A stretch of DNA of 40,177 nucleotides from Flavobacteriales bacterium. Lineage in GTDB: Bacteria > Bacteroidota > Bacteroidia > NS11-12g > UBA955. A model generated the notes under the pieces. That model made no database searches and was not told the DNA's origin. It saw nothing but the letters and a program-made list of their open reading frames with translations. Location: contig JAHEMG010000009.1 of assembly GCA_024643755.1 (NCBI GenBank), forward strand, positions 1 to 40,177, written 5' to 3'. Below, in pieces: positions 1 to 40,177 of this stretch; within the stretch, counting starts at the first letter, position 1; each line of letters opens with the position of its first letter. A program made the position numbers and the translations under genes.

Positions 1-2
1 CT

Positions 3-1680
<1,678 letters not shown>

Positions 1681-1789
1681 GCACACAACACGGTTAGGGC
1701 GCTTCAGCACGCTGGAAAAGCCCTCAAATTTGTGAAAAACTTGGTATAAACTTCGTGGTGATCACGCCGGAATTGGGCGATAGATCCCC

Positions 1790-1797
1790 TAATTTTG
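1790..1797 (+). promoter_or_regulatory. -7 box TAATTTTG of purH
   Basis: Perfect match to the Bacteroidota -7 consensus TAnnTTTG, followed by only four bases (cgcc) before the GTG start of purH. Transcription would begin at or next to the start codon, so the mRNA is predicted to be leaderless. No TTG -33 element sits at the usual spacing. Confidence 0.6.
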
Positions 1798-1801
1798 CGC
1801 C

Positions 1802-3301
1802 GTGAATTCACCCATTCAATCTGCATTAATTTCTGTTTTTTACAAAGACGGATTAGATAAGATCGTACAAGCACTGCACGAAAAAAACGTAACCCTTTAT
1901 TCAACCGGCGGAACGCGCAAGTTCATTGAAGACATGGGCATCCCCTGCGTTGCGGTAGAAGACATCACCGGCTACCCTTCTATCTTGGGCGGTCGCGTAA
2001 AAACGTTACACCCCAAAGTGTTTGGCGGTATTTTGGCACGTCGCGAATTGGATCAAGACATGCAGGAAATCGCCCAGTACGAAATTCCGCTCTATGATTT
2101 GGTCATGGTGGATTTGTACCCCTTTGCAGAAACTGTGGCAGCGGGTGGCAGCGAGGCGGATATCATTGAGAAAATCGACATTGGCGGTGTTTCATTGATT
2201 CGTGCCGGTGCTAAAAACCACGCACACACCACCATCATCGCCCACAAAAACGAATACGCCTCTTTTCTCGAAGCCTTCAATAATGGCAATGGCAGTTTAA
2301 GTCTCGCCCAACGCAAGGCTTTTGCTGGTAAAGCGTTCGCGGTGACTGCAGAATACGATGGCATGATCGCCAACTGGTTCGCTGGGAACAAATCATACAC
2401 CCTGCGCTACGGAGAAAACCCACACCAAAAGGGTTATTTCAACGGAAACCTGGAGGCCATGTTCACCAAACACCAAGGCAAAGAACTGTCTTACAACAAC
2501 TTACTCGACGTTGATAGCGCCGTTTGCTTGTTGAATGAATTCGATAAAAATGATGGTGCCACGTTTGTCATCATCAAACACAACAATGCCTGTGGAGTAG
2601 CCACGCGCTCAACCGTGTTAGACGCATGGAAAACAGCCTTGGCCTGTGACCCAGTTAGTGCTTTCGGTGGCATTTTGGCCACAAACGCAAAAGTAGACTT
2701 AGCCACTGCTACAGAAATCAACCAGTTGTTTTTTGAAGTATTGATCGCTCCAGCGTACGATGCCGATGCGCTTGCCCTGTTGCAAGGAAAAACCAACCGC
2801 ATTGTATTGGAGACCACCGGAGAAATCCAACTGAATCCCAACATGGTGAGAACTGCGTTGAACGGACAGTTGATCCAAGATCGCGATAGCATTACCGAAA
2901 CCAAAGCAAACATGACGGCAGTAACCGAAGTGTTGCCCACAGAATCGCAACTGCACGACCTTGAATTCGCCTTGAAATTGGTGAAACAAACCAAAAGCAA
3001 TACCATTGTATTGGTGAAGAACCAACAGTTGTTGGCCAGCGGAACCGGACAAACATCTCGGGTAGATGCATTGCAGCAAGCCATCGAAAAAGCCAATCGC
3101 TTTGGTTTTGAACTCGAAGGTGCAGTGATGGCCAGCGATGCTTTCTTCCCTTTCCCAGACTGCGTAGAGATTGCTGACAAGTCGGGCATCCAAGCCGTGG
3201 TTCAGCCCGGTGGCAGTATCAAAGACCAATTGTCGATTGATTATTGCAACGCCAACGGCATGACCATGCTAATCACCGGTGTTCGTCATTTCAAACACTA
3301 G
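1802..3301 (+). CDS. purH: Bifunctional AICAR formyltransferase / IMP cyclohydrolase PurH
   Basis: PurH catalyses the last two steps of de novo purine synthesis: formylation of AICAR and ring closure to IMP. The 499 residues match the family length. The N-terminal IMP cyclohydrolase domain shows the MGS-like fold start IQSALISVFYKDGL, YSTGGTRKFIED and GGRVKTLHPKVFGGIL. The C-terminal transformylase domain shows the LRYGENPHQKG and KHNNACGVA signatures and ends GVRHFKH. The start is a GTG at 1802, supported by a TAATTTTG box four bases upstream and by the family N-terminus; no ATG is available before the conserved region. It is followed by pyrD on the same strand after about 50-130 bases depending on the pyrD start. 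Confidence 0.96.
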   Translation: MNSPIQSALISVFYKDGLDKIVQALHEKNVTLYSTGGTRKFIEDMGIPCVAVEDITGYPSILGGRVKTLHPKVFGGILARRELDQDMQEIAQYEIPLYDLVMVDLYPFAETVAAGGSEADIIEKIDIGGVSLIRAGAKNHAHTTIIAHKNEYASFLEAFNNGNGSLSLAQRKAFAGKAFAVTAEYDGMIANWFAGNKSYTLRYGENPHQKGYFNGNLEAMFTKHQGKELSYNNLLDVDSAVCLLNEFDKNDGATFVIIKHNNACGVATRSTVLDAWKTALACDPVSAFGGILATNAKVDLATATEINQLFFEVLIAPAYDADALALLQGKTNRIVLETTGEIQLNPNMVRTALNGQLIQDRDSITETKANMTAVTEVLPTESQLHDLEFALKLVKQTKSNTIVLVKNQQLLASGTGQTSRVDALQQAIEKANRFGFELEGAVMASDAFFPFPDCVEIADKSGIQAVVQPGGSIKDQLSIDYCNANGMTMLITGVRHFKH

Positions 3302-3323
3302 GCAACAATTCTAAAGTTTTAAC

Positions 3324-3344
3324 TATCTTTATACTATAATTTCA
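3324..3344 (+). promoter_or_regulatory. Possible pyrD promoter with two overlapping -7-like boxes
   Basis: The AT-rich gap after purH contains TATCTTTA (3324-3331) and TAATTTCA (3337-3344), each one or two changes from TAnnTTTG. The second lies seven bases before an in-frame TTG at 3352. Either could drive pyrD independently of purH. Confidence 0.35.
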
Positions 3345-3429
3345 CAGCGCCTTGTCACAACGACCTACCCCCGTGCCTGACGTTCCGATGGAATTGGATG
3401 AAAACATTGATGTAAACATTTCAAGTCCG

Positions 3430-4440
3430 ATGTACAACCTGGTAAAAACCATCATGTTTTTCATGTCGCCCGAAGTGGCCCATGAATTTGCCATGAAAGG
3501 ATTATCTTGGGTACTGAAAACACCCGTCATTGGTCCCTGGTTTAAAAAATCATGCGTGCCCGCCAACGGAAAACCCATTCAGGTTTGTGGCATTGAATTC
3601 CCAAATGGATTGGGATTGGCAGCAGGATTCGACAAAAATGCCAAATGGTTGCATCAACTCAAAGACTTGGGATTCGGCCACGTTGAGGTAGGCACCGTAA
3701 CACCCGTGGCACAGCCCGGCAATCCCGCACCACGCTTATTCCGTTTGCCGGAAGACAAAGCCCTCATCAACCGCATGGGATTCAACAATGACGGGGTTGA
3801 CGCCATGGTAGAGCGATTGAAAGCCCGTCCTTCTGGCTTGATCGTGGGAGGCAACATCGGAAAGAACAAAAATACACCCAATGAAAATGCGGTTGACGAT
3901 TATGTGATTGCATTCACCAAATTGTACGACCATGTTGATTACATCGCGGTGAATATTTCATCGCCCAATACGCCTGGACTTCGTGATTTGCAAGAAGACA
4001 GTTTCATCACTAGTTTGTTTGAGCAACTTCAAGCCCTGCGCAGCGAACGCGAAACTTGGAAGCCCATTTTCTTGAAAATAGCCCCGGATTTTCACCAAAA
4101 TCAAATCAAAGAGTTGGTAAAAACCATCAAAAAAGCCAAAGTCGATGGTGTCATTGCTACCAACACAACCATTTCAAGAGATGGTTTGAGAACCGACAAA
4201 AAAACCATTCAGAACATTGGGGCGGGCGGATTAAGTGGAAAACCAGTTTATGAAGCGTCAAACACCGTTTTGGGATTTTTAGCCATGGAACTCGGCGGAA
4301 ATATTCCTTTGATTGGCGTGGGTGGTGTCTTTTCAAAAAGCGACTACAACGCAAAAATCTCTCGCGGGGCCAGCTTGGTACAAGTCTACACCGGCTTCAT
4401 TTATGTGGGTCCGCGGATTGTGAGAAAAATCCTATCTTAG
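3430..4440 (+). CDS. pyrD: Quinone-dependent dihydroorotate dehydrogenase (class 2)
   Basis: PyrD oxidises dihydroorotate to orotate in pyrimidine synthesis, using FMN and passing electrons to membrane quinone. The sequence has the class 2 N-terminal membrane-association helices (MYNLVKTIMFFMSPEVAHEF), the FMN-site segments NGLGLAAGFDKNAKW and RMGFNNDG, NISSPNTPGLRDLQ, the lysine strand IFLKIAPDF, TNTTISRDG and the final GGVFSKSDYNAKISRGASLVQVYTGFIY. The ATG at 3430 gives 336 residues, the usual class 2 length, and begins exactly where family members begin. Alternatives are ATG 3388 (350 residues) and TTG 3352 (362 residues); the latter has a -7-like box seven bases upstream, so the true start is uncertain. 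Confidence 0.93.
   Translation: MYNLVKTIMFFMSPEVAHEFAMKGLSWVLKTPVIGPWFKKSCVPANGKPIQVCGIEFPNGLGLAAGFDKNAKWLHQLKDLGFGHVEVGTVTPVAQPGNPAPRLFRLPEDKALINRMGFNNDGVDAMVERLKARPSGLIVGGNIGKNKNTPNENAVDDYVIAFTKLYDHVDYIAVNISSPNTPGLRDLQEDSFITSLFEQLQALRSERETWKPIFLKIAPDFHQNQIKELVKTIKKAKVDGVIATNTTISRDGLRTDKKTIQNIGAGGLSGKPVYEASNTVLGFLAMELGGNIPLIGVGGVFSKSDYNAKISRGASLVQVYTGFIYVGPRIVRKILS
4433..4440 (+). promoter_or_regulatory. Possible -7 box TATCTTAG before the nuclease gene
   Basis: TATCTTAG differs from TAnnTTTG at one position, contains the pyrD stop codon TAG, and sits six bases before the nuclease ATG. This fits the close-spaced pattern seen elsewhere in the window, but read-through from pyrD is equally possible. 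Confidence 0.3.
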
Positions 4441-4446
4441 CGGGGC

Positions 4447-5241
4447 ATGCAGCCCAAAAAATCAAAAACGCGCCTTGGATTATGGGCCATCGCGCTGTTG
4501 CTCATCCTGCCCTCATTTAGACCGCACAGTACTTTTTCAGTGCAATCTACCAACACTCCCAGCTGGGGATGTCCACTGCTCAACCCTGGTGAGAAAATCA
4601 CCAAGCATAGTGCCTACAGTGTTTCCTACAACCACAAACACATGCAAGCCAATTGGGTGGCCTACGAACTAAAACTGTCCAACACACAGGGATTGGCAGA
4701 ACGCGAAAGTCGGTTCATCGTTGACCCCATCATCCTCCCCCATACCGCAAGAACAGAAGATTACACCAAATCTGGTTTTGATCGCGGACATTTGGCGCCG
4801 GCGGCCGACATGAAATATTCTAGCCAAGCGATGGCGGAATCCTTTTACACCAGCAATATATCGCCCCAACGTCCAGGACTAAATCGCGGCATCTGGAAAT
4901 TACTGGAAGAAAAAATCCGGGATTGGGCCCCTGCTAACCATCCACTTTTTATCGTTACCGGACCTGTCCTCACCGACACCCTCACCCAGTTCATTGGTCG
5001 ATACAACCGAATTTCTGTGCCAAAGCGATTCTACAAAGTGGTCTTGGATACGGCTCAACCTGCCAGGGCGATTGGATTCGTGTTTAGCAACATCGGATCG
5101 TCTTTGCCTTTGACTCATTTTGCGTTAAGCATCGATGCCGTAGAGAAAATTACTGGTCGCGACTTCTTTCCCAACCTGATCGACACTCGCGAAGCAACCA
5201 TTGAAAAAAGTGTGCAACTGCAACGCTGGAATTTTGAATAA
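4447..5241 (+). CDS. Secreted DNA/RNA non-specific endonuclease (NucA/EndoG family)
   Basis: A 264-residue protein of the beta-beta-alpha metal nuclease superfamily that cleaves DNA and RNA with Mg2+. The hallmark DRGH motif is at residues 112-115 with the general-base His115, inside the longer signature KSGFDRGHLAPAADM. The downstream NISPQ...LNRGIW stretch (about 137-150) supplies the metal-binding asparagine. Residues 11-22 form a hydrophobic signal or anchor segment, so it acts in the periplasm or outside, probably in nucleic acid scavenging. It starts six bases after the pyrD stop and converges on the unknown secreted protein gene, ending 21 bases from it. Confidence 0.92.
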   Translation: MQPKKSKTRLGLWAIALLLILPSFRPHSTFSVQSTNTPSWGCPLLNPGEKITKHSAYSVSYNHKHMQANWVAYELKLSNTQGLAERESRFIVDPIILPHTARTEDYTKSGFDRGHLAPAADMKYSSQAMAESFYTSNISPQRPGLNRGIWKLLEEKIRDWAPANHPLFIVTGPVLTDTLTQFIGRYNRISVPKRFYKVVLDTAQPARAIGFVFSNIGSSLPLTHFALSIDAVEKITGRDFFPNLIDTREATIEKSVQLQRWNFE

Positions 5242-5262
5242 TTGTTGCTGAGGCAAATTGCA

Positions 5263-5865
5263 TCAAACGCCCATACTCCAGGCAACCTCATTCACCCAAT
5301 AGCCCTTACCATCGATCCACCAGAGCTGGAACGACAATATATATTTCAGCTTTTTGTATTTCACGGTATAATCATATTTGGTGATACCGTCGCCAGCCAC
5401 ACTCACAGTAATGCGCGGCCTTGGCACCACCTCCGCCATTTTGAAATTCACCTTACTCTGCTTCATTTTGAGCTGGGTTTTCAATAGCGATTTTTTGAAT
5501 TTAAACTGATACGTAAGCCAAGTACCCTCCACCACTTGCTTCATGGTGGTGGTATCGTGTGATCGCCATTGTTTGATAAACTCCGCTTTGCTTACGTACC
5601 CCAAATTCATGCTGGGCTTTTTCATCAACAACCAGGCAATCAGGGTATCCAAGGCTTGCTCTTTGGTTGAAAAATAAAAGGGAATGGTATCGGTAGTATT
5701 GGCTGGGGCCACCGCAGTATCAACAGCACCTACCCCAACAGGAGCGATAAATGGTGTCCGCGAAAATTCCGACGATTTGCCAACCGCAGGAGAAAAACAC
5801 ATCGAAAAGAAAAAAAGCAGGATTAACCAAATTCCGATACGACCTTTGCTGTGCTTCACCATCAT
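5263..5865 (-). CDS. Secreted protein of unknown function
   Basis: A 200-residue protein I do not recognise. Residues 9-29 form a strong signal peptide ([20 protein letters not shown]). A low-complexity linker (about 38-60) leads into a lysine-rich, probably beta-rich C-terminal part with a repeated-looking [19 protein letters not shown] patch and the ending [17 protein letters not shown]. No catalytic motif is visible. Two adjacent ATG codons are possible starts; the first has a perfect TACTTTTG box seven bases upstream. The gene is divergent from the YyaL-like gene, with 32 bases between them, and convergent with the nuclease. Confidence 0.75.
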
Positions 5866-5872
5866 GCTGTAG

Positions 5873-5880
5873 CAAAAGTA
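5873..5880 (-). promoter_or_regulatory. -7 box TACTTTTG of the 5865 minus-strand gene
   Basis: Perfect TAnnTTTG on the minus strand, seven bases before the ATG at 5865. Predicts a leaderless or near-leaderless transcript. Confidence 0.55.
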
Positions 5881-5897
5881 CGTTAACCCACCAAAAA

Positions 5898-7949
5898 ATG
5901 TCGCATCGCCCTACCCAAAACCCAGGCAATCTCAACCAAGATTCCAACGAGCCCAATCGCTTGATCTTATCGAACAGTCCATACTTGCTACAACACGCCT
6001 ACAACCCGGTGGATTGGCAAGAATGGGGCGATGCAGCATGGGCGCAAGCCACAGCAGAAAACAAATTGGTTTTGGTGAGCATTGGCTACAGCACTTGTCA
6101 TTGGTGCCATGTGATGGAGCATGAGAGTTTCGAGGACTATGAAACCGCCGAAATCATGAACCAACATTTGGTGAGCATCAAAGTGGATCGGGAAGAACGT
6201 CCTGATATCGATATGATTTACATGGACGCTTGTCAGATCATGACTGGCAGAGGTGGTTGGCCTTTGAACGTGGTTTGTTTGCCAAACATGCAACCCATTT
6301 ATGCGGGTACCTATTTCCCAAAGGAGCAATGGCAGCAGGTAATTTTACAATTGGCAGATGTCTACAAAACCGAGCCAGAGAAGGCCGTTGACTATGCCCA
6401 ACGCATTCAAGAAAAAATCCAGCAAATCAATCGTTGGGAACAGGGCGATCGGATTACTCGAGCCCAATTAATGGGCTTGTTTGAGACTTTGGCGGAACAA
6501 TTGGATTGGCAAGAAGGCGGTCCGAATCGTGCCCCAAAATTTCCATTGCCGGGTCAGTATGAATTTATTTTAGACCATCACTTACTCACCGAGGGCGAGG
6601 CGGCGAAGGATTATCTGCATTTGAGTTTGCTTAAGATGAGCCATGGCGGCATTTACGACACCCTTCGCGGTGGATTTTGCAGATACAGCACCGACGCATT
6701 GTGGTTTGCGCCGCATTTTGAAAAGATGCTGTACGACAATGCCCAGTTGATTTCTCTGTATGCGCGGGCTTTTGCATGGTCGGATGCGCCGTTATACAAA
6801 ACCATTGTGGAGGAGTGCTTGAATTTCTGTGACAACGAACTAAGACTGAGCGATGGTAGTGCGGGGTTTGGCAGTGCGTTGGATGCCGACAGCGAGGGCA
6901 TGGAGGGCAAGTACTATGTATTCACGCAGCAGGAGTTGGAGACGTTGTTATCGGAGGAGGATATGGCATTGGCCACGGTACAATTCGGGTTAAAGGCGGA
7001 GGGAAACTGGGAGCATGGGTATAACATTTTGCACCAGCCGTTGGCACCGTTACAGGTGATGGAGGCCACGGGACTAGCGGCCGGAGATTATTTGGAGCGA
7101 TTAAAACGAATCAAAGCAACATTAAAGAGATATCAGGATTCGCGGATAAGGCCGGGATTTGACGACAAGGCGATAGGCAGTTGGAACGCTTTGCAGATAA
7201 AAGCCATGGCGGATGCCAGTTTTTATCTGCAAAGCGAAAATTTTGCCCAAGCGGCCGCGGCAGCGGCCGCTTGGGCGTGGGACACCTTTTGGAAAACCGA
7301 CACCCTATACCGCATCCACAGAAAAGGAAAAACACAGATTCATGGATTCCTTGAAGACTATGCCTATTTCTGCGATGCCCTCATCGCCCTGTATCGCGTT
7401 AGCAGAAAAGCAGAGCACCTGGATCAAGCCGAAATACTATTGACTCGAGCCGTTGAACTATTCTACGACCCCAGTACGCAACAGCTGTCATTCACACCCA
7501 AGAACGGCGAGGCGCTATTTTTCAGAAAAAGCGATTTGAACGACGATGTAACACCATCACCCAATGCGGTTCTAGCCATGTGCCTATACCAGCTTGGTCA
7601 GTATCGCCACAAGACAGAATACACCGAACTCTCTCATACGCTGATTGCACAGGTTTCCAAAACGATGATTCAAAGTCCTGGATGGTACTTCCATTGGTGT
7701 CGACTGGCCCAAGCACAAACCCTGGGCGGTTGCCATGTAACGTTTTATGAAAATGAGCAGGGCGGTTGGACATCCAGCGAGGTGCTAGCCCTCATGAAAC
7801 ACCTACCCTCTTGGGCATTGGTGGAATACGAAAAAACCAGCAAACCCAGACACATTGTGATTTGCAGCGGCCAACATTGTATGCCAGCAGTAGAAACCAT
7901 TGACCAAGCACTTGAAATTGCCCTAGACAGTTGTAGACTGATAGAATAA
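5898..7949 (+). CDS. Thioredoxin-domain protein of the YyaL / SPATA20 (DUF255) family
   Basis: A 683-residue protein of a conserved family whose biochemical role is poorly defined. It begins with a DUF255 thioredoxin-like domain carrying [19 protein letters not shown], then [14 protein letters not shown] with the redox-type CHWC motif near residues 68-71, [11 protein letters not shown] and GGWPLNV. The rest resembles an alpha/alpha toroid glycosidase-like domain ([38 protein letters not shown]). The open frame extends upstream to 5751, but ATG 5898 places the start just before the family N-terminus and avoids overlap with the divergent gene. Residues about 450-460 are an alanine run encoded by a perfect GC-rich palindrome at 7245-7276. 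Confidence 0.93.
7245..7276. repeat. Intragenic GC-rich inverted repeat A (in the YyaL-like gene)
   Basis: Perfect 14-base arms GCCCAAGCGGCCGC (7245-7258) and GCGGCCGCTTGGGC (7263-7276) around a GGCA loop. It lies wholly inside the coding sequence, encodes an alanine-rich stretch, keeps the frame and has no T-run after it, so it does not look like a terminator. Strong enough to fold in DNA or mRNA. Confidence 0.85.
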
Positions 7950-8010
7950 CGCACTTTTGTTTAGTGCTATGGTGAATTTCCATAACTGAATGGTTGTTTT
8001 CAATGACACT

Positions 8011-8030
8011 GTTCAGACATATGTGTGAAC
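8011..8030. promoter_or_regulatory. 20-base near-palindrome, possible operator
   Basis: GTTCAGACAT-ATGTGTGAAC is a 20-base inverted repeat with a single mismatched pair, ending two bases before the TACTTTTG -7 box of the large T9SS gene. It covers the place where the -33 element would be and where an expected TTG is missing, so a transcription factor site is plausible. Confidence 0.4.
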
Positions 8031-8032
8031 GA

Positions 8033-8040
8033 TACTTTTG
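8033..8040 (+). promoter_or_regulatory. -7 box TACTTTTG of the large PKD/T9SS gene
   Basis: Perfect TAnnTTTG, 48 bases before the ATG at 8089, giving a leader of roughly 40 bases. No -33 TTG at normal spacing; the near-palindrome at 8011-8030 occupies that region. Confidence 0.55.
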
Positions 8041-8088
8041 TTGAAATGCAGTGAATGCATTGAAGCGAAAGAACCAATACTAACACAT

Positions 8089-11000
8089 ATGATAAAACAC
8101 TACAAACCAATTTTTCGTCGCAGCCGATTCTCCCGATTCGGCTTGTTGATCATGTTGAGTTGCATGGCAGGCTACGTTCAAGCACAATTGAGCGGAAGCT
8201 ACACCATCGACGCAACCAAAACTACTAGCGGCACCAACTATGCCAGCTGGTCGGCCTTTGCCTCCGCCATCGGCACCAGTGGTGTCAATGGCGCTGTGCG
8301 AGTAACTGTGATGACCGATGAAACTACCGCCAACGTGGTAACTTTCAACGCCATTACGGGGGCATCTTCTACAAACACCATCACCATTGATGGTAACGCA
8401 AAGCGCTTGTTATCGTCTTCGACCAACGAAGCCATTTTATTCAACGGAGCCGATTACGTAACGATGAGTAACTTGACCATTCAAAAAACCGGTACCGGAA
8501 CTGCCCAAACAGGTATTCGTTTCACCAACGCATCGGACTACAATACATTGAATGGACTCACCATTGAATTCACTGCGCAGACATCCTCCTCTACTGCCGG
8601 TGGTGCTTATATTGCGTTCGCTTCATCGCCTACGAGTTTAACCACCACTACTACCAGTCAAAATGGATCGTTCAACACCATTCGCAACTGTATGATGAGA
8701 ACGACCAACAGTGGCGCTCCTGGTCCAACTTTCGGTATTGTTGATCAACAGAGTACTTCTTTTTACACAAGTACGGCCAACAACAACACCTTTGAAGGAA
8801 ACACCATTCGCAACTTTTTCTTCTACGCGATCTACAACCGTTACACAAACGGTGAACAGTTCATCAACAACGATATCAGTCGTTTGGCGGCGAGCAGCAG
8901 CAGTCCTTGCAACACCACGTTATACGGCATTTGGACTTACTACACCTACGGAACCAACCGCTCAACTTCTTACAGAGGCAACAACTTCCATGACATGCCC
9001 TATGCAGGAGCAAGCGCGAGTTCAACGTCAAACTACATCAATACCTATTACACTTTGTTTGGTTGGTACTTATATGGATCTGCGACCAACCCGGTTATTT
9101 TCGATGGTAACACCACACGTAACGTTGTAGCCTATTCTCAGTTCTTCCATGCATATTTATATTATGCGTATGCAATCAACTTCCAAAACAACGTTGTAGA
9201 TAAAAACCAGTCCTACACCACCTCAGCAAATTACACCCACTGGATGTACTTTTGTTATGACAACAACGTAGTAAACAACCGAATCACCAACAACAGCTTC
9301 AACAATATGGGCTCTGGTGGTACTACGTATATTTTTTACAACTGGTACAACTACAACTCTGTTCGTAGTGTAAACGTTTGGGAAGATAACCGAATCGATA
9401 GTAACTCTTCTTCAGGAAACTTGTATACGACCTATTTGTATTACATGGGCTCAATGCGCGTTTCAAGAAATACGTTCACCAATAACCGCGGTGGAACCAC
9501 CACCGGCTTGTGGTATGGTTGGTTGATTTACTACCCAAACAACTTGTGGTTCAATAACAACTTGATTGCAAACAACTACGGTTATTTTGCGAACTACAAC
9601 ATTTACACCTACAATTTCAACTCGGGTTGGACAGCAGACATTAGGCAAAACACCATCCATACCAGACATTCTAACTACCAATTCCATTTTGCCTATGGCT
9701 ATTTGTTCCAAGAGATGAACTCCCGCTTCACCTTTGAAGGGAACATCATGGATGCCACATCAAATTACTACATTTACCCTGGTTATTTGAATTCTAATAC
9801 CGCCAATAATATCCAATCCGTTAATTTCAACTCTTGGTTGGTAAATGCACCCGGCGCTACCCAATTGTGGCGAGTAGGAACCTCTAACTACAACACCTAC
9901 AGCGGTTACAAGGGCGATGCAAAAGTGGGATCTGCTGAAAACTACACCAATCCACAGTGGGTTGATTTTGCGAAACTCGATATGCGCTCCAACGCGTTCG
10001 AAACCCAAAACAACAAGCCTACAAGTACTCTTTCAACAACCGACTTGAGCAAAAAGCCAAGAAATATTGGTCGCAGCGATCGCGGTGCATTGGAAAACTA
10101 CATGGACATCACAGCGACCAAGACATCATTTAGTTTGGCAAGCAGCGTTTGTGCCGGACATGAAACCACTGCTGACATCACCATTAAAAACACGTTTGTT
10201 GATACCATCTACAATTTCTTCGTGGCCTACAGCATCAATGGCAAAGCCACCCGCGAATTGGTAACCCAACGTATTTTACCAGGCGATTCCTTGTTGTACA
10301 AATTCAAAACACCTGTAGTTTTGGAAGTTGCCGGTCAAACTTCTGTTAAAATCTACTTGGACATCAACGACGATAATTCTCGTAACGATAGTTTCTCATT
10401 TAACACCTTGGTTAAACCTGCTCCAGGTGGTGGATTTTATGAGTTCTCAACCAAAACTACTACCCCAAATACAGCAATTTATCAGCGAGGCAAACCCAAT
10501 GATATTACTGTAATCAACCAACCCGTGATTTACGACGTTCGTGCACCACGCATTTACAGCAACAGCACCTACGGTACCGCTTCACCCAGCGATTGGTATG
10601 CAACCGTACAAGCGTATACCGCATCCGGCAAAGCCATCAGCGGCGCTACATTGACTCCTCCAAGCGGATCTACCAACTTGGAAGTACAATTCAAAACCGC
10701 GGATGCTGCTTTGGAAGACAGTTTGATTACTGTGGTCTTGAAAGTAACTGACAACAACAACGGTTGCGATACATTCATCCGCCGTCGTGTGTTGATCTAC
10801 CCTTCTATTACACCTGACTTTACCTTCCCTGCAAAAATTTGCAACGGCGATGAAGTATTGTTCACCAACACCTCTACTGTTCGCTCGGGAGCAATGGAAT
10901 TCTTCTGGAATTTTGGTACCGGTAGCGCAGCAGATACCTCAAATGCACCAGAACCTGTATTTGAATTCCCAAGTGCAGGCAAATTCAAAGTCACTTTGAC

Positions 11001-12585
11001 TGGCAAGACTCTACCTTTCGGCTTCGTATTCACCAAGACCTACGAAATTGAAGTTAACGCAATCCCAACAGTTGCCTTCGATAAGGGAAATGCTTGTTTG
11101 GGACAAGATTTGGTATTCACCAACAAGACCAATCCTTTGACCGCAAAAATGACTTGGGATTTCGGAAATGGTGCAAAAGCGACCACAACAGATGCTAAAT
11201 ACAAGTACAGCAAAGCAGGTACATACAACGTAACCTTGAGTGCTGATTTGAATGGTTGTGTGGCCAAGTTAACCCAGCGTGTGTATCAGTTTGAGAAGCC
11301 CGTGGCTAAATTCACACAAAAGAGTGGCACTTGCGACAACGACAAATACGAATTCACCAACCAAACTACCATTGGTAGCGGCTTGGTGGGTAGCTTCTGG
11401 AACTTCGATGACAATGGTAGCGTAAGTACGGATGACGAACCATCCTACACCTTCTCCAAGGCAGGCAAGAAAAACGTAAAATTGGTGGCCATGTCAGAAT
11501 TTGGCTGTAAAGACTCCATGATCAAAGTAGTAGAAGTGCGTGAATCGCCTAAAGCTGGCTTCACCAATACTGCGGCTTGTTCTTTGACACCAACTGAATT
11601 CACCAACACCACCGCGGATGTAGCAGGTTCAGTTGCTAACTACACATGGAACTTTGGCGATGGAACTACCAGCAAAACCAAATCTCCATCTAAGAACTGG
11701 ATCAACTTGGGTCCTAAAACAGTAACCTTGCTGGTAACCTTGGATAACGGCTGCTCAGACATCACAACAAAAACTTTGTCTGTGGCTACACAGCCCAAAG
11801 CGAATTTCTCTGCTTCTGATGTATGTGCCGGTGACCAAGTAGTATTTGTAAACAACACCACATGGCCTCAAGGCGATATCAGCTACAACTGGGATTTCGG
11901 AGATAACACATTCTCAGCCAACAGCGACCCTTCTAAGTTGTACAACATTGTACAGACCACCAGCTACAACGTTACCTTGTACGCATACATTGCCGGTGGA
12001 TGTGCGGATTCAATCACACAGCGTGTGACTGTAAACGAAGCACCCCGTACCTGTGATTTCCAAGCCACTCCAAACTACGGCTTTAGCTATCACGGCGTGA
12101 AAGTAGAGCCGGTGAATGCATCTGGTGCAGCGGGTGGACAAAATAACGTAGACTACACATGGGTATTTGCCGGTGGTGGAACACTGAAGTCTAAGGATGT
12201 AAACGCAGCAGTAAACTACGACTTGCAGAGTGACGGTGAATACACCGTAACGATGAAAGCAGTTGTACGTCAGACCGGTTGCGAATGCTCAAAGACCAAG
12301 AAGATTGTGATGAACCGCGCAGCGGTGAAAGATTTGCAATCGGTAGGTGTGGCAGTTTATCCTAACCCAACGGCTGGCGACATCAAAGTGGCTACCACAG
12401 AAACCTTCGGCGCAATGATCACAGTAAACGTGATGAGCATTGAAGGCAAGATGGTAAGCACACGCACTGTAGCCAACGAAGGTGTGATGGTATTGAATAC
12501 CGATGGATTGAGCAACGGGGTTTACTTGGTACAAGTTATGTCAGGCGACAAGCAAGTAACCAAGAAGATCACCGTGCAGAAATAA
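8089..12585 (+). CDS. Large cell-surface protein: aromatic-rich beta-helix, tandem PKD domains, T9SS type A sorting domain
   Basis: A 1498-residue exported protein. The ATG at 8089 precedes a signal peptide (SRFGLLIMLSCMAGYVQAQ); the open frame from 8038 has no good start. The first half looks like a parallel beta-helix with Asn-rich turns and, at about 9030-9720, recurring roughly 30-residue units rich in Tyr and Trp ending in motifs such as FDGNTTRN, FQNNVVDKN and FNNNLIANN. From about 10800 there are five tandem PKD-like domains, each with a Cys shortly after its start and WNFG/WDFG cores (for example NYTWNFGDGTTS), and a sixth divergent one. The C-terminus (VYPNPTAGDIKV ... GVYLVQV ... 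KKITVQK) is a type A sorting domain for export by T9SS and attachment or release at the surface. Probably an adhesin or structural protein; substrate unknown. Confidence 0.9.
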   Translation: MIKHYKPIFRRSRFSRFGLLIMLSCMAGYVQAQLSGSYTIDATKTTSGTNYASWSAFASAIGTSGVNGAVRVTVMTDETTANVVTFNAITGASSTNTITIDGNAKRLLSSSTNEAILFNGADYVTMSNLTIQKTGTGTAQTGIRFTNASDYNTLNGLTIEFTAQTSSSTAGGAYIAFASSPTSLTTTTTSQNGSFNTIRNCMMRTTNSGAPGPTFGIVDQQSTSFYTSTANNNTFEGNTIRNFFFYAIYNRYTNGEQFINNDISRLAASSSSPCNTTLYGIWTYYTYGTNRSTSYRGNNFHDMPYAGASASSTSNYINTYYTLFGWYLYGSATNPVIFDGNTTRNVVAYSQFFHAYLYYAYAINFQNNVVDKNQSYTTSANYTHWMYFCYDNNVVNNRITNNSFNNMGSGGTTYIFYNWYNYNSVRSVNVWEDNRIDSNSSSGNLYTTYLYYMGSMRVSRNTFTNNRGGTTTGLWYGWLIYYPNNLWFNNNLIANNYGYFANYNIYTYNFNSGWTADIRQNTIHTRHSNYQFHFAYGYLFQEMNSRFTFEGNIMDATSNYYIYPGYLNSNTANNIQSVNFNSWLVNAPGATQLWRVGTSNYNTYSGYKGDAKVGSAENYTNPQWVDFAKLDMRSNAFETQNNKPTSTLSTTDLSKKPRNIGRSDRGALENYMDITATKTSFSLASSVCAGHETTADITIKNTFVDTIYNFFVAYSINGKATRELVTQRILPGDSLLYKFKTPVVLEVAGQTSVKIYLDINDDNSRNDSFSFNTLVKPAPGGGFYEFSTKTTTPNTAIYQRGKPNDITVINQPVIYDVRAPRIYSNSTYGTASPSDWYATVQAYTASGKAISGATLTPPSGSTNLEVQFKTADAALEDSLITVVLKVTDNNNGCDTFIRRRVLIYPSITPDFTFPAKICNGDEVLFTNTSTVRSGAMEFFWNFGTGSAADTSNAPEPVFEFPSAGKFKVTLTGKTLPFGFVFTKTYEIEVNAIPTVAFDKGNACLGQDLVFTNKTNPLTAKMTWDFGNGAKATTTDAKYKYSKAGTYNVTLSADLNGCVAKLTQRVYQFEKPVAKFTQKSGTCDNDKYEFTNQTTIGSGLVGSFWNFDDNGSVSTDDEPSYTFSKAGKKNVKLVAMSEFGCKDSMIKVVEVRESPKAGFTNTAACSLTPTEFTNTTADVAGSVANYTWNFGDGTTSKTKSPSKNWINLGPKTVTLLVTLDNGCSDITTKTLSVATQPKANFSASDVCAGDQVVFVNNTTWPQGDISYNWDFGDNTFSANSDPSKLYNIVQTTSYNVTLYAYIAGGCADSITQRVTVNEAPRTCDFQATPNYGFSYHGVKVEPVNASGAAGGQNNVDYTWVFAGGGTLKSKDVNAAVNYDLQSDGEYTVTMKAVVRQTGCECSKTKKIVMNRAAVKDLQSVGVAVYPNPTAGDIKVATTETFGAMITVNVMSIEGKMVSTRTVANEGVMVLNTDGLSNGVYLVQVMSGDKQVTKKITVQK
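9030..9720 (+). repeat. Degenerate Tyr/Trp/Asn-rich protein repeats inside the beta-helix
   Basis: About seven units of roughly 30 residues can be picked out by eye, each with a Tyr/Trp-rich strand (such as YYTLFGWYLYG, FFHAYLYYAYA, YIFYNWYNYN, GLWYGWLIYY) followed by an Asn-rich turn (FDGNTTRN, FQNNVVDKN, WEDNRIDSN, FNNNLIANN). The DNA is not conserved between units, so the repeat is at protein level and old. Confidence 0.6.
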
Positions 12586-12620
12586 GTCCCATATTTTCAC
12601 AGTATATGGTTTTTGGTTTA

Positions 12621-12651
12621 GGGGCCAGCGCTTTCGCGCTGGCCCCTTCTT
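12621..12651 (+). terminator. Rho-independent terminator of the PKD/T9SS gene
   Basis: Perfect 11-base stem GGGGCCAGCGC (12621-12631) / GCGCTGGCCCC (12636-12646) with TTTC loop, followed by TTCTTTTAATT. It lies between two convergent genes and directly abuts the end of the minus-strand gene at 12652. Confidence 0.85.
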
Positions 12652-14895
12652 TTAATTCACCATCAACCGCGCAGAACCACTACCCTGTAGGGTTTTCACA
12701 CGCACAAAATAAATACCCGCATTCAAACGCTGAATATCCAATTGGTTATCGGTAACCGATAATCCCACAACTTCTCTTCCAGAAACATCAAAAACCATTA
12801 CCTCAGTTATCTTCCCTTCAATACCCAAAGAAACTTTTCCGTTGGCTGGATTTGGATATAAATTCAATAACTGCTTTTCATTCAACTGGGCGATACCATT
12901 CTTCATATCCCACAGTGGCTGAGAAACCGACGCCAAAACAGGTGCGCCGTAAGTGCCCAAATTCACCGACTCAGAAATGCCGGCACCAAAATCACTCGCT
13001 ACGAAACCAACAACAGACAAATCGGCCGGCTTAAAACGAGCGTAAATGGCTCCTGTAGGACCAAAATCGGCAACTGTTGGCATACCCAACGACAACATAC
13101 TATCTGGGATAATGAGCGTAAACGAATACGTCTGCTTATCACCTGCTTTTAAAATATCTGAACCCGCGGTTACCGTTGTACCGTGTTTACCACCGTCAGC
13201 AGACCAAACCACACGGTTGTGGTAATACCCTACTAAGGTTTTGTTTTTGCCAAAAAAGACACTTTGACTATCCTTTGTCAGCGCAAAATCTACTTTCTGA
13301 TCCCATCCAGCGCCCAATCCGCGTACCCCATTCTCACGCAACATCACACCAAAACGCAATCCCGATTTCACCCAAGCATCTTGGGCCGTCATTTCAAGAG
13401 TACCGGTTACTTTTCGGGTGCTTTGATTAAACACCAAATTATTCAACTTCAACTCCAATCCTTTTGGTGCATTGGCTACAGCCAAATCAACCGCTGCCTT
13501 TATTTCACTCGCCGTGGCAACCACCTTTTCGCGATTCACCACAACAACAGGCATAGAGTCGATGTCTAAAGGTGCCCATTTATTGTGCATATTGTCATTG
13601 ATGTGATGCGATACAAAATCTGCCTTATTGGCCATCGTCAATGCCAAGGAATCCAATGCAACATTTACGGCAGGACATTGGGTACACCATGTAGCAGTAT
13701 AGGCTTCCACCAATGCTTTATTCGTACCTGAGCCACCACCCTGTTGGGCAACAAAATCAAAAATCAATGGCAAGGTATCATTGGAAACTTGATCATCTCC
13801 ACCGCCGCCATTGAGCGATATCCAGGCCTTCACACGCGCGCGGTCTCCAACTTGCATGTCGCGAAGCAACGTATGACTAATTTGCGCACTGCGATAATCG
13901 GTAAAATTCACAAACGACAGCGGCACAGAAACAACGGCCTCCGCATTCACTTGCAACTGTAAATTATAGTCTGTGTTTTGCGCACTCCCATGCAAGGTAA
14001 ATACCCCGTCTATGGTTAAAGGCACCGCATTCCCCGCCTTCACGTAAGAGGTACCCGCAGGTCGGTTGGTATAACCCAAAGCCAATGAAGCATCATTGGT
14101 TTTAATCGCGCCGGTTTTGAAGGTCACAAAAGAATTATCAGAGAAAGCCTTGCCTTGCGAGGCAACATCATTCAACAAATCGCTGAGCGATGATAGGCTG
14201 TACGACTCAAATGGACCCAATTGAATGCCGTTCGACTGCTTGTTTTTGAGGGGAAAGTTGTTGGCGTACCAAGCGTATTCTGAGCCCCAACCCATACGCA
14301 CGATGTGTATAGACCCTGTTGTTTCCTCCAACACCACTGCGTTGTAAACATAACTACCATATTTGTTGGCGGTGTCAGTAGCCAAAGCAAACGATTGAAA
14401 TTTGATCCAAAACTGTCGGTTCGGTGCAGCCCCAAACGTTTTCACCAATACCCTATCGTTGCTACCATTGGCGATAATGCCTCCCACAACCACCGAATTG
14501 TTGGCAACGCGTGGATCGGGCAGACTGTTAATGACAAAATTCGCAGCGGGCAACATTGATGGACCCGTTTTGAAATCATTGAAAGTTACAACCCCGTTTT
14601 TGGTAGCCCGGAATTTTTTATCGGTCCGAACATCCACAGAACCATTTAATGCAAAGTCGAAAGGAATTAAACCCTCAACCGTAAATCCTTGCGTAGCGGT
14701 ATCCCAAGGCAGTTCCTTCCAGCCGTTCCCTTCGGCCAAATCATCGCGTTCTGCATTCAGAAACCGGGGATTCAACCCTTTATTTCCTTGTGCGTTCGCT
14801 TTTACCTCAGCGATGTGATATCGATTTTGGGCCGATGCCGAGGCAACGAATAACAGGCCCGACAATAGTGGGATAAACCGTTTGTTTTTGGACAT
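12652..14895 (-). CDS. Exported Omp28-like protein with thioredoxin-type CxxC motif and T9SS sorting domain
   Basis: A 747-residue protein with signal peptide (FIPLLSGLLFVASASAQ). Around residue 400 the segment YTATWCTQCPAVNVALDSLA, followed later by MPVVVVNR with the thioredoxin-like cis-proline, resembles Omp28-related surface proteins of Bacteroidota. The N-terminal half is beta-rich with no known motif. The C-terminal LYPNPANGKVSLGIEG ... GIYFVRV ... ARLMVN is a T9SS type A sorting domain. The open frame starts at a TTG three codons earlier; ATG 14895 is preferred because it begins the signal peptide and has TATAATTG six bases upstream. Likely surface or secreted; redox activity is inferred only from CxxC. 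Confidence 0.85.
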   Translation of the reverse strand: MSKNKRFIPLLSGLLFVASASAQNRYHIAEVKANAQGNKGLNPRFLNAERDDLAEGNGWKELPWDTATQGFTVEGLIPFDFALNGSVDVRTDKKFRATKNGVVTFNDFKTGPSMLPAANFVINSLPDPRVANNSVVVGGIIANGSNDRVLVKTFGAAPNRQFWIKFQSFALATDTANKYGSYVYNAVVLEETTGSIHIVRMGWGSEYAWYANNFPLKNKQSNGIQLGPFESYSLSSLSDLLNDVASQGKAFSDNSFVTFKTGAIKTNDASLALGYTNRPAGTSYVKAGNAVPLTIDGVFTLHGSAQNTDYNLQLQVNAEAVVSVPLSFVNFTDYRSAQISHTLLRDMQVGDRARVKAWISLNGGGGDDQVSNDTLPLIFDFVAQQGGGSGTNKALVEAYTATWCTQCPAVNVALDSLALTMANKADFVSHHINDNMHNKWAPLDIDSMPVVVVNREKVVATASEIKAAVDLAVANAPKGLELKLNNLVFNQSTRKVTGTLEMTAQDAWVKSGLRFGVMLRENGVRGLGAGWDQKVDFALTKDSQSVFFGKNKTLVGYYHNRVVWSADGGKHGTTVTAGSDILKAGDKQTYSFTLIIPDSMLSLGMPTVADFGPTGAIYARFKPADLSVVGFVASDFGAGISESVNLGTYGAPVLASVSQPLWDMKNGIAQLNEKQLLNLYPNPANGKVSLGIEGKITEVMVFDVSGREVVGLSVTDNQLDIQRLNAGIYFVRVKTLQGSGSARLMVN

Positions 14896-14901
14896 TTCAA
14901 T

Positions 14902-14909
14902 CAATTATA
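14902..14909 (-). promoter_or_regulatory. -7-like box TATAATTG of the Omp28-like gene
   Basis: One change from TAnnTTTG, six bases before the ATG at 14895 and in the 35-base gap behind pntB. Suggests separate, leaderless transcription rather than being the tail of the pnt operon. Confidence 0.4.
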
Positions 14910-14930
14910 CAGTGGATGTTTTGCGAAGGT

Positions 14931-16358
14931 TTAAAGCGCCTTCACTTCATTCACCAATTTTTGCAAGCTGGCTTTGGCATCTCCAAACAGCATTCCACAT
15001 TTGGGGTGGAAGAACAATTCGTTTTCGATACCTGCATAACCGGCTTTCATGCTTCGCTTCAATACGATAATTTGCTTCGACTGATCCACATCCAAAATGG
15101 GCATGCCATAAATTGGGCTGGTAGGATCCGTTTTCGCTGCAGGATTCACAACATCATTGGCACCCACAACCAAAACCACATCGGTGGTAGCAAACTCGGG
15201 GTTGATGTGTTCCATTTCAATCAATTTATCGTATTCAACGTTGGACTCAGCCAATAGTACGTTCATGTGACCAGGCATCCGTCCTGCTACAGGATGAATC
15301 GCGTATTTCACATCAACGCCTTCTGCTTCCAACAGGTTTTCCAATTCGTGACAAACGTGCTGCGCTTGTGCCACCGCCAAACCATAACCTGGCACGATGA
15401 TCACTTTCGATGCATATTTCATCATGATGGCAACGTCGGTTGCTTGTACCTCACGTACACTTCCCCCTGATGCGCTGGTGCTGCTTCCACCACCATTTCC
15501 ACCGGCCATACCGATCAGAACGTTCATCAACGAGCGATTCATCGCTTTACACATGACAACGGTAAGAATGGTACCGGCAGATCCTACCAATACACCACCC
15601 ATCAGCATGACTTTGTTCTCGTACAAGAAGCCACCACAAGCGGCAGCAACACCTGTAAATGAGTTCAACAAAGAAATCACCACGGGCATATCTGCACCGC
15701 CAATAGGAAATACAAACAGCAATCCATACACGATGGCCAAACCAATGGTTACATAGAAATACAGCGAAGATTGTGTAGCGTTAAACTCATTGTAATTCAA
15801 GTATGCCACACCCAAGATGGCCACCAACACAACGGCATTGATAATTTGTTGAGATGGAAAACGGAAATCGCCAATTTTGCCATTCAATTTACCCCACGCC
15901 ACGATTGAACCTACAAACGAAATGGTTCCAATGATCAAACCAGCAATTACTGGGATGTACATACCCAAGCTAACGGCAGGCAAGTTAGTCATCGCCTCTG
16001 GATTCGCTGCTTCGTGCAACAAATGACGCCATTCAATGATAGAAATCAACGCGGCACTCAAACCACCCATACCATTGAACAAACTCACCATTTCTGGCAT
16101 TGCGGTCATTTGAACCCGCTTGGCCATCAACGTACCAATCACGGTTCCTGCAACAATCGCTGCAACGATATAAGCCAGGTTATTGATAACATGAAATCCC
16201 TCCCTGTTAAAAAACAAGGCAGCAATAACAGCCACCGCCATACCAAATGCCGCCACCAAGTTACCCTTGCGCGCAGAATCTGGCTGTCCCATCATTTTCA
16301 AACCCACCACGAAGCTCACTGAGCCCACGAGGTATCCAATTTCCATATACGGCATCAT
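14931..16358 (-). CDS. pntB: Proton-translocating NAD(P)+ transhydrogenase, beta subunit
   Basis: PntB carries most of the membrane proton channel (domain II) and the NADP(H)-binding domain III of the transhydrogenase, which uses the proton gradient to make NADPH from NADH. It has 475 residues: an N-terminal region with about eight or nine membrane helices containing NGMGGLSAALIS and NSFTGVAAACGGF, then a soluble domain with IIVPGYGLAVAQAQH, YAIHPVAGRMPGHMNVLLAE and VVLVVGANDVVNPAA, all hallmark NADP-site segments. It overlaps pntAb by four bases. It is the last gene of the pnt operon. Confidence 0.96.
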   Translation of the reverse strand: MMPYMEIGYLVGSVSFVVGLKMMGQPDSARKGNLVAAFGMAVAVIAALFFNREGFHVINNLAYIVAAIVAGTVIGTLMAKRVQMTAMPEMVSLFNGMGGLSAALISIIEWRHLLHEAANPEAMTNLPAVSLGMYIPVIAGLIIGTISFVGSIVAWGKLNGKIGDFRFPSQQIINAVVLVAILGVAYLNYNEFNATQSSLYFYVTIGLAIVYGLLFVFPIGGADMPVVISLLNSFTGVAAACGGFLYENKVMLMGGVLVGSAGTILTVVMCKAMNRSLMNVLIGMAGGNGGGSSTSASGGSVREVQATDVAIMMKYASKVIIVPGYGLAVAQAQHVCHELENLLEAEGVDVKYAIHPVAGRMPGHMNVLLAESNVEYDKLIEMEHINPEFATTDVVLVVGANDVVNPAAKTDPTSPIYGMPILDVDQSKQIIVLKRSMKAGYAGIENELFFHPKCGMLFGDAKASLQKLVNEVKAL

Positions 16359-16708
16359 GACGCTTTTTCTCCTTTCGGTTTCTTCTTAAACATTTCCAAC
16401 ATACGGTCGGTCACCACAAATCCACCAATCACGTTCAAGGTACCTACAAACACGGCCAATGTGCCAAAAACCAACGACAAAGTATCGTCGGGAGACGCGT
16501 TGCCCATCACAATGATGGCACCAATCAACACCACCCCGTGAATGGCGTTTGCACCACTCATCAAAGGCGTATGCAACACGCTGGGCACGTGCGAAATCAA
16601 TTCAACACCCACGAAGATCATCAGAATGACCAAGTAGATGAGGTTTAACATATTCTGTTGTTCGTATTGCTCGATCAGTTTGGCAATACCCTCGAAAATT
16701 GCTTCCAT
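16355..16708 (-). CDS. pntAb: NAD(P)+ transhydrogenase, alpha subunit part 2 (membrane)
   Basis: A 117-residue membrane protein with three predicted helices (LIYLVILMIFVGVELI, AIHGVVLIGAIIVM, LVFGTLAVFVGTLNVIGGFVV) and the typical HVPSVLHTPLMSGANAIHG segment. In E. coli this part is fused to the C-terminus of PntA; here, as in many Bacteroidota and alphaproteobacteria, it is a separate gene. It lies 11 bases behind pntAa and overlaps pntB by four bases, so stoichiometric co-translation is likely. Confidence 0.95.
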   Translation of the reverse strand: MEAIFEGIAKLIEQYEQQNMLNLIYLVILMIFVGVELISHVPSVLHTPLMSGANAIHGVVLIGAIIVMGNASPDDTLSLVFGTLAVFVGTLNVIGGFVVTDRMLEMFKKKPKGEKAS

Positions 16709-16719
16709 CGTTCCTGTTT

Positions 16720-17820
16720 TTATGCGTTATGATAAATTTCACCGTTTGAGCAAATCAAACAGCCTTGTACAATCTCATCGTTGCGATCCAAAATCAATTC
16801 TCCTTTGGGGGCGATTAACTTCAGCAACTCCCAAATGTTCCTTGCAAACAATTCACTGGCATTGGCACTCAATTCAGACGGCATATTCACGGCTCCCACC
16901 AGTTTCACACCACCCACAATTTTCACCTCTCCAGCCGATGTCTGAGTGCAGTTACCACCCTGTTCCGCTGCCATATCGATCAGCACAGAACCCGATTTCA
17001 TCAAGCCCAATTGCTCATCATCCACCAAAATAGGGGCCTTTCTTCCTGGAACCAAGGCAGTAGTAATCACCAAATCAGCCTGTGCCAAACTCTTATTTAC
17101 CGCTTCTCTTTGCGCCGCGCGATACTCTTCTGTGGCCTCTTTGGCGTATCCGCCTTCAGAACCCACTTCAACGCCTTTTACTTCGATAAACTTTCCACCC
17201 AACGACTGTACCTGCTCTTTGGTTTCTGGTCGCACATCCGTTGCCTCAACCACAGCACCCAAGCGCTTGGCCGTAGCGATGGCCTGCAAACCCGCAACAC
17301 CCACACCAAAAATCAACACTTTGGCTGGCGTTACAGTACCCGCAGCTGTCATCAACATTGGAAATATTTTATCAAGGTGATAAGCACCTTCAATTACGGC
17401 ACGGTATCCGGCCAAATTGGCTTGAGAACTCAATACATCCATGCTCTGAGCACGAGAAATACGAGGGATAGCATCCAAACTCAACACCGACACACCTGCA
17501 GCATTAAAAGTGGCCACCAATTCGGCATTGCTGCGGTGATACATCAAGCTCACCCACAAACTGCCCTTGGCCAACCCTTTGGCCACATCGGCCTCCGGCA
17601 TATTGATTTGTACGTACATGGCCACATCGGTCATGGCGGAGCGACCAACTACTTGGGCACCTGCTTCTTTATACAAATCATCTGAAAAATGCGAGCCCAA
17701 TCCTGCGCCCGCCTCTACCAAAACTTCATTGCCCATTTGGATCAGACTCTTTGCCACTTGAGGAGTAATGGCTACACGGTGCTCTCCAACACGGGTCTCT
17801 TTTAAGACGGCTATTTTCAC
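16720..17820 (-). CDS. pntAa: NAD(P)+ transhydrogenase, alpha subunit part 1 (NAD-binding)
   Basis: The soluble NAD(H)-binding domain I of the transhydrogenase, 366 residues. It begins with MKIAVLKETRVGEHRVAITP and shows the mobile RQD-type segment RISRAQSMDVLSSQANLAGY, the Rossmann signature VLIFGVGVAGLQAIATAKRLGA and the ADP-ribose acid strand EATDVRP. The start is a GTG at 17820, exactly at the family N-terminus; a TATATTCG box lies 22 bases upstream. First gene of the three-gene pnt operon. Confidence 0.95.
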   Translation of the reverse strand: MKIAVLKETRVGEHRVAITPQVAKSLIQMGNEVLVEAGAGLGSHFSDDLYKEAGAQVVGRSAMTDVAMYVQINMPEADVAKGLAKGSLWVSLMYHRSNAELVATFNAAGVSVLSLDAIPRISRAQSMDVLSSQANLAGYRAVIEGAYHLDKIFPMLMTAAGTVTPAKVLIFGVGVAGLQAIATAKRLGAVVEATDVRPETKEQVQSLGGKFIEVKGVEVGSEGGYAKEATEEYRAAQREAVNKSLAQADLVITTALVPGRKAPILVDDEQLGLMKSGSVLIDMAAEQGGNCTQTSAGEVKIVGGVKLVGAVNMPSELSANASELFARNIWELLKLIAPKGELILDRNDEIVQGCLICSNGEIYHNA

Positions 17821-17842
17821 AATCGTTAATTAGATTTTGAAG

Positions 17843-17850
17843 CGAATATA
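17843..17850 (-). promoter_or_regulatory. -7-like box TATATTCG of the pnt operon
   Basis: TATATTCG differs from TAnnTTTG at one base. It lies between the terminator of the upstream T9SS gene and the pntAa GTG, 22 bases before the start, so it is the best candidate promoter for pntAa-pntAb-pntB. Confidence 0.4.
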
Positions 17851-17853
17851 CAC

Positions 17854-17881
17854 AAAAAAAGGGGGCTTATCGCCCCCTTTT
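17854..17881 (-). terminator. Rho-independent terminator of the 17902-18936 gene
   Basis: Stem GGGGGC (17861-17866) / GCCCCC (17872-17877), loop TTATC on the plus strand. Read on the minus strand it follows the T9SS gene and is followed by seven T residues, separating that gene from the pnt operon. Confidence 0.8.
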
Positions 17882-17901
17882 ACCCGCTATTTATTGATAA
17901 T

Positions 17902-18936
17902 TTACAATTTACAAATCTTTGCTACACCCCTGCTATTCCTCAACGTATAGACACCCGATTTCCACGTGCGCACATCCATCAAACCTGGCGCAACCCAAAG
18001 TACAGGCACCTGGGCTCCGGTAACATCCGTCGCAACCCAACCATCCACATCGATATCACCCTCAATGCGAATAAAAGCGGCTGTTGGATTTGGATAGACT
18101 TCGATCCTACCTAAAAGCCCGCTGTTGGTGGGTTCCTTTGCGTCTAACCGACCAATAAATCCATCGCGATATCGCACCTGCGTAGCAGTAAACACCCCCG
18201 AAACAGGATTGACCGTACCGCTCACTTCCATCACCGGAATGCGCTCATCCAAAGACAACCACTTGTAACTCACCGTTTTTCTGGGCAAGGGAAATTTCCC
18301 AAATTGAGAAGTCACGGTATCAATCTCATCCACATAAGTCCGCAAACGCAACACATTCGTATACTCCTTGTAAGGCGTTTTGATCGTCCCCCAACCATCG
18401 GCATCATTGTAACGCTTACCCGCCTGTACCAGGGAAAACAAATCGCCAGGAATGCTAAATTTAAAATTGAAGGTCGTAGTGTCCTTATCCCCGAAATTCA
18501 ACGGAAATTGATAGATCTCATCCTCATCCTTGTACATCGACGCCAGCGGAAACCCCGAATATTGGTAACCAATCCCCTCCGCTTTGAATACCTTACTACT
18601 GTTGGTATAAAAGGAATATACGTTCGTCAATGTAATCGGACCTGCACCCACCGTATCCGCCGTTTTCTGTCCGATCTGCCCGAAAAAATAAAATGAATAA
18701 GGCGTTTTTGTCGCACTGTAATAATTCAACAATTGCTGTCGCTGCGGCGTCATCGCACTGAAATCCCAAGACTTGTTGGCACCGCCCGTTTCAAAATCAG
18801 CCGGCAACTCCGTGGGCAACGCATTGGAATATCGTAGCGTATCGCCCGACTTGGGCATTTGACTCGCCGTTATGGTTGGCTGAGCGATGGCTCCAACCGA
18901 CATAAGTCCAACAACGCAAAAAATCCATGATTTCAT
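17902..18936 (-). CDS. Exported T9SS-sorted protein of unknown function
   Basis: A 344-residue protein with a clear signal peptide (MKSWIFCVVGLMSVGAIAQ) and a C-terminal T9SS type A sorting domain (IEVYPNPTAAFIRIEG ... SGVYTLRN ... AKICKL). The middle has no motif I recognise; it begins PTITASQMPKSGDTLRYSNA and contains NKSWDFSAM, a pattern common in Bacteroidota secreted proteins that resemble lectin-like or adhesion modules. The frame is open to 19005, but ATG 18936 starts the signal peptide and has TATATTTG six bases upstream. Divergent from recJ with 74 bases between. Confidence 0.82.
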   Translation of the reverse strand: MKSWIFCVVGLMSVGAIAQPTITASQMPKSGDTLRYSNALPTELPADFETGGANKSWDFSAMTPQRQQLLNYYSATKTPYSFYFFGQIGQKTADTVGAGPITLTNVYSFYTNSSKVFKAEGIGYQYSGFPLASMYKDEDEIYQFPLNFGDKDTTTFNFKFSIPGDLFSLVQAGKRYNDADGWGTIKTPYKEYTNVLRLRTYVDEIDTVTSQFGKFPLPRKTVSYKWLSLDERIPVMEVSGTVNPVSGVFTATQVRYRDGFIGRLDAKEPTNSGLLGRIEVYPNPTAAFIRIEGDIDVDGWVATDVTGAQVPVLWVAPGLMDVRTWKSGVYTLRNSRGVAKICKL

Positions 18937-18942
18937 GATAAA

Positions 18943-18950
18943 CAAATATA
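18943..18950 (-). promoter_or_regulatory. -7 box TATATTTG of the 18936 minus-strand gene
   Basis: Perfect TAnnTTTG six bases before the ATG at 18936; predicts a leaderless mRNA. Confidence 0.6.
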
Positions 18951-18971
18951 CAATTCTCGATGAACTTTGGG

Positions 18972-19002
18972 TTGTTAATCTGAGCAAAAAAGCCGATTTT
19001 TG
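18972..19002 (+). promoter_or_regulatory. Probable recJ promoter (TTG-N20-GATTTTTG)
   Basis: TTG at 18972-18974 as -33 element, 20 bases of spacer, then GATTTTTG at 18995-19002, eight bases before the recJ ATG. The first base of the -7 box is off consensus. Confidence 0.4.
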
Positions 19003-19010
19003 CAAAAGTT

Positions 19011-20708
19011 ATGGAATATCGTTGGCGCGCAAAACCTTTACCCAATCAGGAACAGGTATTGCAACTCTCCGAGAGCATTCGCGTTAACCCATACATAGCC
19101 ACCATCTTGGTTCAACGGGGCATCGACACCTACGAAAAAGCTGAGAAGTTCTTCCGTCCAAAACTAGAAGATTTGCACAACCCCTTCGAAATGAAGGACA
19201 TGGATGTGGCCATCAAACGAATTCAAGCGGCAGTTACCAACCAAGAAGGCATCTTGGTTTATGGCGATTACGATGTAGATGGCACCACCGCGGTGAGTAT
19301 TGTTTACTCGTATTTCAAATCGTTCAACCAAAACATCGAATACTATATCCCCGATCGCTACAAAGAAGGCTACGGGATCAGTAGAGCCGGACTCGAATAC
19401 GCGGCTGCCAATGGATTCACATTGGTCATCACCCTTGACTGCGGTATACGCTCGAATGAATTGGTGGACTATGGCAATCAACTTGGATTAGAAATGATCA
19501 TCTGCGACCACCACCTACCCGGTGAAACATTGCCAAAAGCCGCAGCGATCCTCAACCCCAAACGCAGCGATTGCACCTACCCTTACAAAGAACTTTCAGG
19601 CGCAGGCATCGGATTCAAACTCATCCAGGCCTACAACGAAAAGCAAGGTATGCCCACCGAAATGGTGTACGACTACCTCGATATGGTGGCCGTGAGCATC
19701 GCCTCTGACCTGGTAGATATTCGCGGTGAAAACCGTGTTTTATCATTCTATGGCCTGAAAAAACTCAATGAAAATCCCAGCATCGGCCTGCAAACGCTGC
19801 TCGATGACTGTCCCAAAAAAGAACAATACACCATCTCTGATATCATCTTCGGCATTGGTCCACGCATCAACGCAGCCGGTAGAATTGCCGATGCCAAAGC
19901 CGCGGTAAAGGTGCTCATCGAAAAAGATTACAACACCGCCAAGAAATACGCCAAAGTACTATCAGAAAGAAACCACGAACGCAAAGAACTCGATTCTGAC
20001 ATCACCCGCGACGCAATCGATATGGTGCAAAACAGCCCACGACTGCTCAGCAAATACTCCATGGTGCTCCAAGGCGAAGGCTGGTCGAAAGGTGTCATCG
20101 GCATCGTCGCCTCCCGCATGGTAGAGCAATTCTACAAACCCACCATCGTTTTCTCACTCAATGATGGCATGCTCACGGGTAGTGCCCGCAGTATCAAAAC
20201 CTTCGACATCCACGAAGCCATCGGTGCCTGTGGCGATTTGGTAGAGCAGTTTGGCGGACATAAATATGCCGCTGGATTGAGTATCAAAGTGGAGAATTTC
20301 GATGCCTTTGCAGACAGATTTGAAGCCATCGTGAGAGAAACTGTTACCGAGGAAGATTTGGTCCCCGTGGTAGAGTACGACCTAGAAATGGACACATCCC
20401 TGATCACCCCAAGCATGATGAAAATTTTGAAACAAATTTCTCCATTCGGGCCAGGAAACTCCATCCCCGTCTTCAGAAGCAACAATCTTAGAGCCAACCA
20501 AACGGCCAAAATCCTGAAAGATCGCCACCTCAAAATGCAAGTACAAACGCCCAACGGTCCGATGGACTCCATTGGCTTTGGCCTGGCAGAATATTGGCCA
20601 TCCGTCACCGACAGTCAAATCTTCCACGCCTGTTATTGCATCGAGGAGAACACCTACAACGGACGCACAAATTTGCAGCTCCGTTTGCAAGACATCAAAA
20701 CCAATTAA
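19011..20708 (+). CDS. recJ: Single-stranded-DNA-specific 5'-3' exonuclease RecJ
   Basis: RecJ degrades 5' single strands in recombination and mismatch or base excision repair. The 565 residues carry the DHH phosphoesterase motifs in order: VYGDYDVDGTT (DYDVDG at 86-91), the LDCGI acid at about 143, CDHHLPGE (DHH at 166-168) and the SDLVD acid. The C-terminal DHHA1 and OB regions show GWSKGVIGIVASRMVE, SARS and FGGHKYAAGLSI. Metal-binding Asp and His residues are intact. ATG 19011 fits the family start MEYRWR. Confidence 0.96.
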   Translation: MEYRWRAKPLPNQEQVLQLSESIRVNPYIATILVQRGIDTYEKAEKFFRPKLEDLHNPFEMKDMDVAIKRIQAAVTNQEGILVYGDYDVDGTTAVSIVYSYFKSFNQNIEYYIPDRYKEGYGISRAGLEYAAANGFTLVITLDCGIRSNELVDYGNQLGLEMIICDHHLPGETLPKAAAILNPKRSDCTYPYKELSGAGIGFKLIQAYNEKQGMPTEMVYDYLDMVAVSIASDLVDIRGENRVLSFYGLKKLNENPSIGLQTLLDDCPKKEQYTISDIIFGIGPRINAAGRIADAKAAVKVLIEKDYNTAKKYAKVLSERNHERKELDSDITRDAIDMVQNSPRLLSKYSMVLQGEGWSKGVIGIVASRMVEQFYKPTIVFSLNDGMLTGSARSIKTFDIHEAIGACGDLVEQFGGHKYAAGLSIKVENFDAFADRFEAIVRETVTEEDLVPVVEYDLEMDTSLITPSMMKILKQISPFGPGNSIPVFRSNNLRANQTAKILKDRHLKMQVQTPNGPMDSIGFGLAEYWPSVTDSQIFHACYCIEENTYNGRTNLQLRLQDIKTN

Positions 20709-20720
20709 TCAGGAATTTCC

Positions 20721-20728
20721 TATCTTTC
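20721..20728 (+). promoter_or_regulatory. -7-like box TATCTTTC of the class V aminotransferase gene
   Basis: One base from TAnnTTTG, with only four bases (cggg) before the GTG at 20733. Fits the close-spaced leaderless pattern and supports the GTG start. Confidence 0.45.
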
Positions 20729-20732
20729 CGGG

Positions 20733-22178
20733 GTGAAGCGCAAACATTTCATCCAAACTTTCTCCGCCACCGCTCTTGGCACCGCCCTGCTGCCACAATC
20801 CGTTCACGCCGATACCTTGGCCAATGCAGGAAAGCCACCCAAAGGCAAAAAATCGCCTGAGTACATCGTTCCGCAAACCCCTGGGGTCTCTGCCGCACCC
20901 CACAACGAGGTTTTTTGGGGCGCTGTTGCCAAAAACTTCACCCGACCTGAAGGGTTTATCAACCTTGAAAACGGCTATTTCAGCCACCAGCCACAAGGCA
21001 CACTGCGCTTTCACAACGATGCAGAAACCACCATCAATACCCAAACCAGCCACTTCATGCGCACCGCACAAACCCAAGCCATCGAAGCCGCAAGGACAAC
21101 CTTCGCCGAGTTTCAAGGTTTGATGCCAGAGGAAGTTGCTTTTACCAGAAATACCACCGAAAGCCTCAATATCGTTATCATGGGCACCCAATGGCAGCCG
21201 GGCGATGAAGTGATACTGGGCGATCAAGACTATGGATCCATGGTGGAAGCCTTTCAACAGGCCGTTGCTCGCTGGACGATCCGCCTTAATGTTGCCGAAG
21301 TCCCCATGCACCCCAATAGCGATGCAGAAATCATTCGGGCCTATACCTCGTTGATTACCCCTCGCACGAAAATGCTGCACCTGACACAAATGGTCAACCT
21401 AACCGGACAGCTGATCCCGGTAGTGGCCATAACCCGAGAAGCCAAAAGGATTAATCCCAATATTTTTGTGGTGGTAGACGCCGCACATAGCCTCGCCCAT
21501 ACCCCATTGGATCTATGGGAATTGCGCAATGCCGGGGTTGATGCCATTGGCGGCAGTTTACACAAATGGCTCTGCAACCCCATCGGCGTGGGTTTTTTGT
21601 TCATGAAACAGAAGAACATTCGTGAAATCTGGCCATTGATGGGCGATATCAGCGCAGAGCGAACCGATATCCGCAAGTTTGAGCACCAAGGCACACGTCC
21701 GATCGACTCTCTACAAACCATCGCCAAAGCCATCGAATTCCATCGCCTCATCGGCAGCGCGAACAAATACAACCGCCTCACCTACCTCAAACTCTTGTGG
21801 ATAGGCAACAAACAAGCCCTAGAAACCTTCGGGAAAGGATTGGGTATTTTGAACGATCCTCAATACCAAGCCAATATGAACGCGGTAACCAACCTCACCG
21901 TATTTGATTCATTCAAATTACAATCGCCTTTGTTGCCCTTCAGCCGGGGTGGTGCCATCGCTACCGCCGCGCTCAATGGTTATACACCCAGCGAGTTAGC
22001 ACAAACGCTGATGAGCAAATTTGGCATATTCACTGTTGGCATTGACCACCCCGTGGTTCGAGGCGTACGCGTAACACCACACCTAAGCAGCAGCGCCAGT
22101 GATTGCATCGCTTTAAACAAAGCCTTCACCGCCTTGTGTGTGGATTTGATTCCGCATTTGGAACCCCAGAAAAATTGA
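20733..22178 (+). CDS. Exported class V aminotransferase (isopenicillin-N epimerase-like)
   Basis: A 481-residue PLP enzyme of aminotransferase class V. The Schiff-base lysine is Lys278 in GGSLHKWLCNPIGVGFLF; the upstream VVVDAAHS contains the cofactor aspartate, and TRNTTESLNIV binds the phosphate. Family members include isopenicillin-N epimerases and cysteine desulfurase-like enzymes; the exact reaction is not deducible. The N-terminus (KRKHFIQTFSATALGTALLPQSVHA) looks like a signal peptide with a Tat-like K-R-K-x-F motif lacking a true twin arginine, so periplasmic location is inferred. The GTG start is supported by a box four bases upstream. It follows recJ by 24 bases and ends five bases from the convergent glycosyltransferase. 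Confidence 0.88.
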   Translation: MKRKHFIQTFSATALGTALLPQSVHADTLANAGKPPKGKKSPEYIVPQTPGVSAAPHNEVFWGAVAKNFTRPEGFINLENGYFSHQPQGTLRFHNDAETTINTQTSHFMRTAQTQAIEAARTTFAEFQGLMPEEVAFTRNTTESLNIVIMGTQWQPGDEVILGDQDYGSMVEAFQQAVARWTIRLNVAEVPMHPNSDAEIIRAYTSLITPRTKMLHLTQMVNLTGQLIPVVAITREAKRINPNIFVVVDAAHSLAHTPLDLWELRNAGVDAIGGSLHKWLCNPIGVGFLFMKQKNIREIWPLMGDISAERTDIRKFEHQGTRPIDSLQTIAKAIEFHRLIGSANKYNRLTYLKLLWIGNKQALETFGKGLGILNDPQYQANMNAVTNLTVFDSFKLQSPLLPFSRGGAIATAALNGYTPSELAQTLMSKFGIFTVGIDHPVVRGVRVTPHLSSSASDCIALNKAFTALCVDLIPHLEPQKN

Positions 22179-22183
22179 TTGTT

Positions 22184-23740
22184 TTAATCGCTCACTTTCA
22201 CCCTCACAACAACATCATTGAGGGTATCGCTGTCCGTAAGTCCTGCCGCAAACACAGTTTTGTATTTTTTCAACCCCAACAATTCCGCACGATCCATATT
22301 GCCATCCCTGCGGGCATGAAAATTATCCCATAACAGCACAGAGCCCTTTGGCAACCAATCATGTGCACCGCTGTCTTTGGTATCTACGGACCAAATAGAA
22401 AGCGTACGACTTTCTTTGGGCCACTCGTTCACCGGCTTGGGCGATAGCCATTCTCCGGTTGCTGATTTCGGATGCAATTGCGTTTCCGCACCCCAAGGAT
22501 CAAGATCTTCGGATACATTAATGGCTGGAAGTTGATGTACCAAAACCCCATTGGCATAGGGCGATGTCTTTATCCATTTCAGGACTTGGACGATGGAATA
22601 ATTTCCCTCAGGACATACAAGTCTCCGCCCCCAAGGATAGGGCAAATCAGCACCCGGAAAGGCCACCAAAAACATCCCCACAGAAACCAACCCTTTCAGC
22701 AAACGATTCAAGAACTGAATTTCAACCCGCATGATCAAATCCAAGCTATACATCGACAGCAAGGCCATGATGGGCGATACCGTAACAAAAACACGCACGA
22801 GTCCGTGAGACCCCATCGCGCCTTTCCACCACAAAACACTGTGGGCAACAAAAAAGAATCCCAGTAAGGGCCACCACAACCACAAGGCGATTTGACTGTT
22901 GGGCGCAGGTGTTTTTTTATTCAATCGTTTGAAAACGTACAAAACCACAAACGCCAATGATACCAGGCACAACACAGCGACAATAATGCCCATGATTTCC
23001 CGCTGATGCATCGCGTAATGCCAAAAACTACCATGTCCGGCATCAAACCCACCATCTGTTTCTTGTCGCACATAGGGATTCTGAACGATCAGCCAATTCC
23101 ATTGTTTATGAATGATCGCGCCCACTACCCCATACAACGCAACACCCACCGCAGCCCAAGGCATATAACGCCAACGGTTCCTAAAGGCCAAAAAGACCAA
23201 AATCGCCCCCAGGAGCACAAAGCCTTCGCTCCGAATTACGGGCAGAAACGACGCCACGATGGTTGCTGTTTTCCAGCGATTCCCGGCAAATAAATAACAT
23301 ATCCAAACCAACACCAAGGCATTGGAGGGCTCAGTGAGTGCCGAGTGGGTATTAGCCAAAACGATGGGCTGCCAGGCAAACAAAAAAATCACCATCCAGG
23401 GGTTTTTCAGGCCCAACTTTCTGGCGGTAAGGTACGATAGCCATGCAGTTGCCAGTACACAGAGATGGTTGAGCAACAAAACCGCGCCTATGCCCCACTG
23501 CGCAAACGGCATTGCCAAGGCGGTAAAAAATGGCTTGCCCCACTGATCCAACAACAACTCGGGGTGCTGCCACGCCCATCGCGCATATAAATAATGATTC
23601 CACGAATCTTGTCCACCCGCCGGCACCGACATTGTCCGAGACACAAACAAATCAACCACGGCCACAAGCAGCATGGCCATGGCGGCCGCACTTGAGTTGC
23701 GATTCCATTCGATGCGATTCCAGGAGAATTTGGCCGACAT
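22184..23740 (-). CDS. GT-C type membrane glycosyltransferase
   Basis: A 518-residue polytopic protein of the GT-C (GT39/dolichyl-phosphate mannosyltransferase-like) type, which transfers sugars from lipid-phosphate donors on the outer face of the inner membrane. After the first helix (about 19-37) the first external loop has GGQDSWNHYLYARWAWQHP with Asp45 as the likely catalytic acid, the typical layout of the family. About ten hydrophobic segments follow to residue 360, then a soluble C-terminal domain of roughly 150 residues containing DLDPWGAETQLHP. The acceptor is unknown. The ATG has TAACTTCG four bases upstream. No sugar genes flank it. Confidence 0.8.
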   Translation of the reverse strand: MSAKFSWNRIEWNRNSSAAAMAMLLVAVVDLFVSRTMSVPAGGQDSWNHYLYARWAWQHPELLLDQWGKPFFTALAMPFAQWGIGAVLLLNHLCVLATAWLSYLTARKLGLKNPWMVIFLFAWQPIVLANTHSALTEPSNALVLVWICYLFAGNRWKTATIVASFLPVIRSEGFVLLGAILVFLAFRNRWRYMPWAAVGVALYGVVGAIIHKQWNWLIVQNPYVRQETDGGFDAGHGSFWHYAMHQREIMGIIVAVLCLVSLAFVVLYVFKRLNKKTPAPNSQIALWLWWPLLGFFFVAHSVLWWKGAMGSHGLVRVFVTVSPIMALLSMYSLDLIMRVEIQFLNRLLKGLVSVGMFLVAFPGADLPYPWGRRLVCPEGNYSIVQVLKWIKTSPYANGVLVHQLPAINVSEDLDPWGAETQLHPKSATGEWLSPKPVNEWPKESRTLSIWSVDTKDSGAHDWLPKGSVLLWDNFHARRDGNMDRAELLGLKKYKTVFAAGLTDSDTLNDVVVRVKVSD

Positions 23741-23744
23741 GCGG

Positions 23745-23752
23745 CGAAGTTA
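23745..23752 (-). promoter_or_regulatory. -7-like box TAACTTCG of the GT-C gene
   Basis: TAACTTCG on the minus strand, four bases before the ATG at 23740. The identical octamer with the same spacing precedes the transaldolase gene at 38222-38229, which argues it is functional. Confidence 0.5.
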
Positions 23753-23754
23753 AT

Positions 23755-23787
23755 AAAAAGGGGCGGCAATCTCACGATTGCCGCCCC
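23755..23787 (-). terminator. Rho-independent terminator of leucine dehydrogenase
   Basis: Perfect 12-base stem GGGGCGGCAATC (23760-23771) / GATTGCCGCCCC (23776-23787). On the minus strand it is followed by TTTTTATTAA and sits between the dehydrogenase stop and the TAACTTCG box of the next gene. Confidence 0.88.
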
Positions 23788-23821
23788 CACTCGATTTTCC
23801 CACCCAAGGCGGAAATCAATA

Positions 23822-24925
23822 TTAGTAAGTACTGTGCACCAACATCATATCTTGAATGCGCTTTTCAGCATGCAAAATAGCGGCCTGTTGGTTGTTTACG
23901 TTTTCACGCTCAGACTTTTTGTAAATTTCAAGGATGGTGTTGTAGATATTCTCGGTTTGTGACATGGCATTTTCACGCACATAACCGTTGTATTCAGAAT
24001 ATACGTTGATCAATCCACCGGCATTAATTACGAAGTCAGGGGCATAAATAATGCCTTTGGCCTTCAATGCATCACCATGGATTTTCTCATCTTCCAACTG
24101 GTTGTTTGCTGCACCCGCAACAATCGCACACTTCAACTTTGGCAAGGTTACATCGTTAATGATTCCACCCAAAGCACATGGAGCAAAGATGTCAACATCC
24201 AAGCCAATCATATCTTCGCCGCTCACGATGGTAGCACCGAAACGGGTAGCTGCTGCTTGCAATGAAGAATCATTGATATCAGCAACGTACAATTTAACAC
24301 CTTCTTTGTGCAAGTATTCCAACAAGTGCATACCCACTTTACCGATACCCATAACAGCGGCAGTGCGACCTGCCAAGCTATCATTGCCCCAAGCCTGTTT
24401 GGCAGAAGCTTTGATACCCATGTAAGTACCGTAAGCAGTAACGGGCGATGGATCTCCACCTCCACCCATGCTCTCTGGCAAACCCACTACGTGGTCTGTT
24501 TCCATATTTACATACTCCATGTCGCGGGTAGTAGTTCCCACATCTTCAGCAGTGATGTATTTTCCGTTTAAGTTTTCAACGAAGCGACCGAATTTGCGCA
24601 TCAATGCCTCAGACTTCATTGTGTTGGGGTCGCCAATGATTACCGCTTTTGCACCACCCAAATTCAAGCCTGCTACTGAGGCTTTGTAGGTCATACCGCG
24701 CGACAAACGCATCGCATCACGGATAGCGTCTTTCTCGTGGGCATAATGCCAAAAACGAGTACCACCCAATCCGGGGCCCAATACAGTGTTGTGAATGGCA
24801 ATAATTGCCTTAAGTCCAGTTGCGTGATCTTGACAAAACACGATTTGCTCGTGATTGGTAGATTCCAAACCTGCAAATAAATCAAATGATGTTGCAGGCA
24901 AATTCTGAGTTTGAACGTCAGCCAT
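23822..24925 (-). CDS. Leucine dehydrogenase (Glu/Leu/Phe/Val dehydrogenase family)
   Basis: NAD-dependent oxidative deaminase of branched-chain amino acids, 367 residues, the usual leucine dehydrogenase length. Visible are GLKAIIAIHNTVLGPGLGGTRFW, MTYKASVAGLNLGGAKAVIIGDP with the catalytic lysine, TAEDVGTT, the Rossmann motif AVMGIGKVGMHL with the NAD-type acidic VADIND, and PDFVINAGGLINV. This pattern fits leucine rather than glutamate dehydrogenase. A perfect TATCTTTG box lies ten bases before the ATG, and the gene ends in its own terminator, so it is monocistronic. Confidence 0.93.
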   Translation of the reverse strand: MADVQTQNLPATSFDLFAGLESTNHEQIVFCQDHATGLKAIIAIHNTVLGPGLGGTRFWHYAHEKDAIRDAMRLSRGMTYKASVAGLNLGGAKAVIIGDPNTMKSEALMRKFGRFVENLNGKYITAEDVGTTTRDMEYVNMETDHVVGLPESMGGGGDPSPVTAYGTYMGIKASAKQAWGNDSLAGRTAAVMGIGKVGMHLLEYLHKEGVKLYVADINDSSLQAAATRFGATIVSGEDMIGLDVDIFAPCALGGIINDVTLPKLKCAIVAGAANNQLEDEKIHGDALKAKGIIYAPDFVINAGGLINVYSEYNGYVRENAMSQTENIYNTILEIYKKSERENVNNQQAAILHAEKRIQDMMLVHSTY

Positions 24926-24935
24926 GATAATGGTG

Positions 24936-24943
24936 CAAAGATA
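24936..24943 (-). promoter_or_regulatory. -7 box TATCTTTG of leucine dehydrogenase
   Basis: Perfect TAnnTTTG, ten bases before the ATG at 24925; predicts a very short leader. Confidence 0.55.
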
Positions 24944-24991
24944 CGGAGATTTGGTATAAAAAAATCGTTTTTAGAAGTGTCAATCAGACAC

Positions 24992-25990
24992 TTAAGATTG
25001 CGATGGAATGGGCCTCGGCGGGTATTTGGCTGCCGCGTTTGCAATGGCGCGAATATGATCTGGTGTAGTGCCACAGCAACCGCCCACAATATTCACCCAA
25101 CCTTCTTTGCACCAATCCTCCAACACCGCCGCCATACCTTCTGGGGTGTCGTCATACTCCCCAAATTCGTTGGGCAAACCCGCATTCGGATAACAGCTAA
25201 TCGGCACCCAAGCCACGCGGGCCATTTCTTCGATGAACGGACGCATTTGTGGTGCGCCCAAGGCACAATTCAGTCCCACACTCATCAAATTTCCGTGCGA
25301 TATTGAAATCCAAAAAGCTTCTGCAGTCTGTCCGCTTAACGTCCTACCGCTATTGTCTGTTATCGTACCGCTCACCATCACAGGAATATCCAATCCGCGT
25401 TCTTCTTTGATGGTATTAATCGCGAAAAGCGCCGCCTTACAATTGAGGGTATCGAAAACGGTTTCCACCAGCAGCAAATGCACCCCAGCATCCAACAAAG
25501 CATTGGTTTGTTCGGTATAGCAGGCCACTAGTTCGTCAAACGACACCGCACGATAGCCAGGATTATTCACATCGGGCGATAAACTAGCGGTTTTGTTCGT
25601 AGGTCCGATAGAACCTGCCACATACCTCGGTTTTGAGGGGTCCATGGCGGTGTATTCTTCCGCGGCGGCGAGCGCAAGCGCCGCCGCCGCGGAATTCAAT
25701 TCCTTCACCAAATCCACCATGTGGTAATCCAACATAGAAATGGCATTGGCATTAAACGTATTTGTTTCAATGATATCGGCACCCGCCGCCAAAAATTGCT
25801 TGTGAATATCCGAAATTATTTGTGGCTGAGTCAACACCAACAAATCGTTGTTCCCTTGCAATGCATGGCCAAAATCAGCAAATCTCTCTCCACGGTAATC
25901 CGCCTCAGACAGTTTGTGTTTTTGTATCATCGTGCCCATGGCCCCATCGATGATTAGTATTCGCTCACGCAAATGGTCTTGTATGTTCAT
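24992..25990 (-). CDS. metH1: Homocysteine S-methyltransferase domain protein (stand-alone MetH part 1)
   Basis: A 332-residue protein equal to the N-terminal homocysteine-binding domain of cobalamin-dependent methionine synthase: [66 protein letters not shown] with the first zinc Cys, and [11 protein letters not shown] with the other two. The folate, B12 and activation domains are absent, as in the split metH1/metH2 arrangement known in Bacteroidota, so the partner gene should lie elsewhere. Its ATG overlaps the TGA of the upstream gene (ATGA), implying coupling. Residues 99-111 ([13 protein letters not shown]) are encoded by a GC-rich palindrome. Confidence 0.92.
25658..25694. repeat. Intragenic GC-rich inverted repeat B (in metH1)
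   Basis: Perfect 13-base arms TTCCGCGGCGGCG (25658-25670) and CGCCGCCGCGGAA (25682-25694) around an 11-base loop AGCGCAAGCGC. It lies inside metH1 codons 99-111. Compared from memory with MetH proteins, this region aligns without an insertion. Arms resemble elements C and D. Confidence 0.85.
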
Positions 25991-26886
25991 TTTGAAATTT
26001 CTTTTATGGTTTGATCCAATACCCGCGCCATCAAATCCAATGCGGTATGGGCTGTCATTCGATTCTGTTCGTCAATACACGCTTCCAACCGCACAGGCAG
26101 CTTGGTTTTGGCAATCAGCATCAGTGGCGACACTGGTCCTTCGCCTTTTTTCGTTGGATAACGAAACTGTACAAATGCCCGTTGCGCGTCGGCATTATTC
26201 AGCGTTGGAAAATCTATGGCCTGTGGCAATCCGTCCTCCACATTCCTCGCATAATACACCACCTCTGGCTCATCTTCGTACAACGCCTGCACATCAACAT
26301 GCTGCATCAGCGTATGCGTTTTCTCAGCAAACACCTGGTCAAATGCCTGCTCTGCGATGCGATAATCACTGGCTGAATCCTTTGGCTGAAAAACCACCAT
26401 CGCTTTGTATTTAAAGGCCACATAACCTTTGCCATTGGCAAATTCTGCATAAAAATACCGCCCCTTATCGATTCCACCTTTCAGCAGATTTCGCTTTTTC
26501 AGCGATTGCATGAATGACTTAAAACGCTCCTCCGACGTAATAGACAAAGCCAAAAAACGCCCCTCCGAAAGTCCGAAAGCCACCACATCCGAATACAAAG
26601 CCAAACCCGGTTCTCCGGCATCTTTCACTTTTGAAAAAATGGGCAGTTTCGAAACAGTTTCACGCAATGCAGTTACACCCGCAGGTGGCACCGTTGAAGC
26701 AGCAAAATCGCCCCGCAGCAACTTGGTTTGCACATGCAAAAACCATTCTGCCGTGGCAGGCACAACCAACACCAGCCTACTTCGGGCATTGAAATTATAC
26801 CACAAATAAATACCAACAGAAATGACGGTAAGGGCTGTAAGACCCATGATCGTAAAAGCGATTCTTCGAAATCCTTTGTCTACCAC
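25987..26886 (-). CDS. Single-pass membrane protein of unknown function
   Basis: A 299-residue protein I do not recognise. One N-terminal membrane helix ([24 protein letters not shown]) is followed by a soluble domain of about 260 residues with [21 protein letters not shown] near its start, reminiscent of periplasmic DUF3352-like proteins, but this is weak. The frame is open to 26982; the GTG at 26886 is chosen because it directly precedes the charged flank (VDKGFRR) of the helix, has TTCCTTTG five bases upstream, and avoids a Cys-rich N-terminus that overlaps a terminator. Its stop overlaps the metH1 start by four bases, so the two are co-translated. Confidence 0.7.
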
Positions 26887-26891
26887 AACTG

Positions 26892-26899
26892 CAAAGGAA
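26892..26899 (-). promoter_or_regulatory. -7-like box TTCCTTTG
   Basis: One base from TAnnTTTG, five bases before the GTG at 26886. Would drive the membrane protein-metH1 operon and supports the shortened start. Confidence 0.35.
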
Positions 26900-26940
26900 C
26901 AACACAGAATGCAAATGCACGCGGGAATGTGCAATCTGCC

Positions 26941-26983
26941 ATAAAATAAATTTGGGTGTCTACCGCATCGGCAAACACCCAAA
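26941..26983 (-). terminator. Rho-independent terminator of the Cys-rich protein gene
   Basis: Arms TTTGGGTGT (26951-26959) and ACACCCAAA (26975-26983) with a 15-base loop. On the minus strand the hairpin is followed by TTTATTTTAT and lies 27 bases past the stop at 27011. Confidence 0.7.
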
Positions 26984-27010
26984 CCAAAGAGTTACTGATT
27001 AAAATAAACC

Positions 27011-27457
27011 TTACTTCTTGCAGCAAGGTTTGCCTTCTGCACCACCGGCACAAGCCTTTTTTACAGGCGCAGAACCTGGGGCTGCAATGGGAGCAGCTAC
27101 CGCTGAAGCTGGAGCAGCAGAAGCAGCAGCCTCTGTATGTCCGCCACACTTGTGCTCAGCAGAACCACCGCAAGCGGCCTTAGGCGCCATGGCAGGAGCG
27201 GCAACTGAAGCAGATGCTGCAGAACCTTCTTTCTTGCAACAAGCCTTTACCTCACCGTTGGCTGCACCGGCTTTGCTACATCCTGCAGCAGAACCTTCTT
27301 TTTTGCAACAAGCTTTGGTTGGCGCTACTGCATCAGCAGGAGCAACTTTCGCCACTTCAATGGCAGGTGTAGTATTGGCAGTTTCGGCCGCTGTTTGGGC
27401 CTGAGAAGCGATTGCAAATCCTGCAATCAACAATCCAAAAGCAATGATTTTTTTCAT
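27011..27457 (-). CDS. Exported Ala- and Cys-rich repeat protein of unknown function
   Basis: A 148-residue protein with a signal peptide (MKKIIAFGLLIAGFAIASQAQ) and a mature part dominated by alanine with ten cysteines at 50, 51, 60, 73, 74, 96, 104, 136, 145 and 146. The unit KACCKKEGSAA occurs twice (about 49-58 and 72-81) and the protein ends GKPCCKK. Histidines at 102 and 107 lie next to Cys104 (SAEHKCGGHTEA). Paired Cys with Lys in a small exported protein suggests metal binding or a disulfide-rich particle, but no family is recognised. It has its own TATATTTG promoter box and terminator, so it is transcribed alone. Confidence 0.78.
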   Translation of the reverse strand: MKKIIAFGLLIAGFAIASQAQTAAETANTTPAIEVAKVAPADAVAPTKACCKKEGSAAGCSKAGAANGEVKACCKKEGSAASASVAAPAMAPKAACGGSAEHKCGGHTEAAASAAPASAVAAPIAAPGSAPVKKACAGGAEGKPCCKK

Positions 27458-27475
27458 AATTTTTATCTATTTATA

Positions 27476-27483
27476 CAAATATA
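27476..27483 (-). promoter_or_regulatory. -7 box TATATTTG of the Cys-rich protein gene
   Basis: Perfect TAnnTTTG, 18 bases before the ATG at 27457, between it and the psd stop. Confidence 0.55.
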
Positions 27484-27500
27484 CAACTTTGAAATCAGAA

Positions 27501-28151
27501 TTACCATTTCGCAATAACCGTCTCTCCGCCCACCGTTTTTTGGTTCAATTCTACCAAAATCTCAGCATCCAATGGCAAGTACAAGTCGATCCGAGACCCA
27601 AATTTAATAAAGCCATATTCATCGCCTTTTTTCAATTCATGTCCGGGCTTCACGTAACAAACGATTCTTCTGGCCAAGGCACCGGCGATCTGACGAAACA
27701 AAATTTGTTTACCATTTTCTTCCATCACCACTGTGGTGCGTTCGTTTTCTGTGCTACTTTTTGGATGCCATGCTACCAAATACTTTCCAGGAAAATACTT
27801 CTGGTACAACACTTTTCCAGTCACCGGCGCACGGTTTACGTGAACATTCACGGGCGACATAAAAATAGACACTTGCTTGCGCTGATCTTTGAAATATTCG
27901 CCTTCTTCTACGTTTTCAATCACCACAACTTTTCCGTCGGCCGGTGCGATGATCAAACCCTCCCCTTGCGGGGTATTGCGCGATGGATTGCGAAAAAATT
28001 GCACCACCATCATAAAGAAAACCAGCGACAATCCCATGAAAATCTGCAACACCAACCCATCGCCCAGCAACCATTGAACACCCACGTTCAACAGCACCAA
28101 CACCAAGGTGGTCACAAAAATGATGGTAAATCCTTCTCTGTGTAATCTCAT
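27501..28151 (-). CDS. psd: Phosphatidylserine decarboxylase, archaeal-type
   Basis: Psd makes phosphatidylethanolamine by decarboxylating phosphatidylserine and matures by self-cleavage to a pyruvoyl enzyme. The 216-residue length fits the short archaeal-type form found in Bacteroidota. Two N-terminal hydrophobic segments (8-30 and 33-52) precede FFRNPSRN, IIAPADGKVV, SIFMSPVNVHVNRAP and the self-cleavage site KFGSRIDLYLP with Ser186 as the pyruvoyl-forming residue. It starts one base after the gdhA stop, so it is co-transcribed with gdhA. Confidence 0.94.
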   Translation of the reverse strand: MRLHREGFTIIFVTTLVLVLLNVGVQWLLGDGLVLQIFMGLSLVFFMMVVQFFRNPSRNTPQGEGLIIAPADGKVVVIENVEEGEYFKDQRKQVSIFMSPVNVHVNRAPVTGKVLYQKYFPGKYLVAWHPKSSTENERTTVVMEENGKQILFRQIAGALARRIVCYVKPGHELKKGDEYGFIKFGSRIDLYLPLDAEILVELNQKTVGGETVIAKW

Positions 28152-28152
28152 T

Positions 28153-29427
28153 TTAGAAAGAACCTCTCAATTTCAATGTGCTCGCCACTTTATCCAAAGC
28201 CACGATGTAGGCTGCAATACGCATGTTAACACCGTACTTCTCTGCTGTAGCATAAACATTATCAAACGCTTGCTTCATGGCGCGATCCGCTCTGCGATTC
28301 ACGCGCTCTTCTGTCCAATAGTAACCCAAACGGTTCTGTACCCACTCGAAGTATGATACAGTTACACCACCGGCGTTTGCCAAAATATCAGGTACCACCA
28401 AGATGCCTTTTTCATTCAAAATTGAATCTGCTTCAGCGGTTGTAGGACCGTTTGCGCCTTCAACGATCATTTTCGCCTTGATGCGGGCGGCATTTTCTGG
28501 CGTAATTTGATCTTCCATAGCCGCAGGCACCAAAATATCGCAAGGCAACTCGAGCAATTCAGCATTGGTTACTTTGCTTCCACCTGTAAATCCTTCCAAA
28601 CTGCGAGATGCGCTATTGGCCACATAAGCCATCGCACCAGCCACATCAATGCCTTCGGGATTGTAATATCCACCGGTGACATCAGAAATGGCCACAATCT
28701 TCACACCCAACTGGGCAATCAACTTCGCAGAAATACTACCCACGTTTCCAAATCCTTGAACCACACAAGTAGTCTGGGTTGGATTCAATCCCAACTTCGC
28801 CATCGCGCTGCGGGTACTCACCATCACACCGCGACCTGTAGCTTCTACTCTACCCAAGCTACCACCCAAAACCAAGGGCTTACCAGTAACTACGGCGTAG
28901 GCGTTGTGACCAGAAATCTTTGAAAACTCGTCCACAATCCACGCCATCTCTTGGGCACTGGTACCCATATCAGGCGCAGGAATATCTTTATCAGGTCCGA
29001 ACACATTGCGCATGGCCAACGTATAGCCACGAGTCAATCGCTCCAACTCACCTTTGCTCATGCTGCGGGGATCGCACTTGATACCACCCTTTGCACCGCC
29101 GTAAGGAACATTTACCACCGCACACTTCCACGTCATCCAAGCGGCCAACGCTTTCACTTCATCCAAATGAACGTCCATGCTGTAACGGATTCCACCTTTC
29201 GAAGGACCCAAATGCACACTGTGCACTACGCGGTATGCCTCGAACACACGGATCGTTCCATCGTCCATGGTTACGGGGATGTTTGCTGCCACCACTTTAT
29301 CGGGGACACGCAAAACGTTTGCAAATTGATCGTCCAATCCTAATTTCTCTTTTGCTTCATCGAAGCGTCTCTGCATGCTCTCAAGCGGATTGTATCTTGG
29401 AGTTCCACCGTTGTTAGGGGTTGACAT
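28153..29427 (-). CDS. gdhA: Glutamate dehydrogenase
   Basis: A 424-residue enzyme interconverting glutamate and 2-oxoglutarate plus ammonia. Signatures are LGPSKGGIRYSMDVHLDEVKALA, NVPYGGAKGGIKCDP with the catalytic lysine, PAPDMGTSAQEMAW, the Rossmann motif VQGFGNVGSISAKL and PDILANAGGVTVSYFEW. Length and sequence fit the hexameric, short type. Coenzyme preference cannot be settled; the ISD after the glycine motif suggests NAD or dual use. A TATTTTTG box is 27 bases upstream, and psd follows after one base. Confidence 0.94.
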   Translation of the reverse strand: MSTPNNGGTPRYNPLESMQRRFDEAKEKLGLDDQFANVLRVPDKVVAANIPVTMDDGTIRVFEAYRVVHSVHLGPSKGGIRYSMDVHLDEVKALAAWMTWKCAVVNVPYGGAKGGIKCDPRSMSKGELERLTRGYTLAMRNVFGPDKDIPAPDMGTSAQEMAWIVDEFSKISGHNAYAVVTGKPLVLGGSLGRVEATGRGVMVSTRSAMAKLGLNPTQTTCVVQGFGNVGSISAKLIAQLGVKIVAISDVTGGYYNPEGIDVAGAMAYVANSASRSLEGFTGGSKVTNAELLELPCDILVPAAMEDQITPENAARIKAKMIVEGANGPTTAEADSILNEKGILVVPDILANAGGVTVSYFEWVQNRLGYYWTEERVNRRADRAMKQAFDNVYATAEKYGVNMRIAAYIVALDKVASTLKLRGSF

Positions 29428-29454
29428 AATGGTTTGTTATTACGTTAAGTGAGG

Positions 29455-29462
29455 CAAAAATA
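29455..29462 (-). promoter_or_regulatory. -7 box TATTTTTG of gdhA-psd
   Basis: Perfect TAnnTTTG, 27 bases before the gdhA ATG. Confidence 0.5.
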
Positions 29463-29529
29463 GGACTTATCCTTATAGTTCACTCAACACCAACCATGAT
29501 TGTTCCAAATAGTATACAAGAAGGGGCTT

Positions 29530-31005
29530 TTAATTGGTCAATCCATCTTGATTGAAATCACTCATTCTGAACGACATACGCTGCCACTTTATATCCTTTC
29601 TAACCTGAAGGTAATTAGACAATAACAGGACAAAAAACGACACATTTACCGACATCAATTTCCCCATGTAGGCCTGTAGGTAGTGAATGACGTTGGCCAT
29701 CAATCCTGTTGACACTTTTCCCGACATCAGGGCGATACTGGTCCCGTTCCATCCCACCACGAGCACCAACAACGACAATCCGTAGCTCAGAATCAGTGCT
29801 TTGAATCTATTTTGCGCATGGAGATAATGTCCGATAGGCGCCGACAGACCCAAAAACAACACCGCTGGGGAGATCAAACAGAAGGTTTCTTTGAGGGTTG
29901 AAAACGTTTGTCCAAACACCCAGGTATACAAATCCACCGGCAGCAGCCATGCGATGGCGATGGCGACGAATGTCCCCAATCCAGAAATCACCACATAATT
30001 GGCCAACAGTCCCGAAAACTTGGGCGAATGCACTTCTTCTCTGAGCATGCGCGAATGCAGAATGGTTCCATATGAATTGCCAAAAATCCAAATGGTATCG
30101 GCCATCAACAGGGCATTGGCCAGTACGCCGGCTTGGGCATGACCAAATTCCGCTGCCATCCACCACAGGGGCAATCGGTATAACAAAAAGAGGAGGATAT
30201 GTCCAATTTGCGACATAAACCCACTGTGAAACATTTCTGTGGGCGGTTGTAAGGATATCGCAGCATGGTTATTGTTCAGCCCAACACCAAGACGATCGCG
30301 TTTGATTTTTTGCCTTTGTTGATTCCATAGATACCACAGCGAAACAAAGCAAACCAATCCCGAGGCATAGACCAAAATCCAGAGCACGGCGGTTTCATCA
30401 AACCCATTGACGTAGTGGATGGTTTGGTTGGCAGGAATGATTTGAGCTGCTTGAACAGACAATTCAATGGCCGCCATTTTGGGAATCAAAATTCCGTACA
30501 TCGCCTCAAAACACAGAGCGATTCCAATAAGTTTGAGGGCTTCGAGCATTACTTGTAGTTGGTTGCGCTGTTGCACCCACCCTTTCACTTGATATACATT
30601 GTACTGAATGCCCAACGACCCCAGAAAAAGGCCTTGAAAAAAGAGCAAATTCAGTTTGATAATATGGGGGTGATCGAAATTCAGAGGTAACGCCCCTTGA
30701 TTTGGCAGCACATAAGCATACCAGCCAACGGCATATCCTAAAAGTAAAACGAAGAGTAAAAAAAACCAAGCTGTGGGAAGAATGCGTTTGGCGGGATATT
30801 TTGATAACAGGTTGGCCAGTGCACCGCCGGCAAACAATTCACTCACCATGAGTGCGAGTTGCAGATATAAGAGTAAGATCGACAGCGTGCCTCTGCCGTG
30901 AGCGCCCATTCCCCTTGAGTAGGCAATCACAACCAATGCTGCGAGCAGGGCTTTGACCAGTTGCCACAGGAAGGTTTTTAATGGTCCGCCATCGTGTGCT
31001 TTCAT
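29530..31005 (-). CDS. Polysaccharide flippase-like multi-pass membrane protein (Wzx/MATE type)
   Basis: A 491-residue protein with about twelve hydrophobic segments and few charged residues, matching the layout of oligosaccharide flippases of the MOP superfamily, which move lipid-linked glycans across the inner membrane. Examples are SILLLYLQLALMVSELFAGGALANLLSKYPAK near the N-terminus and LISPAVLFLGLSAPIGHYL in the second half, both typical in position. Assignment rests on topology and operon context rather than a strict motif. Its ATG overlaps the asnB stop by four bases (ATGA), making it the third gene of the GT4-asnB-flippase operon. Confidence 0.75.
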   Translation of the reverse strand: MKAHDGGPLKTFLWQLVKALLAALVVIAYSRGMGAHGRGTLSILLLYLQLALMVSELFAGGALANLLSKYPAKRILPTAWFFLLFVLLLGYAVGWYAYVLPNQGALPLNFDHPHIIKLNLLFFQGLFLGSLGIQYNVYQVKGWVQQRNQLQVMLEALKLIGIALCFEAMYGILIPKMAAIELSVQAAQIIPANQTIHYVNGFDETAVLWILVYASGLVCFVSLWYLWNQQRQKIKRDRLGVGLNNNHAAISLQPPTEMFHSGFMSQIGHILLFLLYRLPLWWMAAEFGHAQAGVLANALLMADTIWIFGNSYGTILHSRMLREEVHSPKFSGLLANYVVISGLGTFVAIAIAWLLPVDLYTWVFGQTFSTLKETFCLISPAVLFLGLSAPIGHYLHAQNRFKALILSYGLSLLVLVVGWNGTSIALMSGKVSTGLMANVIHYLQAYMGKLMSVNVSFFVLLLSNYLQVRKDIKWQRMSFRMSDFNQDGLTN

Positions 31006-32936
31006 GACAACTTTGTTTCGGGGTGTAAGACTTCAAGAAAGCAACCTAACGCGGCCCAGCGGAATAGTTGAGCGAGCAGGGCTTCTTGTTTGGGTGATAG
31101 TTTCAGGGGCGATGCAGGGTTTCCATTGGAGGGCGCGATTTTCCGGGCGCGGGCAAGCGCCTTTAGGCGCTGCTCGCGCCCGGAAACACCCTGCAAACGA
31201 TCAGACAGTATCCACTTTTCCCAAGTAGCCAAGGCTGCCAATGTCATCGTTCCCGATGGCACTGAAAACCCCTTTTTATCAATGCGCCATAGCACAGCAT
31301 CAGGCACCAAACCCTCCATCGCCTTGCGCAAATACCCCTTTGAATACCCATCCACCAACTTCGAGGATAGCGAACCCTCCAAACTCCAAGTATCATCAGA
31401 CCAAGCGTTCAACCAAGCCTCTGCCAAACGCCAATCGTCGGCAAACGGATTGCGCGATTCAATGCCCCAAGCCATTCCATTGCGATCTTCATAACGCAAC
31501 AGTTGATTCAACCTTGCCCCATAATAATCATCGCGCATCAACCGATCTACGCAATCCTCATATTTCTCCCCCCTAAACACCCCCAACCGATACTTCAACC
31601 ACTGCTTTGCCGCTTGCAAAAAACCGATTGGCCAACGGTCTCTCACCGACCATAACCGACCTCGCTCATTCCAAAAAGCGGCCTTGTAATAATGCGGGTA
31701 TCCACCGAAAAGTTCATCTGCACCTTGGCCATTGAACAGCACCTTCACCCCTTTTTCATGCACTTTTTCGCACAAAGCAAAATGCGCCAAATTGTTCCAT
31801 GCCACCGGTATGCGATGCGTTGCGCGGATGTATCGCTCCAAATCATGGGCATCCAAATCCGACATATCTATGGTATGCCAAATCCCTCCCACTGCGGAAA
31901 CCACCTGCTTTTGATAAGCACTTTCATCGGCCTCCGAACCCGGAGAAACCACCGAGAACAAATGTAAATGTGCCTCCTTTCCCAAAATATCCCTGGCCAT
32001 ACACACCAAGGCAGCACTATCAACGCCCCCACTTACCGCAAATCCAATGGGCACATCGCTTCTGAGTCGTTTTTTCATCCCCGACATCAACTGAGCCCGC
32101 AACAATCCAAAATAATTCACTGGCTCCGTCTTCAACCCCAACTGTTGCTGCCAACCCAACCCATCATCCAATCTCAAATACTCACCATTGTGCCATGGTT
32201 TGATAATCATACGCCCCCAATTAGAAATAGGATTCAATTTCGAATCCAAACTCAAACATGAATATGTTAGATAGCAACCCTTTTCCAACTCCCGAATTCC
32301 GCTATAAAGCATGTATTTATCGGATGCGCCCTCTACTGCATGCGATTGCAATGCTATTTTACTTAATGGCACATCCAAACCTTGTAACTCCAGCGCTTGC
32401 TTTAATGCAAAATCATCACTGCCAAAGGAAAGGGACTTGATGATTTCCTCACTACTGTCGCCATCTAGATCCAGGTAATAATACAAAGGTTTTACCCCTG
32501 TTTTATCTCGAGCCAAGGTCAGCTCCTTCATTTCCGTATCCCAAATGGCAAAAGCGAAAAAACCATCCAATAAAGCGATGCAATCTACCCCTTTCAAACA
32601 CCACAATTGCAAAAGAACCTCGGTATCAGTACCCGATTGGGTTCTCAAACCGAATTCCGATGCCAATTCCAAATAATTATAAATTTCTCCGTTAAAGGAC
32701 ACCCAATACCTTCCATCGGCACTTTGCATGGGCTGCTTACCTTGGTCGCCCAAGCCCAAAATCGACAGTCGCCGATGCACTAGCATCGCAGTGGCATTTA
32801 TTTCACCGCCAAAAATCTCTATACCATAACCATCAGGGCCACGATGTCTCATAGCAGTGGCCAAATGCTCTCCCGCGGCGCGCATGCGCGCCGCGGGAAT
32901 ACCCTGATACTCAACCCAACCCGCTATGCCACACAT
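31002..32936 (-). CDS. asnB: Asparagine synthase (glutamine-hydrolysing)-like amidotransferase
   Basis: A 644-residue class II glutamine amidotransferase. Cys2 is the nucleophile after Met removal; the glutaminase domain shows RHRGPDGYG, LVHRRLSILGL and SFNGEIYNY. The synthase domain shows the ATP pyrophosphatase loop AVSGGVDSAALV, FNGQGADELFGGYPHYYK and SRNPFADDWRLAEAWL. Placed between a glycosyltransferase and a flippase, it may amidate a sugar acid in a surface glycan rather than make free asparagine. Two GC-rich palindromes lie in the coding sequence (codons 13-22 and about 584-599). The start overlaps the GT4 gene by 13 bases and the stop overlaps the flippase by four. Confidence 0.9.
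   Translation of the reverse strand: MCGIAGWVEYQGIPAARMRAAGEHLATAMRHRGPDGYGIEIFGGEINATAMLVHRRLSILGLGDQGKQPMQSADGRYWVSFNGEIYNYLELASEFGLRTQSGTDTEVLLQLWCLKGVDCIALLDGFFAFAIWDTEMKELTLARDKTGVKPLYYYLDLDGDSSEEIIKSLSFGSDDFALKQALELQGLDVPLSKIALQSHAVEGASDKYMLYSGIRELEKGCYLTYSCLSLDSKLNPISNWGRMIIKPWHNGEYLRLDDGLGWQQQLGLKTEPVNYFGLLRAQLMSGMKKRLRSDVPIGFAVSGGVDSAALVCMARDILGKEAHLHLFSVVSPGSEADESAYQKQVVSAVGGIWHTIDMSDLDAHDLERYIRATHRIPVAWNNLAHFALCEKVHEKGVKVLFNGQGADELFGGYPHYYKAAFWNERGRLWSVRDRWPIGFLQAAKQWLKYRLGVFRGEKYEDCVDRLMRDDYYGARLNQLLRYEDRNGMAWGIESRNPFADDWRLAEAWLNAWSDDTWSLEGSLSSKLVDGYSKGYLRKAMEGLVPDAVLWRIDKKGFSVPSGTMTLAALATWEKWILSDRLQGVSGREQRLKALARARKIAPSNGNPASPLKLSPKQEALLAQLFRWAALGCFLEVLHPETKLS
31140..31186. repeat. 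Intragenic GC-rich inverted repeat C (3' part of asnB)
   Basis: Left arm 31140-31161 and right arm 31166-31186 around a TTTA loop. The outer 12 bases (TTTCCGGGCGCG / CGCGCCCGGAAA) and inner AGCGCC / GGCGCT pair perfectly, with a small internal mismatch. It encodes about residues 584-599 (GREQRLKALARARKIAP) in frame. It shares the 9-mer GCAAGCGCC with the centre of element B. Confidence 0.85.
32871..32898. repeat. Intragenic GC-rich inverted repeat D (5' end of asnB)
   Basis: A perfect 28-base palindrome with no loop: TCCCGCGGCGCGCA (32871-32884) followed by its exact reverse complement. It encodes residues 13-22 (IPAARMRAAG) of the asparagine synthase-like protein and lies 38 bases from its start codon, where mRNA folding could affect translation in the overlapping operon. 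Confidence 0.88.
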
Positions 32937-34195
32937 GTATCGATCAGATTTCGGTACGACTTATCCAAAACTGCAGCCACAGCCTGTGGCTGATACTTTT
33001 CAACCGCGATTTGGGCAATTTCAGATCGGTGCCAACGCGCATGTTGTAAATAGGCCTCTTCCATAGCCAACATCAAAGCAGCCTCATCGCCTGGAGCAAC
33101 TAACAAACCATTATTCTCCTCAATCATTTCCGGAATCCCCGCAACATTGGTAGCAATCACCGGCAGTCCACAACAATGTGCCTCCGCAATAACACAAGGT
33201 GCATTTTCCATTTCTGAGAACAACACAAACACATCGGCGTGTTGCATCTGAAAAGCGACATCCGAAGCGTCTCTCGGACCAAAAAAGGCTACGCTGGGTT
33301 GAAAAATATGCAATAGCCCCAATCCCAAAGCCGCTGTTCTGGCCTGACTCAAATACAACTCATTATTCCCACCCACGATGCGAAACTGCATCCGCCAATC
33401 TGGGTGCTTCTGTTTCAATGCCGCAAACGCACGGAGCATCCCCAAAACGTTTTTACGGGGTTCCAACGATGACACATGCAAAAAAGCAAAGGGTAATTCA
33501 GCAACATCCTCCGTAGCATCGGATTCTTTCTTCTCAGGCAAATGAAACACCTTCGTATCAACCACATTGCGAAACAATACAAACGGCTTAGCACCACCCA
33601 AATAGGCATGCATGCTTCGCTGGGCCGACAAACTAACCGGTGCGGCAATCGTCACCTTTTCCCAAAGCCTCAAAAAATCCCGTTGAAATACCCATCCTCG
33701 TTTGCCAAACCCATCAAACACCACTTCATTAAATATCGCCCAATGCTCTGTATACCAAAGTGGAACAGCACCCCGCTGCTGCTTTCGAAACGCATCGTAA
33801 AGTCCCGGAATCAACCGCGCAACTTTATCACCCGCATGCACATGCAGTGCCGATGGCACGCCTTGCCTATGCAAAGCCGCATGCAAAGTACGCTGTCCAA
33901 CCCATCGATATATCCAATAATTCAATAATCGCCACAACCCACCACGCCAAGGAATTTGAGGAACCGCCCTACAACATATGTCCACCCCCGGAACATCCAC
34001 TCCATTTACCGGCTTGGGATCCTTACCCAACCGATACACCGGGAAATGAAAAACCGTGAGCAACAACCCATCCTCCAAACCCCGCTGGTACTCGGCAAAA
34101 GCACGGGCATGCCTTCCCACAAAATTGCCCGCCTGTGTATCCAAACTACTTGGAAACCAACCAGCCAACCACCATATCGATTTGCTATCGCCCAC
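32924..34195 (-). CDS. Glycosyltransferase family 4 protein
   Basis: A 423-residue GT-B fold retaining glycosyltransferase. The C-terminal nucleotide-sugar domain has FLHVSSLEPRKNVLGMLRAFAAL, FRIVGGN, FFGPRDASDVAFQMQHADVFVLFSEMENAPCVIAEAHCCGLPVIATNVAGIPEMIEENNGLLV with the E-x7-E motif (EMENAPCVIAE region). The N-terminal half carries HVHAGDKVARLIPGLYD. The frame is open to a GTG at 34210, but the TACTTTTG octamer inside those first codons sits exactly four bases before a GTG at 34195, and the protein then begins MGDSKSIWWLAGWFPS, right at the family start. First gene of the polysaccharide operon; its stop overlaps the asnB start. Confidence 0.9.
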   Translation of the reverse strand: MGDSKSIWWLAGWFPSSLDTQAGNFVGRHARAFAEYQRGLEDGLLLTVFHFPVYRLGKDPKPVNGVDVPGVDICCRAVPQIPWRGGLWRLLNYWIYRWVGQRTLHAALHRQGVPSALHVHAGDKVARLIPGLYDAFRKQQRGAVPLWYTEHWAIFNEVVFDGFGKRGWVFQRDFLRLWEKVTIAAPVSLSAQRSMHAYLGGAKPFVLFRNVVDTKVFHLPEKKESDATEDVAELPFAFLHVSSLEPRKNVLGMLRAFAALKQKHPDWRMQFRIVGGNNELYLSQARTAALGLGLLHIFQPSVAFFGPRDASDVAFQMQHADVFVLFSEMENAPCVIAEAHCCGLPVIATNVAGIPEMIEENNGLLVAPGDEAALMLAMEEAYLQHARWHRSEIAQIAVEKYQPQAVAAVLDKSYRNLIDTCVA

Positions 34196-34199
34196 GAAA

Positions 34200-34230
34200 C
34201 AAAAGTACACACCCCAACCCGTCGCATCAA
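34200..34230 (-). promoter_or_regulatory. Promoter of the GT4-asnB-flippase operon (TTG-N20-TACTTTTG)
   Basis: Minus-strand TTG at 34230-34228, 20-base spacer, then perfect TACTTTTG (34207-34200), four bases before the GTG at 34195. Both core elements match the Bacteroidota consensus, and the spacing predicts a leaderless operon mRNA. Confidence 0.65.
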
Positions 34231-34265
34231 ATAATTGGCAATTTTTGCAAAGGTTCTACGCGAAA

Positions 34266-34296
34266 TTGAAAAATATTCAAAAAATATCTATCTTTG
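34266..34296 (+). promoter_or_regulatory. tRNA-His promoter (TTG-N20-TATCTTTG)
   Basis: TTG at 34266-34268, 20-base spacer, perfect TATCTTTG at 34289-34296, 13 bases before the mature tRNA 5' end. This serves as an internal reference for what a vegetative promoter looks like in this genome. Confidence 0.75.
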
Positions 34297-34309
34297 CACC
34301 CCACAAAAT

Positions 34310-34384
34310 GGCGGTTATAGCTCAGTAGGTTAGAGCACTAGCTTGTGGCGCTAGGGGTCGCCGGTTCGAGCCCGGTTAATCGCC
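34310..34384 (+). tRNA. tRNA-His (anticodon GTG)
   Basis: Acceptor GCGGTTA pairs with TAATCGC, with one G-T wobble. The D arm GCTC...GAGC, the anticodon stem CTAGC/GCTAG with loop TTGTGGC (anticodon GTG) and the T arm CCGGTTCGAGCCCGG are all intact. An extra G at 34310 before the acceptor faces C at 34384, the G-1:C73 pair that identifies histidine tRNA. The CCA end is not encoded directly after C73 (the next bases are CTCCA), so it is probably added after transcription. Confidence 0.93.
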
Positions 34385-34390
34385 CTCCAA

Positions 34391-34426
34391 AAAGAAAAAA
34401 GCAGCGAATTCGCTGCTTTTTTCTTT
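34391..34426. terminator. Bidirectional terminator between tRNA-His and folE
   Basis: GCAGCGAATTCGCTGC (34401-34416) is a perfect 16-base palindrome flanked by an A-run on the left and a T-run on the right, so it can end the tRNA transcript on the plus strand and the queD-folE transcript on the minus strand. Confidence 0.88.
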
Positions 34427-34477
34427 TATCTACCACTCTACCTGCGAATCTTCATCCAGCAAGCAGATCGTATTTCA

Positions 34478-35152
34478 TTAACTACCAATATATTTCAACA
34501 ACTCTGAACGGGTAGCCATATCCAAGAACTTCCCATGAAAACTGCTTGTCACCGTGCTGCTGTGACTGTCTTTGATACCCCTACTCGCCACACACATGTG
34601 CTTAGCATCAATGATGACTGCCACATCCTGCGTACCCAATACCTGTTTCAACTCCTCGGCCACCTGAACCGTCATGCGCTCTTGCACCTGCGGACGGCGA
34701 GCGAAATAATCCACAATTCTGTTCAATTTGCTCAACCCAATCACCTTACCAGAACTGATGTAAGCCACATGGGCAAACCCGTAAATCGGCACAAAATGAT
34801 GCTCGCAAGTACTGTGAAACTGAATGTTCTTTTCAACCAGCATTTCTGCATACTTGTAGTTGTTTTCGAACAAAGTTGGCTCCGGCCTGTTCTTCGGGTC
34901 TAACCCTTTGAAATGCTCGTTTACGTACATTTTCGCCACACGCAACGGAGTGCCCTGCAAACTTTCGTCCGTCAAATCCAATCCCAATACGTGCATAATC
35001 TCCTTGAAATGCTTGGCAATCAATTCAATTTTCAAGGCATCGTCCATCGCAAAAGCATCCTCACGTAAAGGGGTTTCACGCTTTACCGAAATGTGCGAAT
35101 CGCCCATCTCTTCCCACTGCGTCAGCAGCTCGTTCGCTAGTTTTTTATCCAT
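34478..35152 (-). CDS. folE: GTP cyclohydrolase I
   Basis: FolE converts GTP to 7,8-dihydroneopterin triphosphate, the first step to folate, tetrahydropterins and queuosine. The 224 residues show STCEHHFVPIYGFAHVAY with zinc Cys/His, the SGKVIGLSKLNRIVDYFARRPQVQERMT core and KHMCVASRGI with the second zinc Cys. The N-terminal 40 residues are a variable extension. It overlaps the queD stop by eight bases but also has a perfect TAATTTTG box nine bases before its ATG inside the end of queD, so it may have its own promoter. Confidence 0.96.
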   Translation of the reverse strand: MDKKLANELLTQWEEMGDSHISVKRETPLREDAFAMDDALKIELIAKHFKEIMHVLGLDLTDESLQGTPLRVAKMYVNEHFKGLDPKNRPEPTLFENNYKYAEMLVEKNIQFHSTCEHHFVPIYGFAHVAYISSGKVIGLSKLNRIVDYFARRPQVQERMTVQVAEELKQVLGTQDVAVIIDAKHMCVASRGIKDSHSSTVTSSFHGKFLDMATRSELLKYIGS

Positions 35153-35558
35153 TGAATTCTACAAAATTACGGGGTGTCTCGTACAATCGCACACTCAAAC
35201 TCATTTCCATTGGCACCCGCGAGCGCAATTTTTGCCAAATCACCCATACAATGTTCTCTGCTGTGGGATTCAACTCGCGAAACTCCTCCGTATCTAAATT
35301 TAAATTTTTGTGATCGAATCGCTCAATCACCTCCTCGTCGATGTACTGTTTGATTAACTTCATATCGATCAAATAACCTGTCACCGAATCAACCTCACCC
35401 TCTACCCTCACCTCCAAATCGTAGTTGTGACCATGGTAATGGGCGTTATTGCACAGCCCGAAGAACTGTTTGTTTTGCTCATCACTCCAACTCGGCACAT
35501 GCAAACGATGGGCGGCATTGAAGTGGGCGGTTCTGTAAACGGCTACGCGGTGCGACAT
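35145..35558 (-). CDS. queD: 6-carboxytetrahydropterin synthase (6-pyruvoyl tetrahydropterin synthase family)
   Basis: A 137-residue T-fold enzyme that converts dihydroneopterin triphosphate, the FolE product, into the queuosine precursor 6-carboxytetrahydropterin. Zinc ligands are the His of FNAAHRL and the two of HYHGHNY, with the catalytic Cys in FGLCNNAHYHGHNYD. TAENIVWVIWQKL and VRLYETPRN complete the family pattern. It could instead act as a 6-pyruvoyl tetrahydropterin synthase; sequence alone does not decide. Its end overlaps folE, consistent with consecutive steps. Confidence 0.92.
   Translation of the reverse strand: MSHRVAVYRTAHFNAAHRLHVPSWSDEQNKQFFGLCNNAHYHGHNYDLEVRVEGEVDSVTGYLIDMKLIKQYIDEEVIERFDHKNLNLDTEEFRELNPTAENIVWVIWQKLRSRVPMEMSLSVRLYETPRNFVEFNG
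35162..35169 (-). promoter_or_regulatory. -7 box TAATTTTG before folE
   Basis: Perfect TAnnTTTG located nine bases before the folE ATG, within the last codons of queD. Confidence 0.45.
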
Positions 35559-35626
35559 TTTATTTATCTAAAGAAGTGATAGTTTAACCAAACAAATCGA
35601 AAATGGTTTGTTTATTCTACAAATCT

Positions 35627-36070
35627 ATGATGCAATTTACATTTGTGACCCAAGTATCAGCTTCTCGCGACCAGGTAGCGACACTATTCGACCAATCGCT
35701 GCTACTCAAACTCAAGCCCCCATTGGTTACGATGCGATTGTTGCAATATGATGGTCAGTTTCGGGGCGATGAATTAAAATTTGCCGTAGGCATCGGTGCA
35801 TTCACCCAAACATGGCACGGAAAAATCACCCAGCACCGCTACACCCAAAAAGATTGGCTCTTTCGCGATGAAGAAATTAGCGTCCCCCACCCCTTAAAAC
35901 GTTGGCAACATACCCACGCCCTACAAGGCAACGCCCAGGGCACACTCATCATCGATCGGGTAAAATTCCAAGGAAAAAACCGCCTCTATACACTCCTACT
36001 TTGTTTGCCCATCGCCCTTATGTTCTTGCTGCGCAAACGGCCCTATCAACGATGGCTATCGGCCCGATAA
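35627..36070 (+). CDS. SRPBCC-like protein with C-terminal membrane segment
   Basis: A 147-residue protein beginning MMQFTFVTQVSASRDQVATLFDQSLLLKLKPP, the usual first strand and helix of START/SRPBCC ligand-binding folds, followed by QTWHGKITQHRYTQKDWLFRDEEI and PLKRWQHTHAL. Unusually it ends in a hydrophobic helix (LYTLLLCLPIALMFLL, about 119-134) and a basic tail, so it is probably tail-anchored to the membrane. The ligand is unknown. The frame is open to 35603; ATG 35627 matches the fold start. Its 3' end overlaps the convergent blh gene by 25 bases. Confidence 0.75.
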   Translation: MMQFTFVTQVSASRDQVATLFDQSLLLKLKPPLVTMRLLQYDGQFRGDELKFAVGIGAFTQTWHGKITQHRYTQKDWLFRDEEISVPHPLKRWQHTHALQGNAQGTLIIDRVKFQGKNRLYTLLLCLPIALMFLLRKRPYQRWLSAR

Positions 36071-36948
36071 ATCCCATCCATCACCACCACATGGGGCAAA
36101 GTAACCAGCGACAACAAAACAAACCCCCAACCCAAATGGTGCATCACATCAAATTCTGCGGAAACCAACCACGCCAACATCGCCAAGAAACCCAACGGTA
36201 AAAAATTGACCAATACCCCCATCACAGATTTTTGGACTTTTCCACGAATGAATAACACCTGATACCGCATGGATTGCGCGGCATGCCACAAACAAAACAC
36301 CACCACAAAACCCAACAAAAGCGGCGACACCCAATACCACAAGGTCACCAAAATCCATTGCAAGAAAAACTGCCAAGCATGAGGTACCCGTCTTAGATAC
36401 AAAACACCGCCATACAACAGTCCAAACACCGCCACCAACACCAAACCCTGCTGATTTTGCATCTGCCAACCTACCACAGACAAATCCACAGAATCGCCCA
36501 TCATCTCCGAAAACAGGGACGTCGCCTCCGAGAAATGTCGCACCAACGGAAACCCCAGTAACCAAGCACCCCATAGCAGCGATTCCGGCATGTACCATTT
36601 TGATGCGTTGAAATTCGACTGTCCGAAATGATGCATTGAAATCGCTAAAAACAGCAACAGCGCTATGGCTGGCGCCCACTGCCAAAGACCCAAATACAGG
36701 GCCATACTTCCCAAATACAATCCCAAAAACCGCAGACTCCCTTTGAGCGATTTGTCGGGACGATAAAAGAAATCGTTTCCACCATGCGGCACACCCACCA
36801 AGACCAACGAAAGCACAGCCAAACCCGTTAGCATAGAGGAAGAACCACCCCATTTCCAAGCCCATGCAATGAGTAGAAACTGGAGAAAAGACTGTCCCCA
36901 AAAAAACCGATGATTTACCGATTTCAACGAATCATCAACCTTTTCCAT
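36046..36948 (-). CDS. blh: Brp/Blh-type beta-carotene 15,15'-dioxygenase
   Basis: Blh cleaves beta-carotene symmetrically to two retinal molecules, the rhodopsin chromophore. The 300-residue, highly hydrophobic protein has about eight membrane helices and the family's iron-binding histidines: VGVPHGGNDFF (54-60), AISMHHFGQSNF (His106, His107), CLWHAAQSMRYQ (about 218-229) and TLPHVVVMD near the end. It overlaps the crtY stop by 14 bases, so the two are one operon from beta-carotene formation to retinal. No rhodopsin gene is in the window. Confidence 0.9.
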   Translation of the reverse strand: MEKVDDSLKSVNHRFFWGQSFLQFLLIAWAWKWGGSSSMLTGLAVLSLVLVGVPHGGNDFFYRPDKSLKGSLRFLGLYLGSMALYLGLWQWAPAIALLLFLAISMHHFGQSNFNASKWYMPESLLWGAWLLGFPLVRHFSEATSLFSEMMGDSVDLSVVGWQMQNQQGLVLVAVFGLLYGGVLYLRRVPHAWQFFLQWILVTLWYWVSPLLLGFVVVFCLWHAAQSMRYQVLFIRGKVQKSVMGVLVNFLPLGFLAMLAWLVSAEFDVMHHLGWGFVLLSLVTLPHVVVMDGIYRADSHR

Positions 36949-38071
36949 ACGTTACAAGTGCTTTGAGAAACCAGGAAACCTGTAGACTTGAGAAAATGCG
37001 CAACTCTTCCCATATCGATGTTTTTTCATCCAAAAATTTCAAAATTCGTGTGGCTGGCTGACGGCTAAACAATCGCTCGAAAATCGCTTTACCACGGTGA
37101 GGGGTTGACGACAACATGTGCAACAAAAGTGCATCATAAAAACGGAATCTCCGTTTGCGATAAATGGTGGGCAAAGGTTTTTTGTTTTTCAGGGCGATGG
37201 CCAATTCTCTAGCGTGTTTCCGCATCGCCAAGAAACCATACCCCGTGGTCGGCTTCAAGGCCCCCGCAGCCACGCCTATTGGAATGATACGCGCATTCGA
37301 CTGAGTCACTTTTTCTGTTTGGTTAAACACAGAACTCATGGGAATGGCATTGCACTCCACTTCCAAAATGGAACATTTCCAGCCCCTTTCCTTGCAAATT
37401 TCAGCGAGCATTTCTTCTCCCTCAGCCACAGTTAACGGCGATGCGTGAAATTGTGTTACTTCCACCAATCCTTCATTTTCGGCGATGGGGAGTACATACA
37501 AAAACCGCGTAGCATGGGCCTGGGGAATTGAAAAATCCATCAATGTCGCAGATTTGGTATCCCATGTCCCCTGATCCAAACGAATCCGCCATCCCACAAA
37601 AGATTGCCATAGCGATATCGCATCCGGACCTTGGAAATCAGTCAATTGACCGCTGCGAAAAAAATATTGGGCTTGCAATTTACCCTCAGCGGTTTGCACC
37701 TCAACGTATTCTTGCGATGCCTTTGCCTGCTCGATATACCCCTTATACCAATGAATATTGGGATTCTGCGATAGTTTATTTTTCACCCACCCATAAAAAT
37801 CTTGGCTTCGGGTATGACAATAAGCGTAGGGATCGATAACCTGATTGGCATTTTGAACCCGGAGCGATGTCCAGCGCTTGTCTACAAATGGAAATTCGGC
37901 CTCATCAATGGGCGTCCAAAAGCACCAAGTACGATCATTTACCTTGTTCAAATCGCCTTCAGCAATCAACAAGTGGTGATTTTGCAGCAATCCAAATTGA
38001 TCTAACCAATAGGCCAACCACAGACCTGAGGCCCCTGCTCCTTGGATGATATATTGATAAGACGAACGCAA
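36935..38071 (-). CDS. crtY: Lycopene beta-cyclase
   Basis: CrtY closes both ends of lycopene to form beta-carotene. The 378 residues begin YQYIIQGAGASGLWLAYWL, the dinucleotide-binding GxGxxG motif, followed by DRTWCFWTP, GWRIRLD, TRFLYVLPIAENEGLVEVTQF and PTTGYGFLAMRKHARELA, all family landmarks. The start is a TTG at 38071, the only start codon just ahead of the binding motif; no ATG or GTG is available there, and no clear -7 box was found, so the start is less certain than the identity. Upstream desaturase and synthase genes are not in the window. Confidence 0.92.
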   Translation of the reverse strand: MRSSYQYIIQGAGASGLWLAYWLDQFGLLQNHHLLIAEGDLNKVNDRTWCFWTPIDEAEFPFVDKRWTSLRVQNANQVIDPYAYCHTRSQDFYGWVKNKLSQNPNIHWYKGYIEQAKASQEYVEVQTAEGKLQAQYFFRSGQLTDFQGPDAISLWQSFVGWRIRLDQGTWDTKSATLMDFSIPQAHATRFLYVLPIAENEGLVEVTQFHASPLTVAEGEEMLAEICKERGWKCSILEVECNAIPMSSVFNQTEKVTQSNARIIPIGVAAGALKPTTGYGFLAMRKHARELAIALKNKKPLPTIYRKRRFRFYDALLLHMLSSTPHRGKAIFERLFSRQPATRILKFLDEKTSIWEELRIFSSLQVSWFLKALVTYGKG

Positions 38072-38107
38072 AACAATTCCCTAACAAACCCTCCAAGATG
38101 ATAATTG

Positions 38108-38201
38108 TTTGATTTTCAATCAATCAAAATGCACCCCAAAACAGAAATTAGTTACAGCACCATGCTGTTAATCGTGTAAAAAATGTGGAACGATGGGGTG
38201 C
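38108..38201. other. Inverted repeats in the crtY-tal divergent intergenic region
   Basis: This 162-base gap holds three nested or neighbouring inverted repeats: TTTGATT/AATCAAA (38108-38114 and 38122-38128), ACAGCA-CCA-TGCTGT (38154-38168), and GCACCCC/GGGGTGC (38131-38137 and 38195-38201), the last enclosing the second. They lie upstream of both genes and could be operator sites or a small structured RNA; no ORF is present. Confidence 0.4.
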
Positions 38202-38221
38202 GGGGTTGTGTATTTGATGGC

Positions 38222-38229
38222 TAACTTCG
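38222..38229 (+). promoter_or_regulatory. -7-like box TAACTTCG of the transaldolase gene
   Basis: Identical to the octamer before the GT-C gene (23745-23752) and also exactly four bases before the ATG, predicting a leaderless mRNA. Confidence 0.5.
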
Positions 38230-38233
38230 CAGC

Positions 38234-38890
38234 ATGAAATTTTTCATCGACACCGCCAACTTGGCACAAATCAAAGAAGCAAACGACCTCGGCATTCTCG
38301 ATGGCGTTACCACCAATCCCAGTTTGATGGCCAAAGAAGGCATCTTTTCAGAAGAAGCTGTTTTGAACCATTACAAAACCATTTGCGAAATGGTGGACGG
38401 CGATGTAAGTGCCGAAGTAATCAGCACTGATTTTGAAGGCATGGTGAAAGAAGGTGAAAAATTGGCCGCTTTGCACCCCAACATCGTGGTGAAAGTTCCC
38501 ATGATCAAAGACGGCATCAAAGCCATCAAATATTTCTCTGACCGCGGCATCCGCACCAACTGCACCCTGGTATTCAGTGCCGGCCAAGCCATTTTGGCAG
38601 CCAAAGCAGGTGCAACTTATTTGTCTCCCTTCGTAGGTCGCATCGACGATCAAAACTGGGAAGGCATGGACCTGATCAAGCAAATTGCTGAAATCTACGC
38701 AGTTCAAGGATACGAAACAGAAATCTTGGCAGCAAGCGTTCGTACTTCATTGCACATCGTTCAGTGCGCGCAGCACGGCGCCGATGTGGTTACCTGTCCG
38801 CTCAGCGCAATTTTGGGCCTATTGAAGCACCCATTGACCGATATTGGTTTGGCACAGTTTCTGGCCGACCATGCCAAAGGCAGCAAATAA
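38234..38890 (+). CDS. fsa: Small transaldolase / fructose-6-phosphate aldolase family protein
   Basis: A 218-residue class I aldolase of the short transaldolase family, which includes fructose-6-phosphate aldolases (Fsa) and true short transaldolases (TalC). Motifs are [35 protein letters not shown] with the Schiff-base Lys87, [12 protein letters not shown] and SPFVGRIDD. The exact activity cannot be decided by eye; in organisms lacking the long transaldolase this form serves the pentose phosphate pathway. A strong terminator follows 21 bases after the stop. Confidence 0.93.
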
Positions 38891-38911
38891 TCGTTCATTC
38901 AAAAATTCCAT

Positions 38912-38945
38912 AAGGCCGGGAGATTTCTCCCGGCCTTTTTTTTTC
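38912..38945 (+). terminator. Rho-independent terminator of the transaldolase gene
   Basis: Perfect 10-base stem GGCCGGGAGA (38914-38923) / TCTCCCGGCC (38926-38935), extended by A-T pairs, followed by nine T residues. Confidence 0.9.
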
Positions 38946-38970
38946 TAAATTGCTAAAAAAATAATTTCGT

Positions 38971-38985
38971 TGAAGAATTTCTTCA
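38971..38985. promoter_or_regulatory. 15-base perfect inverted repeat, possible LysR-type operator
   Basis: TGAAGAA-T-TTCTTCA is a perfect 7+1+7 inverted repeat 41 bases upstream of the short LysR-type gene. Its shape (T at the left, A at the right, dyad symmetry) fits an LTTR box, so autoregulation is plausible. Confidence 0.45.
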
Positions 38986-38996
38986 CCAAACTAAAA

Positions 38997-39024
38997 CTTT
39001 GTTGAACTTTCTTTGTTGAACTTT
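38997..39024 (+). repeat. 14-base perfect tandem direct repeat before the LysR-type start
   Basis: CTTTGTTGAACTTT occurs twice head to tail (38997-39010 and 39011-39024), ending two bases before the ATG at 39027. It occupies the promoter and translation start region. It could be a recent slippage duplication or a pair of protein sites. Confidence 0.75.
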
Positions 39025-39026
39025 TT

Positions 39027-39299
39027 ATGATAGTTACCCTGAGACAAATGCAATATGTGGTTTCCGTTGCAAAGCACGGAAGTTTTTCAAAAGCTGCCGA
39101 CGAGTGTGCCGCAGACCAAAGCACAGTAAGTCAGCAAATTAAAACATTCGAAGACCGTATGAACACCAACATATTCGACAGAAGCACACTGCCTATCACG
39201 GTAACTGAAAGCGGAAAAGAGATTGTTGCGCAATGCGAAACCATCATCAATCAGGTGGAAGGCATGATCGCACCGTTCAAGAAAAAAAGAAGTATTTAA
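39027..39299 (+). CDS. Stand-alone LysR-type winged helix-turn-helix protein
   Basis: A 90-residue protein that matches only the DNA-binding domain and start of the linker helix of LysR-type regulators (CysB/OxyR group): LRQMQYVVSVAKHGSFSKAADECAADQSTVSQQIKTFEDRMNTNIFDRS, PITVTESGKEIVAQCETIINQVEGMI. The effector-binding domain of about 200 residues is missing and the frame stops after KKKRSI. No remnant of that domain lies downstream, where a convergent gene begins eight bases later. Either a naturally minimal regulator or an old truncation; the intact helix-turn-helix argues for a functional DNA-binding protein. Confidence 0.85.
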   Translation: MIVTLRQMQYVVSVAKHGSFSKAADECAADQSTVSQQIKTFEDRMNTNIFDRSTLPITVTESGKEIVAQCETIINQVEGMIAPFKKKRSI

Positions 39300-39306
39300 A
39301 AACTTT

Positions 39307-39822
39307 TTACATCAACCTACGACTGCGTCGTTCCAACAATACGATGTCGCGCCAGCGACCATCGCGCATCTGTCCGATTTTCTCGCGAGTACCCACCCGT
39401 CGAAACCCATGTTTTTCATGTAGTGCCAGACTGGCTTCGTTCTCAGGAAAAATTCCGGATTGTAATGTCCATATACCCGCTGCCTCTGATGTCTCAATGC
39501 AATGATTCATCAGTGCATTCCCTATCCCCACGCCCTGGGCATCGTTATCGATATATATACTGAGTTCTGCAACCCCTTTAAAAACGGCTCTTGCACTAAC
39601 GCCACTCAGGGCAATCCACCCCAACACGCGCTGCGTTTGCTCTTCCCGTGCTACAAATCGCGCTACGGGCATATGTTTGGCATCCCAATCCAACCATGTC
39701 GCAGCATGGGTATCATAGGTTGCATTCCCACCGGCAATGCCTTGCTCGAAAATATTAGCCACCGCAGGATAATCCTCGGCCAACATCGCATCGATATAGA
39801 ATGACTTTGTCATACCCGACAT
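39307..39822 (-). CDS. GNAT acetyltransferase, phosphinothricin-acetyltransferase-like
   Basis: A 171-residue GNAT family enzyme that uses acetyl-CoA. The PAT/YwnH subgroup pattern is seen: IDAMLAEDYPAVANIFEQGIAGGNATYDT, RVLGWIALSGVSARAVFKGVAELSIYIDNDAQGVGIGNALMNHCIE with the acetyl-CoA pyrophosphate loop QGVGIG, and LALHEKHGFRRVGTREKIGQMRDGRWRDIVLLER. Natural substrates of this subgroup are usually amino-acid analogues such as methionine sulfoximine. The frame is open to a TTG at 39837; ATG 39822 or ATG 39813 are the likely starts. It begins just after the panB stop, so may be co-transcribed with it. Confidence 0.88.
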   Translation of the reverse strand: MSGMTKSFYIDAMLAEDYPAVANIFEQGIAGGNATYDTHAATWLDWDAKHMPVARFVAREEQTQRVLGWIALSGVSARAVFKGVAELSIYIDNDAQGVGIGNALMNHCIETSEAAGIWTLQSGIFPENEASLALHEKHGFRRVGTREKIGQMRDGRWRDIVLLERRSRRLM

Positions 39823-39833
39823 GGCCACAAACC

Positions 39834-40177
39834 TCAATATTGTTCTTTTTCGTTCGGAAAATCAACCGACTTCACATCACTAATATAATTCTCAACGGCA
39901 CCTTTCATGAGCTCGTAGAGGTTCGCGTATCTGCGTAAAAACCGCGGCGAAAATTCGTTGGTGATGCCCAGCATATCGTGCACAACCAATACTTGTCCGT
40001 CTACCCCACTGCCAGCCCCGATCCCGATCACTGGAATGGTGAGATTTTCTGCTACTCGCTGGGCCAAATGGGCCGGAATTTTTTCCAATACGATGGCAAA
40101 GCAACCCGCTTCCTCCAACATCTTACTGTCGCGTATCAATTTCTCTGCTTCCGCATCTTCTGTGGCCCTTACCGTGT
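39834..40177 (-). CDS. panB: Ketopantoate hydroxymethyltransferase PanB, C-terminal part (5' end outside window)
   Basis: PanB adds a hydroxymethyl group from methylene-tetrahydrofolate to 2-oxoisovalerate in pantothenate and coenzyme A synthesis. The frame is open to the right edge (residues ...VRATEDAEAEKLIRDSKML), so about the last 114 residues are present. The family signatures GCFAIVLEKIPAHLAQRVAENL, IPVIGIGAGSGVDGQVLVVHDMLGI and FVxRY-like SPRFLRRYANL are clear. It ends next to the start of the acetyltransferase gene. Confidence 0.95.
   Translation of the reverse strand, partial: TVRATEDAEAEKLIRDSKMLEEAGCFAIVLEKIPAHLAQRVAENLTIPVIGIGAGSGVDGQVLVVHDMLGITNEFSPRFLRRYANLYELMKGAVENYISDVKSVDFPNEKEQY

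Follow-up and report, generated by a model that had tools for sequence, protein, structure and literature searches.

A small exported lysine- and cysteine-rich protein encoded downstream of psd in Bacteroidota: a candidate envelope polythiol whose KxCCK units recur in membrane pyrophosphatase tails

What might a small cysteine-rich protein that falls in no known family be doing for a Flavobacteriales bacterium? The question is raised by one open reading frame on the minus strand (27011-27457) of the window, by which we mean the whole stretch of 40,177 nucleotides that was analysed, taken from a draft genome of 2.36 Mb. The frame opens with ATG and encodes 148 amino acids, ten of them cysteines. 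The features which the initial annotation had pointed out are all there: two exact copies of KACCKKEGSAA (residues 48-58, positions 27284-27316, and residues 71-81, positions 27215-27247), an EHKCGGH segment holding a C-x-G-H motif (27137-27157) and a terminal PCCKK (residues 144-148, positions 27014-27028), all on the minus strand. Between the copies of the repeat there are three synonymous differences and no non-synonymous one, which means that the repeat is kept at the protein level. We aligned the protein with its 12 genus orthologues (48-91% identity), and PCC lies close to the C-terminus in all 12. Within the genus subclades the gene has a median dN/dS of 0.07 (0.04 for psd), and pN/pS is 0.04 within three columns of a cysteine and 0.17 elsewhere in the mature chain; the surroundings of the cysteines are the most tightly constrained part of the protein. 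The frame is thus a real and constrained gene and not a chance one. AlphaFold2 gives the protein a mean pLDDT of 45, with the signal helix as the sole predicted structure; the mature protein is predicted to be intrinsically disordered, with no folded core.

On the minus strand of the window the genes follow one another in the order gdh, psd, the cysteine-rich gene, the gene at 25987-26847 and a gene with an S-methyltransferase domain. The upstream neighbour psd (27501-28151, minus strand; phosphatidylserine decarboxylase, PF02666, 1.5e-48) served as our anchor: we call "slot" the position downstream of psd on the same strand, and "slot proteins" the small exported Lys/Cys proteins encoded there. 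The gene at 25987-26847 (minus strand), which has no Pfam match at E 0.001, adjoins the slot in many genomes of the family. A promoter and a terminator of its own had been attributed to the cysteine-rich gene, and both are borne out. A scan for sigma-70 promoters gave none on the minus strand, and the Bacteroidota box was tested instead: the sequence TATATTTG at 27476-27483 (minus strand) fits TAnnTTTG, the consensus of the Bacteroidota -7 box. In the last 60 nucleotides upstream of the start, TAnnTTTG is present for 54 of the 75 slot genes, where mononucleotide shuffles give 3.5, and for 38 of the 54 non-redundant ones. On the 3' side, an intrinsic terminator hairpin of 17 pairs lies at 26949-26985 (minus strand). 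Strong hairpins lie downstream of the gene in 11/11 genus loci folded (L007 is not among them), with stem sequences that differ between the two genus subclades.

The protein begins with a signal peptide, MKKIIAFGLLIAGFAIASQA (27398-27457, minus strand), which would be cleaved between A20 and Q21, two residues invariant across 19 orthologues. The junction has the form AxA followed by Q, as for Sec export and signal peptidase I. An AQ or SQ junction was seen in all of the 55 family proteins examined, and AQ in 61 of the 75 slot proteins. This is the AQ-type end of the signal peptide predicted by the Bacteroidetes Q-rule for the signal peptidase junction (excerpt of PMC5837995); by this rule the mature chain would begin at Gln21. 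The earlier claim that the protein is exported is therefore upheld. There is no cysteine in the first 49 residues, so that the protein lacks the lipobox cysteine of a lipoprotein. The periplasm is as likely a destination for the mature protein as the cell surface.

Homology searches led a short way only. Sequence search gave matches in 20 of 58 related genomes (our own included), all in the family of the window. A hidden Markov model of 19 orthologues matched 15 of 395 genomes of the phylum, again with our own included. In the 15 foreign loci that we read, the matched frame has 0-3 cysteines and no CC. This means that the foreign matches are matches to the signal peptide, or to the signal peptide and lysines, and this model shows no homology beyond the family. 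The 19 orthologues have no match in Pfam at E 0.1 and, in NCBIfam, only two unrelated weak matches, in one member each; a PDB sequence search found no match for the window protein. We judged the weak matches to be compositional (DPC1, 0.12; adhesin_LEA, 0.011, and a Phr family, 0.024, the last two in one member each). The protein had been said to match no known family, and we likewise obtained no convincing match in Pfam, NCBIfam or the PDB sequences. Among the matches listed by a literature search, none describes this protein or a cysteine-rich pyrophosphatase tail such as the one presented below.

We then looked at position instead of sequence. Among 60 genomes of the family, psd was seen in 57, and the slot was read in all of these. 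A slot gene is present in 56 of the 57: 55 were taken by an automatic filter, and L189, whose 219-residue protein misses the filter, was counted by eye as an evident homologue. The sole case without a slot gene after psd is L030. In L186 the slot gene comes 908 bases after psd, behind another frame, and in one genus (L032, L190, L191) an exported frame of 207 amino acids stands between psd and the cysteine gene (101-724 in L190 and L191, in the orientation of psd). The slot protein of L189 holds seven CQGHA units, while that of its sister L016 has 125 amino acids and one unit; the number of repeats changes within a genus. Together with the one to four CC pairs found per slot protein, this agrees with the earlier description of the protein as modular.

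Outside the family the slot gene is found in 3 of 12 sampled genomes of the sister family and, among the matches listed (52 loci), in 11 of 43 other families of the class. The named carriers are Chitinophaga qingshengii, C. ginsengisoli, a Saprospiraceae MAG, a Chitinophagales MAG and UBA8524; the UBA8524 locus L075 and L140 are apparently the same contig, so that the named-carrier and family counts overlap. The gene is absent from the Pedobacter, Hymenobacter, Algoriphagus, Flammeovirga, Pontibacter and Spirosoma loci that were read, and L160, with 214 bases only, is uninformative. As a control, we took 80 named psd loci (652,224 bases, both strands) and searched them for frames satisfying a strict exported Lys/Cys criterion, fixed after the first slot proteins were known. 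Sixteen frames satisfied it, 11 from the family of the window and 5 from others, and 16 of the 16 lie in the slot. Some matches of the looser filter fail this strict criterion (for example L057, L059, L079, L089, L094 and L115), and for genome G480 we used the named locus L045, which has the same match coordinates. The window protein itself has the features by which we define the psd-linked KxCCK family, namely a place downstream of psd on the same strand, a signal peptide and a Lys/Cys-rich chain with CC. We propose that slot proteins of different families are homologous, on the basis of their position and architecture and not of significant sequence matches. Positional orthology combined with residue grammar recovered a family which profile search no longer finds beyond a single taxonomic family. 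In a Saprospiraceae locus (L103, from 4836 on) the slot protein is made of 238 residues of CTKSKTA units with one CC, another repeat in the same place. Two public MAGs titled Chitinophaga pinensis (L045, L051) have psd loci which group with the family of the window, and hence these titles look wrong.

Does the protein then serve psd, as a partner in the synthesis of phosphatidylethanolamine? The gene stays beside psd in loci without gdh nearby (L082, L091, L100, L103), and the control around psd, with every one of the criterion frames in the slot, goes the same way. However, the slot gene has its own promoter and terminator, it was not seen after psd in 32 of the 43 sampled families (1-2 genomes read in each, one too short, among the matches listed), and the psd-gdh order is found also in distant Cytophagales without any known link. 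As this order is kept there, we consider that a place next to psd is better evidence of orthology than of function, and that a partnership with Psd is very improbable.

We now turn to the grammar, for which we kept 54 non-redundant proteins out of the 75 slot proteins and compared them with shuffles. The pair CC, of which our filter already demands one in each protein, occurs 118 times against 28 in shuffles, and CCK 98 times against 6. Lysine precedes CC by two residues in 80% of the pairs and directly follows it in 83%, which gives the unit KxCCK. CxGH, the motif of the EHKCGGH segment, is found in 11 of the 54 proteins, with 12 occurrences in all where shuffles give 0.3. Around cysteines, lysine is frequent (932 within three residues against 469) and hydrophobic residues are depleted (24 against 123). 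Neither CxC nor CxxC occurs in any of the 54 proteins, whereas plain shuffles lead one to expect 29 of each. When a stricter null model keeps the CC blocks intact, the expected number of CxxC is 13.8, and the lowest of 1000 shuffles still has 4; for CxC the expectation is 5.5 and the lowest shuffle has none, so that the exclusion of CxC in the free slot proteins is weak by this standard. The mature chains contain 8.2% cysteine, 19% lysine, 0.1% each of phenylalanine and tyrosine, and no tryptophan.

The same grammar was met in a second place. A search for the KxCCK pattern over 37 genomes of the family led us to the membrane pyrophosphatase HppA (the pattern matches of L257 are ordinary genes and were discarded). 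The domain PF03030 was found in 36 of the 37 genomes, and a Cys/Met-rich C-terminal tail in 34 of the 34 genes with a readable C-terminus (L258-L261, L263-L288 and L304-L307; in our own genome, L288, 457-825, plus strand). The tails of L262 and G459 are cut by contig ends and stand outside the 34. The tails have 90-176 residues, 10-26 cysteines and 6.5% methionine, and some are also rich in histidine. In an alignment of 31 of the 34 (L265, L277 and L283 were left aside), they have a conserved core of the KCDMSKCATMTKEQCAAMCDSMGC type, with five invariant cysteine columns. CCK is present in 32 of the 34 tails, and so is a CC within the last 20 residues; the two exceptions to the latter are L284, whose tail closes with HDEHGHDHDNHDHGHDHY in its stead, and L259, which has no histidine stretch in that place. 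KxCCK occurs 39 times in the tails against 1.5 in shuffles. CxC is seen 3 times against 67 in plain shuffles and 31 under the strict null model, and CxxC once against 66 and 46 respectively; all these exceptions come from two sister genomes, L277 and L283, which are included in that count. Searches of Pfam and NCBIfam with the 31 aligned tails gave nothing convincing, the weak matches being judged compositional (DpdA, 0.015; MHC_II_beta, 0.034; Bac_Flav_CT_J, 0.08; one member each), and the PDB sequences gave no match. AlphaFold2 predicts a short helical core, at a pLDDT of about 80-85, and an end of low confidence; compared with the PDB, this predicted fold has no match (best E 3.7). The initial annotation had noticed neither the positional family linked to psd, nor the lack of CxC and CxxC, nor the grammar common to the pyrophosphatase tail.

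The C-terminus of the pyrophosphatase presumably lies outside the cytoplasm. A C-terminal OmpA-like domain reported on another membrane pyrophosphatase fits such an orientation (excerpt of PMC11210485), while the excerpt of PMC5150537 does not state it. HppA of the family resembles these membrane pyrophosphatases with extra C-terminal domains in having a C-terminal extension, but its extension is Cys/Met-rich, carries KxCCK units and differs from the OmpA-like one in having no convincing Pfam or NCBIfam match. A third kind of protein is concerned in 3 of the 4 genomes searched in the genus (G000, G008, G013): an FG-GAP/UnbV_ASPIC protein of the exported type ends in CCKK (L289, 1-534, plus strand; L332; L338).

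One may ask whether KxCCK is a recognition or attachment signal, through which an envelope enzyme acylates, thioether-links, glycosylates or anchors proteins by their cysteines, the free and the tailed proteins sharing one machinery. Its consensus is tight, with fixed lysines, it recurs near the C-terminus of unrelated extracytoplasmic proteins (the HppA tails and the UnbV protein, in the proportions just given), and the exclusion of CxC and CxxC would suit an enzyme which must not meet chelating pairs. Yet the CC units are also spread along the chain and not confined to its end, and in many slot proteins the last 14 residues are free of CC; we regard this explanation as doubtful.

The reading that we prefer, at a probability of about one half, is that the gene encodes an extracytoplasmic disordered polythiol which would bind a soft metal and buffer it, or hand it over, at the envelope. 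The vicinal thiols with their adjacent lysines, the CxGH motif and the company of methionine and histidine in the HppA tail point to soft-metal binding outside the cytoplasm. The protein would be exported by Sec and cut by signal peptidase I, and the new N-terminal glutamine would probably become pyroglutamate. The metal, most likely Cu(I) in our view, possibly Zn, Cd or As(III), would be bound in the periplasm or further out by the free thiols of KxCCK, together with the single cysteines and CxGH, while the lysines would offset the negative charge of the metal-thiolate. Such an exported polythiol would buffer the metal or pass it on, and the HppA tail would place this chemistry at the inner membrane, on its outer side. 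The compartment of the mature chain, the reduced state of its thiols, metal binding, the metal concerned and the beneficiary are what we infer beyond the letters themselves. Two facts speak against a metal: there is no known metal gene among the neighbours that were read (psd, gdh, the S-methyltransferase domain gene and the gene at 25987-26847), and the classical ligands of metallothioneins and chaperones, CxC and CxxC, are missing.

Are the thiols free? DsbB was found in none of the 37 genomes of the family and VKOR in 2 of the 37, with models that did match in control genomes; most of these genomes thus lack both, although they encode exported cysteine-rich proteins. Hence, enzymatic disulfide formation by DsbB or VKOR is unlikely in most of them, and the thiols are probably free; oxidants other than the two searched could still act on them. 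For the same reason we dropped disulfide cross-linking as our first choice. Of the metal-binding or covalently cross-linked peptide which had been suggested earlier, the metal-binding part is retained and the part concerning disulfides has become less likely. A related explanation would make the protein a structural polycation, a disordered Lys/Cys chain which cross-links itself, or binds an acidic lipid or polymer at the envelope, through disulfides or metal bridges. It agrees with the net positive charge of 52 of the 54 non-redundant mature chains, with their lysine content, with the lack of a predicted folded core in the window protein and with the variable number of repeats. The near absence of DsbB and VKOR goes against it, as do the uneven spread of the lysines, set two before and right after CC, and the net acidic slot proteins of L016 and L158, so that we find it rather unlikely. 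The scarcity of these two oxidases, together with a high thiol content and no CxxC redox motif, would be compatible with a sacrificial periplasmic reservoir of thiols, consumed by oxidants or electrophiles and not specific for metals. Such a sink leaves unexplained the pairing of the cysteines, the fixed lysines, CxGH and the methionine and histidine of the HppA tail, and we hold it to be unlikely.

How does the proposed soft-metal polythiol compare with known systems? Metallothioneins (the bacterial SmtA and BmtA, the mammalian MT) are small and cysteine-rich, have lysine beside cysteine and are unfolded without ligand; CxC and CxxC are their signatures. The window protein is like them small and cysteine-rich, with lysine beside cysteine and few aromatic residues, and the mature slot chains in general are small, rich in cysteine and almost devoid of aromatics. 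Unlike them it is exported, it has no match to a family model in Pfam or NCBIfam, and no CxC or CxxC cluster occurs in the 54 proteins; because of this absence, it can be called metallothionein-like in its working only. With the metallochaperones of the ArsD type it has in common vicinal CC pairs as sites for soft ligands, but ArsD is cytosolic and folded, and the window protein has no match to that family. Csp1, an exported copper storage protein, is likewise extracytoplasmic and rich in thiols, but it is a four-helix bundle, whereas our chain has neither a predicted fold nor a PDB sequence match.

If the soft-metal reading is true, a lineage of Bacteroidota has an unannotated thiol system of the envelope with a sequence code of its own, hidden from homology search since it is position and grammar alone that are conserved; genes which now match no family would have a role in metal handling or thiol tagging, and thiol chemistry would be tied to an ion-pumping pyrophosphatase. 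In a tentative extension, which we think possible though not probable, KxCCK would be a portable extracytoplasmic thiol code of this lineage: the free protein would dock on, or load, the tailed HppA and the FG-GAP/UnbV protein through a shared metal or a modifying enzyme, and the exclusion of CxC and CxxC would keep the units from closing on themselves and force them to bridge between chains.

Finally, we considered whether CCKK could be a general C-terminal sorting tag. CCKK-TRR sites exist in 34 of the 37 genomes of the family, and we read 45 CCKK-stop sites among them. The only ones in frames of more than 100 codons belong to the window gene and its orthologue (L334, L333), to the UnbV proteins (L332, L338) and to one frame of 207 codons (L326). 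Since so few sites lie in long frames, CCKK is not a common tag, and the idea was dropped. In our own genome, 23 sites code for CCKK: the window gene accounts for 3 of them and the end of the UnbV protein for 1, and the other 19 fall in frames of 11-109 codons which do not look like genes. One can also notice, beside hppA in G024 (L255, 4843-5232, plus strand), a lipoprotein-like frame of 129 amino acids with 17 cysteines, in which CCK is mixed with CxxC.
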